Below, piece by piece: positions 1 through 64,000 of a stretch of 64,000 bases of DNA. Numbering within the stretch: the stretch's first letter is position 1; the number at the start of each line of letters is the position of its first letter. The stretch comes from Taklimakanibacter albus (GTDB lineage: Bacteria; Pseudomonadota; Alphaproteobacteria; Rhizobiales; Aestuariivirgaceae), in contig NZ_JAENHL010000006.1 in the NCBI RefSeq assembly GCF_016595235.1, forward strand, positions 372,001 to 436,000, read 5' to 3'. Position numbers and translations under genes: made by a program. Under the pieces are notes generated by a model, which worked only from the letters and a program-made list of their open reading frames with translations, was not told the origin of the DNA and did no database searches.

Positions 1-189
1 TGGCCAGTGCCCAACGCGGCGAACTTATAATTTCCCTTCCTGCATGCGCGGTCGCGGTCGATCTCACATTGAGCTCCATCTTTCAAAGAACGCTTCGGAT
101 CTAAGCCGCGGCGTGATGGAGCGGTAGATGCAGTATTTGCACTTTATTCGTGCATTTGACGCCATATCCGATAGGGTTATGATCGGACG
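1..189. other. Intergenic region left of the LysR gene
   Basis: No convincing gene, terminator or repeat is visible here. The stretch just before the LysR start is A/T-richer than its surroundings and probably holds that gene's promoter. The neighbouring gene on the left lies outside the window, so the regulator's target cannot be inferred. Confidence 0.4.
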
Positions 190-1095
190 ATGACGAAACC
201 GGACTTCAATCTTCTGGTCACCCTCGATGTGCTGCTCGCCGAAGGCAGCGTCGCCCGTGCCGCTCGCCGATTGCGCTTGAGCCCCTCTGCGATGAGCCGG
301 GCGCTGGCGCGGCTCCGCCGGACGCTGGGCGATCCCTTGCTGGTGCGGGCGGGCCGTGGCCTCGTTCCGACACCTCGCGCGCTTGAGTTGCGCGAAGGCG
401 TCGGTCAGCTCGTCGAGGATGTGGAAGCGGTTCTGCGCCCGGCGGAGCAACTCGACCTCAAACAGCTCAGCCGGATCTTCACGCTGCGCACGAGTGAGGG
501 GTTTGTCGAGAATTTCGGACCGGCGCTCATCGCCCGTATCGGCAAGGAAGCGCCCGGCATACGTTTGCGTTTCGTGCAGAAGGCCGACAAGGACAATGCG
601 CCGCTGCGCGACGGCAGCGTCGATCTCGAGACCGGTGTCGTGGTGGAGACGACCGGTCCGGAATTGCGCGCCCAGAGCCTTTTCCGCGACCGCTTCATCG
701 GTGTGGTGCGCAAGGGGCATGTCCTAAGCCGCGGCAAGGTCACGCCCGCACGTTTCGCGGCCGGCCGGCATATTTCCGTCTCGCGCCGCGGCCGTGACAA
801 GGGGCCGATCGACGACGCCTTGAAAGTCCTGGGGCTGGAGCGCGAGATCGTCACCATTGTTGGCGGCTTCGCCACCGCATTGGCCCTGGCCCGCGCCTCG
901 GACCTGATCGCCAGCGTTCCCGAACGCCATACCGGCCGGCTGCGCGCCGGCATGTTCAGCTTCCCGCTGCCGGTCGCGACGCCCGATCTCACGGTTTCAA
1001 TGCTGTGGCATCCGCGGCTCGACGCCGATCCGGCGCATCGCTGGCTGCGCGGCTGCGTCAGGGAGATTTGTGTGGGCGAGAAACGAAAGGCCTAA
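190..1095 (+). CDS. LysR-family transcriptional regulator
   Basis: A 301-residue protein of normal LysR length. Residues about 5-65 form the winged helix-turn-helix, visible in 'SVARAARRLRLSPSAMSRAL' followed by the usual 'LGDPLLVR..RGLVPTPRA' wing. The rest fits the LysR substrate-binding domain. This family binds promoter DNA as a tetramer and responds to a small effector. It usually controls an adjacent divergent gene, but the sequence to the left is cut off by the window edge. On the right it converges on a leftward hypothetical gene with a 9-bp gap. Effector and target are unknown. Confidence 0.88.
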   Translation: MTKPDFNLLVTLDVLLAEGSVARAARRLRLSPSAMSRALARLRRTLGDPLLVRAGRGLVPTPRALELREGVGQLVEDVEAVLRPAEQLDLKQLSRIFTLRTSEGFVENFGPALIARIGKEAPGIRLRFVQKADKDNAPLRDGSVDLETGVVVETTGPELRAQSLFRDRFIGVVRKGHVLSRGKVTPARFAAGRHISVSRRGRDKGPIDDALKVLGLEREIVTIVGGFATALALARASDLIASVPERHTGRLRAGMFSFPLPVATPDLTVSMLWHPRLDADPAHRWLRGCVREICVGEKRKA

Positions 1096-1104
1096 ACGGC
1101 ACAG

Positions 1105-1458
1105 TCACACCGTTCTTCCAGCCTCGGCCTTGCAGTAGATTTTCTCGGGCGCCTTGTCGAAATATTTGAAGAGGGCGGGGCATAGCCAGCCTTCCATCCC
1201 GGTCTTCTCCCAAAGATACCAGTTGCCCTCATATTCCTCGCGCAGCCAGGACAGCTCGGCGGTGAAGCGGGGGAAAGGTCTGGCGGAGAAATAGAGCTTG
1301 AAGCCGCGTTCGGCGTCCGGAATATCTTTCACGAAGATGTCGATCATCTCCGGCATGCCGAAGACGAATGGCTCACGCGTAAGACCCGCGGCTGCATCGT
1401 CGAACACCCAGTCACCTTGATCGCGGTAGGGGTGGATGACCATCATCGCATTCGCCAT
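1105..1458 (-). CDS. Conserved hypothetical protein, 117 aa
   Basis: A soluble 117-residue protein without a signal peptide or membrane segment. It is rich in aromatic residues and contains 'VFDDAAAGLTREPFVFGMPE'. The pattern resembles small proteins I associate with DUF6717, but that is from memory and unchecked. It is the last gene of the leftward alr-mlaE-mlaF run and starts 4 bp after the ATPase stop, so it is probably co-transcribed with it. No catalytic motif can be recognised and no function is proposed. Confidence 0.75.
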   Translation of the reverse strand: MANAMMVIHPYRDQGDWVFDDAAAGLTREPFVFGMPEMIDIFVKDIPDAERGFKLYFSARPFPRFTAELSWLREEYEGNWYLWEKTGMEGWLCPALFKYFDKAPEKIYCKAEAGRTV

Positions 1459-1462
1459 GGGC

Positions 1463-2239
1463 CTACGCCTTCAGGATCTCCATCTGGATCGGTCCTTCGG
1501 CGCGGCCATGGATGAACTGGTCGACATAAGGATTGCCGCTGGTGTCGACGGCGCGCGCCGGGCCCTGCCAGATGATCTCGCCCTTGTGGATCATGGCGAT
1601 GCGGTCGGCGATCTTGCGCGCCGAGGCCATGTCGTGGGTGATCGAAATCGTGGTGGCGCCGAGGCGTTTCACGCTGTCGACGATCAGATTGTTGATGACA
1701 TCGGCCATGATCGGGTCGAGACCGGTGGTCGGCTCGTCGAAGAAGATGATCTCGGGGTCGGCGGCGATGGCGCGGGCGAGGCCGACGCGCTTCTGCATGC
1801 CGCCCGACAATTCGGCCGGATAGAGCACGCCCACTTCCGGACCAAGCCCCACTTGCCGCAGCTTCTCCATGGCGATGTCGCGGGCTTGCTTGCGCGGCAT
1901 ATTACGGCCCTGGATGAGGCCGAAGGCGACATTTTCCCAGACCGGCAGCGAGTCGAAGAGCGCGGCACCCTGGAACAGCATGCCGAAGCGCTGCAGGAAC
2001 GCGTCGCGATCCTTGCCTTTGAGCCGGGTGACTTCCTCGCCGCCGATGGCGATCGATCCCGAATCCGGCCTGACGATGCCGAGGATGGTCTTGATCATCA
2101 CCGACTTGCCGGTACCCGATCCGCCGATGACGACGAGCGAGCGGCCTTTCGGCACGGTGAGATTGATGCCGTTCAGGACCTTCTTCGGTCCGAAGGCTTT
2201 GCGGACATCCTTGAGAGTGATGTAAGCGGTCTCGTCCAT
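1463..2239 (-). CDS. mlaF: MlaF-type lipid ABC transporter ATP-binding protein
   Basis: A 258-residue ATPase of the Mla/Ttg2/Mce lipid transporters, which move phospholipid between the inner and outer membranes. Walker A is 'GGSGTGKS', the ABC signature is 'LSGGMQKRVGLARA', and Walker B is 'IIFFDEPTTGLDP'. I chose the ATG at 2239, 4 nt after the permease stop. A longer reading to 2305 would run backwards through the permease gene and begin with low-quality Ser/Pro-rich sequence. The cognate permease lies directly upstream. No MCE-domain binding protein (MlaD) is visible nearby, so the partner must be encoded elsewhere or outside the window. Confidence 0.9.
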   Translation of the reverse strand: MDETAYITLKDVRKAFGPKKVLNGINLTVPKGRSLVVIGGSGTGKSVMIKTILGIVRPDSGSIAIGGEEVTRLKGKDRDAFLQRFGMLFQGAALFDSLPVWENVAFGLIQGRNMPRKQARDIAMEKLRQVGLGPEVGVLYPAELSGGMQKRVGLARAIAADPEIIFFDEPTTGLDPIMADVINNLIVDSVKRLGATTISITHDMASARKIADRIAMIHKGEIIWQGPARAVDTSGNPYVDQFIHGRAEGPIQMEILKA

Positions 2240-2243
2240 CAGA

Positions 2244-3017
2244 TCACTCCGAGAACAGCAGCGAGGTGAGGACGAAATTGGCGGCGAGGATGAGGATCGC
2301 GGCACTCACCACCGCATTGGTGGTGGCCCGGCCGACGCCTTGCGCGCCACCCTTCGAGTTGAAACCGTGATAACAGCCCATCAAGGTGATGATGAAGCCG
2401 AACACCGCCGCCTTGATGAGGCCCGACACGACGTCGCCGACTTGCAGGAAGTCCGAGGTGCTCTTGATATAGGCGTAGGAGTTGAAGCCGAGCGAGCGGG
2501 TGCCGACGATATAGCCGCCCATGATGCCGATGATGTCGGCGATGCCGACCAGGATGGGCAGCGTGATGACGCCGGCGAGGATGCGGGGGCCCACCAGATA
2601 TTTGAACGGATTGGTGGCGAGCGTCGTCAAGGCGTCGATCTGCTCGGTGACCCGCATGGTGCCGAGCTCGGCGGCGATCGAGGCGCCGACGCGTCCCGCC
2701 ACCATCAGGCCGGCGAGCACCGGGCCCAGCTCGCGGGTGATGCCGAGCGCCACGATGGTCGAGACCAGGCTTTCGGCATTGAAGCGCGACCCGCCGAGAT
2801 AGATCTGCAGCGCCAGGGCGCCGCCGGTGAAGAAGGCGGTGAGGCCGACCACCGGCAGTGAGTTGTAGCCCACCTTGAGGATCTGGTCGAAGATCTGGCG
2901 CACATAGATGGTGGGGGTGAGGCCCTGCACCAGCGCGTCCTTGATGAAAAGGACGATGCTGCCGATCTCGGTGAGGAGGGCCAGGACGACTCGGCCCAGA
3001 TTGGCGAGAAAATTCAC
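2244..3017 (-). CDS. mlaE: MlaE-family lipid ABC transporter permease
   Basis: A 257-residue integral membrane protein with the MlaE fold. It has about five to six hydrophobic segments and the family core 'LGITRELGPVLAGLMVAGRVG', followed by 'ELGTMRVTEQIDAL' and 'NPFKYLVGPR'. It forms the membrane channel for the ATPase encoded next to it. Its ATG overlaps the stop of alr by 4 bp (ATGA), so the two are translationally coupled. Genes for a lipid-transport permease and ATPase after alr fit a cell-envelope operon. Confidence 0.92.
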   Translation of the reverse strand: MNFLANLGRVVLALLTEIGSIVLFIKDALVQGLTPTIYVRQIFDQILKVGYNSLPVVGLTAFFTGGALALQIYLGGSRFNAESLVSTIVALGITRELGPVLAGLMVAGRVGASIAAELGTMRVTEQIDALTTLATNPFKYLVGPRILAGVITLPILVGIADIIGIMGGYIVGTRSLGFNSYAYIKSTSDFLQVGDVVSGLIKAAVFGFIITLMGCYHGFNSKGGAQGVGRATTNAVVSAAILILAANFVLTSLLFSE

Positions 3018-4210
3018 GATGTCAGAGCCTTGGAGAAATGCGATTCGCCCCCCGAATATAGACGGGTAAAGCGCTGGCCTAAACGGGTGAGGAGTTCATA
3101 GGATATGGTTCCGGCCCATTCTGCCGTTTCATCGATGGCAATATTGCGACCGATGAGTTCCGCTCTTGTTCCGCGGCGGCAGAGATCGACCGGCACCTGC
3201 GTAACGTCGACCGCCATCATGTCCATCGAGATGCGCCCGATCACCGGGCAGCGGCGGTCGCCGATATAGACCTGGGCCGGGCCGTTGGTGGCGCGCGAGC
3301 TCAAGGAACGCGGCACGCCGTCCTTGTAGCCGGCGCCCAATATGGCGATCCGGGTCGGCCGGGTCGCCCGCCAGGTGGCGCCATAGCCGACGCTTTCGCC
3401 GGCCTGGATCTCGCGTAGCTGGAGGACGGTGCCCTGGAGATGCGCCACCGGGAGCATCGGATTGCTGTCAGGAGCGACCGGATTGCCGCCATAAAGCGCG
3501 ATGCCGGGCCGCACCAGGTCATGGGTGTATTCGGCGCCCAGAAAGATGCCGCTCGAATTGGCGAGGCTCGCGGGAACGCCGGGCAGCCTCTGGCGCACCG
3601 CCGCGAAAGCGGTCTTCTGGCGGCCATTGAGCGGGTGGTTCGGCTCATCGGCGCAAGCGAGGTGGCTCATCAGAAGAGTGAGATTGAGCCGCGCCATGAT
3701 CTCATTGTCGCCAAGCAGCGTCTCGAAGTCGCCAGTCGAGAAACCGAGCCGGTTGATGCCGGTATCGACATGGATCGCGCAGGGCAGGTTGCGGCCATAT
3801 TGGGTCCCGAAGGCCGCCCATTCGCGCGCTTCCTCCAGCGTAATGAGGGCGGGGCGCAGATCCTCGCCGGCATAGAATTCGGCCTGGCCGGGGAAAAGAC
3901 CGTCCAGCACATAGATGACGGCCTCGCGCGGCAGGATGGCCCTGAGCTCGCCGCCTTCCATCGGGCGCGCCACGAAGAAGGTGCGGCAGCCCGCGGCCCA
4001 GAGCGCCGCGGCCACTTGCTCGACACCCAGCCCATAGGCGTTGCCTTTGACCGCCGCGCCGCATTCGGCCGGCGCCGCCTTGGCGGCGAGCCTTTTCCAG
4101 TTTTCCTGGATGGCGTCGAGATCGACGGTCAGGATGGCACCGGCCAGATCGCTGGGCGGACCACTGATATGGGCGTTGGACGAACTCATGGCCTGCGCAT
4201 AAAGCGTCAA
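3014..4210 (-). CDS. alr: Alanine racemase
   Basis: A PLP enzyme of about 398 residues that interconverts L- and D-alanine, supplying D-Ala for peptidoglycan. The PLP lysine is K55 in 'AAVKGNAYGLG'. 'HVDTGINRLGF' matches the barrel motif, 'SVGYGATWRA' holds the second catalytic tyrosine, and 'GRISMDMMAVDVT' is a family signature. The start is either 4210 or the ATG seven codons later; the first seven residues have no clear homology. In many Hyphomicrobiales alr follows dnaB directly. Here dnaB ends 14 kb away on the same strand, which suggests accessory DNA was inserted between them. Confidence 0.93.
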   Translation of the reverse strand: MTLYAQAMSSSNAHISGPPSDLAGAILTVDLDAIQENWKRLAAKAAPAECGAAVKGNAYGLGVEQVAAALWAAGCRTFFVARPMEGGELRAILPREAVIYVLDGLFPGQAEFYAGEDLRPALITLEEAREWAAFGTQYGRNLPCAIHVDTGINRLGFSTGDFETLLGDNEIMARLNLTLLMSHLACADEPNHPLNGRQKTAFAAVRQRLPGVPASLANSSGIFLGAEYTHDLVRPGIALYGGNPVAPDSNPMLPVAHLQGTVLQLREIQAGESVGYGATWRATRPTRIAILGAGYKDGVPRSLSSRATNGPAQVYIGDRRCPVIGRISMDMMAVDVTQVPVDLCRRGTRAELIGRNIAIDETAEWAGTISYELLTRLGQRFTRLYSGGESHFSKALTS

Positions 4211-4233
4211 TCGGCCACGGATGCAAGGATATA

Positions 4234-5412
4234 TCAGCCTGTCGCTTTTATGGACTTACGTTCGGTCCCGCGTCCGCGGATGAGCGCCAGCACCATTTCG
4301 GCGACGGCGAAGGCCAGCACGGCGGTGAGGAAGCCCGGAATGCCGACCGTCACGATGAGCCAGCCGCCGAGCACCGGGAAGCCGAATATGCCCAGGAAAT
4401 AGGCAACGACGAACCAGGTCAAAGCGGCGCTGCGCTGCTCGGCCGGGGCGTCATTGACCGCCTGGGTCTGGATCACGGTGTAGACCAGGCCATAGCCGAG
4501 GCCGAGCAGGATGGCGCTCGCGATCTGCGCGATCAATCCGAAGCCCAGGCCGAAAGCGGTGACGATGCCGAGGATCATCAAAGCGAGCAGGAGAACGGCG
4601 ACGCGATCGCCATCGGCGCGGCTGATGATTGGCGCCAGGATGAAGCGCGCCACCACGACGGTGATGGCATAGACGGCGAAATAGGTGCCGGCCGCGAGAT
4701 CGGTGCCGCGCACCAGCGAGGACTGGAATGTCAGCATGCCGCTGAACACACAGGCGCCGAGCCCGACCATGAGGATCGGATAGACCGCGCGCGAGGAGAG
4801 AAGGGTCGGCAAAGCGCGCACCCAGTTGCCGTTCTGCGCGTTGGTCGCCTGGGTGTGAGGCGACAGGCTTTCGAAGATGAGCAGCAGAACAGCCGCGAAG
4901 AGCGTGGCGCCGGCGATCAGGCCGAAGGTGCCGGAGGTCGTGAAGCCCAGCTGTCGGACGAGTGCTGTCGCGATGATCGGACTGAAGCCGATGCCGGCCA
5001 TCTGGAAAGCGCCGAAGCGGGTGAACCAGAAGCCGCGGTCCTGATCGCTGACGCGCTCCGACAGCGCCATGGGGGCGGCAAGATAGAAAATGCCCCAGCC
5101 GATCCCCAGGAAGAAGCCGGCGAGCGCTATGAGCGGCGTCAGTGTATGGAGGAGCGACAGGAGGCCATAACCCACCGCCACCGAGACGGCGCCCATCGCG
5201 CCCATGCGCGCTGCCTTGAGTTTCTTGGCGTACCAGCCGACCAGCGGCACGCCGATGAGCGTGCCGACCATCGCGCCGCCGAGCGTCGTGCTGGTGTCGA
5301 TCTCGCTGCCGCCCATCGCGCGAAAATGCTCGGTGAGCAGGAAGGTGGCGCCATAGCCGCCGGCCGTGAAGAGAGAGCCGACAAACAGGAAGTAAGCGTG
5401 CGATGCGCGCAT
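4234..5412 (-). CDS. MFS transporter, 12 TM
   Basis: A 392-residue major facilitator superfamily protein with about 12 hydrophobic segments. The loop 'VGWYAKKLKAARMGAMGA' is the cytoplasmic A-motif region between TM2 and TM3. Length and layout fit small drug or metabolite exporters. The substrate cannot be read from the sequence. It lies 23 bp upstream of alr on the same strand and may feed transcription into alr. Confidence 0.85.
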   Translation of the reverse strand: MRASHAYFLFVGSLFTAGGYGATFLLTEHFRAMGGSEIDTSTTLGGAMVGTLIGVPLVGWYAKKLKAARMGAMGAVSVAVGYGLLSLLHTLTPLIALAGFFLGIGWGIFYLAAPMALSERVSDQDRGFWFTRFGAFQMAGIGFSPIIATALVRQLGFTTSGTFGLIAGATLFAAVLLLIFESLSPHTQATNAQNGNWVRALPTLLSSRAVYPILMVGLGACVFSGMLTFQSSLVRGTDLAAGTYFAVYAITVVVARFILAPIISRADGDRVAVLLLALMILGIVTAFGLGFGLIAQIASAILLGLGYGLVYTVIQTQAVNDAPAEQRSAALTWFVVAYFLGIFGFPVLGGWLIVTVGIPGFLTAVLAFAVAEMVLALIRGRGTERKSIKATG

Positions 5413-5718
5413 GGTCCGGGTCCGGATGAATTGACCGGTCGACTATGCCCGCGAAGTGGTCTGCCCGATATGTCCACTTCCGGAGAAGCGTCTGAGGCCA
5501 CTTGGTCCACGTCCAACTTCCCTTCTCTCGCTTGCGGGAGAAGGTGGCCGAAGGCCGGATGAGGGTGTTCTCTCAGCTACTCGCTATCGGAGGCATCGGA
5601 GGTATTGAAGCTTCATCATTGTCTTGAAGAGCTGTCGTGAGTTGAACCAACACCCTCATCCGCCCTGTCGGGCACCTTCTCCCGCAGGCGGGAGAAGGGG
5701 GAGTAGAGGGGCGAGGGG
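5413..5718. other. 306-bp intergenic region filled by an inverted repeat
   Basis: No gene is seen. The region is mostly taken up by the two-armed repeat described separately (5519-5569 and 5649-5702). The part next to the MFS start (5413-5510) probably carries the promoter of the MFS-alr unit. The repeat lies just past the stop of the NagB-like gene and may act as its transcript end. Confidence 0.6.
5519..5702. repeat. Intergenic inverted repeat with two ~50-bp arms
   Basis: The left arm (5519-5569) contains 'GGGAGAAGGTGGCC' and 'CCGGATGAGGGTGTT'. The right arm (5649-5702) is its near-perfect reverse complement, containing 'AACACCCTCATCCG' and 'CACCTTCTCCCGCAGGCG'. About 80 bp of unrelated sequence separates the arms, and each arm also has its own internal hairpin. 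Repeats with this core are widespread between genes in Hyphomicrobiales genomes. Transcribed, the pair would fold into one long stem. Confidence 0.85.
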
Positions 5719-6441
5719 TTAAACCAGCGCCGGTTGCAGCTCTGCTTCGGCGATGACGGTCACATCCTTATGGCCGAGGAGGCAGGTGACCGGCCAGGCA
5801 TCGTCCTTACGGCCCTTGAGCAGAGCAGCCATCGCCTCGCGCTTGGTGGCGCCGGCGCAGAGCAGCAGGATCTTGCGCGCGGCGAGCAGCGTCTTGATGC
5901 CCATGGTGAGGCCGGAGCGCGGAACATCTTCGGCGTCAGCGAAATTGGGCCGATGCGCCAGGCGGGTCTTCTCGGCGAGAACCACGCGATGGGTTTCCTG
6001 ATCCCAGGGATCGTAGGGCTCGTTGAAGGCGACATGGCCATTGCCGCCGAGGCCCAATATGGCGAGGTCGAACCCGCCCGCAGCTGCGATGGCGCGGTCA
6101 TAGTTGCGGCATTCTTCCAGCGCATCGGGCGCGTCGCCGCGCAGCAGCCGGATATTTTCCGGCGTTGCGTCGATATGATCGAGGAAGTGCCTGTGCAGGA
6201 AGGTGTGATAGCTCTGCGGATGATCGGGCGACATGCCCTCATATTCATCGAGATTGAAGAACCGCGTGGTCGCGAAGGAGAGCGGGCGTCTGGCGAGCGC
6301 CTGGTAGAGGCCGATCGGAGTCTCGCCGGTCGGCAGTGCGATGACGGGCGATTTCACCCGAGGGAGGAGGTCCTGCACGATGTCGGCGGCGGCTTCGGCG
6401 AGCGCGGCGCGCGACCGGGCCCAGTGAACGGGAAGAGTCAT
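5719..6441 (-). CDS. Glucosamine-6-phosphate deaminase-like protein
   Basis: A 240-residue NagB-family protein. 'ALPTGETPIGLYQAL' is the phosphate loop, 'FFNLDEYEGM' carries the conserved Asp-Glu-Tyr, and 'GNGHVAFNEP' is the active-site block. NagB converts glucosamine-6-phosphate to fructose-6-phosphate and ammonia. The Asp of the usual DGH triad is Asn here (N134), while H136 and E141 remain. Its ATG at 6441 overlaps the stop of the sugar kinase by 4 bp, so the two are coupled. Substrate is inferred from family only; a related phosphosugar is possible given the odd neighbours. Confidence 0.82.
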   Translation of the reverse strand: MTLPVHWARSRAALAEAAADIVQDLLPRVKSPVIALPTGETPIGLYQALARRPLSFATTRFFNLDEYEGMSPDHPQSYHTFLHRHFLDHIDATPENIRLLRGDAPDALEECRNYDRAIAAAGGFDLAILGLGGNGHVAFNEPYDPWDQETHRVVLAEKTRLAHRPNFADAEDVPRSGLTMGIKTLLAARKILLLCAGATKREAMAALLKGRKDDAWPVTCLLGHKDVTVIAEAELQPALV

Positions 6442-7856
6442 GATCTGCTTTCGGCGATGCGGGGAAAAAGCGCGCAATAGCGGGCATAGAAGTCGTCATA
6501 GATGTTTGCCGCCGCGGAGGGCGTCAGCGTCTCGGTGTCCTGCCGATGCGCCGTCATTTCCGGCATGGCGATCAGCGCGGCGCCGATCGCCGCCGGCGAC
6601 ACATGCGTATAGGGCGTCACGGGACGGCCGAGTATGTCGGCGAGGAGCTGCATAGTCGCTGGATGCTCCGTCGCATGACCGGCGATGATGATGCGGGTGA
6701 CGGGTTGCGTCTCCGCGAGGATGTCGATGCAGCGCCGGATCTCGAACTGGACGCCTTCGACATAGGCGCGAGCGATATCCGCGGCCTTGTGCTGAATGGT
6801 GAGTCCGTGCAGAACGCCGCGCAGATCGGGATTCCATAGCGCGCCTTGCTCGCCGCCGGCAAGATAGGGCGCGAAGAAGAGGCCCTTGGCGCCGGGTTCG
6901 GAAGCCGTGGCGCGCCGGTCGATCTCGCCGTCCGGCCAGCCGAGCAATTCGGAGAGCCAGCGATAGGAGCTGCCGGTCGACAGCAGGTCCATTTCGCGGC
7001 CGAAGACACGCGCGCGGGCATGAGGGGTGAGGAGATAGCGCCGCTTGGGATCGAGAAATGTCTGGATGCTGGCATCCATGATGATGGTGCTGGATCCGGT
7101 AGTGACGCTGACGGCGCCGGCTTCGAGGCCGGTCATCGCATAGGCGCTGGCGGCGGAATCGGCCGCACCCGCATGGACCGGAATACCGGCCTTGAGGCCG
7201 AGCCGCCTGGCGGCGTCCTGGCCCAGGCGACCGGCGACCGAGGCTGCCGGCATAAGGCCGGGAAGCAACGCCGGATCGAGAACCCAATGGCGGCAGAGGC
7301 CGTCATCCCATTGGCCGGTGGTGAAGTCATAGACGCCATAACCGGCGGCGGTCGACGGATCGGTCACGCGGACGCCCGTGAGGGCGCAGCAGAGATAATC
7401 CTTGGCCGACAGGATGCCGTCGATCGAAGAGGGATATTGCGCGCGATGATGCGCCAGCATCGGCGCCAGATAGCGTCCGTCGATCGGCATGCCGGTCAGC
7501 TCATAGGTCTTCTGCCGGAAGGCCTCGTCGAGACGTCCCGCCGCCCAGTCGTCGGCCCGCGCATCCATCCAGGTGATGGCGCGGCCTTGCGGCTCGGTGC
7601 CTGACAGGCAGACGAGCGTCGGCAACTGGCCGGTGAGGCCGATGGCGGCGACCTCATCGTCGCGTCCCGTCATGGTTTGCCGGACCGCGTCCTCGGTTGC
7701 CTTGACCCAGGAAGCCGGATCCTGCTCGGCCTGGCCGGGCGCCTCGCGGAAAGTCTGGAAAGAGGATTGGCCTGAGGCCACGACCGCGCCATCGGCGGCA
7801 AGCGCTACGCACTTGACCGCCGATGTGCCGAGATCGATGCCGAGAGTAAGTGTCAT
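6438..7856 (-). CDS. FGGY-family carbohydrate kinase (xylulokinase-like)
   Basis: A 472-residue sugar kinase. The N-terminal phosphate-binding motif is 'GIDLGTSAVKC'; 'GLTGQLPTLV' and 'TWMDARADDW' fit the xylulokinase branch; 'HAGAADSAASAYA' is the second ATP-domain motif. FGGY kinases phosphorylate ketoses, polyols or gluconate. I chose the ATG at 7856, since sequence upstream of it is Arg-rich shadow of the next gene. It lies 5 bp after the aminotransferase stop and overlaps the NagB-like gene. The trio suggests phosphorylation followed by deamination of an unusual sugar. Confidence 0.87.
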   Translation of the reverse strand: MTLTLGIDLGTSAVKCVALAADGAVVASGQSSFQTFREAPGQAEQDPASWVKATEDAVRQTMTGRDDEVAAIGLTGQLPTLVCLSGTEPQGRAITWMDARADDWAAGRLDEAFRQKTYELTGMPIDGRYLAPMLAHHRAQYPSSIDGILSAKDYLCCALTGVRVTDPSTAAGYGVYDFTTGQWDDGLCRHWVLDPALLPGLMPAASVAGRLGQDAARRLGLKAGIPVHAGAADSAASAYAMTGLEAGAVSVTTGSSTIIMDASIQTFLDPKRRYLLTPHARARVFGREMDLLSTGSSYRWLSELLGWPDGEIDRRATASEPGAKGLFFAPYLAGGEQGALWNPDLRGVLHGLTIQHKAADIARAYVEGVQFEIRRCIDILAETQPVTRIIIAGHATEHPATMQLLADILGRPVTPYTHVSPAAIGAALIAMPEMTAHRQDTETLTPSAAANIYDDFYARYCALFPRIAESRS

Positions 7857-7861
7857 ACCCT

Positions 7862-9211
7862 TCAGTGTTTCGCCTTGACCGCGCGCATCGCCTCCGCGGC
7901 GACGCTCAAGGTCTGGGCGATGTCGTCCTTGCTGTGGGCGAAGGACACGAACAGATTCTCGAAGGCGCCGGGATGGAACAGAACGCCGCGCTCCAGCATC
8001 TCTTCCCACCAGATGCGGAAGAGATCGTGCCGGGCGTAACGCGCCGCGTCGCGATAGTTGCGGATCGGCTGATCGGCGAACCACACCTGCAGCACCGGAC
8101 CCAAGCCCGTCACATAAGCATCGACCTTGTTGTCGGCGATGATCTTCTCGAGCCCGTCATAGAGCTGCTGGCAGCGCTCATAGAGCCCGTCATAAAGACC
8201 GGGCGCCGCCAGCTCATCGAGCGCGGCATTGGCGGCCGAGACCGCGATGCCGTTGGCGCTGTAGGTGCCCGCCATCGATACGGTGCCGTCGGCGACCAGC
8301 GCCATGACATCCTTGCGTCCGCCCAGCGCCGCCACCGGGAAGCCGCCGCCGAGGCCCTTGGCATAGGTCGAAAGATCGGGCTCGAGGCCGTAATAGCCTT
8401 GCGCGCCGGCGAGGCTCAGGCGGAAGCCGGTGATGACCTCGTCGCAGATGAGGAGGGCGCCGTTCTTGGCGGTGATCTCCCGCACAGCTTCGAGATAGCC
8501 GGGCTCAGGCAGGATGCAGCCGGTATTGCACATGACCGCCTCGGTGATCACCGCGGCGATGTCCTGGCCCTCGCGGGCGAAAGCCTCGCGCAGCGCATCG
8601 ACATCGTTCCACGGCAGGATGATCAGCGAATCGGCGAGATGCGCCGGCATGCCGGGGCCTTGTGGAATGGGCATCGGCGCCTTGTCGGGACCGGCGACAT
8701 TGAGGCCCGGATGCTTGCTCCAGTAAACGCCGTCCGAGAAGCCGTGATACATGCCTTCGAACCGCACGAGCTTCTTGCGGCCCGTATAAGCGCGCGCGAG
8801 GCGCACCGCATAAAGCACCGCTTCCGTGCCGGTATTGCACAGACGTACCTGCTCGACCGCCGGAATGGCATTGATGATCTTGTTGGAGAGGGTGAGCTCG
8901 TCGGCAACCGGCAACGCGAAGACGGTGCCGCGCTTCTCGATGAAGTCGACGACCGCCTTCGTCACCTTGGGCGGGCGGTGGCCGAGGATCATGGGCCCCA
9001 GGCCCAGCAGGTAGTCGATATATTCATTGCCGTCGACATCGGTGAGGCGCGAGCCGGTGCCGTGATCGACGAAGAGGGGATAGGGATCCCAGCCCGACCA
9101 CACGGCACGCGCCGTGCTGTTGACGCCACTCGGGATGATCTTGCGGGCGTTGGTGAAGTATTGCGCGCTTTTCGCCGTGCGCGCCGGCGTCTTATAGGTC
9201 ATGGTCGTCAT
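7862..9211 (-). CDS. Class III aminotransferase, glutamate-1-semialdehyde aminomutase-like
   Basis: A PLP enzyme of about 449 residues resembling HemL. It shows 'DVDGNEYIDYLLGLGPMILG', 'CNTGTEAVLYAVRLARAYTG', 'LICDEVITGFR' for the PLP-binding Asp, and the PLP lysine in 'STYAKGLGGGFP'. The ATG at 9211 has GGGA about 7 nt upstream and is preferred over an ATG at 9223 or a TTG at 9238. A catabolic neighbourhood (sugar kinase, NagB-like enzyme, peptidases) makes a role in tetrapyrrole synthesis unlikely. A transaminase acting on an amino sugar or amino acid breakdown product fits better. Confidence 0.85.
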   Translation of the reverse strand: MTTMTYKTPARTAKSAQYFTNARKIIPSGVNSTARAVWSGWDPYPLFVDHGTGSRLTDVDGNEYIDYLLGLGPMILGHRPPKVTKAVVDFIEKRGTVFALPVADELTLSNKIINAIPAVEQVRLCNTGTEAVLYAVRLARAYTGRKKLVRFEGMYHGFSDGVYWSKHPGLNVAGPDKAPMPIPQGPGMPAHLADSLIILPWNDVDALREAFAREGQDIAAVITEAVMCNTGCILPEPGYLEAVREITAKNGALLICDEVITGFRLSLAGAQGYYGLEPDLSTYAKGLGGGFPVAALGGRKDVMALVADGTVSMAGTYSANGIAVSAANAALDELAAPGLYDGLYERCQQLYDGLEKIIADNKVDAYVTGLGPVLQVWFADQPIRNYRDAARYARHDLFRIWWEEMLERGVLFHPGAFENLFVSFAHSKDDIAQTLSVAAEAMRAVKAKH

Positions 9212-9239
9212 TGTAGTTCCCATCTGGGCTAGGTTCAAT

Positions 9240-9268
9240 CAAGTCATTATAATGAGTATAATAACTTG
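9240..9268. promoter_or_regulatory. 12-5-12 palindrome, candidate operator
   Basis: CAAGTCATTATA and TATAATAACTTG are inverted arms differing at one position, around the spacer ATGAG. It lies 29 bp upstream of the chosen aminotransferase start, in a 73-bp A/T-rich gap. The right half contains TGAGTATAAT, which recurs in the divergent promoter at 14023 and, less exactly, before the GntR gene at 18509. A binding site for the GntR regulator encoded at 17627-18478 is the simplest reading. Confidence 0.6.
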
Positions 9269-9284
9269 TCAACGAACTTGAGGA

Positions 9285-10892
9285 TCAAGGTGTGAAGCAA
9301 CGCGAATAACGGTTTCCGTCCCGCTCGACCGTTACCGCCCGGCCATCGATCTCAGGCCCGATAACCAGCCGTTCCGGCAGATCATCGGCGCGGCCGAGGC
9401 GGAAGATGCCGGGCGACAATTCGACGAGCTCGACATCTTCCGACGGCGCCTCGACGCCGCCGGGGGCTACGAGAAACAGGCGATCGCCACGTCCGACGAT
9501 TCGGAAATTGGTGAACCACGGCGAATGCGATCGGTAGTGACCCAGCACGCCACGCAGATGCGCGGGCAAGGAGGCGGGCTTCGTCGCTTTGCGTGTGAAG
9601 ACGCGGCTGCCATGAATCCAGTCTCCGTCTTCGAAGGTGAAATGAAAGAGACTGAAGCCGGGATGATCGGTGGTGAAGCGCGGTGTCCAGCTTCTGTAGA
9701 TGCGCCCGGTGATGTCATTGCTCGTCAAGACGAGGCCGTCCTCATGCGCGGCGACCGTGATCTGCTGGTCGTCGCACATGAAGCGGCCGGTCATGCCGTC
9801 CGCAACGGCGATGAGGCTGAGGTCAGGGGAGGGCGGCGTGATGGCATGCCCCGTCAGCCAGGCATGGCCGATGCGTGCGAGGATCTGCGCCAGCGGACAG
9901 TCGCCATTGGCATTGGTGAGAACTGAAACCGCGATGTCGTTGTCGCGGTCGGCGAGAACGAAAGTGGCATAACCCACCATGCCGCCGCCATGGGTGAGAC
10001 AGCTGGCGCCCCGAATGGTCTCGATATTGATGCCGAGGCCGTAGCGGCTTTCGGTGACGCCCGTGTCGGCGAGGAAACCGACGATCGGCTCACCGCCCGG
10101 TGCGAGCGAGGTGATGAATTCCTGGAAACGAGCCGGGTTGACAACACCTTCGCCGCCTTTGAGCAGCATGCGCAGGAAGCGGCCCATATCGCCGCCCGTC
10201 GCCGCGATATTGCCATCGGCGCCATTGGTTTCGAACCAGGTCGCCGGCGCCAGCGCATCGCCGGGTGTCCAGGGCCGGTCGTCGGCGGCCGGCGCATAGC
10301 CGACCGCGAAGCGCGGGCGGTCGGCATTGACGATGCAAGGGACGGAGGCGTTCATGCCGAGCGGCGCCAGGATCTCACGCCGGCAGAAATCCGTCGCTTC
10401 GATGCCGGCGACCTTGCTGATGAGAAGGCCTAGCAGCACATAGGCGATGTTAGAATAATGGAAGATCGCGCCCGGCGCGCTGCCGGTCGCAAGCTCGCGC
10501 ATCCACCAGCCCTGGCCGAGTTCGTCGGTCAGCGCATCGGCGCCGGAGACAAGGCCGGAGGCGTGATGGAGCAGATGCCGTGCCGTGAACATCGGATAGT
10601 TCGTGGCGACCTTGAACCACGGCAGATAGGTGGTGACGGGCGCGTCGAGATCGAGCTTGCCGGCCTCGGCGAGCTTGAGCGCCATCAAGCCGGCGAAGCC
10701 TTTGCTGATCGAGCCGATCTCGAAGAGATGGTTCTCCCTGACCGGCTGGCGCGCATCGATATTGGCGAGGCCGAAGGGCCGTTCGAACAGGACCTCGTCA
10801 CGGCTGACGGCGGTGATGATGCCGCCCGGCACCGGCCAGTGGCGGGTGAAGTCGAGGGCCAGGGAAGCAAGTTTGTCGGCGATGGATGTCAT
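9285..10892 (-). CDS. Serine hydrolase, beta-lactamase/D-aminopeptidase fold
   Basis: A 535-residue protein of the class C beta-lactamase/DD-peptidase superfamily. The nucleophile motif is S61-I-S-K64 ('GSISKGF'), the second motif is Y146-S-N, and the third is 'LTHGGG'. There is no signal peptide, so it should act in the cytoplasm. After the hydrolase domain comes a C-terminal extension of about 170 residues rich in beta-strand, as in D-aminopeptidases and related hydrolases. Beside a peptide importer and an aminopeptidase, a peptidase or amidase acting on an imported peptide is likely. It overlaps the aminopeptidase stop-start by 4 bp. Confidence 0.85.
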   Translation of the reverse strand: MTSIADKLASLALDFTRHWPVPGGIITAVSRDEVLFERPFGLANIDARQPVRENHLFEIGSISKGFAGLMALKLAEAGKLDLDAPVTTYLPWFKVATNYPMFTARHLLHHASGLVSGADALTDELGQGWWMRELATGSAPGAIFHYSNIAYVLLGLLISKVAGIEATDFCRREILAPLGMNASVPCIVNADRPRFAVGYAPAADDRPWTPGDALAPATWFETNGADGNIAATGGDMGRFLRMLLKGGEGVVNPARFQEFITSLAPGGEPIVGFLADTGVTESRYGLGINIETIRGASCLTHGGGMVGYATFVLADRDNDIAVSVLTNANGDCPLAQILARIGHAWLTGHAITPPSPDLSLIAVADGMTGRFMCDDQQITVAAHEDGLVLTSNDITGRIYRSWTPRFTTDHPGFSLFHFTFEDGDWIHGSRVFTRKATKPASLPAHLRGVLGHYRSHSPWFTNFRIVGRGDRLFLVAPGGVEAPSEDVELVELSPGIFRLGRADDLPERLVIGPEIDGRAVTVERDGNRYSRCFTP

Positions 10893-12310
10893 GTCGAGCG
10901 GTCGAGAAGGAGTTGCAGGAGCGCGCGTAAGGGCGCGCCGGTGGCGCCTTGCGGCCAGGGGGCTGAGGCCTGCTCCAGATAGGCGCAGCCGCCGATATCG
11001 ATATGAAGCCAGGGTTTCGTGCCGGCAAAGCTGCGCAGATAGGTGGCCGCGAGCTGGCCGCTGTCGCCCGCATCGAGCGAGTAGTTGGCGATATCGGCGA
11101 CCTTCGAGGCGAGGAGGCGCTCATATTCGGCGCGCAGCGGCAAATGCCAGCCGGGCTCGCCGGCGCGGGCACCCGCATCCGTCATGGTCTTGGCGAGGCT
11201 CGCCTCATTGGTCCAGCAGCCCCACAGCGCCGTGCCGACGCCGCCGCCATCGGTGAGCGTGCCGACATCGATGATCGCTTCCACATTGCTCTTGGCCAGG
11301 AAGGCGATGGCATCGGCGAGGATGAGCCGGCCCTCGCAATCGGTGTCGGTGATTTCGGTGCGCCGCCCATCGGGATGGGTGACGACATCGCCCGGCCGCA
11401 CGGCGGAGCCGCTCGGCATGTTTTCGGCGATCGGCAGGATGGCGAGAGTGTCGGGATCGGCGCCGAGCTCGACCGAAGCGAAGATCGCTCCGGCGACCGC
11501 GGCCGCCGCCGCCATGTCGGCCTTCATCCAGGCGATTTCAGTGAGCTTGCGCTTGAGATTGATGCCGCCTGAATCGAAGGTCATGCCCTTGCCGGCGAGT
11601 CCGAGGCGTCTGGCGCCCGACCCATGCTCGAGGCGCACCGCCAGCGGCGCGTTTCTGCTGCCGCTCCCCACCGCTTGCAGCGCGCCGAAGCCATGCTCCG
11701 AAAGCGCCGCATCGTCCCAGATCTCGGCAGCGATGCCGAGCTTCTGCGCTTCCGCGGCCAGGATGTCGGCGAAAGCGCGGGGAGGGAGCGCATTGGGCGG
11801 CGTTTCGACGAGACGACGCACCCAGTTGGCGCGCGATGCGGCAGTGCGGCCGATGGCGAAAGCACGCTCATCCGCTGCGCGCGCCAGGACGGTGAAGGAG
11901 GTGTCCTCGCCTTTAGCGTAATCGTAGCGCCCGAGCAGGAAGCCTTCGATGACGGCGCGGATGCCGAAATCCGCGATATCGAGCGCAAAGACGACAGTGC
12001 CGCGCCCTGAGCTTGTCTGCGCCGCCACCATGGCGCCGCGCCGCAGCGTGTCGGCATCGAGGCTGTCGCGCCGGCCGAGGCCTATCGCCAGCACCGGCGG
12101 CAGATGGTCGGAAATGAGGAGAGCCGAGAACTGGCCCGCTTCGCCGGTGAAGGCCTTGTCCTTCGCCAGCAGGCGGGCGACGCGGTCGTCGTCATATGGC
12201 CAGAGGGAGGCGGGCTCGGCGCCGCCTCCCGCTGTCGAGAAAGCCGGGATGATCAGAAGGTCGGCGCGGCCGGCAATCGTCCGGTCATCGCTCAGCCGCG
12301 CGTCAGTCAT
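10889..12310 (-). CDS. M17 leucyl aminopeptidase family protein
   Basis: A 473-residue cytosolic peptidase that removes N-terminal amino acids using two metal ions. The metal-binding blocks are 'GKGMTFDSGGINLKRK' and 'TDTDCEGRLILADA'. The second is NTDAEGRL in most PepA enzymes, so one position differs while the Asp and Glu ligands remain. 'DIGGCAY' near the end differs from the usual DIAG. It sits 3 bp after the binding-protein stop. The grouping implies that imported peptides are trimmed inside the cell. Confidence 0.88.
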   Translation of the reverse strand: MTDARLSDDRTIAGRADLLIIPAFSTAGGGAEPASLWPYDDDRVARLLAKDKAFTGEAGQFSALLISDHLPPVLAIGLGRRDSLDADTLRRGAMVAAQTSSGRGTVVFALDIADFGIRAVIEGFLLGRYDYAKGEDTSFTVLARAADERAFAIGRTAASRANWVRRLVETPPNALPPRAFADILAAEAQKLGIAAEIWDDAALSEHGFGALQAVGSGSRNAPLAVRLEHGSGARRLGLAGKGMTFDSGGINLKRKLTEIAWMKADMAAAAAVAGAIFASVELGADPDTLAILPIAENMPSGSAVRPGDVVTHPDGRRTEITDTDCEGRLILADAIAFLAKSNVEAIIDVGTLTDGGGVGTALWGCWTNEASLAKTMTDAGARAGEPGWHLPLRAEYERLLASKVADIANYSLDAGDSGQLAATYLRSFAGTKPWLHIDIGGCAYLEQASAPWPQGATGAPLRALLQLLLDRST

Positions 12311-12313
12311 GGT

Positions 12314-13960
12314 CTATTCCACCTTTTGCACATTCATGAGGGTCTCGGTCGACAGGTTATTGACCGAGCCGACCAGCGGCGAGAGCACGAAGCCCTTCCA
12401 TTTCGGGCTATGCGCCTCGATCACGTCGGGATAGTTGAGCACGATATAGGGCCTGGCGTCGAAGATGTGCTTCTGCATCTTGGAAATCTCGGCGAAACGC
12501 TCCTTGGAATCGAGCAGGGTGCCCTGTTTCAGATACATCGCATCATAGTCCGGATTGCAATAGCCGCTGTCGCTGTTGCCGCCGCGCGCCTGGCAGGTCA
12601 CGACGCTCAGCATGAAATCGGGCTCGACCGGCGGCACCCAGCTCCACATGGCGAGATCGTAGTCGGTATATTTCAGATCGGCGCCCATGATCGCCTCATT
12701 GGCGGCGTCGGGATCCATCTTGCGCTGGGTGATCTCGATGCCGATCTTCTTGAAGCCGGCCTTGATGATCTGGAAAGCGCGGTCGCCGGTGCCTTGCTCC
12801 TCGGTCGGGAAGATCACCTCATAGGTCATCGGATGGCCGTTGGCCTCGCGCAGGCCCGATGAGCCCATCTTGTAGCCCGCTTCGTCGAGGAGCTTGTTGG
12901 CCTTCTCGATATCGAAGGGCAGCGGCTTGATATCGGTGTCGTGGAAGCCTGAGGCCGGCGCCACGATTGTCGAGCCCGGCGAAGCGAGGCCGAGCCACAC
13001 GATCTTGACGATCGCCTCGCGGTCGATGGCGTATTCGAGCGCCTCGCGGACTTTGGGATCGAGCAGTTCCTTGTTGTTGGCCTTTTCGGGATTGGTGTTG
13101 ACGATGAGTGTCTTCATGCCGACACCCGGTCCCGAGACCACCGTCAGGCCCGCCTTCTTCAGCGCTTCGACGGCGGTTGGCGGCGTATGCTCGCCGATCA
13201 TGTCGAGCTTGCCGGTGGTGAGCGCGGTCACCATGGCATCGTCGTTGGCGAAGAATTGCAGACCGAAACCGTCGATATTGGGCTTCTTCTCGCCCCACCA
13301 GTTGGGGTTTGCGGCGAAGATCGCCAGCTGGTCCTTCTCATGCTTGTCGAGCTTGAAGGGGCCGCCGGAAATGACGGGCGCTTCGTTCGGGAAGATGGTG
13401 AGCTGCTCGCCCTGGCCTTCGGTCAAGGGCGCCCAGACATGCTCGGGCAGAACGGGCAGGGCCTGTAGCTGGGTCAGCACATTGGCGACCGGCTGCTCAT
13501 AAGTGAGCACCAGAGTATTGTCGTCCTTGGCGGTGGCGTCCTTCATATGCGCCACCCAGCCGGCGAGCTTGCCGGTGGGGCCGTCCTTGAACTTGATGAG
13601 CATGTTGAAGGTGAAGGCGGCATCCTTGGCGGTGAGCGGTGTGTCGTCCGACCATTTGGCGCCGGGAACGGTGTGGAAGGTCCACACTTTGCCGTCTGCC
13701 GAGGTCTCCCATTTGGTGGCGAAGGAGGGGACGATCTCGAGCTTGCCGTTATATTCGGTCAGATGCGGATAGTTGTATTGATACATGACCGAGCTGTAGT
13801 CGGAATCGGACACGAAGGGATTGAGCGAGTCGATCGCTTGCGTGGTGCCGATGCGCAGGATCTCGGCGGCCTGCGCCGCTGGCGCCATGGGATGAAGCGT
13901 CAGCGCGCTCGCCAGCAACGCGGCGGCGGCAAAAGCGCGGATAGTCCGGGTCAATTTCAT
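12314..13960 (-). CDS. Peptide/nickel-type ABC transporter substrate-binding protein
   Basis: A 548-residue family 5 solute-binding protein, the periplasmic receptor of Dpp/Opp importers. I chose the ATG at 13960, which gives a clean signal peptide (KLTRTIR, a long hydrophobic run, then AQA-AE) and has GGAG about 8 nt upstream. 'LRIGTTQAIDSLNPF' is the usual mature N-terminus, and 'DPKVREALEYAIDREAIV' is the family signature. It is divergent from the permease genes it serves. It leads the operon with the two peptidases, so ligand uptake and cleavage are probably co-regulated. Confidence 0.92.
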   Translation of the reverse strand: MKLTRTIRAFAAAALLASALTLHPMAPAAQAAEILRIGTTQAIDSLNPFVSDSDYSSVMYQYNYPHLTEYNGKLEIVPSFATKWETSADGKVWTFHTVPGAKWSDDTPLTAKDAAFTFNMLIKFKDGPTGKLAGWVAHMKDATAKDDNTLVLTYEQPVANVLTQLQALPVLPEHVWAPLTEGQGEQLTIFPNEAPVISGGPFKLDKHEKDQLAIFAANPNWWGEKKPNIDGFGLQFFANDDAMVTALTTGKLDMIGEHTPPTAVEALKKAGLTVVSGPGVGMKTLIVNTNPEKANNKELLDPKVREALEYAIDREAIVKIVWLGLASPGSTIVAPASGFHDTDIKPLPFDIEKANKLLDEAGYKMGSSGLREANGHPMTYEVIFPTEEQGTGDRAFQIIKAGFKKIGIEITQRKMDPDAANEAIMGADLKYTDYDLAMWSWVPPVEPDFMLSVVTCQARGGNSDSGYCNPDYDAMYLKQGTLLDSKERFAEISKMQKHIFDARPYIVLNYPDVIEAHSPKWKGFVLSPLVGSVNNLSTETLMNVQKVE

Positions 13961-14073
13961 CAGGGGTCTCCTCGAAAGGGCAAGATTTCTTGGCAAAGGG
14001 CCTTGCCTCGAATTCAACGTACTGAGTATAATGAGTTGATGTCAAGGCGGTAGAAGCCCGGAGGGCGGACGGT
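13961..14073. promoter_or_regulatory. Divergent promoter region with GntR-like motif
   Basis: This 113-bp gap serves the binding-protein operon (leftward) and the permease operon (rightward). It holds TGAGTATAAT at 14023-14032, identical to the sequence in the 9240-9268 palindrome. Flanking TCAAC (14014-14018) and GTTGA (14035-14039) form a looser dyad around it. One site could control both transcripts. Confidence 0.5.
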
Positions 14074-15036
14074 TTGCGCGGAGCTGGTTATGTCTGGAAG
14101 CGAGTGGCCTTCGCCATCGCCACGGTTTATGTCGCCCTTACCTTGAACTTCATCCTGTTCCGGGTTCTGCCCGGCAGTCCGGTCAGCCAGATCTCGCGCG
14201 TGCCCAATGCCTCGCCCGAGATGAAGAAGATCCTCACCCAGCAATTCGGCCTCGACCGCCCGCTCTGGGAACAATATCTGCTCTATCTGCGTGAGGCGCT
14301 GCACGGCAATTTCGGCATCTCCTACACCAATCGCCAGCCGGTCCTCGACAATCTGGTCCAGGCTTTCGCCAATACCATTCCGATGGTGGCGGCCGGCACC
14401 ATCCTGGCGATCATGCTGGGGCTGACGGTCGGCGTGGTCTCGGCGGTCAGGCGCGGCAGCGCCACCGATCACCTCAGCACCAACATCGCCGTGCTCTTTT
14501 ATGCATTCCCGACACAGTTCATGGGCATGATGCTGCTGATCGGCTTTGCCGGTGTCCTGCCCTCCGCCGGCATGAGCGATCCCTTCGCGCTCGACGCAAC
14601 GGCCTGGGAAGCACTGCTCGACCGGCTGAAGCACATGATTCTGCCCGTCACCGCGCTGATGCTGACGCTTTATGCCGAGAACGCCCTCATCGTCCGATCG
14701 GCCATTCTCGAGACCTTGGGCGAGGATCATATCCTCACCGCGCGCGCCAAGGGTGTGCCGCGCCACCGGATCATCCGCCACTATGCGCTGCGCAACGCCA
14801 TGCTGCCGATCGTGACCATGGTGGCGATGTCGCTCGGCGCCATCGTCACCGGTTCGATTCTGATCGAAGTGATCTTCTCGTGGCCCGGCATCGGGCGCGC
14901 CCTCTACACGGCGGTGCTGAAGCGCGATTATCCGATGCTGCAGGGCGGCTTCCTGTTCATCACCATCGTGGTGATCACCTTCAATCTCATCGCCGATCTT
15001 CTTTATTACAAGCTCGATCCGCGGATCACCACATGA
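14074..15036 (+). CDS. Peptide ABC transporter permease, DppB-like
   Basis: A 320-residue membrane protein with about six hydrophobic segments. The family motif is 'RAKGVPRHRIIRHYALRNAM', the ATPase-contacting EAA loop. 'LNFILFRVLPGSPV' marks the DppB N-terminus. It starts at TTG (14074), supported by GGAGGG at 14060-14065 with 8-nt spacing; no ATG gives a complete N-terminus. It forms one half of the inner-membrane channel with the next gene, which it overlaps by 4 bp. Confidence 0.92.
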   Translation: MRGAGYVWKRVAFAIATVYVALTLNFILFRVLPGSPVSQISRVPNASPEMKKILTQQFGLDRPLWEQYLLYLREALHGNFGISYTNRQPVLDNLVQAFANTIPMVAAGTILAIMLGLTVGVVSAVRRGSATDHLSTNIAVLFYAFPTQFMGMMLLIGFAGVLPSAGMSDPFALDATAWEALLDRLKHMILPVTALMLTLYAENALIVRSAILETLGEDHILTARAKGVPRHRIIRHYALRNAMLPIVTMVAMSLGAIVTGSILIEVIFSWPGIGRALYTAVLKRDYPMLQGGFLFITIVVITFNLIADLLYYKLDPRITT

Positions 15037-15980
15037 GCACGACCACCGTGAATCAGGCTCCCGACAGCCAAAGCCCCTATGGCTTCTGGCCGACTTTGCG
15101 CGGCGTGCTGCAGCAGAAGACGGCGCTGGCCGGTCTCGTCATCGTCGCCTTCTTCGTCATTATCGCGCTCATCTCGCCCTGGATCGAGCCTTACAGCATC
15201 AGCGAGGCGAGCTGCGGTGTCTTCGAAGCACCGTCCCGGGCGCACTGGCTCGGCTGCGACGATGGCGGCGTCGACATGCTGAGCCTCGTCCTGCGCGGCG
15301 GCCGCATCTCGATGATCGTCGGTGCCGTCGCCACCTTGATCGCCATCGGCATTGGCGCCACGATCGGCGTGCTCTCCGGCTATTTCGGCGGCTGGGTCGA
15401 CACGCTGCTGATGCGCATCACCGACTACTTCCTGGTGGTGCCGCAGATCGTGCTGATGATCGCCATCGCGGCAGTCTGGGGCCCGAGCCTCTCACATGTC
15501 ATCATCGTCATCGGCGCCTTGATGTGGACGGGCACCGCGCGCCTCATCCGCGCCCAGGTCAAGAGCTTGCGCGAGCGTGTCTATGTCAAGCGCGTCGAGG
15601 CCGTGGGGGCAGGGCATGCCCATATCATCTTCAATCACATCATCCCGCAGATCGGGCCCTTGCTCGTCGCCAATACGGTGCTCGCCATTACCGTCGCCAT
15701 CTTCAACGAAACGGCGTTGGCCTTCCTCGGTCTGTCCGATCCGACCGCGGTGACCTGGGGCACGATCATGGAGCACGCCTTCGACCGTGCCGCGGTGTCG
15801 AGCGGCGCCTGGTGGGCTATCGTGCCGGCAGGGTTGTCCGTCGCCTTCCTGATCATGGGCTGCTACATGCTGGGCCGTTCCATCGAGGATGCACTCAATC
15901 CGCGCCTCAAGGTCTCCTATCTCTCCACGCATTTCTGGCGGCTGCGTCCCTTGGTCGGCCGGGGACCGGACGCACTATGA
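15033..15980 (+). CDS. Peptide ABC transporter permease, DppC-like
   Basis: A 315-residue permease, the second channel subunit. After a short cytoplasmic tail come 'QKTALAGLVIVAFFVIIAL' (TM1), the periplasmic loop ending 'HWLGCDDGGVDMLS', and the EAA loop near 'VEAVGAGHAHIIFNHIIPQI'. The ATG at 15033 overlaps the previous stop (ATGA). An upstream in-frame extension is only shadow of dppB-like sequence. It overlaps the ATPase gene by 4 bp. Confidence 0.92.
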   Translation: MSTTTVNQAPDSQSPYGFWPTLRGVLQQKTALAGLVIVAFFVIIALISPWIEPYSISEASCGVFEAPSRAHWLGCDDGGVDMLSLVLRGGRISMIVGAVATLIAIGIGATIGVLSGYFGGWVDTLLMRITDYFLVVPQIVLMIAIAAVWGPSLSHVIIVIGALMWTGTARLIRAQVKSLRERVYVKRVEAVGAGHAHIIFNHIIPQIGPLLVANTVLAITVAIFNETALAFLGLSDPTAVTWGTIMEHAFDRAAVSSGAWWAIVPAGLSVAFLIMGCYMLGRSIEDALNPRLKVSYLSTHFWRLRPLVGRGPDAL

Positions 15981-17644
15981 CCCGCAAGCCCATTCTTGCT
16001 TTCGAAGATCTGAATGTCTGGTTCGGTGTTCGCCCGGACAATCCCGGCTTCCATGTGGTGAAGGGCGTCAATATTGCTCTGAAGCCCGGCGAGCGCTTCG
16101 GCCTCGTCGGTGAATCGGGATCGGGCAAGACGACGACCATCATGGCCGCCATGGGGCTTCTGCCGTCATCGGCGGAAGTCTCGGGCCGTGTCCTGCTCGA
16201 GGGGCGGGATATCCTGCGGGACGGCGAAAAGAGCGTCGCGCCGCATCGCTGGAAGGACATCGCCATGGTTTTCCAGGGCGCCATGAGCGCCTTCAATCCG
16301 GTGAAGACGGTGGGCTGGCAGATCGCCGAGGCGCTCGACGTGCATAATGTGGCGCGCGGTGCCGCGGCCGGGCGCCGGGTCGGCGAACTCCTGGAGCTGG
16401 TCGGCATCTCCGCGGCGCAAAGTGCGCGTTTCCCGCATGAATTTTCGGGCGGCATGCGCCAGCGCGCGATGATCGCCATGGCGCTCGCTTGCGAGCCGAA
16501 GGTGCTGCTCGCCGACGAGCCGACGACGGCGCTCGATGTCATGGTGCAGGACCAGGTGCTGAAGCTCCTGGTGCGGCTCAGCCAGGATCTCAATCTCGCG
16601 CTGATCCTGGTCACCCATGACCTGGCGATCGTGGCACAGAACTGTCATCGCGCCGCGGTGATGCTGGGCGGCGAGATCGTCGAGGAGGGCAGCGTCAGCG
16701 ATCTCTATCACCGTCCCCAGCACGATTATACGCGCAAGCTGTTCGAGGCGACGCCCGATGTCTTCGCCGTCGCGCGCAAGCCGGAAAAGCCCGAGGCAAA
16801 GCGGACGCCGGCGCCTCTGCTCCAGGTGAGCGGTCTCAAAGTGTCCTATCCGCGCCCGCGCAGTATCGGCGAGGTGTTGCGGCGCGAAAGGCCTGAGGCG
16901 CCGCTTGTCGTCAACGACATCTCGCTCAAAATCGACCGCGGCGAGATGGTGGCGCTGGTCGGCCAGTCGGGCTCAGGCAAGACCACCGCGATGCAAGCCA
17001 TTCTGGGCATGGTGAAGTCGCGAGGCGGCACGATCACGCTCAATGGCCGCGACGTGACGGGCCTCGGCATGCGTGACTGGCGGCCGCTGCGCCGTCAGAT
17101 CCAGATGATCTATCAGGACCCTTACGAGTCGCTCGATCTGCGCTTCCGCGTCCGCGACACCGTCGCGGAGCCCTTGCGCATCCATCGCATCGCCGCCACG
17201 GCACAGGAGCGCGAGGCGCTGGTGGTGGAGGCGCTGGAGCGGGTGGGGCTGACTCCGGCGGTACGCTATCTCGGCCGCTTCCCGCATGAATTGTCGGGCG
17301 GCCAGCGCCAGCGTGTCGCCATCGCCGCCAGCATCGTGCTCAAGCCCGAATTGCTGCTCGCCGACGAGCCGGTGTCGATGCTCGACGTTTCGGTCCGCGC
17401 CGGCGTGCTGCATCTCCTGGACGAACTACGCCGCGACGCGCGCATGGGAATCCTGATGATCACCCATGATCTGTCGACCGCCGCGAACTATGCCGACCGG
17501 ATCGCCGTGATGCATCAGGGCCGCATCGTCGAGCAGGGGCCGGCGCATCAGGTGATCCATGCGCCCGAGGCCGAATACACCAAGGCGTTGCTCGCGAGTA
17601 TTCCAAATCCCGATCCGGACCGGAGATTAGCGCTTCGAGCCTGA
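15977..17644 (+). CDS. Fused double ABC ATPase, DppD-DppF type
   Basis: A 555-residue protein with two complete nucleotide-binding domains in one chain. Domain 1 (about 1-265) has Walker A 'GESGSGKTTT', signature 'FSGGMRQRAMIAMA' and Walker B 'VLLADEPTTALD'. Domain 2 (about 285-555) has 'GQSGSGKTTA', 'LSGGQRQRVAIAAS' and 'LLLADEPVSMLD'. Such fusions are known among peptide importers and replace separate DppD and DppF. The ATG at 15977 overlaps the permease stop by 4 bp. Its last 18 bp overlap the end of the convergent GntR gene. Confidence 0.93.
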   Translation: MTRKPILAFEDLNVWFGVRPDNPGFHVVKGVNIALKPGERFGLVGESGSGKTTTIMAAMGLLPSSAEVSGRVLLEGRDILRDGEKSVAPHRWKDIAMVFQGAMSAFNPVKTVGWQIAEALDVHNVARGAAAGRRVGELLELVGISAAQSARFPHEFSGGMRQRAMIAMALACEPKVLLADEPTTALDVMVQDQVLKLLVRLSQDLNLALILVTHDLAIVAQNCHRAAVMLGGEIVEEGSVSDLYHRPQHDYTRKLFEATPDVFAVARKPEKPEAKRTPAPLLQVSGLKVSYPRPRSIGEVLRRERPEAPLVVNDISLKIDRGEMVALVGQSGSGKTTAMQAILGMVKSRGGTITLNGRDVTGLGMRDWRPLRRQIQMIYQDPYESLDLRFRVRDTVAEPLRIHRIAATAQEREALVVEALERVGLTPAVRYLGRFPHELSGGQRQRVAIAASIVLKPELLLADEPVSMLDVSVRAGVLHLLDELRRDARMGILMITHDLSTAANYADRIAVMHQGRIVEQGPAHQVIHAPEAEYTKALLASIPNPDPDRRLALRA

Positions 17645-18478
17645 TCCGGCCTTGCTGCCGCTATGGAGCGGCAGCACCACCCATTCCTTGATGTCGGCGG
17701 GCTGCAGCAGGCGCCGGCTGCCGGAGCCAGAGGTGTAGAAGACGAAATCGGAGGCGCGGTAGGTCTGCTGATAGCAGTCGAAGGCGACGCCGGTGGCGGT
17801 GAAGCTGACGCCGCGGACGCGCACCACCTGGTCGCGCGCGCCGAGGCCCAGCGCCTCGCGCTCATTCGCCGCCGGCTTGTCCACTTCGAGCGACTGCTCG
17901 GCATAGTCGTCCTTGAGGCCAAAGCGCTCGGCGAGCAGGCGGTAAAGCGAGTCGCCCGCCGCCAGCTCCTTCTCATCGAGCGCCGGCACGATGCTGAGCG
18001 GCAGCACCGCCTGTTCGAGGATCGCGGGCGCGCCGCCGAGGCTGCGGCGGCGGATGATCTCCCAGACCGGCTGGCCGGTTTCGATCGACAGAGCCTTGGC
18101 GATCTCCGGGCTCGGCAGCCCGATATTGATGCTGAGCACTTCGGTGGTGAGTTGCGGGCCCTTGCCGGAGGGGGTGAGGGTTTCGAGCAGGCGGCCGGAG
18201 CGGTTGGGCTCGCTGACGATGCGGTCGCGGGCGACGAAAGTGCCGATGCCTTGATGGCGCTGGATCTTGCCGGCATGTTCGAGCTTGTCGAGCGCATGGC
18301 GCACCGAGATCAGGCTGACCTTGGTGAGGCTCGCGATTTCGGTCGAGCTCGGCAGCTTGTCGCCGCTCGCGAGGCCCTTGGACGCGATATAGTCCAGCAC
18401 CCAGTCATAGACGGCCTGATAGCGCAGCTTGCGCTCGCCATCCCCCGTCGTACCACTCGTCTTGTGCTTCTGCGCCAC
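17627..18478 (-). CDS. GntR-family regulator with UTRA domain
   Basis: A 283-residue HutC-subfamily regulator. The N-terminal winged helix contains 'TEIASLTKVSLISVRHALDK' and 'GIGTFVARD'; residues about 110-270 form the UTRA effector domain. It probably represses the adjacent peptide and sugar operons until a breakdown product binds. It is convergent with the importer ATPase gene and overlaps it by 18 bp. A TGGGTATATT motif similar to those at 9253 and 14023 lies just upstream of its own start, which suggests autoregulation. The effector is unknown; UTRA domains often bind phosphosugars, which fits the sugar kinase and NagB-like genes. Confidence 0.9.
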   Translation of the reverse strand: MAQKHKTSGTTGDGERKLRYQAVYDWVLDYIASKGLASGDKLPSSTEIASLTKVSLISVRHALDKLEHAGKIQRHQGIGTFVARDRIVSEPNRSGRLLETLTPSGKGPQLTTEVLSINIGLPSPEIAKALSIETGQPVWEIIRRRSLGGAPAILEQAVLPLSIVPALDEKELAAGDSLYRLLAERFGLKDDYAEQSLEVDKPAANEREALGLGARDQVVRVRGVSFTATGVAFDCYQQTYRASDFVFYTSGSGSRRLLQPADIKEWVVLPLHSGSKAGSGSKR

Positions 18479-18508
18479 GCGCCCGCTCCCGAGAACCAGA
18501 CAATATGC

Positions 18509-18526
18509 TGGGTATATTATGTACCC
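18509..18526. promoter_or_regulatory. Candidate GntR operator before its own gene
   Basis: GGGTA and TACCC are inverted arms around a 7-bp A/T-rich centre (18510-18526). TGGGTATATT at 18509 matches eight of ten positions of the TGAGTATAAT motif found in the other two promoters of the block. It lies about 31-48 bp upstream of the GntR start, a typical autoregulatory position. Confidence 0.45.
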
Positions 18527-18563
18527 GGCTCGGGTGCCTTATACCAGCCGTGGCGCTGGCAGA

Positions 18564-20063
<1,500 letters not shown>

Positions 20064-20310
20064 GGGTCTGTGATAGCGATTGCCAGCATAAAAAGGCGAA
20101 TCTGTTGATGATTATGCGCGCTATCCACAGGCAGGGGAATCGATGATTTTCAAATCAAAGTGATTCGGCCGCTATCTCCTTTTGCAATCACGACAAAACA
20201 GCCCTCAGGCCTGCCGTGGCGGATCACGGTCTCAGCAATAGGGCCACAAACCTTGGCGAATCGATGTTGACGGAACCTGAGTCCAAGCCGCGAGGCTCGT
20301 GATCCACTTC
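20064..20310. other. Intergenic region upstream of dnaB
   Basis: A 247-bp gap between the dnaB start and the stop of the caspase-TPR gene. It is A/T-richer near dnaB and probably holds its promoter. No ORF or strong hairpin is evident. Confidence 0.45.
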
Positions 20311-23300
20311 TTAGTCGGCGGACTTGCGAAGCGCGGCAAGGACCGTGTCGAAAGTCTTTATGCGATCGGCGAAAATGTCGTCATATTGCTTTTCACCGGC
20401 TGCCCGGTGGAGTTCCCAGGCTGTCTGCACCGCTTTCCGGCCGCTTTCGACGACCGACTTGTTTCGGCTGCGATATCCCAGCAGAAGTTTCGCCATGCCG
20501 ATATCAGCCTGGGTGGCAGCCCATTTCAGAGGCGCACGATCTCGCGTCCGAACGGTGAGCGATGCCTCATAGGCCTCGACAGACTCTGCAAGCAGGACTG
20601 TGCCGCCGAAACGCGCCCCGAGCGTCTGAAGCGCCATGCCCAGATTGTTTTGGGCCATAGCCCACTCATCCGGCGCGTGTTCGTATGTCCATTCGGACAG
20701 GGCCGCTTCAAAGGCCACCACCGCCAGCATGCTGGCGATCATGCTGTCCTGCTGCTGTCCGAGTGTCCATAGAGCGAGGCCGAGATCATTCTGCGCTTCC
20801 GCCCAGTCCAGGGGCACGCGGCGGCGCTCCAATTCGTTCAGCGCCGCGCGTGTGGAAATGATCGCCAGCCGAAGCGGCACCGCGTCACCCTGAAGCTCGC
20901 CAAGCGCGCGCAGGGCACTGCCAAGATCAGTTTGCGTATTGGCCCATTGCAGTGGCGATCTTTCGCGGGTTCTCTCGGTGAGCGCGGCATTGTAAGCCGC
21001 GATGGCCCTAAGCAGCAGGTTCGCGTCGTGCTTCCGATAGCCAAGAGTGGCGAGGGCCTGGCCGAGATTATTCTGGAGCATGGCCCATTGCGAAGGGGCG
21101 GTTCCACGGGTCGTCACGGTGAGCGCGGCCTCATAGGCGGAAATCGCCTTCAGAACGGTATCGTCGCTTGCTTCCAGGCGATCGCGGCTCAGGAGCGCCG
21201 CAGCCAGGCTGTTCTGAGCCGAAGCCCAGAGGAGAGGATACCGATCGCGTGGCCACTCGGCGAGCACCGCTTCGAAGGCCGTCTCGGCCTGGCGCAGATG
21301 GGAGATGTCGCTTTTGCGCTCACCCAGCAATGTCATGGCAATGCCGAGGTTGTACTGAGTTTCGGCCCAGTCGAATGGCATGCTCTCGCGCTTTCGGACG
21401 GAGAGGGCCGTCTCATAGGCGCTGATTGCCCGGATGAGGGGGGCTGTGTCGCCGTCGCGATCAGCCAGACGCTTGAGAGCATTGCCGAGGTTGTTCTGAG
21501 CGGCGGACCAGTGGCGCCGGGACGAATCCTTCTGCAGCTCGGGCAATGCTGTTTCATAGGCGGCGACAGACCTGACGAGCAGGTTGCGATCGCCGTCCAA
21601 TTTGCTGAGTGACTGAAGAGCATTGCCGAGATTGACTTGCGCTACCGCCCATTCGTTCGCCAGGTTTCTCCGGCTCAGGATCGCAAGTGCGGTCTCGAGC
21701 CCCTTGACGGCCTTGGCAAGCATCGCGGCATCGCCTCTGCGATCCCCGAGCGCCGTCAGCGATACGCTGAGATCGACCTGAAGCAATGCCCAGGGCGCCG
21801 AATATTCGACCTTCGGACCGGCGCCCAAGGCCTCATAGACTGAAATGGCCCTTTCCAATGCTTGATTGTCTCCGGCGAATTCTCCGTATTGCGACAGCGC
21901 GGCAATCTGTTCGATCCGGTAGAGGAACGCATGTCTGTCGTCCCGGCCTGTCAGTTGTTCGAAGGCCTTCTCGTATTTCTGCGAAGCCAGAAGATAGTCG
22001 AAGGCGAGGATCGCCGTCGCGGCTTCCTCGGCATAGGTCGAGGCGATTTCGGTCCGGTCGGCCATTACTTCCGCCTCGCGTCGATCAAGCGTCGTGTCGA
22101 GCTCATCGGCGCGTGCGCTGGCCTTGGCGCGATAGTCCTTGGCGAGTGCTATGGCGCCTTCGGCCTGGGCCCGGTCCGCCAATCCTGCAAGGCGGTTGAG
22201 CTCGGGATCCTTGCGCAGGGAGACGACCTTTTCCGCCAGAAGCTTCTTGAGCGCCTCGGCACCGCTGCGCAGTTGCGCGTCGATCTCCCCAGGCCCCTTC
22301 GTCGTGTCTACCTGCAATTCGCGCAGCATGCCGTAAAGTGGATCGAGTGGCAGCGACATGTCTCTGGCGAGTCCCTCGACGGACGCCCGCATGTCTTGCG
22401 GCGTCGCGGCAATGGAGAGCAGGAGCTTGCGCCTCTCGCCGACAAGCAGCGCGTCGTCGGAAGTAAGCTCCAGTGGCTTCCCGCCGAAACTCAAGAAGCG
22501 CCGCAGGCTGGCATTGACCCAGGGCCGCTGCCGCGTTCCCGTGGTGAGATAGACCTCCTCGGTGACCAGGGTCATCATCTGGGCGAAGTCATAGCCCTGA
22601 TTGGCGCCAAGATGCTTGAGGAGGGCGGCGGCATAGGGGCTGCTGGCGCCTTCGGTACCGTCGAGCGCGACCTGGCCCGGCTCAGCCGCGAAGCCGATCA
22701 CCTCGCCGATATTGTCCGGCAAAGATTGGGCGGACTCCACGATCACGGCGCCGCGCGGCGCTCCCAGACCGGCGGCGGCAATGGGCATGCCGGCAGAATG
22801 CCCATCGCGTCTGACCAGCGCTTCCCGGGGATAGGGATTGGACCGGCAGGCATCGAGCAGAAGAATTGTGATCCGGGCTTTATTGCGCAGCTGTTCCAGA
22901 ACCGCTTGCAGCGAGATGAGACGGCTGTCGGCGGCGGCGAGCGAGGCCTCGTCGGCATCGATCGGGAGCAAATAGTTGGTACCGCCCGCTTCGATGCCAT
23001 GGCCGGAATAATAAACCAGCGCCACATCGGCGCCGCCGGCATCCTCGATGAACGCCTCGATCGACCGGGCGAGCTTCCGGCCGTTCTCATTGGTGGCGAG
23101 CTCCGTCTCGAAGCCAAGCCGGGCAAGGAGGTCTTCGATCTCACGGGCGTCACGTTCGGGATTGGGCAGGGCCGGGAGTTTTTCATAGGCCGATTGGCCG
23201 ATTACCAGCGCCACCCCCTTCAGCGGCCCGTTCTCCTGTGCAACGGCAATCCCGGTAGAAAACGACGTAGACAGCAGTGCCCACAGCACAGCTGCCGCAG

Positions 23301-23331
23301 TCCGGAGCACCACGCCGGCGAATTTTCGCAT
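20311..23331 (-). CDS. Secreted caspase-fold (C14) protein with ten TPR-like repeats
   Basis: A 1,006-residue protein. Residues 1-31 are a signal peptide ending AVA. Residues about 36-280 are a caspase/metacaspase-like domain with catalytic H111 in 'YYSGHG' and C162 in 'LLLDACRSNP'. A helical linker follows (about 290-500). Residues about 514-970 hold ten repeats of roughly 57 residues, each starting W-A-x-x-Q-x-N-L-G and ending in an 'A..AYEAAL' helix, as in TPR arrays. It should be periplasmic or exported; substrate and role are unknown. A paralogue of the same length and order lies at 35236-38259. Bacterial orthocaspases often serve stress or cell-death functions, but nothing here proves that. 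Confidence 0.9.
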   Translation of the reverse strand: MRKFAGVVLRTAAAVLWALLSTSFSTGIAVAQENGPLKGVALVIGQSAYEKLPALPNPERDAREIEDLLARLGFETELATNENGRKLARSIEAFIEDAGGADVALVYYSGHGIEAGGTNYLLPIDADEASLAAADSRLISLQAVLEQLRNKARITILLLDACRSNPYPREALVRRDGHSAGMPIAAAGLGAPRGAVIVESAQSLPDNIGEVIGFAAEPGQVALDGTEGASSPYAAALLKHLGANQGYDFAQMMTLVTEEVYLTTGTRQRPWVNASLRRFLSFGGKPLELTSDDALLVGERRKLLLSIAATPQDMRASVEGLARDMSLPLDPLYGMLRELQVDTTKGPGEIDAQLRSGAEALKKLLAEKVVSLRKDPELNRLAGLADRAQAEGAIALAKDYRAKASARADELDTTLDRREAEVMADRTEIASTYAEEAATAILAFDYLLASQKYEKAFEQLTGRDDRHAFLYRIEQIAALSQYGEFAGDNQALERAISVYEALGAGPKVEYSAPWALLQVDLSVSLTALGDRRGDAAMLAKAVKGLETALAILSRRNLANEWAVAQVNLGNALQSLSKLDGDRNLLVRSVAAYETALPELQKDSSRRHWSAAQNNLGNALKRLADRDGDTAPLIRAISAYETALSVRKRESMPFDWAETQYNLGIAMTLLGERKSDISHLRQAETAFEAVLAEWPRDRYPLLWASAQNSLAAALLSRDRLEASDDTVLKAISAYEAALTVTTRGTAPSQWAMLQNNLGQALATLGYRKHDANLLLRAIAAYNAALTERTRERSPLQWANTQTDLGSALRALGELQGDAVPLRLAIISTRAALNELERRRVPLDWAEAQNDLGLALWTLGQQQDSMIASMLAVVAFEAALSEWTYEHAPDEWAMAQNNLGMALQTLGARFGGTVLLAESVEAYEASLTVRTRDRAPLKWAATQADIGMAKLLLGYRSRNKSVVESGRKAVQTAWELHRAAGEKQYDDIFADRIKTFDTVLAALRKSAD

Positions 23332-23383
23332 ACATATATCCTAGCGAAAACTTTGGGCCGGTCGATGGCGAAATTGCGCCTGG

Positions 23384-24859
23384 TTAAGGCCCAGAATCAG
23401 GGCCAGTCATTCGTCGCGCATGTCCGATATAGGTGATCGCGGTGGTCGGCAAAGCGCCGAAAGTGAGATCGAAGCGCCGGTTGAGGCCACTCGGCCCGAA
23501 TCCGACGAGCGGTGCGACGGTGAATTGGCGTTGCTCTAGTCGCGCTTTCAACTCGGCGGGCGCGATGAACAGAGCTGGATCATGTGTTCCCTTAGGCAGG
23601 AGCCGAAGCACGTTTTCTCCGAAAGTGACCACGACCACCTTTGCCAGCCAGGTGCGGTTGATCGTGTCGAACAGGAACAGGCCGTCCGGCTTCAGCACGC
23701 GCCGGACTTCGTCGAGGACGGCGTCGAGATCGCGCACATGCTCGAGCACATCGACACAGAGCACGATATCCACCGAGCTCTCGGCGACCGGCAGGCTTTC
23801 GCCCGCGCCGATGCGGTAGTCAATGACGAGGCCCGTGGCCTCGGCATGAGTCTGGGCGATGGCGATAGCCGGTTGGGAAGGATCGACACCGACGACCTGG
23901 GCGCCGCGCTGCGCCAGGGCTTCCGACATGAAGCCGCCGCCGCAGCCGAGATCGAGCACCGTCTTGCCGCGCCAGTCGCCGACGACCGGAGTGAAATAGG
24001 CTAGCCGCGCCGGCACCATGTTCTGCAACAGGCGCAGCCAGCGCGTCTCGCCCGTCCACCAGCTTTCCGCATGAGTGTCGTAGATCGAGAGATCGTTGCG
24101 CTGAGGAGCTTGCTTCATCTTCGTCCAGGGAAGCCAGTATGGCACGTGCTTCCGATAGGCTGCAAATTCATCGCCGAACCGCGCCCGGAAGCGCCTCTCC
24201 TTGAACAACGGCCCGATGACGCAATAGAGCGTAAGTATACTGGCGATGGTGAGCTGATCGGGTGTCCAGGTCGGCACCGTCCATAGTGTGGCGGCGAAGG
24301 CGACATAGATGGGCTGCCGGCAATAACGGAACAGGCCCGTTCGCGGCATGGGCGGGTAGGTGACCTTGATGCCTTTTGCGACAGAGCGCCAGCCGAGCAG
24401 GCCGACCTGCAGGGCCAGTCCGGCATCGCTGATGGCTTTGAGCAGGCCGAGCCATGCCAGCGCATAGGCCGAACAGAGGATGGCGAGCAGGGGACCTTCG
24501 GCTTGCCACCAGATCGTGCCCGAAGGAGACCACAAGAGGAAGAGCGCCAGGACCTGGAGCGAGGCGATGGCGGCATAGGTCGTCGTCGCAAGGTCCGCCC
24601 CTAGCCCCGATGGCGCCAGATGCCGCAGCACTCCATTGCCGGCGCGCGTCAGCAGCAGCGAATGGGCAAGCGGGAACTGGAGGAGCAGGAGTCCATTCCC
24701 GATCATGTGCCACGGTTCAATCAGCGCTCCGAAGGATCGGCTCATGCCGAAGAACATCATGACGATCATCGCCGCGACAGCCATGATGAACAGGCTGTGG
24801 CACAGCACTCCATAGCCAACCGCGATGGCGATACGGCGCGCAGATGGATTGATGATCAT
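23384..24859 (-). CDS. Membrane methyltransferase fused to a UbiG-like SAM methyltransferase
   Basis: A 491-residue two-domain protein. Residues about 1-245 contain several membrane segments and end in 'CRQPIYVAF' plus 'RFGDEFAAYRKHVPYWLPW', the pattern of isoprenylcysteine carboxyl methyltransferase/NnrU-like membrane methyltransferases. Residues about 255-490 form a class I SAM-dependent methyltransferase with 'VLDLGCGGGFMSEALAQRG', 'VVGVDPS' and 'LCVDVLEHV', like UbiG. Both halves look intact, with no frameshift between them. Two methyl transfers, or one membrane anchor plus one methyltransferase, on a lipid or quinone-like substrate are possible. I do not know a characterised protein with this arrangement. 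Confidence 0.82.
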   Translation of the reverse strand: MIINPSARRIAIAVGYGVLCHSLFIMAVAAMIVMMFFGMSRSFGALIEPWHMIGNGLLLLQFPLAHSLLLTRAGNGVLRHLAPSGLGADLATTTYAAIASLQVLALFLLWSPSGTIWWQAEGPLLAILCSAYALAWLGLLKAISDAGLALQVGLLGWRSVAKGIKVTYPPMPRTGLFRYCRQPIYVAFAATLWTVPTWTPDQLTIASILTLYCVIGPLFKERRFRARFGDEFAAYRKHVPYWLPWTKMKQAPQRNDLSIYDTHAESWWTGETRWLRLLQNMVPARLAYFTPVVGDWRGKTVLDLGCGGGFMSEALAQRGAQVVGVDPSQPAIAIAQTHAEATGLVIDYRIGAGESLPVAESSVDIVLCVDVLEHVRDLDAVLDEVRRVLKPDGLFLFDTINRTWLAKVVVVTFGENVLRLLPKGTHDPALFIAPAELKARLEQRQFTVAPLVGFGPSGLNRRFDLTFGALPTTAITYIGHARRMTGPDSGP

Positions 24860-24933
24860 TCCCCCAATACGTCTGGGATCGCAGGCACTATTCCGGTGTA
24901 TCAGAAAGGATTTTCGGAAAGTGAGTGACTCTA

Positions 24934-24982
24934 GCGCGGGACGCGGAAAAGTGACTAACGGTTTTTCGCGGGAATCCTGCGC
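24934..24982. repeat. Imperfect palindrome of the GGAAAA-N-TTTTC type
   Basis: GCGCGGGA and GGAAAAGTG on the left face TTTTTCGCG and TCCTGCGC on the right. The core resembles the common Hyphomicrobiales intergenic element seen better preserved at 61223-61272. It lies in the gap between the SDR stop and the methyltransferase start. Confidence 0.5.
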
Positions 24983-24995
24983 TTATATACCTGCT

Positions 24996-25742
24996 CTAAT
25001 GCCACTCATTCGTCGGGAATATCAGCGAGTTCTTGATCAGCACGCCGGGCGGCAGGCGCAATTGCAGCATGACCACCTCGGCCACGTCGTCGGCCGTCAC
25101 CATGCCTTTGCGGCTGTCGGAGCCGGCGGGATGGAGATCGACATTGAGAATGTCCCAGAAGGGCGTGTCGACGCTGCCCGGGCAAACCGTCGAGACGCGG
25201 ATGCCGCGCGAGACCATTTCGCGCCCCAGGCACTCCATGAAACCCATCACCGCCCATTTGCTGGCGCAATAGCCCGACCAGTCGGGATAGCCGGTGACGC
25301 CGGCCGAGGAGGCGATGGCGACGATGTCGCCGCGCCCTTGCGCCAGCATCGGCTTCAGCGCCGCCTTCACGCTGTGCGCGGTGCCGAGATAATTGACCTC
25401 CATCATCGCCCGCCAGTCTTCCGGATCCGACGTCTCGACCGGTCCGATCGTGCCGATGCCGGCATTGGCGATGAGGATGTCGAGCCGGCCGAGGCGCGCG
25501 ACCGTGTCCTCCACTATGCTTTGCGTCGCCTTGAAATCGCAGACATCGAGACGGCGGAAGAAAGCCTTGCCCTGGGCGGCCTCGATCTCGCGTACCACCG
25601 CCGTGCCTTGCGCCTCATTACGTCCCAGCACGCCGACGATCGCCCCATCCTTTGCGAGCTTGTGCGCGATGGCACGGCCGATGCCTCGCGTGGCGCCGGT
25701 CACCAGAGCGATGCGGCCGGCGAGAGGGCGTTCATCAGTCAT
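24996..25742 (-). CDS. SDR-family oxidoreductase
   Basis: A 248-residue short-chain dehydrogenase/reductase. The NAD(P) motif is 'VTGATRGIGRAIA', 'ANAGIG' follows, and the catalytic set is S (in 'IASSAG'), Y and K (in 'YCASK'). It is the last gene of the leftward catabolic operon and overlaps the Gfo/Idh/MocA gene by 4 bp. A role oxidising or reducing an intermediate of that pathway is inferred from position; the substrate is unknown. Confidence 0.9.
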   Translation of the reverse strand: MTDERPLAGRIALVTGATRGIGRAIAHKLAKDGAIVGVLGRNEAQGTAVVREIEAAQGKAFFRRLDVCDFKATQSIVEDTVARLGRLDILIANAGIGTIGPVETSDPEDWRAMMEVNYLGTAHSVKAALKPMLAQGRGDIVAIASSAGVTGYPDWSGYCASKWAVMGFMECLGREMVSRGIRVSTVCPGSVDTPFWDILNVDLHPAGSDSRKGMVTADDVAEVVMLQLRLPPGVLIKNSLIFPTNEWH

Positions 25743-26689
25743 TGTGTTCCCTTTCCAAGAGAGGCGAGCGCCGCTGCCGCGACCTTGAGGCCGGCCAGGG
25801 CATCCTGCGCGGTGACGATGCTGGGCCGCGTGCCGGTGCGTAGGCAGCTGACGAAATAGGAGTCTTCGTTGAAGAGCGAATCGTCCGGCCCGAATTCGGC
25901 GAGATCGATATGGCGGGGCGTGTCGCCATACTGGCGGATATGGGCGCCGGTCTCGAAATCGATGCCGCCGCGCTCGCCGACGATCTCGATGCGGTCAGGC
26001 GCCGCTTCACCCGGATATGTCCAGGAGGTCGCGAGCTGCCATACCGCGCCGTGATCGCCCCGCGCAGTCACCAGGGTCTGCGAGCGCTGCGCGCCTTCGG
26101 GACTTCGCCAAGCCCGGACCTCACTCGCCGAGCCGCCTGTCATCCACACGGCGAGATCGATGTCGTGGATCATCGTCATCATGATGGGATCGATGTCAGG
26201 GTAACGCACCGCATGGCTGTCGTCGCGATGGCGCCGGGCATAGAGCGAGAGCACGCGGCCGATCTCGCCCGACTTGATGATATCGGCGATGCGGCGATGC
26301 GGGGAAGAGAAGCGCAGCACATGGCCGGGCAGCACGAAGCCGGGTCCCTTTGCGTCGGCCTCGACGAGCATCTGCGCTTCGGCGGCCGTCATGGCCATCG
26401 GCTTTTCGACCAGCGCCGGAATGCCGAGCGCCAGAGCGCCGAGCGCCAGGGGCACATGCGTCTGGCCGGGTGAAGCGATGATGACGCCGTCAGGCCGGTG
26501 CTTTTCCAGCAAGGGCAGAATGTCGGCCCCCCGATGCAACACGCCATGCCGGTCGGCGGCGGTCTTTGCCGCGACTTCATTGCGGTCGGCGATGGCCACC
26601 ACCTCCACATCCGGAATACGGTCGATGACGCCCAGATGTTCCTGGCCGAAGAGACCGGCGCCGGCGAGAGCGAGTCTCACCACCATCAC
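25739..26689 (-). CDS. Gfo/Idh/MocA-family oxidoreductase
   Basis: A 316-residue NAD(P)-dependent dehydrogenase. The Rossmann motif 'LALAGAGLFGQEHLG' is near residue 5, and 'VEKPMAMTAAEA' holds the catalytic Lys of the EKP motif. 'DIDLAVWM' lies in the substrate domain. The family oxidises sugars, inositols, sugar acids and some amino acid derivatives. Its ATG overlaps the stop of the dehydratase gene (ATGA) and its stop overlaps the SDR start. Product assignment stays at family level. Confidence 0.9.
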   Translation of the reverse strand: MMVVRLALAGAGLFGQEHLGVIDRIPDVEVVAIADRNEVAAKTAADRHGVLHRGADILPLLEKHRPDGVIIASPGQTHVPLALGALALGIPALVEKPMAMTAAEAQMLVEADAKGPGFVLPGHVLRFSSPHRRIADIIKSGEIGRVLSLYARRHRDDSHAVRYPDIDPIMMTMIHDIDLAVWMTGGSASEVRAWRSPEGAQRSQTLVTARGDHGAVWQLATSWTYPGEAAPDRIEIVGERGGIDFETGAHIRQYGDTPRHIDLAEFGPDDSLFNEDSYFVSCLRTGTRPSIVTAQDALAGLKVAAAALASLGKGTQ

Positions 26690-27627
26690 ACGGTTCCTTC
26701 GGGACCGGCGCCGCAGACCAGCGCGCAGACATGTTTGGCGCCGGCGAGCTGCGGCAGGTTCTTGCGCAAGGCGGCGATGGAGGCCGCGCCCGAAAGATCG
26801 GCGGCGATGCCCATTTCGAACCAGAGGAAGCGCGAGGCTTCGGCCATTTCCTCGTCGGAGACGAGGACGATGTCGTCGACCGTGTCGCGCACCGTCTCAT
26901 AGATGCGCTCATCGGTGCGCCGGCAAGTCATGGTCGGCACCCGCGAGGTGACTTCGGCCAAGGTGACCACATGGCCGGCATCGATACTGGCCCTGAGGGT
27001 GGGCGATCCGACAGGCTCGATGCCGATGATGCGGATGTCGGGGCGTCGCGCCTTGAGCACTGTGCCGAGGCCCGAGATCAGGCCACCGCCGCCGATGGCG
27101 ATGAGGATCGCATCGATGTCGGAGAGGTCGTCGAGGATTTCGAGGCCGAGCGTGCCTTGCCCCGCGACGACGAGCGGGTCGGCGAAGGGATGGAAATAGG
27201 CGGCCCCCGTTTTCTTCGCATAGTCATGCGCCGCCTGGTTGGACTGGCTCCATTCGTCGCCGACGATCTCGACCTTGGCGTTCCAGGCCTTCATCTTGAC
27301 GACCTTGGCGGGCGAGACATTGGACGGCACGAAGATCGTTGCCGGCACCTTGGCGGCGAAGGCGGTGCGCGCCACCGCCAGCCCGTGATTGCCGCCGGAT
27401 GCGGTGGTGATGCCGGCCTTGATCTCGTCCTTGGCAGCGCCGAGCAGACGGTTCATGGCGCCGCGCGCCTTGAACGAGCCCGTCACCTGCAGGCATTCGA
27501 GCTTGAGCGTCACTTTCGGCTGGTGCGGAATGGCGGCCTGGAGCTGGTCCAGCGCCATGATCGGCGTACGCCTGATATGGGGAGCGATGCGCGAACGCGC
27601 CGCTTCGATGTCACGGATCGTGATTAT
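26686..27627 (-). CDS. Threonine dehydratase/EutB-like PLP enzyme with apparent AUA start
   Basis: A fold-type II PLP enzyme, 313 residues if read from 27627. The PLP lysine is in 'TGSFKARGAMNRL'; 'ASGGNHGLAVA' and 'IGGGGLISG' are cofactor motifs. The first usable ATG (27558) would remove the conserved first strand-helix. The frame stays open upstream and encodes 'ITIRDIEAARSRIAPHIRRT', the normal family N-terminus. No ATG, GTG or TTG is in frame there. Instead AAGGAG lies 7 nt before ATA at 27627-27625, inside an ATAA overlap with the upstream stop. Related EutB proteins act in ectoine use; the substrate here is unknown. Confidence 0.8.
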   Translation of the reverse strand: MITIRDIEAARSRIAPHIRRTPIMALDQLQAAIPHQPKVTLKLECLQVTGSFKARGAMNRLLGAAKDEIKAGITTASGGNHGLAVARTAFAAKVPATIFVPSNVSPAKVVKMKAWNAKVEIVGDEWSQSNQAAHDYAKKTGAAYFHPFADPLVVAGQGTLGLEILDDLSDIDAILIAIGGGGLISGLGTVLKARRPDIRIIGIEPVGSPTLRASIDAGHVVTLAEVTSRVPTMTCRRTDERIYETVRDTVDDIVLVSDEEMAEASRFLWFEMGIAADLSGAASIAALRKNLPQLAGAKHVCALVCGAGPEGTV

Positions 27628-28637
27628 GACAGGTCTCCTTCATAAAGTGAGGCGACGACGAGGCAGCAATTGCCGGGCTTCACCCGGCCGGGCTGGCGGC
27701 GGGAATAAAGAATGCCGTCGGCGTGATAATGCAGCGTGTCGGGCGGCCGCGCCGGATCCCACAGGCAATGGATGCGGCCTGCCGCTTCGCCGGCTTTCAC
27801 TTGCCGCCCATTGGCATGGAAGGGTTCGAAGACGCCATCCATCGTCGCATAGACATGTGCCTTGGTGCCGGCGAGGTCCAGGATGCGCCGGTCGCCCCTG
27901 GATTCCGGCTTCGTCGCCTGAGGCAGGACGCCCAGATGCGCCAGCACATTGCGCACGCCGCGGCGGCAGATGGCAAGCCCGTCGAGCGAGACGGTGCCGC
28001 CGCCACCCATCTCCGTGCCGACGGTGACGAGGCCGGCATGGCAGGCGGCCGCCGTCGCGGTGCGCGTATCGCCGTGATTGCTGATGACGACGGCGAGCGG
28101 CGCATCGAAAGCGAGCGCCGCGGCGGCATTGCGCCGGAACAGATCAGGATTATCGGTCGGCTCGACGATGGCGCTGGGCAGGATGTCGAGCGAGGAGCCG
28201 CCGGAATGGAGGTCGATGAAGGCATCGCCGCGCGGGAAGATCTCGCGCGCCATATAGGCCGAGATCTGTTGGGTGATGGTGCCCTTGGGATCGCCCGGGA
28301 AGGTGCGGTTGAAATTGAGCCCGTCGACGGGCGAGGTGCGCCTTCCGGCCATGACCGCATGCACATTGACCGCCGGCATCAGGATAAGGCGGCCCTGGAT
28401 CTCCTTGGGATCGAGATCGCGGATTAATTCGCTGATGGTGATCGGACCTTCATATTCATCGCCGTGATTGCCGCCTTCGATGATCACCGTCGGCCCCTTG
28501 CCATGGGCGATGACACAAAGCGGAATTTGAGTGACGCCCCAGGCATCGTCATGCGGCGAATGCGGGATGCTGACGAAGCCGGTCTGCTTGCCCGGCCGGT
28601 CGAAGTCGATGGTGGTGAAGCCTGAGGCGCCGCTCAT
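27624..28637 (-). CDS. Succinylglutamate desuccinylase/aspartoacylase-family deacylase (DoeB-like)
   Basis: A 337-residue zinc-dependent amidohydrolase of the AstE/AspA family. Zinc ligands are in 'GGNHGDEYEGP' (His, Glu) and 'DLHSGG' (His); 'GLNFNRTFPGD' is the substrate-binding block. The overall pattern is like DoeB, which deacetylates N-acetyl-diaminobutyrate in ectoine breakdown. It overlaps the DUF4432 stop by 4 bp and the dehydratase by 4 bp. No ectoine hydrolase is nearby, so an N-acyl amino acid other than the ectoine intermediate is possible. Confidence 0.85.
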   Translation of the reverse strand: MSGASGFTTIDFDRPGKQTGFVSIPHSPHDDAWGVTQIPLCVIAHGKGPTVIIEGGNHGDEYEGPITISELIRDLDPKEIQGRLILMPAVNVHAVMAGRRTSPVDGLNFNRTFPGDPKGTITQQISAYMAREIFPRGDAFIDLHSGGSSLDILPSAIVEPTDNPDLFRRNAAAALAFDAPLAVVISNHGDTRTATAAACHAGLVTVGTEMGGGGTVSLDGLAICRRGVRNVLAHLGVLPQATKPESRGDRRILDLAGTKAHVYATMDGVFEPFHANGRQVKAGEAAGRIHCLWDPARPPDTLHYHADGILYSRRQPGRVKPGNCCLVVASLYEGDLS

Positions 28638-29734
28638 GATATCCTCTTTCTGATCGTCTCGATCGATTGCTTGAGCTTCCGCGCCTCGTCCGGCGTGAGC
28701 GCGCCGAATTCCATCTCGCAGTGGAATTCCTCCTGCGGCGCCAGCACCTGCACATGACCTTTGGCTTTTTCGGCGGTGTAGCCGTCGGGATCGGCGGTGG
28801 CGGGCAGCATGATGCCCACGGCATCCTGGTCGCCGCTGCGGGTGATCCAGCGCACCCCACGCTTGAGCTCGGACGGGCGATGGCTGACGAAATCGGCCGA
28901 GCCGTCGGGCAGAAGCTGCATCGTATGGGCCCAGCCGGCCTCATCGGTGCGGCAATCGAGCGAGAAGACCAGCTCGGGATTGATCGCTTCCTGGGGGCGG
29001 ATCTGGCGGTGGCGGGCGGGGTCGGCGAGTGTCGCCTCGAGGAGCTTGCGGTAGTCGGGTGAGGGTGTGTAGCCGATCGGCAGATTGGTGCGCAGGCGCA
29101 TGTGCTTGGGATCGTCCGGCACGGTGTCGATAAGCGTAGCATTGTCGATGGGTCGGAAATTGATGTGGCCCAGATACATCAGCTCCATCGGCGCGTGTTT
29201 GAGATTGCGCACGGTCAGCGAAACCTGGAGCCGGCCGCCCTTCACGCCCAGTCTGACGACAGGTTCGGCCAAATAATTATGCGTGAAGGCGACCCGGTGC
29301 CGATAGGATCCGGCGAGCGCCATGAAGGGACCGTTTTCGTCGGCGCCGATGACGAGATTCGCTTCCTGATAGATCGCATTGGGCAGCTCGCCATGCAGCG
29401 GATGTTTGTCGTCGGTTCCGGGATTGCCAATGGCGGTGACGCCGCAATGGATGAAAAAGGCGCCATAGTTCGCGAGATAGTCTTGCGTCGCCACCGGCTC
29501 GTCGAACATCGAGCCCATGGTGAGCCGGCGGCCGAAGAAGCTCGCATCCCAGATCTGCTGGCCATGAAAGGGCAGGAGGTCGATTTGTCCCGCCTCGTTG
29601 GCGAGCGTGAGGCCGGCGACACCGCTGCGATAGCGGAAGGCCGTGGCGGTCATGCCGCCGTGTCGCGCAACCACAGCGGGTGCGGGCGTGAAATGCTCGG
29701 GACGCAAGGGAATGATGACGGGATCAGAGGGCAT
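28634..29734 (-). CDS. DUF4432/aldose 1-epimerase-like protein
   Basis: A 366-residue protein with the beta-sandwich pattern of galactose mutarotase relatives. Recognisable stretches are 'LPFHGQQIWDASFFGRRL', 'GNPGTDDKHPLHGELPN' and 'MYLGHINFRPI', which fit DUF4432. Members often sit in sugar or polyol catabolic operons and carry His residues matching the epimerase active site. It starts after a 189-bp gap from the amidohydrolase and leads a tightly overlapped four-gene downstream run. Function is not established. Confidence 0.78.
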   Translation of the reverse strand: MPSDPVIIPLRPEHFTPAPAVVARHGGMTATAFRYRSGVAGLTLANEAGQIDLLPFHGQQIWDASFFGRRLTMGSMFDEPVATQDYLANYGAFFIHCGVTAIGNPGTDDKHPLHGELPNAIYQEANLVIGADENGPFMALAGSYRHRVAFTHNYLAEPVVRLGVKGGRLQVSLTVRNLKHAPMELMYLGHINFRPIDNATLIDTVPDDPKHMRLRTNLPIGYTPSPDYRKLLEATLADPARHRQIRPQEAINPELVFSLDCRTDEAGWAHTMQLLPDGSADFVSHRPSELKRGVRWITRSGDQDAVGIMLPATADPDGYTAEKAKGHVQVLAPQEEFHCEMEFGALTPDEARKLKQSIETIRKRIS

Positions 29735-29923
29735 GATGTGGCATCGATCTGTTGTGTTGATCCTCTAAATTCCGTCATCCCGACGAAAGTCGGGATCCAT
29801 TGAATTCGTACTCGGCGGGCAGCGCTGCTCGCGTGGACAGGCTTTTGTGGGTCCCGGCTTTCGCCGGGATGACGGTTGAGGGAGTGCGCATCCGTCCTCT
29901 GAACTCTGATTGCGGGAAGCGGA
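29735..29923. other. Intergenic region inside the catabolic operon
   Basis: A 189-bp gap that interrupts an otherwise overlapped leftward gene string. It contains the inverted repeat at 29771-29875. Nothing else is recognisable. The repeat may cause partial termination or mRNA processing between the importer/amidohydrolase part and the DUF4432-SDR part. Confidence 0.5.
29771..29875. repeat. Inverted repeat, CCGTCATCCCGRCGAAAG type
   Basis: The left arm (29771-29798) reads TCCGTCATCCCGACGAAAGT and continues CGGGATCC. The right arm (29847-29875) is the reverse complement with few changes: GTCCCGGCTTTCGCCGGGATGACGG. The spacer is 48 bp. Elements with this core are common between genes in many proteobacterial genomes. 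Each arm also folds on itself. Confidence 0.8.
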
Positions 29924-31405
29924 TCATGCCGTGTTCGGCTTGCGCCGCGCAAGGGTGTTGGGCTCAGCCCTGCAGCCCATGCGGGTAAGCAATGCCATGG
30001 CCGCCTTGTTGGCCTCGCGGAGCAGCTTGCGCTCATCGACGGTGACTAAACGGCCTTCCTGCAGCACCACCCGGCCATTGACGATGACCCAATGGACGGA
30101 TTTCGAACGCGATGAATAAAAGAGATTGCGGATCATGTTGGTGGTCGGGATCAGTTCCGGCCGGTCGAGCGTGTGGATGACGAGATCGGCGCGTTTTCCC
30201 ACTTCGAGCGAGCCGATGCGGCCTTCCATACCGACGGCGCGCGCGCCGGCGCGGGTCGCCATTTCGAGGCCGTCCTCGGCGATGAGATAGGTGCGGTCGC
30301 CATGCGCCTCGCGCGCTGTCAGGACGCTTAAGTTCGCCTGCCGCCAGAGATCGAAATCATTCGACCAGTTGGCCGAGTCGGAGCCGAGCGCGATATTGGC
30401 GCCGCGCCGCCAGAGCTCGGCATGCCGGCCATGAAAGCAGCCGCCATGGCCCCACATCATCGACGCGGCCGGCGCCCAGGCGATGCTGGTGCCTTTGCCG
30501 ATAAGGGCTTCACATTCGGCATCGCTCAGATGATTGGCGTGACCGAATGTGACATTGCGGTCGAGAAAGCCGATCTTTTCGAGATGGAGCAGGGGATCGG
30601 TACCGAAACGTTTGTGATCGGCCTCGGTGTCGGCAGGGCTGTAGGACTGATGCAGGTTGAGGACGACGCCCGCCGCATCGGCGCGCTTCTTGGCTTCCAT
30701 CATCAGTTCTTCGCTGGCGGTGCCGAGACCCAATATCGCGACATGGCCGGTGACGAGCGCTTCCGGGTCTTTGTTGCGGTGGAGCTCGCGGCCCATCATG
30801 GCGAGCGCTTCCTCGCGGGTCTTGGGCGCGCGCTTCAGCACCGGGCGTGCGCGCGCCTGCGCCGCGCAGGCGCTGCAGCCCGTCTCGACCATGCCCTGCG
30901 CGAAGCCTTGCGGCTGGTCCCAGATGAAGGCGTCGCCGATGATGGCGCGGATGCCGACATCCTCGGCCGCGCGCGCTGCGACGGCGGGCGTGAGCACGGT
31001 GCCCGCTTCGAGGAAGCAGGTCGTGCCGTTGCGGATCATCTCCAGGGAGGCCAGCGCGACCGCCAGATACTCCTCCTCGTCATTCACCGTGTTGAAGAAG
31101 ACGCTTTCGAACGTGTCGAAGGCATCCGTCTCGGGCATCTGATCGGGCAACGCGCCGCGGAAGAGCTGGAACGAGGCATGCAGATGGCATTCGACGAAGC
31201 CCGGATGGACGGGAGCACCGGCGGCATCGATGCTGCGGCTGGCGGTGAAGCGTCCGGCAATGTCGGCGTCGTCGCCCACCGCGACGATGCGGCCTTTGTC
31301 GATGGCGATGGCGCCATGTTCGAAAATGCGGGCGGCATCATCCATGGTGATTACATAAGCATGCCGGATCATCAACTCGACAGTCGGGCGAGGGGCTTGG
31401 GTCAT
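29924..31405 (-). CDS. Amidohydrolase-superfamily deaminase
   Basis: A 493-residue metal-dependent hydrolase of the TRZ/ATZ and guanine-deaminase branch. The N-terminal metal motif is 'GFVECHLHAS', a further His is in 'LNLHQSYSP', 'FGHANHLSD' follows, and 'ALGSDSANWSNDFD' carries the catalytic Asp. 'GSLEVGKRADLVI' is the conserved C-terminal barrel strand. Such enzymes deaminate or hydrolyse cyclic amidines, purines, triazines or related rings. The gene overlaps the permease by 4 bp, so its substrate is probably the compound the importer brings in. Confidence 0.87.
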   Translation of the reverse strand: MTQAPRPTVELMIRHAYVITMDDAARIFEHGAIAIDKGRIVAVGDDADIAGRFTASRSIDAAGAPVHPGFVECHLHASFQLFRGALPDQMPETDAFDTFESVFFNTVNDEEEYLAVALASLEMIRNGTTCFLEAGTVLTPAVAARAAEDVGIRAIIGDAFIWDQPQGFAQGMVETGCSACAAQARARPVLKRAPKTREEALAMMGRELHRNKDPEALVTGHVAILGLGTASEELMMEAKKRADAAGVVLNLHQSYSPADTEADHKRFGTDPLLHLEKIGFLDRNVTFGHANHLSDAECEALIGKGTSIAWAPAASMMWGHGGCFHGRHAELWRRGANIALGSDSANWSNDFDLWRQANLSVLTAREAHGDRTYLIAEDGLEMATRAGARAVGMEGRIGSLEVGKRADLVIHTLDRPELIPTTNMIRNLFYSSRSKSVHWVIVNGRVVLQEGRLVTVDERKLLREANKAAMALLTRMGCRAEPNTLARRKPNTA

Positions 31406-32187
31406 GTATTTCTCCGGCCTATGAAATTGGAACCGATTACCAGGCAGACGAGCAGGAACAGCAGCATCGAGGCGAGCGCGTTGATGGAAGGGTCGACGCC
31501 GCGCCGCATCAGGCCCCAGACCAGCACCGGGACGGACTGCTCATTGCCGATATTGAACCAGGTGACGACGAACTCATCGAGCGACAAAGCGGCGGCGAGC
31601 AGGGCGGCGCCGACGATCGAGGGGCGGATCTGCGGGAAGGTGATATCGCGAAAGGTCTGGAAGGACGAGGCGCCGAGATCGCGGGCCGCTTCGAGGGTGG
31701 TGAAATCGAAGGTCTCGAGCCGGGCATTCATCGTCAGCACGACGAAGGGCAGGCTCACCAATACATGGCCGATGGCGGTGTTGCGCAGGCCCTGCGGCAG
31801 GCCAAGCCCATGGAACAGGACGGCGAGCGAGATGCCGATGACGAGGAGCGGCACGACCGCCGGCAGGAGGCTCGCGGCGAGGAGCGCCTGACGCAGACGC
31901 GGCTGCACCAGCTTCATCATGCCGAAGGCGAAGGCCGCGCCCATGAGTCCGGCCCCGATCGCCGCAATGGCGGCGAGGATCAGGCTGTTGGTAAGTGCCT
32001 TGGTGATGAGCGGATTGGCGAAGGCATTCTGATACCAGGCGAGCGTCAGGCCTTCGATGGGCATGGAAAGCCGGGGCGACGTGGTGAAGGAGAACAGCAC
32101 GATCACCACGATCGGCGCATAGAGATAGAGAAGGACGAGGGTGAGGAAGCCGCGCGCCAGCAGGTTCGAGGAGAGAGCCTTCACCAT
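31402..32187 (-). CDS. ABC transporter permease, PotC-like
   Basis: A 261-residue inner-membrane permease of the polyamine/opine/putrescine group with about six hydrophobic segments. The N-terminus has 'LVLLYLYAPIVVIVLFSF', and the EAA loop is 'LEAARDLGASSFQTFRDITFPQI'. It overlaps the start of the amidohydrolase gene by 4 bp and the PotB-like gene by 7 bp. With that gene it forms the channel of an importer for which no ATPase gene is present in the operon. Confidence 0.9.
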   Translation of the reverse strand: MVKALSSNLLARGFLTLVLLYLYAPIVVIVLFSFTTSPRLSMPIEGLTLAWYQNAFANPLITKALTNSLILAAIAAIGAGLMGAAFAFGMMKLVQPRLRQALLAASLLPAVVPLLVIGISLAVLFHGLGLPQGLRNTAIGHVLVSLPFVVLTMNARLETFDFTTLEAARDLGASSFQTFRDITFPQIRPSIVGAALLAAALSLDEFVVTWFNIGNEQSVPVLVWGLMRRGVDPSINALASMLLFLLVCLVIGSNFIGRRNT

Positions 32188-33059
32188 GTCGTCACCCAGC
32201 GGATGAGGCGCATCACCACGAAATAGAGGGTGAGCACGATGCCGATGGTCACGAAGGCGAGGGCCGCGCCGAGCGGCCAGTTCGAGCCGATGCCGCGGAA
32301 CTGATCGGCGATGACATTGCCGATGAGAAGGCTCTGGGTGCCGCCGACCAGGGTCGGGGTCACGAAATCACCGGCGGCAAGCAGGAAGGCGAAGGCGAAG
32401 GCGGTGCGCAAGCCCGGCAGCGCCATCGGCACCAGGATGGTGCGGATGAGGGTGTAAGCGGGGGCGCCGAGATCGCGCGCCGCCTCAAGATAATCGCGCG
32501 AGATATTCGACATCGCCGAATAGATCGGCAGCACCGCCAGCGGCAGCAGGAGGCCGGTGAGGGTGATGACGATGGCGAAATTGCTGTAGATCAGGAATTC
32601 GAGCGGCCGGTCGATGAGGCCCATCCATTGCAAGGTCGAGTTCAGGAGGCCCTGCTTGCCGAGAATGGTGCGCCAGGCATAGATGCGCACCAGATAGCCG
32701 CTGAACAGCGACAGCAGGATGAGCTGCAGAATGACCTGGCCGCGCGTCTCGAAGACGAAACGCATGACATAGGAGACGGCGAAAGCGAGTGGCACCACGA
32801 TGGCCGCGGTGATGAAGCCGACGGTGATGGTGCGCAGGATCAGCACGCGATAGAGGCTGGAGGTGGCGATCTTTTCGTAATTGTCGAAAGTGAGATCGGG
32901 GATCAGCACGAAGCCGTTCGCCCGCCAGAAGCTCAAGACGAACAGCGCCAGCATCGGCACGGCGAAGAAGACGACGTAAAAGAGCGAAGCGGGCAGGAGC
33001 GGGCGCGCCACCACGCCCGCTTCTCCCCAGCGTCCGGTTGTGCCGGTCGTCGCGGTCAT
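32181..33059 (-). CDS. ABC transporter permease, PotB-like
   Basis: A 292-residue permease with about six membrane segments. 'LEAARDLGAPAYTLIRTILVPM' is the EAA loop that docks to the ATPase, and 'TPTLVGGTQSLLIGNVI' is typical of PotB relatives. It is encoded between the binding-protein gene (15-bp gap) and the PotC-like gene. Substrate should match the binding protein, which looks like a cationic or small organic solute type, but this is inference from the family. Confidence 0.9.
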   Translation of the reverse strand: MTATTGTTGRWGEAGVVARPLLPASLFYVVFFAVPMLALFVLSFWRANGFVLIPDLTFDNYEKIATSSLYRVLILRTITVGFITAAIVVPLAFAVSYVMRFVFETRGQVILQLILLSLFSGYLVRIYAWRTILGKQGLLNSTLQWMGLIDRPLEFLIYSNFAIVITLTGLLLPLAVLPIYSAMSNISRDYLEAARDLGAPAYTLIRTILVPMALPGLRTAFAFAFLLAAGDFVTPTLVGGTQSLLIGNVIADQFRGIGSNWPLGAALAFVTIGIVLTLYFVVMRLIRWVTTW

Positions 33060-33074
33060 CCGCGGATCGAAACC

Positions 33075-34232
33075 TCAGGCGACCTTGAATTTCTGCCAGG
33101 CCTCGACCCAGGCGGCGGAGCCGACAATGTCGCCTTCCGGGTTCTGCGGCGGCACGACGATCTGGGTGCCGAGGATGCCGCCGCCGGGCTGGCGCACATT
33201 GTCATAGGGATAGATGTCGCGCACGCTGGCATCGATGAGATCGAAGGCCTTCTCCACCGTGCAGCCCGAGCCCAGCTCCTTGGCCAGCGCCGCATTGCTT
33301 TCGGGCAGCGTGATGAAGTCGATGAAGGCATAGGCATTGTCGACATTGGGCGCGTCGACGGCGAGGGCATAGGCGTCCGACCAGAAGAAGGTGCCGTCCT
33401 TGGCGGGCGAGCCCACCACCAGCTTGACGCCCTTGTCCTTGGCGATCAGCGTCTGATAGGCCCAGCCGCCAATGCCGAGCGAGGCGTCGCCGCGCACCAT
33501 CACGTCGGCCATGTCGCCATGCGAGGCGCCGATGGTGACGACATTGGGCTTCACCTTGAGCATCGCCTCGACGACCTGCTCGAGCTCGGCGGCGGTCAGC
33601 CGGTTCGGCTCCTTCATGCCGAGCGACTTGGCGAAGAGCCAGATATTGCCGAAGGGATCGTCGAGGAGGACGAGCTCGCCCTTATATTTGGGATCGGCGA
33701 AGTCGGTGTATTTCTCTGGCATCGCGTCCCATTTCGCCGGATTGTAGACGCAAGGCTCGTCGCCCCAGATCATCGGGATGCCATAGGTCTTGCCGTCGCG
33801 GGTGAGCCACGGGGCGTCCTTGAAGGCGGGAAAGAGGCCTTGCGCGCTCGGGATGCGGGCCATGTCGAGCGGCTGGAACAATTCCGTATTGGCGGCGAGA
33901 ATGGCACGCTGGAAATCCTTGTTGGGCGTGAGAATGTCCATCGAGCCGCGCCCGCCGGTATTGAAGCGGGTGAGCGCCTCGTCCGCCGCCGACTGGAAGG
34001 AGGCCTGCATCTGGATGTTGTTCTTGGCCAGGAACTCCTTGGCGACATTGCCACCATGCTCGCCGTCCCAGCCGAGGAAATTGAGCGGCCCGCCGAGCTT
34101 CTTTTCTTCCGCCATAGCGGGAGCTCCGAGCACCGTCAGCGTGGCGAGACCCGCCGCGCCCTGGATGAAGCGCCTGCGGCTGACGTCTTCATTGAGCTTC
34201 GATTCGAGGATGTGGCGCAGAAACTCCTTCAT
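33075..34232 (-). CDS. PotD-like solute-binding protein with Tat signal
   Basis: A 385-residue periplasmic binding protein of the spermidine/putrescine/opine class. The N-terminus has a twin-arginine motif, 'SRRRFIQG', then a hydrophobic run and an 'AMA' cleavage site near residue 41, so export in folded form by the Tat pathway is likely. 'LNFLGWDGEHGG' is the first mature strand. It leads the operon behind a perfect 20-bp palindrome. The ligand is unknown. Confidence 0.9.
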   Translation of the reverse strand: MKEFLRHILESKLNEDVSRRRFIQGAAGLATLTVLGAPAMAEEKKLGGPLNFLGWDGEHGGNVAKEFLAKNNIQMQASFQSAADEALTRFNTGGRGSMDILTPNKDFQRAILAANTELFQPLDMARIPSAQGLFPAFKDAPWLTRDGKTYGIPMIWGDEPCVYNPAKWDAMPEKYTDFADPKYKGELVLLDDPFGNIWLFAKSLGMKEPNRLTAAELEQVVEAMLKVKPNVVTIGASHGDMADVMVRGDASLGIGGWAYQTLIAKDKGVKLVVGSPAKDGTFFWSDAYALAVDAPNVDNAYAFIDFITLPESNAALAKELGSGCTVEKAFDLIDASVRDIYPYDNVRQPGGGILGTQIVVPPQNPEGDIVGSAAWVEAWQKFKVA

Positions 34233-34281
34233 GGCGTCTTCTCCCTGTTTTGCCGCCTATGCGGCTTTGTCGTTATTCATT

Positions 34282-34301
34282 TACTTACTTGCAAGTAAGT
34301 A
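34282..34301. promoter_or_regulatory. Perfect 20-bp palindrome, candidate operator
   Basis: TACTTACTTGCAAGTAAGTA is its own reverse complement over all 20 bp. It lies 50-69 bp upstream of the PotD-like start, where a promoter is expected. The shape, with tandem ACTT half-sites, is like operators bound by TetR-family repressors. No TetR gene is in the window, so the regulator must be elsewhere. Confidence 0.6.
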
Positions 34302-34345
34302 TAGTGTCAACGGACTCGGAGGGCCGATGACGCGGGGGCGGCCGC

Positions 34346-35239
34346 TCACTTGCCGGCTAGCTTGTCTTCGATCTCGGTGATTTTCGCGGCCGCGGCTTGG
34401 GCGCGGGCGGCATTGCCGACGTGCACGAAAGCATCGCGGGCCTGCTTGAAAGAGGCGAGCGCGGCCTTGAGGGTGTCCTTGTCGGCGAGCCTCTCGCCCA
34501 GACGACGTTGCACCTCGCCGATCACCTGCTGCGTCTCCGCCCATTTTTGCGGATCGCTGTCGCGTGAGACGACGTCGAGCGTTGCCGTAAAAGCGGCGAG
34601 GGCCGCCTTCAGGCTATCCGTGCCCTTGTCGTGCAATTCCGCTTTGACGAAATAGGTCGCGCCGATGCTCAGCTGTATGGCGGCCCATTCGGATTTGAAC
34701 TTGTCCTTGTCGTAGACCGTGAGGGCGGCGTGCCAGGCGGTCATGGCCTCATCATATTTGTCGAGCTGGCCGCGCAGCGCCAGATAGGCGAAGGCCTCAC
34801 CGAGCCGGTTCTGCAGCGTGGCCCATTCCATTGGCTGGCGCTCCGCCGAATATTCGCTGAGCGCCGCGCGATAGGCGACGACAGCTTCCTCGATCTCCTT
34901 CACGCGCTTGAAGCGGGCACCGGCATCATAAAGGACATTGCCGAGGAGCGCCTGGGTGACGGCCCATTGCTGCGGCGCCTGCTCGCGGCCGGCGAGTTCC
35001 AATGCGCTTCTGTAGAAACCGGCGGCGCGTTGCAGCGCCTCCAGCGTGCCCTGGCGGGCGAGGAGATTCCCGGCATCGATCCTGTGGCGCCAGGCGAGCT
35101 CGATCTCGCCGCGCTGCACGGCCTGATCGGCGGCCTCCGAATGCTGCCGGATTTCCGGGCTGTCAGGCGTGGGCGCCGATTCCTGGGCCACGGCGCCGAT
35201 GGTGCCAAGCAGGAAGAAAGCGAGAGCGGCTAATCTCAT
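34346..35239 (-). CDS. Small secreted TPR protein
   Basis: A 297-residue protein with a signal peptide (MRLAALAFFLLGTIGAVAQ). At least four repeats with a W-A-x-x-Q start, such as 'WATLQNRLGEAFAYLALRG', resemble those of the neighbouring caspase-TPR protein, but there is no caspase domain. Its ATG at 35239 overlaps the stop of that gene by 4 bp (ATGA), so the two are translationally coupled. I reject a longer reading to 35725, which is shadow of the larger gene. A partner, regulator or inhibitor of the caspase-TPR protein is plausible but untested. Confidence 0.88.
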   Translation of the reverse strand: MRLAALAFFLLGTIGAVAQESAPTPDSPEIRQHSEAADQAVQRGEIELAWRHRIDAGNLLARQGTLEALQRAAGFYRSALELAGREQAPQQWAVTQALLGNVLYDAGARFKRVKEIEEAVVAYRAALSEYSAERQPMEWATLQNRLGEAFAYLALRGQLDKYDEAMTAWHAALTVYDKDKFKSEWAAIQLSIGATYFVKAELHDKGTDSLKAALAAFTATLDVVSRDSDPQKWAETQQVIGEVQRRLGERLADKDTLKAALASFKQARDAFVHVGNAARAQAAAAKITEIEDKLAGK

Positions 35240-38200
35240 GGCTTGCTCGCCAGTGCTTGCTTGATGATTTCGATTTTCTTGTTGACGATATTGACCATGC
35301 CCCAGGCCATGAGGCCGCCTTTGCCATAGCCGATCTTGGCCTTCTCGAACTGGGCGAGGGAGGTTTCGAACGCCTTCTTGTCGGTACGCCGCGTACCGAA
35401 ACCCCAATAGACGTCGCCGATACCGTTCTGAACCATTGCCCATTGCATCGGCGTCTCTTCGAGCGTGTAGACTTCCAGAGCGGCATTGAAGGCGATCAGC
35501 GCCGTCTCGTAACTCTCGGTGCCCTTCTCGAAATTGGCGATCATATTGAGCGAGTTGCCGATATTGAACTGTGCCTGCGCCCATTCGAGCGGGCCGTTTT
35601 CCTTGGTCAGGATGGTGAGAGCGGCGCGCTTCGCCGCGATCGACTCCTTGAGCTTTTCGACCCCGCCGCCGCCGAACCCGATGGATTCGAGCGCTGTGCC
35701 CATCATGCTCTGCGCCGTGGCCCATTGCATGGGCGTGCGTTCGACGGTGAGCTCGCTGAGGGCCAGCCGATAGGCTGCGACCGATTCATCCAATTTCGCC
35801 GGGTCATTGTTCAGCTTGCCTAATGTCTGCAGCACATTTCCCAGATTGAGCTGTGTTGTTGCCCAATCGAGCGGAGCATGTTCGCGGCTATAGACGCCGA
35901 ATAGGTCTTTGTAGATGGCCATTGCCTCTTCAAGACGCTTGCCGTCCATGTTGCGCTGGCCCAGATGCTGCAGGGCGCTGGCGAGATTATTCTGCACCGC
36001 TGCCCAGTCGACCGGTGCCCGTTCGCGCGTGATCTCTCCTGTCGCCTCGCGGAATATCTTTGCAGCTTCCTCCAGTTCGGTCGTGCCGGCGACGCGGGTA
36101 CCGATTTGTGTAAGCGCTCCTCCCAGGTTGGTCATGGTGGACCCCCACTGCAAAGGCACCTTATCGCGCGTGCGGACTTCGAGCGCGGCGCGGAAGGTGT
36201 TGACGGCCTCCTTCAGTATGGGGAGATCATTTTTGCGGGCACCCAGGACGTTGAGTGTGTTGCCCAGATTGTTCTGGAGTACGCCCCAGCGGTTGGACTC
36301 GGCATCGCGGCTGATCGCAGAGAGGCCAGCTCGATAGGCGGCAGCGGCCTCGACCAGGCGCGTGTCGCTACCTTCGCGCTCACCAAGTGTATATAGTGCG
36401 ATGCCGAGATTGTTCTGCGAGTCCGACCAGTCGACCGGGGTTTTCTCGCGGCTCCTAACTTCGAGCACGGCGCGATAGGCAGCGACCGCTTCCTCAAGTT
36501 GCTTCGAATCGATCTGACGCTTCCCAAGATTCAGCAGCGCATTGCCGAGGTTGTTCTGCGTCGCCGCCCAGTTGACCGGATCAGACTGGCGGGTGAGCAC
36601 GGCCAGAGAATCGCGGAAAATCTGCGCCGCCTGTTCGAGCTGATTTTTGTCGCCGGCCCGCTCGGCCAAATTGAGATAGGCAACGCCCATATTGTTACGG
36701 GTGATCGCCCAGTCGGCGTTCTTTTCACCCGCCGGAATGAAGGTGAGGATTTCCTCATATACGGCGATCGATTTCAGTAGCGCCGCGTTTTCGCCTTTCT
36801 GATAGCCATGCGAATTGAGCGCTTCGGCTTCGAGATTCTTGTAATTCCACTTGAGTTTTTCGTCCCACTTCTCGACCAGTGTGAAAGCCTTCGCATAGTC
36901 GCTTGCGGCGGCCATATAATCGAAAGCCAACGAAGCAGTTTCGGCGCGGCGCGCATAGATGGCTGCATCGGCGAGGCGCTTCTTCTTGACGGCTTCCTCC
37001 GCCGCATCTACGGCGCCCGCCGTGGCTTCGACGCGCTTCACGGCTTCATCGAGGAACTGCCGGGCCACGGTAATGGCGCCTTGCTCGATGGCACGGTCAG
37101 CGGCTGCGGCCATCTTCTTGATCTCGGGATCGTCGACATTGAGCGCCGCCCGCTCGGCCATCATCTTCTTGAGCGTCTCGGCTTGTCCTTCGAGGAGCTT
37201 TTCCAGTTCCTTGGGGTCCTTTGGAACATTGTCGATCCCCAGCGCGCGCAGGACACCATAAAGCGCACTCATCGGCACACCGCCCTTCTTGGCGATGCTT
37301 TCGACCTGCATGCGTTCGGGGGTCGGCAGATCGGCGATGGTGAGAAGCAGCTGCCGGCGCTCTCCATTGATGAGGCCTTCCTCGCCTTCGGGCTCATCGG
37401 GTGCGACGCCCAGATAGAGCATGCGGCGCAGGCTTTCATTCACCCAGGGACGCTGGCGCGTGTCGGTCGAGAGATAAACCTCTTCCGTCACCATGCGCAT
37501 GACCGAGCCGAGCTCGGCGCCTTTCATCGCCGAGAGATGGCGGAGCAGGGCCGCCGCATAGGGGCTGTTGCCGCCAACGGCACCATCGAGCGCCGGGCGT
37601 CCGGGCTCGGCCGCGAAGCCGATCACGGTGCCGAGATTGTCGGTGGCGGCAGGGGCTTGCTCGACGACCGCGGCGCCACGCGGCGCGCCGAGGCCGCTGA
37701 CGGTAACCGGCTGTGGCGGGCTGTCCGGCGTCGCCTTGAGCTGTGCCGTGGCCGGGAATGGATTGGTGCGGCACGCATCGACCAGCACGATCACCACCGG
37801 CACGATGGCTTTCAGCTTGTCGACCACCTGGCTGAGGGAGACGAGCTCTTCGCTGGCATTGCCGAGTGAGGCGTCATCGGCATTGACGGGCACGAGATAG
37901 TTCTCGCCGCCGGCCTCGATGCCGTGGCCTGAATAATACAGAAACGCGATATCGGCGCCCTCGGCGTCCTCGACGAAACGTTCGAGATCGCGCGACAGCT
38001 TGGACGCATCGCGGTCGGTCACGGCGCGCCCGTCGAAGCCCAGATCAGTCAGGAGCTTGGACATGTCGCGCGCGTCATTGGCGGGATTGGGAAGCGGCGT
38101 GATGTGGGTGTATTTCGACTGCCCGATCACCAAAGCGACGCCCTTCAGCGTCTTCGGCTCCTCGGCCTCAGCGGCGGTGCTGAGAATGACAGCAATGAAA

Positions 38201-38259
38201 AGAGCGAGAAACGCACCGATGGCCTGTCGTGTGTTCCAGGCCAGAGATAGAGGCATCAT
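35236..38259 (-). CDS. Secreted caspase-fold (C14) protein with ten TPR-like repeats, second copy
   Basis: A 1,007-residue paralogue of the protein encoded at 20311-23331. A signal peptide ends near residue 32 (AEA). The caspase-like domain has H112 in 'YYSGHG' and C163 in 'LVDACRTNP'. Shared elements include 'LKGVALVIGQS' and 'TRQRPWVN'. About ten TPR-like repeats follow from residue about 515, for example 'WAATQNNLGNALLNLGKRQ'. The catalytic pair is kept in both copies. It is coupled to the TPR-only gene downstream. Cellular role is unknown. Confidence 0.9.
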   Translation of the reverse strand: MMPLSLAWNTRQAIGAFLALFIAVILSTAAEAEEPKTLKGVALVIGQSKYTHITPLPNPANDARDMSKLLTDLGFDGRAVTDRDASKLSRDLERFVEDAEGADIAFLYYSGHGIEAGGENYLVPVNADDASLGNASEELVSLSQVVDKLKAIVPVVIVLVDACRTNPFPATAQLKATPDSPPQPVTVSGLGAPRGAAVVEQAPAATDNLGTVIGFAAEPGRPALDGAVGGNSPYAAALLRHLSAMKGAELGSVMRMVTEEVYLSTDTRQRPWVNESLRRMLYLGVAPDEPEGEEGLINGERRQLLLTIADLPTPERMQVESIAKKGGVPMSALYGVLRALGIDNVPKDPKELEKLLEGQAETLKKMMAERAALNVDDPEIKKMAAAADRAIEQGAITVARQFLDEAVKRVEATAGAVDAAEEAVKKKRLADAAIYARRAETASLAFDYMAAASDYAKAFTLVEKWDEKLKWNYKNLEAEALNSHGYQKGENAALLKSIAVYEEILTFIPAGEKNADWAITRNNMGVAYLNLAERAGDKNQLEQAAQIFRDSLAVLTRQSDPVNWAATQNNLGNALLNLGKRQIDSKQLEEAVAAYRAVLEVRSREKTPVDWSDSQNNLGIALYTLGEREGSDTRLVEAAAAYRAGLSAISRDAESNRWGVLQNNLGNTLNVLGARKNDLPILKEAVNTFRAALEVRTRDKVPLQWGSTMTNLGGALTQIGTRVAGTTELEEAAKIFREATGEITRERAPVDWAAVQNNLASALQHLGQRNMDGKRLEEAMAIYKDLFGVYSREHAPLDWATTQLNLGNVLQTLGKLNNDPAKLDESVAAYRLALSELTVERTPMQWATAQSMMGTALESIGFGGGGVEKLKESIAAKRAALTILTKENGPLEWAQAQFNIGNSLNMIANFEKGTESYETALIAFNAALEVYTLEETPMQWAMVQNGIGDVYWGFGTRRTDKKAFETSLAQFEKAKIGYGKGGLMAWGMVNIVNKKIEIIKQALASKP

Positions 38260-38358
38260 GCCGCCGACCGTCCTTGAGTATTACCCGAAGGGCTGTTTAG
38301 GCTTGCCCTTGCGGCAGGATCAAGGCCGAATTTGACCGCGCATCAAGGGACCGACGGA

Positions 38359-39615
38359 CTACTCCGCCGGCACCGATTTGAGCCGCCGGCTCTTGCTGTC
38401 GATCGTCCGCAGACGCTCCTCTTCCGCGAGGACGTAGTTGCGCGTCATCGGCAGCGCATGCTGGTTGCGGGTGAACTGGATCTGGAAGTTGTTCATGCCC
38501 TGATAGCGGAAGGCGGTTTCCGACGCCGCCAGATAGAACTCCCACATGCGGCAGAAGCGTTCGTCATAGATCGCCTTGGCGCGGTGCCGGTTGGCGGCGA
38601 AACGCTTGCCCCATTCGCGCAGGGTCTCGGCGTAATGCAGCCTGAGGATCTCGATGTCGGTGACATAGAGGCCGTTCTTCTCGAGATGCGGCAACACTTC
38701 CGAAAGCGCCGGGATGTAGCCGCCCGGGAAGATATATTTCTTGATCCAGGCGCTGGTGGCGCCGGGGCCGTCGGAGCGGTTGATCGAATGCAGCACCGCC
38801 ACGCCGTCATCCTTGAGGAGGGTGCGGCATTTCTGGAAGAATTCCTTGTAGTGGCCGACGCCGACATGCTCGAACATGCCGACCGAGACGATGCGGTCGA
38901 ACTGCTCATCGAGATGGCGATAGTCGAGGAGCCGGAAGTCGACCGTGTTGGAGACGCTGCGCTGGCGCGCGCGCTCCATCGACATCTTGTGCTGCTCTTC
39001 CGAAAGCGTGACGCCGGTGACCTTGGCGCCGCAGGTCTCGGCGAGATAGAGGCCGAGACCGCCCCAGCCCGAGCCGATATCGAGCACCTTCATGCCGGGC
39101 TTGATATTGAGCTTGGCCGCCAGATGCCGCTTCTTGGCGAGCTGCGCGTCTTCGAGGGACGATTCCGGCGTCTCGAAATAGGCACAGGAATATTGCCGGT
39201 CACGGTCGAGGAAGAGATCGTAGAGAGCACCCGACAGGTCATAGTGATGGGCGACATTGGCCTTGGCCTTGCCCACCGGATTATACTGGTCGAGCCGCTT
39301 CAGTCCGATGCGCAGCTGGTTGAAGAACTTGGCGGCGCCCGGCGTCGGCCGCTGCTCCATGTTCTTCATGAGGATCTCGAGCAGGTCGTAGATCGTGCCC
39401 TCGGTGAGGTCGATGTCGCCCGCCATGTAAAGCTCGCCGAAATAGCGGTCCGGATCGAGCATGATCTTCAGCGGCGCCCGTGGATTGACGATCTTGAAGC
39501 CGGCCGGCCGACCCGACTCGTCACCATAGACATGGCTGCGCCCGTGGGCGTCGATCACCGTCAGATGGCCGGTCTGAACCAACTGCTTCAAAGCTTGGTT
39601 TAAAGCTGCGAACAT
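38359..39615 (-). CDS. cfa: Cyclopropane-fatty-acyl-phospholipid synthase
   Basis: A 418-residue SAM-dependent enzyme that adds a methylene bridge to unsaturated lipid chains. The SAM motif is 'VLDIGSGWGGLGLYLAE'; 'HYDLSGALYDLFLD' and 'QYSCAYFETPESSLEDAQ' are family signatures, and 'SVGMFEHVGVGHYKEFF' is close to the active site. I chose the ATG at 39615, with GGGAG about 9 nt upstream; an ATG at 39669 would add 18 residues without homology. It is the last gene before the ribosomal block and is separated from it by a strong terminator. Confidence 0.94.
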   Translation of the reverse strand: MFAALNQALKQLVQTGHLTVIDAHGRSHVYGDESGRPAGFKIVNPRAPLKIMLDPDRYFGELYMAGDIDLTEGTIYDLLEILMKNMEQRPTPGAAKFFNQLRIGLKRLDQYNPVGKAKANVAHHYDLSGALYDLFLDRDRQYSCAYFETPESSLEDAQLAKKRHLAAKLNIKPGMKVLDIGSGWGGLGLYLAETCGAKVTGVTLSEEQHKMSMERARQRSVSNTVDFRLLDYRHLDEQFDRIVSVGMFEHVGVGHYKEFFQKCRTLLKDDGVAVLHSINRSDGPGATSAWIKKYIFPGGYIPALSEVLPHLEKNGLYVTDIEILRLHYAETLREWGKRFAANRHRAKAIYDERFCRMWEFYLAASETAFRYQGMNNFQIQFTRNQHALPMTRNYVLAEEERLRTIDSKSRRLKSVPAE

Positions 39616-39843
39616 CAGTACGTCTCCCTCGCCTCCGGCCCCCGCGCCGGAACGTGGCTCACAAGGCATAGTAAACGCAGTTTGACGAATATGTGAAGGC
39701 CCGCAACTTTGCGGGGGGCCATAGCGTTAACGCATGGCAGCGACCGCAAAATGCCGTTCCCTGACGAGAATTTAGCCCTGTCTAACTTTCAGGCATCAGG
39801 CGAAATCCGCATAGCGGGCTCGTGGCAGCGGGGCCGCAAAAGA

Positions 39844-39871
39844 AAAGGGCTCTGCCGCGGCAGAGCCCTTT
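39844..39871 (-). terminator. Rho-independent terminator of the rpsF-rpsR-rplI operon
   Basis: AAAGGGCTCTGCCG and CGGCAGAGCCCTTT form a perfect 14-bp stem with no spacer bases. Read leftward it is followed by CTTTTGC, a U-rich tail. It starts 23 bp after the rplI stop, in the 278-bp gap that also holds the upstream region of cfa. Confidence 0.9.
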
Positions 39872-39893
39872 CAACTCATCTCTGTAAGGAGGA

Positions 39894-40481
39894 TCAGTTC
39901 TTGGTCTCTTCTTCGGTGGCTTCTTCTTCGGCCGCCGTTTCCTGTTCGAACAATTCCTCGGCGGCGGCCAGCGCCTCGGCCCGCTCGGAGACGGGGCCGG
40001 TGAGGACCTCGCCGCGCGACTGGGCGTCCGCCTCGTCCTGCGAGCGCGCCACATTGAGCGTCACCGGCACGGAGAGTTCGGGGTGAAGGGCGATCTGCAC
40101 CGTATAGAGGCCGATGGTCTTGATCGGCGCATCGAGCAGCACGTGGTTGCGCGACACCGGGACACCTGCCGTCGACGCGATCTCAGCGATGTCGCGGGTC
40201 GAGACCGAACCATAGAGCTGGCCCGATTCGCCGGCCTGACGCAGCAGGACGAAGCTCTTGCCTTCGAGCTTGCCGCTGTCGCCCATGGCGGCCTTGCGGC
40301 GCTCTTCGTTACGGGCCTCGTGCGTGGCGCGGTCGCGCTCGAACTTGGCGCGGTTGGCCTCGGTCGCGCGCAGCGCCTTGTGCTGCGGGAAGAGGTAGTT
40401 GCGGGCAAAGCCGTCCTTGACCTTGACGACTTCACCCATGCTGCCGAGCTTGCCGATGCGCTCGAGAAGAATGACGTCCAT
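39894..40481 (-). CDS. rplI: 50S ribosomal protein L9
   Basis: A 195-residue ribosomal protein binding 23S rRNA. '[22 protein letters not shown]' spread over the first residues is the classic N-terminus, with '[10 protein letters not shown]' and 'KALRAT' following. The C-terminal 40 residues are an Ala/Glu-rich tail ('[11 protein letters not shown]' end), as in other alphaproteobacterial L9. It follows rpsR by 84 bp. In related genomes dnaB comes next; here dnaB is 20 kb away. Confidence 0.97.
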
Positions 40482-40565
40482 GATATTTGTCCTTTGCTGT
40501 CCCCGATCCTGGAGGATGGGTTAGAGGCGGATCGGGTATCCGCCCCAACCGTCACATTGCGTGAT

Positions 40566-40814
40566 CTATTTCAGTACGTAGGGCAGGAGGCCGAGGAAGC
40601 GCGCGCGCTTGATCGCCTGGGCGAGCTCACGCTGCTTCTTGGCCGAGACCGCCGTGATGCGCGACGGCACGATCTTGCCGCGCTCGGAGATGAAGCGCTG
40701 CAGCAGCTTCACGTCCTTGTAGTCGATCGCCGGCGCGTTATCGCCCGAGAACGGGCAGCTCTTGCGACGACGGAAGAAGGGGCGCCGTGCCGGCCCGCCT
40801 TGACCTTGAGCCAT
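40566..40814 (-). CDS. rpsR: 30S ribosomal protein S18
   Basis: An 82-residue protein with '[15 protein letters not shown]' and '[19 protein letters not shown]', both diagnostic of S18, which pairs with S6 on the small-subunit platform. The start overlaps the rpsF stop by 1 bp. No extra membrane-protein gene lies between rpsR and rplI, as it does in some relatives. Confidence 0.97.
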
Positions 40815-41230
40815 TAGTTAGCCTCCCTGTCCGAAGAGAAATCGAGATCGTCGAAGCCGCGACCGCCACGGCCGCCGAAGCCACGTCCACCGCCGCGCTC
40901 GTCGCGCTTGCCGGCCTTCAGCATGGCCGTCGGACCGTCTTCGTGCTTCTCGACGCGCACCGTCATGAAGCGGATGACGTCTTCATTGATCGACATCTGG
41001 CGCTCCATTTCGGCGATCGCCGCCGGCGGGGCTTCGATGTCGATATAGGTGTAGTGCGCCTTGCGGTTCTTCTTGATGCGGAAGGTGAGGGACTTGAGGC
41101 CCCAATATTCGGTCTTGCCGACCTTGCCGCCACCCGAGGTGATGACGGTCTTGAATTGATCAGTCAGCTGATCAACCTGCGCATTCGATGCGTCCTGACG
41201 GGTCAGGAACACATGCTCGTAAAGTGGCAT
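40814..41230 (-). CDS. rpsF: 30S ribosomal protein S6
   Basis: A 138-residue ribosomal protein with '[20 protein letters not shown]' at the N-terminus and '[21 protein letters not shown]' in the core. The last 30 residues are Gly/Arg-rich followed by an acidic end. First gene of the leftward S6-S18-L9 operon. Its 5' region on this strand (41231-41486) must carry the promoter and any S6-S18 autoregulatory leader. Confidence 0.97.
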
Positions 41231-41486
41231 GTTTCAAGCCTTTCAAAGTTACTGCCATCAATCGACTCCCGGCGCAGAGCCTCTTCCGAGCCCTCAAAGT
41301 GAAAGGCTCGAAAGACCGGATTCTCGAAAGAGCGGAGACACGGGAAGACGGGGAAATCCCCTATTCACAGCCTCATCGGCCATAAACCTTCCGTTCAGCC
41401 CCCAACCGGAAGCCAACTGGCGGGCGGGTCTATGGCGGAAAAACCGGCGGAATGCAAGCGCCGTAGTTTCCGTTACGGAATATTTA
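41231..41486. other. Upstream region of rpsF
   Basis: A 256-bp gap with no gene. On the leftward strand there are several short G/C hairpin-prone stretches, including paired 'CTTTCGAG' runs near 41290-41340. A leader that binds S6-S18, as described in several bacteria, is possible, but I cannot identify its conserved core with confidence. Confidence 0.4.
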
Positions 41487-41804
41487 TCAGTCCCAGTCCT
41501 GCAGGTCGGGATTGTAGAACCAGCGCCGCAACTCCCGGCAGGTGCGGGGCCTGCCGTCGCTGACGCTCCCGTCGGTGCAGGGATCATAACGTTCGTGCCG
41601 TCTCGGGCGGCGATCCGCGCCGCGGTCACGGTGACGCAGCCAGCGTTTGATCTCCTCGCAACTGCGCGCCTTGCCATCGCTGACGCGCCCGTCGCGGCAG
41701 GGATCGACATATTGGGCCGGCCTCAGCAGGCCGTCGGCGGCCGATGCCGCCTGGGCGGGAAGGAGGGGGAGGAAAGCGAGGCAGAGAAAAGCGAAGCGGC
41801 GCAT
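41487..41804 (-). CDS. Small secreted protein with a duplicated Cys motif
   Basis: A 105-residue protein. Residues 1-23 are a signal peptide ending ASA-AD. The mature part has two copies of a 23-residue unit: 'DPCRDGRVSDGKARSCEEIK' and 'DPCTDGSVSDGRPRTCRELR', each followed by R-W-L or R-W-F. Each unit has two cysteines that could form a disulfide. The ATG at 41804 has AAGGA about 6 nt upstream. No family is recognised. It lies in the block inserted between rpsF and fabD. Confidence 0.75.
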   Translation of the reverse strand: MRRFAFLCLAFLPLLPAQAASAADGLLRPAQYVDPCRDGRVSDGKARSCEEIKRWLRHRDRGADRRPRRHERYDPCTDGSVSDGRPRTCRELRRWFYNPDLQDWD

Positions 41805-41874
41805 GCGAGGTCCTTGGCCGGTTGATCATCAGGCGCCAAGGATCGCCGCTCGGGATTACGACAGCATTGTGAGG

Positions 41875-43218
41875 TCAGGCCCTTCGCGGAAAGGACAGGC
41901 GGAAAGCGGCGCCCGCGCCGCGGTCGCGCACCGAAACGCCGCCGCCATGCAGGCGCATCACGTCGCCGACGAGGCTGAGGCCCAGGCCGGCGCCGCGTCC
42001 CTCCTTCTTTCGTTTGAAGAACGGTTCGAAGATGCGCTCGCGCAAATCGGGCGGAATGCCCGGCCCTTCATCCGCCACCTCGATCCAGTCGGGGCCGACG
42101 AGAAGCGCGATCGTGCCCGTCCGGCCGCCATGGTCGATGGCGTTCTGCACCAGATTGGTCACCGCCCGGCCGATCGCCTGCGCATCGCCTTTGACGATGG
42201 CCGGACCGTCCGCGACACCGAAATCGATCTCATAACCCGCCTCGAAGGCGAGCGGCCCCATATCGAGGACGACCCGGCGCGACAGGTCGGCGAGATCGAC
42301 ATCGGGAAAAGGCTTGGGGCCGGCGCGCAGGCGCTGCAGGTCGAGCATCTGCTCGGTGATGATCTTGAGACGCGCCGCGTCCTGCGCGAGCTGCGCCTTG
42401 GCCGCGCCCGGCGGCAGTGCCGCGAGTCTGGTGCTGAGGATGGCGATCGGCGTGCGCAATTCATGCGCGGCGTCGGCGAGGAAGCGTTCCTGGCGTTCAT
42501 AACCTTCATCGAGACGGGCGAGCGCGCCGTTCACCGCGCTGACGAAAGGAATGACCTCGGAGGGAATATCGGCCGTCACCAGCCGGCGGCCGCGCTGACT
42601 GACATCGATGGCGTCGGCTTCGGTCGCGGCACGGTCGAGGCCGGCGAAGGCCGACCGCAGCACCCAGGGCGTGGCGATCAAGGCGCCCACCGCCATCACG
42701 GCGAGGATGGGCAGGAGATATTGCAGCGCGACGAGCGACAGGCCGAGGAGGACGAAACGGGCTGGCCAGAGTGCGGCGCTGCCGGTCGTGAATTGCAGGC
42801 GGCCGATGCTGGTCTCCACCCATCTGAGCCGCGCCGTCGGCCGGTCGGGGTCGCCCAGATTCCAGCCGAGCCGCGCCTGGCCTATATCGTCAAGGCCTGA
42901 GCCGATATTCGCATATTCGGCCGGGATGGCGCCTTCGGTGAGCTTGTGGCCCTGGCGGTCGCGGATGACGAACCAAAGATCGGGAATGGCGCGCCGCAGC
43001 GACGCGAGCTCAGTCGTTTCGCGCAGCTCCAGCCGGCCGTTCTCATCGCGCTCGACCGCCTGGCGCAATATGTCGATGGTAGCGTCGGGCGAGCGGAAAT
43101 CGAACAGGAGCCCGGAGCCGAAGAGGACCGCGATGACCAGCGCCAGCACCGCCGACTGGATGGCGAGGAGGTGCCAGAACAGCCGTTTTCTGAGCGAGCG
43201 CTGGCCGGGTGCGGTCAC
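41875..43218 (-). CDS. Two-component sensor histidine kinase
   Basis: A 447-residue membrane kinase. TM1 lies near residues 15-40, a periplasmic sensor domain spans about 41-155, and TM2 is at about 156-185. A HAMP-like linker precedes the H-box 'DAAHELRTPIAIL' (H252). The catalytic domain shows the N-box 'NLVQNAIDHGG', G1 'DEGPGIP' and G2 'GAGLGLSL'. It overlaps the response regulator by 4 bp. QseC-like architecture suggests an envelope or metal signal; the ligand is unknown. Confidence 0.92.
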   Translation of the reverse strand: MTAPGQRSLRKRLFWHLLAIQSAVLALVIAVLFGSGLLFDFRSPDATIDILRQAVERDENGRLELRETTELASLRRAIPDLWFVIRDRQGHKLTEGAIPAEYANIGSGLDDIGQARLGWNLGDPDRPTARLRWVETSIGRLQFTTGSAALWPARFVLLGLSLVALQYLLPILAVMAVGALIATPWVLRSAFAGLDRAATEADAIDVSQRGRRLVTADIPSEVIPFVSAVNGALARLDEGYERQERFLADAAHELRTPIAILSTRLAALPPGAAKAQLAQDAARLKIITEQMLDLQRLRAGPKPFPDVDLADLSRRVVLDMGPLAFEAGYEIDFGVADGPAIVKGDAQAIGRAVTNLVQNAIDHGGRTGTIALLVGPDWIEVADEGPGIPPDLRERIFEPFFKRKKEGRGAGLGLSLVGDVMRLHGGGVSVRDRGAGAAFRLSFPRRA

Positions 43219-43889
43219 GCGACCCCGCGCAGGAGATAGCCGACGCCGCGGACCACATTGATGGCGACGCCGGCATCGGCTTCGGCCAGCCGGCGACGCA
43301 ACCGCGATATGTGAGAATCGAGCGCATTGGACTGGATCTCGTCATCCAGGCCGAAGATCGTTTCCATCAAAATGGAGCGCGGCACCATGCGGCCGGCGCG
43401 CCGGATGAGGCCCTCGAGCACGAGCAACTCGCGGCGCGCCAAGCCGATCGGCCGGCCGTTCACACGGGCCTCGCGGAGGGCGGGATCGAAGCTCAAACGG
43501 CCGATGTTGATCACCGGCGAGGCAAGCGCCTCCGGCCGGCGCAGAACGGCACGCAATCGTGCCAGCAGCTCATCGAAATCGAACGGCTTGCACATATAGT
43601 CGTCGGCGCCGAGATCGAGGCCGGCGACGCGGTCGGGAATTTGGCCCATGGCGGTCAGCACGATGACCGGTAACGTGTTGCCGCGCTTGCGCAAGGTGGC
43701 GACGAAGCGCAAACCGTCGCCATCCGGCAACTGGCGGTCGAGCAGGGCGGCGTCATAAACGGCATCGGCACTGACGAACTCCGCATCGGCGATCGTCGAG
43801 ACGGCATCGACCAATATGTCATGCCGGGCGAAAGCGGCCTTGAGGGCCTCGACCATCTGCGGTTCGTCTTCGATCAGGAGGAGGCGCAT
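43215..43889 (-). CDS. OmpR/PhoB-family response regulator
   Basis: A 224-residue regulator. The receiver domain has acidic 'IEDEP', the phospho-acceptor D51 in 'ALLDRQLPDGDG', T in 'VLTAM' and K in 'YMCKPFDFDEL'. The C-terminal winged helix ends in 'VVRGVGYLLR', typical of OmpR/QseB proteins. Phosphorylated by the kinase encoded directly after it, it should bind DNA as a dimer. Targets may include this operon. Confidence 0.94.
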   Translation of the reverse strand: MRLLLIEDEPQMVEALKAAFARHDILVDAVSTIADAEFVSADAVYDAALLDRQLPDGDGLRFVATLRKRGNTLPVIVLTAMGQIPDRVAGLDLGADDYMCKPFDFDELLARLRAVLRRPEALASPVINIGRLSFDPALREARVNGRPIGLARRELLVLEGLIRRAGRMVPRSILMETIFGLDDEIQSNALDSHISRLRRRLAEADAGVAINVVRGVGYLLRGVA

Positions 43890-43892
43890 TTC

Positions 43893-44081
43893 TCAGAAAA
43901 ACGAAAGTCCCTTGGTGACGGTAGCCAGCGAGCCCGCGACGCCGGACCACAGCCAGCCATAGCTCCGGGGCACCGCGAGCTGGGGTGACTTATTATAAAG
44001 CAGGATGCCGAGCATCAGGAGAATGATGCCGGTCTCCATCCATTGGCAGGCTGCTGCGCCACCGTGATTCCTGCAGGACAT
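43893..44081 (-). CDS. Putative small membrane protein, 62 aa
   Basis: A possible 62-residue protein starting at 44081 with 'MSCRNHGGAAACQWMETGII' and one clear hydrophobic helix (IILLMLGILLYN). Its stop lies 3 bp before the response-regulator start, so it would be the first gene of the two-component operon. An AAGGA sequence is about 11 nt before the ATG. A longer start at 44126 is also possible. No homologue is recognised; it may be a chance ORF. Confidence 0.45.
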   Translation of the reverse strand: MSCRNHGGAAACQWMETGIILLMLGILLYNKSPQLAVPRSYGWLWSGVAGSLATVTKGLSFF

Positions 44082-44144
44082 GGGGCCGATTTCCTTTCGA
44101 ATATCGCCTCTGTGCCGGCGCAACATTGCGGCAGTCTGACAGGT

Positions 44145-44627
44145 TCAGCCTTCCCGCAAGGCAACTGATTTCGCCATGGGATATATATTTTCCTTGAGAC
44201 GGTCGGTCTGCGGTTGCCCCGCATTCTGAAAGCCGCGCGCCAGATAGAAGGGGTGCGCGGTGGCCGTGCTGTTCAGGCTGAGGCGGGGAACGCCCAGGCT
44301 GGCCGCCGCGGCTTCGAGGGCGCCGACCAAGGCCGTGCTGACGCCCTGGAAGCGGGCGTCGGGCGATACATAGTTGAGCCTGATTTCGCCCACCTTCGAC
44401 ATGAGCGCGACGCCGAGAATCGTATCGTCGCCAGCTACCGCCACGAGGCACAGGGAGTCTTCCTGCCGGACCCATTCGCGGAATTTCTCCGGCGTCTTGT
44501 TGGCCAGCCAGCTCGCGAGCAAAGCGGGATCATTGCCGTGATCGCGGATGCACAGCTCGGTGATCGAGCGCCTGAGGACCAGGGCAGCTTGTTCGGCATC
44601 GGCTTCGATAGCCGGGCGGACCCTCAT
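44145..44627 (-). CDS. GNAT-family N-acetyltransferase
   Basis: A 160-residue acetyltransferase using acetyl-CoA. 'EIRLNYVSPDARFQGVSTAL' is the acetyl-CoA-binding region (the usual RGxG loop is RFQGVS here), and 'HPFYLARGFQNAG' is the C-terminal motif. It overlaps the HIT-gene stop by 4 bp. The acceptor substrate cannot be inferred. Confidence 0.85.
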   Translation of the reverse strand: MRVRPAIEADAEQAALVLRRSITELCIRDHGNDPALLASWLANKTPEKFREWVRQEDSLCLVAVAGDDTILGVALMSKVGEIRLNYVSPDARFQGVSTALVGALEAAAASLGVPRLSLNSTATAHPFYLARGFQNAGQPQTDRLKENIYPMAKSVALREG

Positions 44628-45094
44628 GGACTCGTGTCCTTCAGCTTCAACGCCTCGCGCAAGGTGAAGGCGACCCGGCCCAGCTCTTCCTCGCTCGGCC
44701 GCTCGATCGCCCTGAAGGTGATGTTGTCCTCGGCGATGTAGCGCCTGGACGTGATGTCCGTCGAGGTGTGGAGCGGAAGGACATGGGCATGCGCATGGGC
44801 GACGTCATTGCCGGTGAACAGGAAGGCGGCGCGGCTCACCTGATGCGTGGCTTTGAGGATACGGGCGAGCCTCTGGCCCAGGATGATGATGCGCGAGGCG
44901 AGCTCGGCGGTGAGATCATCGAAGGTCGGATAGTGATCGCGCGGGATGATCTGCACATGGCCGGGCCGGATCGGTCCGATATCGAGGAAGGCGACGACAT
45001 GGTCGTCCTCATAGACGATATGGGCCGGGCATTGGCGCTGGGCGATGCGGCAGAACAGGCAGGGTTGTGAAGTCGTGGTCATGGCGCGTCTCAT
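44624..45094 (-). CDS. HIT-family nucleotide hydrolase/transferase
   Basis: A 156-residue protein with an N-terminal 'PCLFCRIAQRQCPAHIVYED' zinc/dimer segment and the histidine triad H100-A-H-A-H104-VLPL. HIT proteins hydrolyse dinucleoside polyphosphates or nucleotide conjugates. The start is either 45094 or the ATG four codons later. It forms a two-gene unit with the GNAT gene. Confidence 0.88.
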   Translation of the reverse strand: MRRAMTTTSQPCLFCRIAQRQCPAHIVYEDDHVVAFLDIGPIRPGHVQIIPRDHYPTFDDLTAELASRIIILGQRLARILKATHQVSRAAFLFTGNDVAHAHAHVLPLHTSTDITSRRYIAEDNITFRAIERPSEEELGRVAFTLREALKLKDTSP

Positions 45095-45291
45095 CTGAAA
45101 AGGATTGCGGTTTCCGGAAATGAAAAACCCTCACCGGGCTGGCGGGAGGGTCGAGGAAACACGGGTCTCTCTTCAGAAAATCAGCGTGCGCTCAATCGCC
45201 TCCGCCGGTGGTACCCGGCAAGGGTTCGCGCATTCGAAGCTGGCCAATGAGAAGGCTCATGCGGTCCTTGTCGCATGGATGCGCCGCGACT
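45095..45291. other. Intergenic region between two leftward units
   Basis: A 197-bp gap. It holds the terminator at 45121-45152 for the genes on its right and presumably the promoter of the HIT-GNAT unit. A rightward reading of 70 codons here has no recognisable features and is not called. Confidence 0.5.
45121..45152 (-). terminator. Candidate terminator after the dehydratase-GNAT unit
   Basis: ACCCTC (45127-45132) and GAGGGT (45146-45151) form a stem with a G/C-rich loop. Read leftward the stem is followed directly by five U residues (plus-strand AAAAA at 45123-45127). It lies about 140 bp past the GNAT stop. Confidence 0.65.
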
Positions 45292-45750
45292 TCAAGCTGG
45301 GCCGGTTTGCAGGATAAGCACAGGCCGCACCCAGCTGACCCTGGGCGGGGACGGCGGCTTCCCCCCGATCAGTTTGGCGCCCAGGCGCTGATAGAAGCCG
45401 ACCGAGGGCGGATGCGAGACGATCTTGACCACGGCGAGGCCACGTGCGCGCGCCTCGTCTTTCATATGCGCGAAAAGCCGCCGGCCAAGTCCCGTTCCTT
45501 GCGCCGCTTCGGCCACGAACAGAAGGTCGAGCTCGGGCTCATCGCCCAGCATCAGGCTGTAGAAGCCGAGCAGCCGGCCCTCCGCTTCGGCGAGAAAGAT
45601 CAGATCGCGGCCGATCTGATCGGCGGTGACCTGATAGCCCTCCAGGATGCGCGCATAGTCGCCCCGATAGGCTGGCGAGTCCTGCATGAGCCGGGTGAGG
45701 CTGAGGGCGTCGGCGGCTGTGGCGCGACGAATATCAGTGACATGGGCCAT
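45292..45750 (-). CDS. GNAT-family N-acetyltransferase
   Basis: A 152-residue acetyltransferase. 'LDLLFVAEAAQGTGLGRRL' is the acetyl-CoA loop and 'HPPSVGFYQRLGAKLIG' the C-terminal motif. I chose the ATG at 45750 ('MAHVTDIRRATAADA'), 4 bp after the dehydratase stop; the in-frame extension to 45954 is Ser/Arg-rich shadow sequence. Co-transcribed with the dehydratase; substrate unknown. Confidence 0.87.
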   Translation of the reverse strand: MAHVTDIRRATAADALSLTRLMQDSPAYRGDYARILEGYQVTADQIGRDLIFLAEAEGRLLGFYSLMLGDEPELDLLFVAEAAQGTGLGRRLFAHMKDEARARGLAVVKIVSHPPSVGFYQRLGAKLIGGKPPSPPRVSWVRPVLILQTGPA

Positions 45751-45754
45751 CTGG

Positions 45755-46720
45755 CTAGGCGAGGGGAGTCCGCCCCTGCAGCACCTGCGCGAATTTGCTG
45801 CTGTCGATATTGCCGCCCGAGAGAATGAGACCCACGCGCTTTCCCGCCATCTGCGCCTGCTCTTTGACGAGGGCGGCAAGCGCCGCGGCGCCGGCGCCTT
45901 CGGTGACATTATGGGTGGCGCGGAAATAGAGCCGCATGGCCTCGGCGATCTCATCTTCGCTCACGTCGACGACACGGTCGGCGCCTTTGACGATCATCGC
46001 GAGAGCGTCGGCATTGGGCACGCGCACCGCCATCCCGTCGGCGAAGGAGAGAGCTGAATTGGTCGGCACTGCGCGGCCCTGGGCGAATGACAGTTTGTAG
46101 GAATTGGCCTTCTCGGCGACCACGCCGACGACTTTCGTCTTGAGACCGAGCAGATCGCGCACCGCGATGACGCCGCAAATGCCGGAGCCCAGTCCGATCG
46201 GCACGTAGACCGTGTCGAGGTCGCCGGCGCCCTTGAACAGCTCATGGGCGTAGGTCGCGACGCCCATCACCAGCTCGGGATGGAAGGAAGCGACCATGTC
46301 GAGACCTTGCTCACGGCCAAGCCGCATCGCTGTCTCGCGCGCCTCGTCGAAATCACTGCCACCTTCGATCAGCGTGCAGCCTAAGGCCCGCATCGCCTCG
46401 TTCTTCTCGACCGAATTGCCCTTGGGCACCACCACCGTCGCCTCGATGCCCTCGCGCCTCGCGGCGAAGGGAATCGACTGGCCGTGATTGCCGCGCGTCG
46501 CGGTGATGACGCCATTGGTCTCGCCGCGCTCCTTGCGCAGGTGCATATGGACGAGGCCGCCCCTGACCTTGAAGGCGCCGACCGGCGTGTGGTTCTCGTG
46601 CTTGACCCAGCATTCGCATTGGGTTGCCGCGGCGAGAAGGGGCCAGGCATATTGCGGCGTGGGCGGCATCGCCGCATAGACGATGCCCTGGGCGCGTTCG
46701 ATATCGGCGTGTTTCAGCAT
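45755..46720 (-). CDS. Threonine/serine dehydratase-like PLP enzyme
   Basis: A 321-residue fold-type II PLP enzyme. The PLP lysine is in 'TPVGAFKVRGG', 'TRGNHGQSIPFAAR' binds the cofactor phosphate region, and 'IGLGSGICG' is the glycine loop. It differs clearly from the EutB-like enzyme at 26686-27627 and lacks a regulatory ACT domain. It probably deaminates a hydroxy amino acid such as threonine, serine or a relative. It is divergent from fabD, with 117 bp between them. Confidence 0.87.
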   Translation of the reverse strand: MLKHADIERAQGIVYAAMPPTPQYAWPLLAAATQCECWVKHENHTPVGAFKVRGGLVHMHLRKERGETNGVITATRGNHGQSIPFAARREGIEATVVVPKGNSVEKNEAMRALGCTLIEGGSDFDEARETAMRLGREQGLDMVASFHPELVMGVATYAHELFKGAGDLDTVYVPIGLGSGICGVIAVRDLLGLKTKVVGVVAEKANSYKLSFAQGRAVPTNSALSFADGMAVRVPNADALAMIVKGADRVVDVSEDEIAEAMRLYFRATHNVTEGAGAAALAALVKEQAQMAGKRVGLILSGGNIDSSKFAQVLQGRTPLA

Positions 46721-46837
46721 GCTTCTCCTTATGGTCTGGCCCCTTGGCCGGTCAATGGGCCGGATAAGCCCGCGCTTGACTCGCCCGCCATCCGCATGCT
46801 TCGTGCCCCCTCATCTGAATCACCTTGAAGGTCATGC
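46721..46837. promoter_or_regulatory. Divergent promoter region, dehydratase and fabD
   Basis: This 117-bp gap lies between two divergent starts and must hold promoters for both the leftward dehydratase-GNAT unit and the rightward fatty-acid operon. No clear operator palindrome was recognised. Confidence 0.4.
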
Positions 46838-47788
46838 ATGAGCCTCGCTTTCATTTTTCCGGGTCAAGGCAGCCAGGCCGTGGGCATGGGCAAGGCGCTT
46901 GCCGATGCCTCGCCCGCCGCGCGCGCCGTCTTCGCCGAGGTCGATGAGGCGCTGGGCCAGAAGCTGTCGCAGCTGATGTGGGAGGGCCCGGAGGCCGACC
47001 TGACTTTGACCGAGAACGCCCAGCCGGCCTTGATGGCGGTGAGCCTCGCGGTCATCCGCGTCCTCGAAGCCGAACATGGTCTGAAGCTGCAGGATGTCGC
47101 CAAATTCGTCGCCGGCCATTCGCTCGGCGAATATTCGGCGCTCGCCGCCGCCGGCACATTCTCGCTGGCCGATGCGGCCCGCCTTCTGAAAACACGCGGC
47201 CGCGCCATGCAGGCGGCGACCCCGGTCGGCACCGGCGCCATGGCGGCTCTTCTGGGGCTCGATTTTGCCGATGCCGTGGCGGTCGCCGAAGCCGCCGCCC
47301 AGAACGAGATCTGCCAGGCCGCCAATGACAATGCGCCGGGCCAGGTCGTGGTGTCCGGCCACAAGGCCGCCGTCGAGCGTGCCGTGGTGCTGGCCAAGGA
47401 AAAAGGCGCCAAGCGCGCCGTGATGCTGCAGGTGAGCGCTCCCTTCCATTGCGCGCTGATGCAGCCCGCCGCCGAAGCGATGGCCAACGCGCTCGCCAAC
47501 ACGCCGATGCGTCCGCCGACCGTGCCGGTTTTCTCCAATGTGCTGGCAATTCCCGTGAGCGACCCCGCGGAGATCCGCAAGGCGCTGGTGGCGCAGGTCA
47601 CGGGCACCGTGCGCTGGCGCGAAAGCATGGCGGCGATGGCTGCCCAGGGCGTTAAACTCTTTTGCGAAGCGGGTGCCGGTAAGGTGTTGTCGGGACTCGT
47701 GAAACGGACCGCGCCTGACTCTGCGGGAATTGCCATGGGAACGCCCGACGACATCGCCCAGAACGTGGCGCAGCTCAAACAGGGATAA
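46838..47788 (+). CDS. fabD: Malonyl-CoA:ACP transacylase
   Basis: A 316-residue enzyme that loads malonyl units onto acyl carrier protein. It begins 'MSLAFIFPGQGSQAVGMGK'; the nucleophile is S95 in 'AGHSLGEYSALAAAG' and the partner is H204 in 'SAPFHCALM'. First gene of a rightward operon fabD-fabG with acpP and fabF close behind, the standard type II fatty-acid cluster. fabG follows after 4 bp. Confidence 0.97.
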   Translation: MSLAFIFPGQGSQAVGMGKALADASPAARAVFAEVDEALGQKLSQLMWEGPEADLTLTENAQPALMAVSLAVIRVLEAEHGLKLQDVAKFVAGHSLGEYSALAAAGTFSLADAARLLKTRGRAMQAATPVGTGAMAALLGLDFADAVAVAEAAAQNEICQAANDNAPGQVVVSGHKAAVERAVVLAKEKGAKRAVMLQVSAPFHCALMQPAAEAMANALANTPMRPPTVPVFSNVLAIPVSDPAEIRKALVAQVTGTVRWRESMAAMAAQGVKLFCEAGAGKVLSGLVKRTAPDSAGIAMGTPDDIAQNVAQLKQG

Positions 47789-47792
47789 AAAC

Positions 47793-48530
47793 ATGTTCGA
47801 TCTTACCGGGAAGACGGCGCTCGTCACGGGAGCCACTGGCGGCATTGGCGCCGCCATCGCCCGCAGCCTGCATAAGCAGGGCGCGACCGTCGCCATTTCG
47901 GGCACCCGCGCCGAGGTGCTGGAAACGCTGAAAGCCGAGCTCGGCGAGCGCGTCCATGTGCTTCCCTGCAATCTCGGCAACGCGGAAGAGGTGGAGAAGC
48001 TGGTCCCCGCCGCCGAAGCCGCGATGGGGTCGCTCGACATCCTCGTCAACAATGCCGGCATCACCCGCGACGGTCTGGCGATGCGCATGAAGGACGACGA
48101 CTGGGCGCAGGTTCTCGACGTCAATCTGACCGCTTCTTTCCGCCTGTCGCGCGCGGCGATGCGGGGCATGATGAAGCGCCGCTATGGCCGCATCATCGGC
48201 ATCACCTCGGTGGTGGGGGTCACCGGCAATGCCGGCCAGGCGAACTACGCCGCTTCCAAGGCGGGCATGATCGGCATGACCAAGGCGCTCGCCCAGGAAC
48301 TGGCGAGCCGCAATGTGACGGTGAATTGCATCGCGCCGGGTTTCATCGCGACGCCGATGACCGACGCGCTCAACGATAAGCAGAAAGAGGCGATCATCGC
48401 CAAGGTGCCAGCCGGCCGGCTCGGCACGTCGGATGACGTTGCGGCAGCAGCCCTCTATCTGGCCAGCGCCGAGGCGGCTTATGTGACAGGCCAGACGCTG
48501 CATGTTAATGGCGGTATGGCGATGATCTGA
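47793..48530 (+). CDS. fabG: 3-oxoacyl-ACP reductase
   Basis: A 245-residue NADPH-dependent SDR reducing beta-ketoacyl-ACP. Cofactor motif 'VTGATGGIGAAIA', 'NNAGITRDGL', catalytic S139, Y152 and K156 ('NYAASKAG') are all present. The ATG at 47793 is chosen; an in-frame start at 47730 overlaps fabD. The C-terminus 'GQTLHVNGGMAMI' is typical of FabG. Confidence 0.97.
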   Translation: MFDLTGKTALVTGATGGIGAAIARSLHKQGATVAISGTRAEVLETLKAELGERVHVLPCNLGNAEEVEKLVPAAEAAMGSLDILVNNAGITRDGLAMRMKDDDWAQVLDVNLTASFRLSRAAMRGMMKRRYGRIIGITSVVGVTGNAGQANYAASKAGMIGMTKALAQELASRNVTVNCIAPGFIATPMTDALNDKQKEAIIAKVPAGRLGTSDDVAAAALYLASAEAAYVTGQTLHVNGGMAMI

Positions 48531-48734
48531 ACCGGCGTCGGAGCCCGGTTTCCGGGCGGTCCGAGCGCGCTATCGAGGAATTTCTGAACGGGTTTTCCCG
48601 GGCCTTATCAAGGGGGTGGACTTGCCCCTTTTATGGCTCGCGGAATCTGTGTTAGGAAGCCCGGGACACGAGGGGGACGTATGTCCGATCGTAGAACGGA
48701 AAATAACTTAAACTACTGACGAGGACGATTGAAC
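48531..48734. other. Intergenic region between fabG and acpP
   Basis: A 204-bp gap that probably carries a separate acpP promoter, since acyl carrier protein is needed in large amounts. It contains a terminator-like hairpin at 48610-48632 and a GCCCGG-rich hairpin near 48545-48560. No gene is seen. Confidence 0.45.
48610..48632 (+). terminator. Weak terminator candidate after fabG
   Basis: AAGGGG and CCCCTT form a 6-bp stem over a 9-base loop, followed by TT. It could end or attenuate fabD-fabG transcription before acpP. The stem is short, so confidence is low. Confidence 0.35.
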
Positions 48735-48971
48735 ATGAGTGATGTTGCGGAGCGGGTGAAGAAGATCGTGGTCGAGCACCTGGGCGTCGACGCCGAGAAG
48801 GTGAATCCCGAAGCCAGCTTTATCGACGATCTCGGCGCCGACAGCCTCGACACGGTCGAGCTCGTCATGGCTTTCGAAGAAGAGTTCGGTATCGAGATCC
48901 CCGATGACGCCGCCGAGACGATTCAGACCGTCGGCGACGCGGTCAAGTTCATTGAAAAGAGCGCCGCTTGA
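48735..48971 (+). CDS. acpP: Acyl carrier protein
   Basis: A 78-residue acidic protein carrying growing acyl chains. The phosphopantetheine site is S37 in '[19 protein letters not shown]'. The ATG at 48735 with GAGG 10 nt upstream gives the standard '[12 protein letters not shown]' start; a TTG two codons earlier is less likely. It lies between fabG and fabF as expected. Confidence 0.97.
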
Positions 48972-48984
48972 CGGTTGCCGGTTG

Positions 48985-49000
48985 CCTCCCCACGGGGAGG
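48985..49000 (+). other. G/C-rich hairpin between acpP and fabF
   Basis: CCTCCCC and GGGGAGG pair around AC directly after acpP. No U-run follows. It could slow transcription or stabilise acpP mRNA relative to fabF; this is inference only. Confidence 0.35.
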
Positions 49001-49073
49001 GCCATGGATTGCAGCGCGGAGGCAAGAGACCAAAAGTCTTGCCGCCGCGTTGTCATATAAGAGAGGAGTTTTG

Positions 49074-50333
49074 ATGCGCAGGGTGGTTGTCACGGGGCTG
49101 GGGATCGTTTCGCCGCTTGCGACGGGAATCGAAGAGACATGGTCGCGGCTGACCGCTGGGGAGAGCGGCGCCGGTCCGATCACCAAATTCGATACGTCCG
49201 ACATGGCGTGCCGTATCGCTTGCGAAGTGAAGCCCGGCGACGGCAGCAATGGCACCTTCAATGCGAGCCAATGGGTCGATCACAAGGACCAGCGCCGTTA
49301 TGACAGCTTCATCATCTACGCGCTCGCCGCCGCCAAGCAGGCGGTGAAGGATTCGGGCTGGGAACCGAAGACCGAGGATGAGAAATACGCAACCGGCGTC
49401 TTGATCGGCTCCGGCATCGGTGGCCTCCCCTCGATCGAGGCGACGACACTGCTCCTCAATGAAAAGGGCCCGCGCCGCGTCAGCCCGTTCTTCATCCCGG
49501 GCTCGCTGATCAATCTCGCTTCTGGCGTCGTGTCGATCGAATACGGCTTCAAAGGCCCCAATCACGCCGTCGTCACCGCCTGCGCCACCGGCTCCCATGC
49601 GATCGGCGACGCCAGCCGCATGATCGCGCTGGGTGACGCCGATGTCATGGTTGCGGGCGGCGCCGAAGCCGCCATTTCGCGCCTCGGCATTGCCGGCTTC
49701 ATCGCTTGCAAGGCGTTGGCCACCAAGTTCAACGACACGCCGGAAAAGGGCTCACGCCCCTATGACAAGGACCGCGACGGCTTCGTCATGGGCGAGGGCG
49801 CCGGCATCGTGGTTCTCGAGGAATATGAGCATGCCAAGGCGCGCGGCGCCAAGATTTATGCCGAGGTCATCGGTTATGGCATGTCGGGCGACGCCTATCA
49901 CATCACCGCTCCCTCCGAGGACGGCGACGGCGCCTATCGTTGCATGCAGGCGGCCCTGAAACGGGCCGGCATATCCGCCCATGAGATCGACTACATCAAC
50001 GCCCACGGCACCTCGACGCCTTTGGGCGATGAGATCGAGCTCAAGGCGGTCGAGAGGCTGATGGGCAATGGGATCAATGGTTTGGCCATGTCCTCGACCA
50101 AGTCGTCGACCGGCCATCTCTTAGGGGCGGCGGGCGCCGTCGAGGCGATCTTCTCGCTCCTCTCGCTGCGGGACAATATCTGTCCGCCCACCCTCAATCT
50201 GGAGAATCCCTCGGTCGAGACCGAGATCGATCTGGTTCCGTTGAAAGCCCGGAAAAAGGAGATCAACACAGTTCTGTCCAATTCATTTGGTTTCGGTGGG
50301 ACGAACGCGTCGTTGATCATGCGGCGAGTCTGA
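49074..50333 (+). CDS. fabF: 3-oxoacyl-ACP synthase II
   Basis: A 419-residue condensing enzyme for chain elongation. The Cys-His-His triad is C170 ('TACATGSHA'), H311 ('NAHGTSTPLGD') and H348 ('STGHLLGAAG'). The ATG at 49074 follows GAGAGGAG and matches the usual 'MRRVVVTGLGIVSPL' start; an upstream in-frame start at 48975 lacks homology. Fits the fabD-fabG-acpP-fabF order. Confidence 0.97.
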   Translation: MRRVVVTGLGIVSPLATGIEETWSRLTAGESGAGPITKFDTSDMACRIACEVKPGDGSNGTFNASQWVDHKDQRRYDSFIIYALAAAKQAVKDSGWEPKTEDEKYATGVLIGSGIGGLPSIEATTLLLNEKGPRRVSPFFIPGSLINLASGVVSIEYGFKGPNHAVVTACATGSHAIGDASRMIALGDADVMVAGGAEAAISRLGIAGFIACKALATKFNDTPEKGSRPYDKDRDGFVMGEGAGIVVLEEYEHAKARGAKIYAEVIGYGMSGDAYHITAPSEDGDGAYRCMQAALKRAGISAHEIDYINAHGTSTPLGDEIELKAVERLMGNGINGLAMSSTKSSTGHLLGAAGAVEAIFSLLSLRDNICPPTLNLENPSVETEIDLVPLKARKKEINTVLSNSFGFGGTNASLIMRRV

Positions 50334-50466
50334 GCTGCTGGAGCGCTCCCCGCCACTTTGGTGACAAGGATGCGTTCTAGATTGGTAGCTTGACGAGCCC
50401 CCTTGTCCATATCGATCGAAGCCTGGGCTTTGATCAAATGGGGCAAGGCTCTAATGGAGGCCTATC

Positions 50467-51990
50467 GTGCCCGACCAGCGTAGGCAGAGATACAGCGTGG
50501 TGGTGCCGCCGCGCCGCCGGCGCCGCTCGGCCATCAGGAGGGTGTTCTACTCCCTGATGCTGCTGGCCGGAGGTGCGGCCTTGGTCGCCTTCGGCGGCGC
50601 CCTCTACGGCTATGTGAAATTCACCCAGGCGGGGCCTCTCGCCGAAGACAAGGTGGTCCAGATCGAGCGTGGCAGCAGTGTCCTCGACATCGCCGCCGAG
50701 CTTGAGAAGCAAGGCGTCATCTCGGACGCCAATGTCTTCGCCGCCGCCGCCAAGCTGGCGCGCCTGACCGGCACCGGCGCCCATCTCAAGCCCGGCGAAT
50801 ATCAGTTCAAGCAGGCGATGAGCATGCGCGACGCCATGGCGCTCGTCGCCGCCGGCAAATTCATCACCTACAAGGTCACCATCCCGGAAGGCTGGACGAC
50901 GGCGCAGGCGCTCGATCGCCTGCGCAACAACGAAGTGCTGCTCGGCGATATCACCCTCACGCCGGGCGAGGGCGAGATCATGCCCGACACCTACGTGTTC
51001 CAGCGTGGCGAGACGCGCGACAACATCGTCAAGGGCATGATGAATGCGAATCAGAAGATGCTCAACGAGCTGTGGCCGGAGCGCGCCGAGGATACGCCGG
51101 TCACCACCCCGGCTGAGGCCATGATTCTCGCCTCGATCATCGAGAAGGAGACCGGTGAGCCCGAGGAGCGCCCGCGCGTCGCCTCCGTCTTCGCCAATCG
51201 CTTGCGGCTGGGCATGCGGCTCCAGTCGGACCCGACGATCATCTATGGCATCACCGGCGGCAGGACCAAGCTCGACCGGCCCTTGACCAAGAAGGACATC
51301 GCCGAGGTCACGCCCTACAACACCTACCGGATCAACGGATTGCCCCCGGGCCCGATCGCCAATCCCGGCCGTGCGTCGCTCGAGGCGGCGCTTTCGCCCG
51401 CCAAGACCAAGGATCTCTATTTCGTCGCCGACGGCTCAGGCGGCCATGTCTTTGCCGAGACCCTGGAGGAGCACCGCGTCAATGTGAAGAAATGGCGCGA
51501 AATCGAAAAGAATAAGAACCAGGGCGGCGAAGAAGCCCCGGTCATGGATGAGACGCAGGATGCGGGCGCCCCGACCGCGGCACCCGAGGCCAATATCGCC
51601 GCGACCGAGCAGGCCGCTCCCGAGGCGGCGACGACCGATCAGCAGACCACGACACCGAGCCTGCCCACGGGCGATGACATCCAGGCGGCCGACCAGCAGA
51701 ATGCCGGCAACCAGGCGCCGGAGCCGGAAGCCGGAGTCGAGGCTGACGCTGCCGATCAGGGCGGCGCGCAGCAGGCCGCCGGCGCCAATGCCGTGCCGCC
51801 GCTGCCGCGCCCCAAGCCCGAAGGGCTCTCCGGGGAGGCGGCGCCTGCCCAGCCGGAGGCCGCTCCGACCGCGCCGGAGGCCGAGCCCACCACGGTGGCT
51901 GAGGTCGTCCTCGATTTGAAGCCCGGTAGCGTGATCCGGGGCTCGAAGGGGCTGATTCCGATCCCGGCGCCCAAGCCTCAGGCTCCTTAA
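50467..51990 (+). CDS. mltG: Endolytic murein transglycosylase MltG
   Basis: A 507-residue inner-membrane enzyme that cleaves nascent glycan strands and helps set their length. A cytoplasmic basic N-terminus precedes a TM at about 28-50; a LysM-like region follows. The catalytic Glu is E226 in 'ILASIIEKETGEPEERPRVA', with 'RLQSDPTIIYG' and 'NTYRINGLPPGPIANPG'. Residues after about 345 form a 160-residue low-complexity tail rich in Ala, Pro, Glu and Gln, beyond the usual family end. It starts at GTG with GGAGG 7 nt upstream. Confidence 0.95.
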   Translation: MPDQRRQRYSVVVPPRRRRRSAIRRVFYSLMLLAGGAALVAFGGALYGYVKFTQAGPLAEDKVVQIERGSSVLDIAAELEKQGVISDANVFAAAAKLARLTGTGAHLKPGEYQFKQAMSMRDAMALVAAGKFITYKVTIPEGWTTAQALDRLRNNEVLLGDITLTPGEGEIMPDTYVFQRGETRDNIVKGMMNANQKMLNELWPERAEDTPVTTPAEAMILASIIEKETGEPEERPRVASVFANRLRLGMRLQSDPTIIYGITGGRTKLDRPLTKKDIAEVTPYNTYRINGLPPGPIANPGRASLEAALSPAKTKDLYFVADGSGGHVFAETLEEHRVNVKKWREIEKNKNQGGEEAPVMDETQDAGAPTAAPEANIAATEQAAPEAATTDQQTTTPSLPTGDDIQAADQQNAGNQAPEPEAGVEADAADQGGAQQAAGANAVPPLPRPKPEGLSGEAAPAQPEAAPTAPEAEPTTVAEVVLDLKPGSVIRGSKGLIPIPAPKPQAP

Positions 51991-51995
51991 CCGGT

Positions 51996-52032
51996 CGCCT
52001 GAAAAGCGGTATCCCTTTCTCCCGGTCAGGCG
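51996..52032. repeat. Short palindrome after mltG
   Basis: CGCCTGA (51996-52002) and TCAGGCG (52026-52032) flank GAAAAGCGGTATCCCTTTCTC-like sequence. The layout, with an AAAA/TTTC core inside outer G/C arms, resembles the repeat at 61223-61272. It lies between mltG and yicC and could work as a weak transcription end. Confidence 0.45.
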
Positions 52033-52068
52033 GTAAAGTCGCCCAAGTTTCGATTCGGGGATGGGTCT

Positions 52069-52956
52069 ATGTCGCTGTCGAGCATGACAGGTTACGCACG
52101 CGCTTCGGCGGCGCTCGACGCTTTGCATTGGCAATGGGATATCAAGAGCGTCAACGGCAAGAGCCTCGATGTTCGATGCCGGTTGCCGCCCGGCTTCGAG
52201 ACGCTCGATCTGCCGGTGCGCGAGATCGCCCAGAAGCACCTGAAGCGCGGCAATGTCCAGATTGGCTTCACCGCCGATCGCGGCGGTGCCGAGCAGGCGC
52301 TGGCGGTCAATGAGGCGGCACTCGAGCAGGTCGTCGCTTTGGCCGAGAGATTGCGCGAGCGTTTGGGCGGCGCGCCGCCGCAGATCGAAAACCTGCTGGC
52401 CTTGCGCGGCATCATCGATGTCGCAAGCCCGGTGGAGGACGAAGCCCAGACGGCCCGGCGCGACAAAGCCATCCTCAAAAGCGTGGAAGAGGCGTTCCAG
52501 GCGCTGGCCGTGATGCGCAAGGCCGAGGGGGCCAAGCTCGCCGCCATTCTGGGCCAGCATCTCGACCGGATCGAGAAGCTGGTCATCGCGGCGCGCGACA
52601 ATCCGGCGCGAACCGTCGAGGCGATCAGAGCCCGCCTCGGCGAGCAGGTGAGCCGTCTCATGGAGACCAATTCGTCGTTCGACCGCGACCGGCTCCATCA
52701 GGAAGCGGTGCTGCTGGCGACGCGCGCCGACATCGTCGAGGAGATCGATCGGCTCTTTGCCCATATCGAGGCCGCCCGCAAGCTGGTGCAGTCGAAGGAG
52801 CCTGCCGGCCGCCAGCTCGACTTTCTCGCGCAGGAATTCAATCGCGAGGCCAACACCCTGTGTTCCAAGGCGTCCGATAAGAGCTTGACGGCCATCGGGC
52901 TTGAGTTGAAGACCGTCATCGATCAGATGCGTGAGCAGGTGCAGAATATTGAGTAG
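52069..52956 (+). CDS. yicC: YicC-family endoribonuclease
   Basis: A 295-residue protein. The N-terminus 'MSLSSMTGYARA' and 'WDIKSVNGKSLDVRCRLP' are the YicC_N signature; the C-terminus 'GRQLDFLAQEFNREANTLCS' is the DUF1732 signature. YicC relatives have been described as RNases. It overlaps the probable guanylate kinase start by a few bases, and this yicC-gmk pairing is conserved in proteobacteria. Confidence 0.94.
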   Translation: MSLSSMTGYARASAALDALHWQWDIKSVNGKSLDVRCRLPPGFETLDLPVREIAQKHLKRGNVQIGFTADRGGAEQALAVNEAALEQVVALAERLRERLGGAPPQIENLLALRGIIDVASPVEDEAQTARRDKAILKSVEEAFQALAVMRKAEGAKLAAILGQHLDRIEKLVIAARDNPARTVEAIRARLGEQVSRLMETNSSFDRDRLHQEAVLLATRADIVEEIDRLFAHIEAARKLVQSKEPAGRQLDFLAQEFNREANTLCSKASDKSLTAIGLELKTVIDQMREQVQNIE

Positions 52957-53599
52957 CGGAAGAGCAAAGACGGCGATCGCCAGGCGCGGTCTCCTCCTGG
53001 TGATGTCCTCGCCCTCGGGTGCGGGCAAGACCACGCTGTCGCGCGCCTTGCTGGCGAGCGACCATCATATCCGCATGTCGGTGTCGGTCACGACGCGACC
53101 GCCGCGCCCGGGCGAGCTCGACGGCAAGGATTATTTCTTTATCTCCAAGGAGCGCTTCTTCGAGATGCGCGACAAGGAAGAGCTTCTCGAATGGGCCGAG
53201 GTCTTCGGCAATCTCTATGGCACGCCGCGGCTGCCGGTCGAGGACGCGCTCGCCAAGGGCCGCGACGTCCTGTTCGATATCGACTGGCAGGGCACCCAGC
53301 AGCTCGAGCAGGCGATGCGGGACGATCTGGTGCGCATCTTCATCCTGCCGCCCACGACCGACGAACTGCGCGACCGTCTCATCAAACGCGCCCAGGATTC
53401 GTCCTCGGTCGTCGCCAAGCGCATGGCGGAAGCTTCGCGCGAGATGAGCCACTGGGCCGAATATGACTATGTCATCGTCAATGACGATGTCGCGACATCG
53501 AGCGCCGAGATTACCGCCATATTGACGGCGGAGAGACTGCGCCGCACGCGCCGCATCGGCCTGACGGAATTCGTCCGTGGGCTGAACAAGACGCTCTGA
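52949..53599 (+). CDS. gmk: Guanylate kinase
   Basis: About 216 residues. It phosphorylates GMP to GDP. The P-loop is 'MSSPSGAGKTTLSRALL', 'SVTTRPPRPGELDGKDYFF' binds GMP, and 'LFDIDWQGTQQLEQ' is conserved. The start is uncertain: TTG at 52949 (overlapping yicC by 8 bp), GTG at 52931, or ATG at 53003, which would cut into the first strand. I prefer TTG 52949 because family members have a short lead before 'RRGLLLV'. Confidence 0.93.
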   Translation: MSSGRAKTAIARRGLLLVMSSPSGAGKTTLSRALLASDHHIRMSVSVTTRPPRPGELDGKDYFFISKERFFEMRDKEELLEWAEVFGNLYGTPRLPVEDALAKGRDVLFDIDWQGTQQLEQAMRDDLVRIFILPPTTDELRDRLIKRAQDSSSVVAKRMAEASREMSHWAEYDYVIVNDDVATSSAEITAILTAERLRRTRRIGLTEFVRGLNKTL

Positions 53600-53613
53600 G
53601 CGCGGCGCCGGGC

Positions 53614-54879
53614 ATGTCTGGTTTGCTGACCGGCAATCTGTGGCGCCACGCCGACTTCATGCGCATGTGGGCGGCCCAGGCGGTTTCCGCCTTCGGCGCC
53701 CGTATCACCCGCGAGGGCCTGCCGCTCGCCGCCGTGCTCACCATCGAGGCGACGCCTTTCGAGCTGTCGATATTGGCCGCTCTTGCGATGGGCCCCGGCC
53801 TCGTCGTCGGCCTTCTGGCCGGCGGCCATGTCGACCGCTCGCGCCGCCGCCCGATCCTGATCGCCATGGACATCATCCGCGCCCTGGTTCTGATGACGGT
53901 GCCGCTCGCCGCCTGGGGCGGTTTTCTGTCGATGCCGCAGCTTTATGTCGCCGCCGCCTGCGTGGGGGCTGCGAGCGTGCTCTTCGACATTGCCGACAAC
54001 GCCTACCTGCCGAGCCTGATCGAGCCCCGCGATCTCGTCGAGGGCAATGCCAAGATCAATACGACGGGGTCGGTGGCGGAGATCGGTGGGCCGGCGCTGT
54101 CGGGCGTCCTGTTCCAGCTTCTGACCGTGCCGGTCGCGATCGCCGTCAATGCCGCGACCTATCTGGTCTCGGCCGCCTTCCTGGGCGCGATCCGCAAGGC
54201 GGAGACGCCGCCACCGCCTTCCGAGGAGGCCGTGAGCCTGCGTCAGGACATGGTGCTGGGCCTCAACGCCATCTTCCGCGATCCCTTCGTGCGCCCGATC
54301 TTCGTGATCGCCTTGGCGGAGGCGTTCTTCGGCTCGTTCCTGGCCGGGCTTTATGTTCTCTACGCCATCGACACGCTGGGACTGACGCCGGCCATGATGG
54401 GCGTCACCATCGCCGTTGGCGGCCTTGGCGCATTGGCCGGCGCGGTCCTCGGGCCGCTGCTGGCGGACCGGCTCGGGGTAGGGCGCACCATCCTCCTGGC
54501 CGCGCTCGGCTATGGCGCGACGAGCGCCTTGATCCCGCTCGCGCAAGGCGAGCCCTGGCTGGCGATGGGCGTGCTGATGGTGGCGCAGTTCGTGGGCGAC
54601 GGCCTCGCCGTGGCCGGCGGGGTGATCGCGGTCAGCCTGCGTCAGACGGTTCTGCCGCTCGCCATCATGGGGCGGGTCGGGGCGGCCTTCCATGTCGGCA
54701 CCGGCAGTCTCGCGGTGGTGGGAGCACTGCTGGGCGGCGTCCTCGCCACGAGCTTGGGAATCCGCGAGACCTTGTACATCGCCTCGGCCGGCCTGGTATT
54801 GGCGCCGCTCTGGGCGATGCTCTCGCCGCTCTGGCGCCAGCATGATATGCCTGCGCCGGCGGAACGGGCAGGAGAATAG
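53614..54879 (+). CDS. MFS transporter, 12 TM
   Basis: A 421-residue major facilitator protein with about 12 hydrophobic segments. It begins 'NLWRHADFMRMWAAQAVSAF', typical of the macrolide-exporter/enterobactin-exporter-like branch, and 'GLLAGGHVDRSRRRPIL' is the A-motif loop. It starts 14 bp after gmk and may be read through from it. It lies 4 bp before the cyclase-family gene, so the two are probably functionally linked. Substrate unknown. Confidence 0.85.
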   Translation: MSGLLTGNLWRHADFMRMWAAQAVSAFGARITREGLPLAAVLTIEATPFELSILAALAMGPGLVVGLLAGGHVDRSRRRPILIAMDIIRALVLMTVPLAAWGGFLSMPQLYVAAACVGAASVLFDIADNAYLPSLIEPRDLVEGNAKINTTGSVAEIGGPALSGVLFQLLTVPVAIAVNAATYLVSAAFLGAIRKAETPPPPSEEAVSLRQDMVLGLNAIFRDPFVRPIFVIALAEAFFGSFLAGLYVLYAIDTLGLTPAMMGVTIAVGGLGALAGAVLGPLLADRLGVGRTILLAALGYGATSALIPLAQGEPWLAMGVLMVAQFVGDGLAVAGGVIAVSLRQTVLPLAIMGRVGAAFHVGTGSLAVVGALLGGVLATSLGIRETLYIASAGLVLAPLWAMLSPLWRQHDMPAPAERAGE

Positions 54880-54883
54880 AACG

Positions 54884-55783
54884 GTGAGCGACAAGCGGGT
54901 TTGTTTCGATTTTGAAGTCGACTTCTCCAATGGCGGCGGGATCCAGGGACAGGATTTCCGGCTGGACATCGATGACGCCGACATCGGCGACGACGCGCTC
55001 GCCGCCTATATCATCCGTGACCTTCGCCTGCTGATGGTGGGCGAAGTCCGGATTCTCAACAAGCGCATCATCGAAGAGCGCCACAAGCGTGCCGCGATCG
55101 CCGCAGAGCGCAATGATAGCGAAGCGTCCGGCGCCTTCGTCGATCTGAGCCACACGATCGAAAGCGGCATGATCACCTATAAGGGCCTGCCGGCGCCGCT
55201 CATCTGCGATCATCTGTCCCGCGCCAAGTCGCGCGACATCTATGCGCCGGGCACGGAATTCCAGATCGGTCGCATCGACATGGTGGGCAATACCGGCACC
55301 TATATCGACATGCCGTTCCATCGTTATCCCGATGGGCATGATCTCGCCGGCCTCGCGCTCGAACGGGTGGCCAATGTGCCGGGCGTGGTGGTGCGCGTCG
55401 AAGGCGCCAAGGAACGGGCGATCGATTGGCATCATTTTGTTCCGGTCCAGTGCCGCGACCATGCCGTTCTCGTTCACACCGGCTGGGACCGGAACTGGCG
55501 CACTGACAGCTATTTCGAGGGCCATCCTTTTCTGACGGAGAAGGCGGCGCTTTATCTGCGCGACCAGGGCGTGCGGCTCGTCGGCATCGATTCCCTCAAT
55601 ATCGACGACACGTCGGGCGGCGAACGGCCGGTGCATTCCGTGCTGCTTGCCGACGGCATCCCCATCGTCGAGCATCTGACCGGCCTAGCGGCCTTGCCGG
55701 AGACGGGCTTTCGTTTTTCGGCGGTGCCGCCGAAGATCAAGGGCATGGGCACGTTTCCGGTCCGTGCCCACGCCTGCCTGTGA
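54884..55783 (+). CDS. Cyclase-family (kynurenine formamidase-like) protein with N-terminal fused domain
   Basis: A 299-residue protein starting at GTG, with GGAG about 9 nt upstream. Residues about 1-75 ('FDFEVDFSNGGGIQGQDF' onward) form a domain I recall as a free-standing small protein near cyclase genes elsewhere. Residues about 85-299 are the cyclase/formamidase domain: 'FVDLSHTIESGM' and 'GNTGTYIDMPFH'. The usual metal motif is HxGTHxDxPxH; here the first two His are Asn and Tyr, while Asp and the last His remain. Metal binding or activity may therefore differ. Cotranscribed with the upstream MFS gene. Confidence 0.8.
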   Translation: MSDKRVCFDFEVDFSNGGGIQGQDFRLDIDDADIGDDALAAYIIRDLRLLMVGEVRILNKRIIEERHKRAAIAAERNDSEASGAFVDLSHTIESGMITYKGLPAPLICDHLSRAKSRDIYAPGTEFQIGRIDMVGNTGTYIDMPFHRYPDGHDLAGLALERVANVPGVVVRVEGAKERAIDWHHFVPVQCRDHAVLVHTGWDRNWRTDSYFEGHPFLTEKAALYLRDQGVRLVGIDSLNIDDTSGGERPVHSVLLADGIPIVEHLTGLAALPETGFRFSAVPPKIKGMGTFPVRAHACL

Positions 55784-55784
55784 A

Positions 55785-57296
55785 TCAGGCTTCAGCTCCC
55801 TTTCCCAGGAAGACGAAGATGACGAAGGCGGTCAGCACCGTGATCGCGGCCAGGATCAGGAGCAGCACTTCGAAGGCGCTGGCATAGCCCTGAATGAGAG
55901 TGGCGTGATCGATCCAGGGAACATTCATGGCCGCGCCTGAGATATCTCCGGTGACGAGGCTTTGCGCGGCGTCGGCGGTGCCGGCCGCGGAAACGGTATC
56001 TTTGGCGCTCAGATAGGATGAGGTGAGAGCCGAGAGCACGGCGCTGACGGCGGCGAGCGCTATGCCTTCGCCGGCGACGCGCGTGGTGCTGAAGATGCCC
56101 GTCGCCATGCCGGCCCGCTCGGTCGGCACCACGCTGACGGCGAGTCCGTCCATCAGGCCCCAGGGCAGGCTGATGCCGATGCCGATCATCGCCATCGGCG
56201 CCAGCACGGCCAGGGTCACGCCGCCGGCCGGAACCTGGCTCAACCAGACAAGTCCGCCCGCGGCGATCAGCAAGCCCACGCCGCAGATCGTTGCCGGCCG
56301 GAACAACCGGGTCATGAAGCCGGCGGCGATCGGCAGGACCAGGAGCGGGGCCGATAGCGCGATCATCAATCGTCCGGCCATGACTTCGCTGGCGCCTTCG
56401 ATCCCGATGAAACGGACCGGCAGGAGGATGAGCAGCACGACGAAAGCGTAGGCAGGTGCCGCCGCCAGCAGTTGCACGCCGACAAAACGCGGATAGCGGA
56501 ACAGCGAGAGATCGAGCATCGGACGCCGGCTGCGCTGCTGCAGAAAGCAGAAGCCGATGAAGATCGCGATGCCTGCGGCGAGAAGGCACATGACCCATCC
56601 GTCGCTCCACCCGTTCTGCGGGGCGAGGAGAACGCCATAGGTGAAGAGCGACAAGGCTGTGGTGAAGCTGAGCGCGCCCGGCCAGTCGAGGCCGCTCGCC
56701 TCGGGATCGCGCGATTCGCGAAGATAGAATGCGCCGAGCCCGCATGAGATCAAGGCGACGGCAGCCACGAGATAGAAGATGGTGGGCCAGCCAAAGGCTT
56801 CGATGAGAAGGCCGGAAGTGATCGGGCCGAAGGCTAAGCCAATGCCGAAACTCGTGCCGACGAAGCTGAAGGCCCGGATGCGCGATGGCCCGTCGAACTC
56901 CTGAGCCAGCGATGCCATGCCGCCGGAGAAAGCGGCGGCAGCCGCCAGTCCTTGGAGCGCTCGCATCAGGTCGAACCACAAGATGTTGGTGGCCGCGGCG
57001 AGCCCCAGCGAGGCGAGGGCGAAACTCAATATGCCGATCAGGAAGACCCGTTTGCGTCCATAGGTGTCGGCGAGTGAGCCGGTCGCCATCAGGCTGCTGC
57101 CGAAAGTCAGCATGAAGGCGTTGGTCACCCAATTGAGAGCGATGGGGCTGCCACCCAGCGTATGGCCGATGGCCGGCAAGGCGACTGCCGGGCCGGTGAA
57201 AGTCAGCGGCATGGCGACGGCGGTGAGGCAAACGGCGAAAAGAACCAGGAGCTTGCGTATCGAGCTCCGCTCGGTGGCCAGGGCGATGTCGGTCAT
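55785..57296 (-). CDS. DHA2-type MFS exporter, 14 TM
   Basis: A 503-residue transporter of the EmrB/QacA drug:H+ antiporter group with about 14 hydrophobic segments. 'NWVTNAFMLTFGSSLMATGS' and 'LADTYGRKRVFLIG' (A-motif) lie near the N-terminus; 'GIGLAFGPITSGLLIEAFGW' is the antiporter motif C region. The ATG at 57296 is chosen; an extension to 57635 would run through the divergent LysR gene. It ends 1 bp past the cyclase-family stop (convergent). Probable export of a toxic compound, controlled by the divergent LysR gene. Confidence 0.9.
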   Translation of the reverse strand: MTDIALATERSSIRKLLVLFAVCLTAVAMPLTFTGPAVALPAIGHTLGGSPIALNWVTNAFMLTFGSSLMATGSLADTYGRKRVFLIGILSFALASLGLAAATNILWFDLMRALQGLAAAAAFSGGMASLAQEFDGPSRIRAFSFVGTSFGIGLAFGPITSGLLIEAFGWPTIFYLVAAVALISCGLGAFYLRESRDPEASGLDWPGALSFTTALSLFTYGVLLAPQNGWSDGWVMCLLAAGIAIFIGFCFLQQRSRRPMLDLSLFRYPRFVGVQLLAAAPAYAFVVLLILLPVRFIGIEGASEVMAGRLMIALSAPLLVLPIAAGFMTRLFRPATICGVGLLIAAGGLVWLSQVPAGGVTLAVLAPMAMIGIGISLPWGLMDGLAVSVVPTERAGMATGIFSTTRVAGEGIALAAVSAVLSALTSSYLSAKDTVSAAGTADAAQSLVTGDISGAAMNVPWIDHATLIQGYASAFEVLLLILAAITVLTAFVIFVFLGKGAEA

Positions 57297-57350
57297 GAGG
57301 TCCGATCTCTCTCTTTGAGGCGGGCTGTTCGACTGAGAGAGATAAATTTG

Positions 57351-57384
57351 CTGGAATAAGAGTAGAATAGAGCTATTCTTCCAG
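57351..57384. promoter_or_regulatory. Nested dyad between DHA2 exporter and LysR genes
   Basis: An outer CTGGAA...TTCCAG pair (57351-57356, 57379-57384) encloses GAATAG-AG-CTATTC (57365-57378). It lies 37 bp upstream of the LysR ATG in the 124-bp divergent gap, where LysR proteins usually bind. The match to a T-N11-A site is not exact. Confidence 0.5.
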
Positions 57385-57420
57385 AGATATCGGAATAAAA
57401 CGCTCGAATTGATGTGAAGC

Positions 57421-58344
57421 ATGGATCGACTGACCGGACTTGTGGCCTTCGTGCGCACCGCCGATCTCGGCAGTTTCGCCGCTGCTGGGCGGGTTCTGGA
57501 GCTTTCGCCCTCCGCTGTCGGCAAGGCGGTGACGAAGCTCGAACAGCAGCTCGGGACCCGTCTCTTCCAGCGCTCGACGCGCAGCATCAGGCTGACCGAG
57601 GAGGGGCGCCTGTTCCATGAGCGCTGCCGCCGCATCCTGGATGATCTCGATGATGCGCAGTCCGTCCTCGCCCAGGCGATGGAGACGCCGCGGGGACGGT
57701 TGCGATTGTCGTCGCCGATCGTCAGCTACCACCTGCTGCTGCCGCTGCTGCCCGAATTCACCGAACGGTACCCTGAGATCGAGCTCGATCTCGATTTCAA
57801 CGACCGCATCGTCGACCTGATCGAAGAGGGCGTCGACGTCGCCATTCGCAGCGGCGATCTGCCCGATTCGCGTTTGATGGCGCGGGCGTTGCGTCCCTTC
57901 CAGCTCCTGCTTTGCGCATCGCCGGCCTATCTGGAGCGCCACGGCGTGCCGAAATGCCCGCGCGATCTCGACCGGCATTTCGGTCTGCGATTCCGCTTTC
58001 CCAATAGCGGCAAGCTGCAGGAATGGCCGCTGACATTGCCGGACGGCGAGCCGGAGCTGCGCGTCCGTTCCGTTCTCACCTGCAACAACATGGAAGCGTT
58101 GCGTGGCGCCACCGTCAGAGGCCTCGGAATCGGTTGCCTGCCCGATTTCCTTGCCCGCGAGCCGCTCGCCAACGGCGCGTTGCGCACCGTCCTCGTCGAT
58201 CACATCGATGCGCCGGGCCAGTTCAGGCTTTTATGGGCGTCGAACCGGAATTTGTCGCCGAAGGTCCGGGTGCTGGTCGATTTTCTCAGCGAGAGACTAT
58301 TCGTCCCGCGCTGCGAAGACTGGCACGCCTTTGCCGCGAGCTAG
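57421..58344 (+). CDS. LysR-family transcriptional regulator
   Basis: A 307-residue regulator. Helix-turn-helix region 'GSFAAAGRVLELSPSAVGKA' is followed by 'LGTRLFQRSTRSIRLTEEG'. The effector domain includes 'SPIVSYHLLLPLLPEFTERY'. The pattern fits the DsdC/AaeR-like group that governs divergent exporters. It overlaps the convergent alcohol dehydrogenase end by 4 bp. Probable target: the DHA2 exporter gene. Confidence 0.93.
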   Translation: MDRLTGLVAFVRTADLGSFAAAGRVLELSPSAVGKAVTKLEQQLGTRLFQRSTRSIRLTEEGRLFHERCRRILDDLDDAQSVLAQAMETPRGRLRLSSPIVSYHLLLPLLPEFTERYPEIELDLDFNDRIVDLIEEGVDVAIRSGDLPDSRLMARALRPFQLLLCASPAYLERHGVPKCPRDLDRHFGLRFRFPNSGKLQEWPLTLPDGEPELRVRSVLTCNNMEALRGATVRGLGIGCLPDFLAREPLANGALRTVLVDHIDAPGQFRLLWASNRNLSPKVRVLVDFLSERLFVPRCEDWHAFAAS

Positions 58345-59390
58345 GGCTTCAGGATCACACGGCCGGTGACGCCGCCGGCGCGCAGATCGCCGAGCGCCGC
58401 ATTGGCCTCGCTAAGCGGGCGCTCCGACACCGGAATGGGGCGGACGCGGCCTTCGCGCACCAGCGCCATCAAGGCGCGGGCTTCATCGAGGCTGCCGACA
58501 TAGGAGCCGGCGAGGGTGAGCTCGCGCAAGGGGAACATCGGCACCGGCAGGCTGAAACGGCCGCCCATCAGGCCGACGATGATGACCGCGCCGCCTTTGC
58601 CGACGACGCTTTGAGCGAAAGTGAGCGACGCCTCGGAGCCGACGAAATCGATCGCCACGTCCATGGCGCCGGCTTGCTTGAGCACCAGCTTGCGCGCATC
58701 GGGCGCAGTGGGATCGAAGGCGGCGACAGCGCCCAGCGCCAGGGCCGTCTCGCGTTTGCCCGCCACGACATCGGCGGCATAGGGGCGCGCCGATGTCAGC
58801 GCGCGGGCGATCTCGAGCCCCATCATGCCGAGCCCGCCAAGGCCGACGATCATCACGGAACCGTTCGCGGGAAGAAAACGCTCCGCCTTGCGGATGGCGC
58901 TGTAAGCGGTTAGCCCTGAGCACATATAGCTGCCGGCGAGGCGCCGATCGATGCCATGCGCGTCGATGAGATAACGCGGATGCGGCACCAGCACGTGGCT
59001 GGCAAAGCCGCCATCGACGGTGATGCCGAGATGGCGCGGCGTATCGCAGAGCTGCTCCTGGCCTTTGCGGCATTTCTCGCACTGGCCGCAGCCGCACCAG
59101 GGATAGACTGCATAAAAACTGCCGGGATCGAGCGGACCGGCATCCGGGCCGGCCTTCTCGACATGCCCGGCGATCTCATGGCCGAGCGTGAAGGGAAGCT
59201 GGCGGCCGGAGGTGATGTCGAGGCGTTTGCCGTCGCCCAGGTCGAAATGACCGTCCTGGAGATGGAGGTCGCTGTGGCAGACGCCGCAGGAGGAGACCTT
59301 GAGGAGGACTTCGCTGCCTTTGGGTTCCGGCAGGGCGGCCTTCGTTTCGGCGAGGGCTGCGCCATAGGCGATGAGCGATTGGCGGATCAT
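58341..59390 (-). CDS. Zinc-dependent alcohol dehydrogenase
   Basis: A 349-residue medium-chain dehydrogenase. Catalytic zinc ligands lie in '[11 protein letters not shown]' and 'TLGHEIAG'; the structural zinc site is '[17 protein letters not shown]'; the NAD loop is '[12 protein letters not shown]'. Its ATG overlaps the rsmA stop by 4 bp, so it is coupled to a housekeeping operon it probably joined later. Substrate is an alcohol or aldehyde that cannot be named. Confidence 0.92.
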
Positions 59391-60229
59391 GCGGTTTTGC
59401 TCCCCAAGGCGGCGGCGATGCGGGCGAAATCGGCGACCGCCAGCTGTTCGGCGCGCAGATTGGCGGCGATGGCGAGATCGTCAAGCACCTTGGCTATTTC
59501 GGGGCCCAGGCTCTTGAGACTCGAGCGCAGCATCTTGCGGCGTTGGCCGAAAGCGGCGGCGGTGACTTTCTCGAGAACCGCGACATCGCAGGCCGGCAGG
59601 CGCTCGCGTCTCGGGATGAGCTGGACCACCGAGGAGGTGATCTTGGGCGGCGGCGTGAAGGCGCGCCGGTCGATGTCGAACAGCTTCTTCGCCGTGGCAC
59701 ACCATTGGCTGATGATCGCGAGCCGGCCATAGGACTCTGAGCCGGGCGCAGCCACGATGCGTTCGGCCACTTCCTTCTGGAACATCAGGGTCAGGGACGA
59801 GAACCACGGCGGCCACGGGCTGGTGAGCCAGCCGGTGAGCAGCGGGGTTGCGATATTGTAGGGAAGATTGGCGACGATCTTCGCATCACCCGCGATATGC
59901 GCCGCCCAGTCATAACGCAGCGCATCGGCCTCGATGATTTCGAGGCGGCCCGGATAATGCGCCGCGATCTCCTGCAAGGCCGGCAGCGCGCGGGCATCCT
60001 TCTCGACCGCGATGACCTTGCGGGCGCCTTCGAGCAGCAGAGCGCGGGTCAGCCCGCCCGGGCCCGGGCCGATCTCGACGACGGTCGAGCCGTCGAGCGG
60101 CGCGGCGCTGCGCGCGATGCGGCGGGTGAGGTTGAGATCGAAGAGGAAGTTCTGGCCTAGACTCTTGCGGGCATCGAGGCCGTGGCGGGCGATGACCTCG
60201 CGCAGCGGCGGCAGGCCGTCCTCGCTCAT
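59387..60229 (-). CDS. rsmA: 16S rRNA dimethyladenosine transferase
   Basis: A 280-residue methyltransferase modifying two adenines near the 3' end of 16S rRNA. '[18 protein letters not shown]' is the N-terminal signature, '[16 protein letters not shown]' binds SAM, and '[13 protein letters not shown]' is the catalytic NLPY motif. The ATG at 60229 overlaps the pdxA stop by 4 bp. The longer reading to 60436 is Arg/His-rich shadow. The pdxA-rsmA pair is conserved across proteobacteria. Confidence 0.97.
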
Positions 60230-61248
60230 GCCGGCTGACCGCGGCGGGCGATCTCGGCGGCAAGGCTGATCGCCGCCATGAGGCTCTTCGGATTGGCCTT
60301 GCCGGTCCCTGCGAGGCTCAGCGCCGTGCCGTGATCGGGCGAAGTGCGGATGAAGGGCAGGCCCAGCGTGCAGTTGACGCCGCCATGGAAGTCGAGCGTC
60401 TTCACCGGGATCAGCGCCTGGTCGTGATACATGCACAGGATCGCATCATATTGGGCGCGCGCCTCGGCATGGAAGGCGGTGTCTGCGGGAAGCGGGCCCT
60501 GGACATTGAGGCCTTCAGCCCGCAGGGCGGCGAGCGCCGGAGCGATGATGGTCTGCTCCTCCTGGCCCATGGCGCCATTCTCGCCGGCATGCGGATTGAG
60601 ACCGGTGAAAGCGAGGCGCGGCGACGCGATGCCGAAACGCCGCGCCAGATCATGCGCGACCACCCGCGCCTGACGGACGATGAGATCGCCGGTGAGCTGG
60701 CGCGGCACCTCGGTGAGGGCGATATGGACGGTGACCGGGATGGCGCGCAGATCGGCGGCACACAGCATCATCACCGGCTCGGCGTGATGACCATGATGGA
60801 CGGCGAGATGCGCGAGATAGTCGGTGTGGCCCTGATGCGAGAAGCCCGCGGCATAGAGGGCTTCCTTCTGGATCGGGTTGGTCACGATCGCCGCGACCTC
60901 GCCCTTGAGCGCCATGTCCACCGCCATGTCGATGGCGCGGATGACGGTGCCGGCGGTTTCGGCGCTGAACCGGCCGGTCTCCGGCTTGCTTGCGAAAGGC
61001 AGGTCGATGACGGGCAGGGCCGTGGCGAACACGCCAGGCGCTTCAGCCGGTGTCGCGATCTCCTGCACAGGAACGGCGATATCGAGCCTGGAGAACCGCT
61101 CGCTCAGATAGGCGCTGTCGCCGATGAGAAAGAAGGCAAGGCTGGGATCGGCACGGAAAGCGAGCCAGGCCTGGGCGGTGATATCGGGGCCGATGCCGCC
61201 CGGCTCCCCGATCGTCAATGCTAGCGCGTGATCAGGAAAAGTGGGCAC
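60226..61248 (-). CDS. pdxA: 4-hydroxythreonine-4-phosphate dehydrogenase
   Basis: A 340-residue enzyme of vitamin B6 synthesis. '[15 protein letters not shown]' is the N-terminal signature; metal-binding His residues are in 'VNPI..GHTDYL', 'MYHDQAL' and 'SPDHGTALS'; '[12 protein letters not shown]' is conserved. The GTG start at 61248 and the first eight codons lie inside the palindromic repeat at 61223-61272. Family members usually begin just before 'LALT', so the extra residues are repeat-derived. Confidence 0.95.
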
Positions 61249-61272
61249 CGGTTTTCCGTCCGATCACGCGCT
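61223..61272. repeat. Palindromic repeat overlapping the pdxA start
   Basis: AGCGCGTGATC (61223-61233) and GATCACGCGCT (61262-61272) are perfect 11-bp inverted arms. The interior reads GGAAAAGTGGGCACCGGTTTTCC, itself nearly symmetric. This layout (arms ending GATC, GGAAAAGTG core, GGTTTTCC) is a common interspersed element in Hyphomicrobiales. It covers the pdxA start codon and its likely ribosome-binding region. Confidence 0.8.
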
Positions 61273-61286
61273 AAATATAAGATTCC

Positions 61287-61331
61287 GATCACGATCACTT
61301 TAGGTCGATCCGACCTAAAGTGATCGTGATC
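61287..61331. repeat. Perfect 21-bp inverted repeat between surA and pdxA
   Basis: The left arm 61287-61307 begins GATCACGATCACTTT; the right arm 61311-61331 is its exact reverse complement; the loop is ATC. It lies 35 bp past the surA-like stop. No U-run follows in the leftward direction, so it may be a REP-like element or an mRNA 3'-end stabiliser rather than a classical terminator. Confidence 0.85.
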
Positions 61332-61366
61332 TAAGGGGGCATTAGACAGCGGCGCGGTCACGGGGC

Positions 61367-62332
61367 TCACTCGGTCGCCTTCGCGTCCTTATATTCGATG
61401 AAGGCGTTGCGCCGCAGCTCGCGCATATAGCGCTCTTCATAGACGTCGTATTTCTTGTTCGTGAGCATCGTCTCGATCTGCTGGCGCGAGGGCTTGTCCG
61501 GCGAGATGCTCTTCTTGCCGCAGAAGGCGATGAGCTGGATGCCGGTTTTGCTGCGCGACGGACCGATGATGCCGCCCGTGCCGGCCTGGTCGAGCGCCCC
61601 TTTGAGAGGCTTCGGAAGCTTGGCGCCGTCGGCCTGCAGCCGCTTGCCGATGCGCACATTGTAGATGCCGCTCGCCGCCGCCCGGGCGCTGTTGCAGCCT
61701 TTGAAGGCTTTGCGGTATTGCGCGGCGTCTGCCGCGCGCGCCATCATGAGCTGGTCGGCCATGGCGTCGCCGGTGTTTTCCACCGGCATATCGATTTCCA
61801 GGATCTCGTATACGGTGACCGGCTTCAGCCGCGGATCATTGACGATTTCGTTGTATTTCTTGTCGACCTCGGCCGGGTCGATCTCGACCTTCACCTTGTA
61901 CATGGCGTTGAGCAGGCGGTTGAAGGCGATCTGCGCCGCAACCAGGCGCCGGAGCGCGCCCATCGAGGCGCCCTTGGCTTTGAGCTGGGCGGCCAGGCCC
62001 TTGGCGTCGGTGTTCGACCCCTTGGCCATCTTGTCGATCTGGGCGTCGATCGTCTTGTCGTTCGGGTCGGCCTTGTATTTCTTCGCCTCGACCAGCTTGA
62101 TGACGTCGTCGATGACGGCCTGCAGCGCCCGCTTGCGCTGGTCGGCAATGCTGCCCTCGGTGCGTCCGAGGATGGCGTTGAGCCTGACCCGCTGTTCGAC
62201 ATCGTAGCTGGTGATCGGATAATCGTTGACGGTGACCAGCACGCCTTGTCCGTCCCCCGCGGCGAGGGCGGCGGGATCGCCGGCGAACAGGGACAAAGTG
62301 AGGGCGGTGGCGAAAAGAGCTCCGATCTTCAT
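61367..62332 (-). CDS. surA: SurA-like periplasmic chaperone/peptidyl-prolyl isomerase
   Basis: A 321-residue exported protein. A signal peptide ends near 'ALA-AG'. 'VLVTVNDYPITSYDVEQRVR' is the SurA N-terminal chaperone signature, and residues about 165-285 occupy the place of a parvulin domain but show weak similarity to it. SurA helps outer-membrane proteins such as LptD fold. It lies 14 bp after the lptD stop and upstream of pdxA, the standard alphaproteobacterial order. Confidence 0.88.
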   Translation of the reverse strand: MKIGALFATALTLSLFAGDPAALAAGDGQGVLVTVNDYPITSYDVEQRVRLNAILGRTEGSIADQRKRALQAVIDDVIKLVEAKKYKADPNDKTIDAQIDKMAKGSNTDAKGLAAQLKAKGASMGALRRLVAAQIAFNRLLNAMYKVKVEIDPAEVDKKYNEIVNDPRLKPVTVYEILEIDMPVENTGDAMADQLMMARAADAAQYRKAFKGCNSARAAASGIYNVRIGKRLQADGAKLPKPLKGALDQAGTGGIIGPSRSKTGIQLIAFCGKKSISPDKPSRQQIETMLTNKKYDVYEERYMRELRRNAFIEYKDAKATE

Positions 62333-62346
62333 ACCGGTATCAGCCT

Positions 62347-64000
62347 CTATTGGTTCGGCAGCGAACCGATATTGTTGCCGAGCGATTTGAGGTCGATCGA
62401 GAATTGAACTGAACGGTCAATCTTTTCATCCTCATCCGCCCGGTCTTCCTCATAGAAGAGGCGGAAATTGAAACAATCACAGTTAAAGCCGATACCCACC
62501 GTATCGCGGATCAACTTGCTCGAGTCCATGTCGTAGCGAGCGCCCGCATAAACACTCCACCCACCGGAGAAATTCCAACCGGCGCTGCCCCAGACCTGCT
62601 CTTCGCTTTCCGGACGCCCCGAATTCGGGTCGGCATCGACATTCGCGTAGAATAATGACGCGGAAAACCTGTCGAAATTGAGGCTCAGGCCGGCTTCCTG
62701 GGCATTGATGTCCGACAGGTCCTCTTCCATGCGGACCTGATAGGAGAACCGCAGGCTGTCCCAGGGTTGTATCGCGACGGCGGCCACCAGGTCCGAGCTG
62801 GTGTCCTCGAGGCCACTGCCGTCGGTAAAGCTGTTCTCGCCGGCGACGTGGAACGATTCGCCGAGGCTGGCCCGGATGAAGCCGCCATTCTCCGACAGGA
62901 AGGTATAGAGCAGGCCGGCATTGATGCGGGTGCCGCCTTCATAGCGGTCGAGCCCGCTGAACCGGTCATGCAGGAACAGGTTGGTGGTGTCGAAATTCAG
63001 GTTGATCGAGTCTTCATTGCCGATCTTGTCCTCGTCCTTCTCGTCGGTCGAGGCGATGAACTGGGTCACCGGCGTCAGGATGTGCTGGCCGCCCTCGGTG
63101 TTGGAGAGGAAAGGCCAACGCATGTCGAGGCCGACGGTCGGCTGGAAGCGGGTGGTCGTATCGTTCTCTTCCGTCAGATTGTTGTCGTCGGGAAGATTCT
63201 CGGTCACGTAGAGATCGCCGCGCAGATTGGCGAAGGGCGTGATCACCTGGCCCATGCTGTTGATGATCTGCCGCTGCCAGCGCAGATTGGCGATGCCGCG
63301 CGTCTGGTCGGTGCCGAGATTTACATTGGTCAGCGGCAGGTCGGGATCATTGGCGAAGACCGCATCGTTGCGGCGGATGCTGTAGAGATTCCAGTCATAG
63401 CCGAACTCGCCGCCCAGCACCGGCTGATCGAGGGTATAGCTGTGCTGAATGTAGGGCAGGGCCGTCGGGAAGGTACTGTCGTCGTCATCGGGATCGAGCG
63501 ACTGGAAGTGCAGGGCTTGCGCCGAGAAGTAATTCCGGTCGTTGAGGCCGGTGATATAGACCTTGTCGATCGCCTCGTCGCGGCTGTCGATCTTGTACTT
63601 GTCCATGAAGTCTTTGTCGGTGACAAGCGTGCCGTCCCAGCCCCAGCTCCAGTTGTCGTTGATCTCGAACCGGCCTTGCGAGCGCGCCGAACCGCGGAAG
63701 CGCGAATCCCCGGCGGCGTCCGAGCCCATGGTCAACTGGTAGATGCCGGCGACATCGACATTGTATTCGCCACTGGCGAGGCGGTGCCGCCATTCCGCCT
63801 TGCCCAGCAAGCCTTGCTCGGAAGTGATGACCGGCGAGAAGGTCAGGTCGTAGCTGGGCGACAGATTCCAGAAATAAGGAACCTCGACGCCGACGCCATA
63901 GACGCTGGCATAGCTGAATTTGGGCGACAGGAAGCCGGTGCGGCGTTTGACCGTCGGATCGGCATGCGAGAAAGAGGGCAGCGTGATGATGTCGGCGCCG
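62347..64000 (-). CDS. lptD: LPS-assembly protein LptD (5' end outside window)
   Basis: The C-terminal 550 or so residues of the outer-membrane LPS translocon barrel. The open frame reaches the window edge without a start. 'GFLSPKFSYASVYGVGVEVP' followed by 'YFWNLSPSYDLTFSPVI' is characteristic. Many alternating beta-strand segments follow, and the end resembles 'SVQFSIDLKSLGNNIG'. Cysteines in 'FNCDCFNFRLFYEE' match the conserved C-terminal pair used in LptD disulfides. Full start and N-terminal domain are not visible. Confidence 0.92.
   Translation of the reverse strand, partial: GADIITLPSFSHADPTVKRRTGFLSPKFSYASVYGVGVEVPYFWNLSPSYDLTFSPVITSEQGLLGKAEWRHRLASGEYNVDVAGIYQLTMGSDAAGDSRFRGSARSQGRFEINDNWSWGWDGTLVTDKDFMDKYKIDSRDEAIDKVYITGLNDRNYFSAQALHFQSLDPDDDDSTFPTALPYIQHSYTLDQPVLGGEFGYDWNLYSIRRNDAVFANDPDLPLTNVNLGTDQTRGIANLRWQRQIINSMGQVITPFANLRGDLYVTENLPDDNNLTEENDTTTRFQPTVGLDMRWPFLSNTEGGQHILTPVTQFIASTDEKDEDKIGNEDSINLNFDTTNLFLHDRFSGLDRYEGGTRINAGLLYTFLSENGGFIRASLGESFHVAGENSFTDGSGLEDTSSDLVAAVAIQPWDSLRFSYQVRMEEDLSDINAQEAGLSLNFDRFSASLFYANVDADPNSGRPESEEQVWGSAGWNFSGGWSVYAGARYDMDSSKLIRDTVGIGFNCDCFNFRLFYEEDRADEDEKIDRSVQFSIDLKSLGNNIGSLPNQ

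Follow-up and report, generated by a model that had tools for sequence, protein, structure and literature searches.

A dehydratase-like gene that appears to start at AUA within an ATAA stop/start overlap in Taklimakanibacter

We analysed a 64,000-nucleotide stretch of the Taklimakanibacter albus genome (the window) and found a serine/threonine dehydratase-like gene on which ribosomes probably start at AUA (27627-27625, minus strand), in a four-base overlap with the stop codon of an upstream deacylase gene. We put the probability at roughly three in four that the gene is a working one, that its AUA start derives from an NTGA overlap, and that a strong Shine-Dalgarno (SD) sequence, probably together with translational coupling, compensates for the codon. 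The reading is built on the sequence, its conservation, the position of homologous starts, purifying selection and a predicted SD duplex; from these we infer that ribosomes initiate at AUA, how often they do so, that they are coupled to the upstream gene and that IF3 affects them. The AUA start is nevertheless well supported by comparison, and the junction seems to have been retained in a working gene and not to mark a defective one. AUA starts and four-base overlaps are each known; the unusual part is an ATAA junction fixed in a genus, that is, a putative non-canonical start within a four-base overlap that is shared by all the genus genomes holding the gene.

The junction and the two genes

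The upstream gene (27624-28637, minus strand) was recognised from the ORF list and profile matches as encoding an AstE/AspA (DoeB-like) deacylase of 337 aa. The dehydratase-like gene occupies 26686-27627 on the same strand and gives a protein of 313 aa when translated from the ATA. At their junction, the minus strand reads CTTTATGAAGGAGACCTGTCATAATCACGATCCGTGAC. The TAA stop of the deacylase gene (27624-27626) shares bases with the ATA (27625-27627), which takes its first letter from the end of a TCA serine codon and the other two from the TAA, and the two frames stand in a -1 relation (TCA to ATA). Provided that AUA is the start, the resulting ATAA (27627-27624) is a four-base stop/start overlap, with ATA and TAA in the places that an NTG start and a TGA stop take in an NTGA overlap.

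Upstream, the dehydratase frame is bounded by an in-frame TGA (27640-27642), from which it passes through AGG AGA CCT GTC to the ATA and then runs on uninterrupted as ATA ATC ACG ATC CGT GAC ATC GAA. We found no ATG, GTG or TTG in this frame between that TGA and the ATG at 27558-27556, in agreement with a preliminary description of the window, which had noted that the conserved N-terminus precedes any such codon. The same description had placed an AAGGAG 7 nt before the ATA and an ATAA at the junction, and its coordinates are correct: the AAGGAG lies at 27635-27640 on the minus strand, inside the deacylase gene. Its remark that most junctions of the gene run are ATGA was somewhat strong. By ORF coordinates, three other junctions are four-base ATG overlaps (31405/31402, 28637/28634 and 25742/25739), one is the ATAA, and the rest are of other kinds.

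The dehydratase is a fold type II PLP enzyme: it passes the Pfam PALP model (PF00291; 263.5 bits against a gathering score of 35; 3.2e-78), and it is conserved among orthologs. It had been named EutB-like. Because its scores fall under the curated NCBIfam cut-offs for EutB (224.4 against 413 bits for NF005680 and 203.9 against 413.35 bits for TIGR02991), "EutB-like" is a resemblance and not an assignment. The best NCBIfam model for the protein, PRK08246, was also below its cut-off (283 of 331 bits), as was the neighbouring deacylase against DoeB (277 of 403 bits). The arrangement is similar to the EutB/DoeB gene pair of hydroxyectoine utilisation in that a dehydratase lies beside an AstE/AspA-type deacylase, but it differs from that pair in that both proteins score under the curated cut-offs.

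Conservation of the ATA and selection on the gene

Our genus sample consisted of five genomes, including that of T. albus itself (G000). The dehydratase had an ortholog in three of them, namely G000, G002 (95% protein identity) and G004 (91%). No ortholog was found in the other two, one of which is 87% complete; their matches reached at most 53% identity. The preliminary description had proposed comparing the junction in sister genomes, and we observed TATGAAGGAGACCTGTC-ATA-ATC in all three orthologs, with an identical SD and spacer and no internal stop in any of them. Because three separate assemblies of three species carry the same ATA, the codon is, on this comparison, neither an assembly error nor a recent change, and reads showing a G at 27625 are unlikely.

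We then compared the start site across 46 homologs (3 from the genus, 2 from the family, 29 from the order, 6 from the family of genome G083, 2 from the class, 2 plasmid records and 2 further). Dropped before this count were L033 (the same record as L009), L036 and L037 (27% identity), second copies in G390 and G401, G214, the G001 match and the genome's own 52% paralog. A canonical start, predicted by rule as the nearest within 8 codons of the aligned site, was present in 42 of the 46 (33 ATG, 7 GTG and 2 TTG). In 36 it lay exactly at the codon aligned with the ATA, mostly as NTG-ATC or NTG-ATT, which supports the earlier proposal of an AUA start at the ATAA overlap. The four without one were the three ATA rows and a contig from a metagenome bin, L035, that reads CTG-ATC at a CTGA overlap. 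None of the 43 homologs outside the genus had ATA at the aligned site. In the dropped 52% paralog, the aligned ATC is preceded by an ATG at a distance of 5 codons.

In a maximum-likelihood protein tree, the ATA rows formed one clade (support 100/99) beside rows with ATG, GTG and TTG, and the distribution of starts would be explained if NTG had changed to ATA once, on the branch leading to the genus. A single G-to-A change there would have converted the stop from TGA to TAA and the start from ATG to ATA simultaneously, making the AUA a direct descendant of the NTG start in an NTGA overlap. This origin had already been suggested from the junction itself, and it fits both the aligned canonical starts and the single ATA clade.

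The homologs also bear on the idea that ribosomes slip by -1 as they reach the end of the deacylase gene and so fuse its product to the dehydratase. The -1 relation of the two frames would allow it, but no slippery heptamer was seen by eye at GAC CTG TCA TAA, and in 42 of the 46 homologs the dehydratase has its own canonical start there or close by. We therefore set the fusion aside as most improbable.

To return to the AUA start, we followed selection on the gene by dN/dS (Nei-Gojobori) in the three species pairs. The whole dehydratase gene gave 0.098, 0.126 and 0.118; the 23 codons from the ATA to just before the first ATG gave 0.079, 0.130 and 0.242; and for the upstream deacylase, the final 330 codons gave 0.052-0.127. 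The dehydratase is under purifying selection, including its 23 pre-ATG codons, and the dN/dS of these codons indicates that they evolve as protein. Neither relaxed selection nor internal stops, the marks of a pseudogene, were found (dN/dS 0.10-0.13, no stops). In addition, the stretches SFKARG and ASGGNHG, which we take to be active-site motifs of the dehydratase, were identical in the three genus translations. Partial silencing of the gene, which had been considered earlier, is not supported by these results: dN/dS is ~0.1 in all three pairs, both motifs are unchanged, and the ATA is found in three species. For a sequencing error or a recent start loss in a decaying gene speaks the single base that separates the junction from ATGA; against it stand the identical ATA in three assemblies of three species, the dN/dS of ~0.1 and the lack of internal stops in the three orthologs. 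We consider it scarcely credible, the error being refuted by the agreeing assemblies and the pseudogene by the dN/dS.

The ribosome-binding site and competing start codons

To assess the ribosome-binding site, we computed SD duplex energies with the anti-SD tail; a probable 16S 3' end with the anti-SD core CCTCCTTTC is present in the same genome, adjoining the window. The predicted duplex of the ATA rows was -9.5 kcal/mol and ranked first of 46, ahead of -8.8 and -8.7, a rank that is not a significance test because the three ATA rows are a single lineage and represent one evolutionary event. Five sister rows (L040, L041, L071, L072 and L073) had duplexes of -2.5 to -6.7 kcal/mol, and internal starts of the dehydratase reached only -1.3 to -2.4 kcal/mol. 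The junction combines three features of a non-canonical AUA start: a conserved N-terminus without a compatible canonical start, a genus-conserved codon and a strong predicted SD.

We reasoned that initiation at AUA would most likely be carried out either by a ribosome that has just read the deacylase to its UAA or by a 30S subunit newly bound to the AAGGAG, the initiator tRNA being accepted there despite the third-position mismatch. The strong AAGGAG at 7 nt would offset the poor codon-anticodon match, just-terminated ribosomes at the overlapping UAA would probably add to the compensation, and the enzyme would be made at a reduced yet sufficient level. Weak translation and dependence on coupling, both raised in the preliminary description, are plausible.

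A similar compensation has been described by Belinky et al. (2017; PMC5622118), who reported that a stronger SD accompanies a weaker start (GUG or UUG), and the putative weak start at our junction also comes with a stronger predicted SD. The part of that study drawn on here differs from our case in that it covered AUG, GUG and UUG, other codons being omitted as few, and in that the difference in SD conservation between start codons was not significant in alphaproteobacteria. In S. aureus, the AUU gene cvfC1 is reported to have a very strong extended SD (PMC13009471). With a genus-fixed AUA and the strongest predicted SD of 46, the junction would allow a direct test of whether an SD evolves to compensate for a non-canonical start.

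Two other codons compete with the AUA. One is the adjoining AUC (27624-27622, minus strand), which could be used through a UAAUC stop/start overlap with the AUA left unused. The AUC shares the AAGGAG, at a spacing of 10 nt; it is kept as ATC in all three sisters; and ATC is read at the start site in 7 of 30 infC loci of the order. However, homologs start at the codon aligned with the ATA, mostly with ATC or ATT second, so that the presence of ATC is not specific evidence for its use as a start, and it would be retained in the protein anyway. Moreover, the usual optimum of SD spacing is closer to 7 nt than to 10, which favours the ATA. We regard initiation at AUC as unlikely.

The other is the first in-frame ATG (27556-27558, minus strand), from which the protein would be 23 residues shorter. 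This ATG is the first canonical codon in both G000 and G002, but in G004 it is replaced by CTG, with a GTG one codon earlier, and in G000 its SD is weak (-2.4 kcal/mol). As described above, purifying selection acts on the 23 codons that this start would remove. Furthermore, Pfam PALP is matched from residue 14 onwards, and among 22 relatives of solved structure (threonine deaminases and racemases of serine and aspartate) the alignment starts at residues 2-5 in 10 and at 12-41 in the others, so a start at 27558 would lose conserved positions. With a weak SD and a codon that is not conserved, we rejected it as the main start; that ribosomes start only there is very unlikely.

We also considered a possible small hairpin that would pair the SD with the start codon (27624-27645, minus strand). 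Its predicted energy was -4.5 kcal/mol, which was equalled in 62 of 2000 mononucleotide shuffles; no covariation was seen, and the longer fold in G004 does not use it. The hairpin is a weak candidate.

A further proposal is that selection has kept the AUA as a throttle. Re-initiation at the ATAA would then hold the dehydratase-to-deacylase ratio low, IF3 would exert a translation-status control as proposed for S. aureus ccpN, and ATAA would be a functional junction class overlooked by annotation pipelines. We infer IF3 repression of the AUA start by extension from the infC and sigR literature, and hold the throttle as a whole to be speculative and rather doubtful. The invariant 24-nt junction is ordinary: of all windows of that length in the two genes, 5% show no change among the three species. 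Between G000 and G004, in 530 of 714 conserved ORFs, TCA was retained at 105 of its 423 codons and TAA at 48 of 89 stops, and joint retention of the TCA and TAA that spell the ATA would have a chance of ~0.13 if the two were independent, which is only mildly unusual. Given this ordinary invariance, the only mildly unusual retention of the ATA letters and the weak hairpin, the AUA may or may not be actively retained for its weakness.

Known non-canonical starts and a genome survey

We next asked how the putative AUA start compares with known ones; AUA initiates proteins only very rarely and is an established weak start codon. In this order, 58 genomes had a match to infC, and we read 30 loci manually, taking as the start site the codon before the RRP-type N-terminus. 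The site was ATT (18), ATC (7) or ATA (3) in 28 of the 30, a few of which also have a canonical in-frame codon nearby. To judge from these loci, the translation machinery of the order evidently starts on ATT, ATC and ATA codons. In the genus itself, infC of all five genomes has a TTG two codons ahead of the aligned ATA, so that either codon may be the start. AUU starts are known from infC and pcnB.

In S. aureus, AUA starts are reported for infC, ccpN and citZ; non-canonical sites, including those of ccpN and citZ, reached ~10% of AUG in poor medium, and the ccpN AUA reached up to 30% of AUG in rich medium (PMC13009471). Reporters of Listeria rsbW followed the order ATG > ATA > ATT (PMC13068326), and Streptomyces sigR is described as having a GTC start (PMC5472188). 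Our gene is similar to infC, pcnB, sigR, ccpN and citZ in that a non-canonical start appears to be kept among relatives while the gene is otherwise intact. It differs in that it encodes a catabolic enzyme, in that its start would overlap the upstream stop, and in that it is known here from sequence alone.

Coupling at four-base overlaps is well documented (PMC6728339, PMC12548453). Our junction shares with NTGA coupled pairs the four-base overlap, the SD within the upstream gene and the co-directional pair, but it combines an ATA start with a TAA stop. The term ATAA is absent from the main text of PMC6728339, and our literature searches on AUA/ATA starts and ATAA overlaps found no paper on an ATAA stop/start junction. 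Gene callers are described as mostly presuming ATG, GTG and TTG (PMC5472188), so such genes are easily shortened in annotation and weak starts missed. A search for ATAA junctions at which conserved protein sequence precedes every canonical start would be a cheap screen for other cases.

We surveyed 1.2 Mb of contig C6 against 1.2 Mb of G004, which yielded 714 conserved coding ORFs. In 139 of them, 8 or more aligned codons came ahead of the point at which either genome has its first canonical start. The survey is blind to genes whose next ATG sits near the true start. A purifying signal before any canonical start was observed in 9 of the 139, and the clear cases among these were prfB and the dehydratase. 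prfB (release factor 2), identified by TIGR00020 (520.8 bits against 370), is a known programmed frameshift and hence a positive control. Only 13 of the 78 nt tested for the dehydratase overlap the deacylase. For ORFs 507772, 399627 (the deacylase) and 707460, 51 of 51, 45 of 45 and 34 of 45 pre-start nt, respectively, lay within an upstream conserved ORF. In ORFs 725993 and 1093280 the pre-start stretch resembles a conserved leader: an aligned ATG follows it, and it is not covered by another ORF under selection. Less clear were ORF 721118, which is Wzy_C-like and has 27 pre-start codons with a ratio of 0.32, and ORF 861528, which has 11 pre-start codons and no Pfam match.

Between conserved ORFs, we counted 131 in-frame four-base coincidences of a stop with a codon, of which 54 ATGA, 12 GTGA, 12 CTGA and 4 TTGA were found in both genomes. 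The 12 conserved CTGA were not counted as CTG starts because an ATG or GTG follows 1-8 codons later (an ATG within the next two codons in 8, an ATG or GTG 4-8 codons on in 4). ATAA occurred three times in G000: besides the dehydratase junction, the other two were ATAATG, in which a canonical ATG comes next.

Candidate start codons of a dehydratase homolog and of infC

Among the homologs of the dehydratase, we observed that the gene on SBAS01000068 (L035), a MAG contig that carries the label Nitrosomonadales, starts with CTG-ATC at a CTGA overlap (L035:4001-4003). The closest in-frame canonical codons upstream are TTG TTG, which lie 13-14 codons before the CTG and within the upstream gene; downstream, the closest is a GTG 6 codons on. 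This CTG is a candidate for a second non-canonical start among the dehydratase homologs. Separately, infC reads TTG AGC ATA at its putative start in all five genomes of the genus (loci L200-L204). The ATA aligned with the codon (AUU, AUC or AUA) at which infC of the order's other genera begins, so either the TTG or the ATA may be the true start.

Conserved coding sequence before canonical starts

prfB served as the positive control of our survey for conserved coding sequence before canonical starts. At G000:C6:546476-547546 (own genome and contig; L106:6476-7546), an in-frame TGA was followed by conserved coding sequence, a pattern that, as expected, fits the programmed frameshift of RF2. We also observed a purifying signal (ratio 0.32) in the pre-start region of a Wzy_C-like ORF on the minus strand (G000:C6:721118-722566; L115:1118-2566), where 27 aligned codons precede the first canonical start of the sister genome G004. 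No other selected ORF was found over those 27 codons, and the Wzy_C-like ORF possibly represents a further unusual start.

Other features in and near the window

A distant PALP-type dehydratase paralog (27% identity) also lies within the window, on the minus strand at 45815-46708 (G000:C6:417815-418708). By eye, two minus-strand ORFs, one on each side of the operon (20311-23331 and 35236-38259), encode proteins of 1006 aa and 1007 aa that resemble each other; both have an N-terminus that looks caspase-like and a C-terminal part that looks repeat-like. Lastly, the 3′ end of 16S rRNA is probably located at G000:C6:370509-370528 (minus strand), ∼1.5 kb ahead of the window start, as judged from a single match that differs at 3 positions from the pattern expected for this end.
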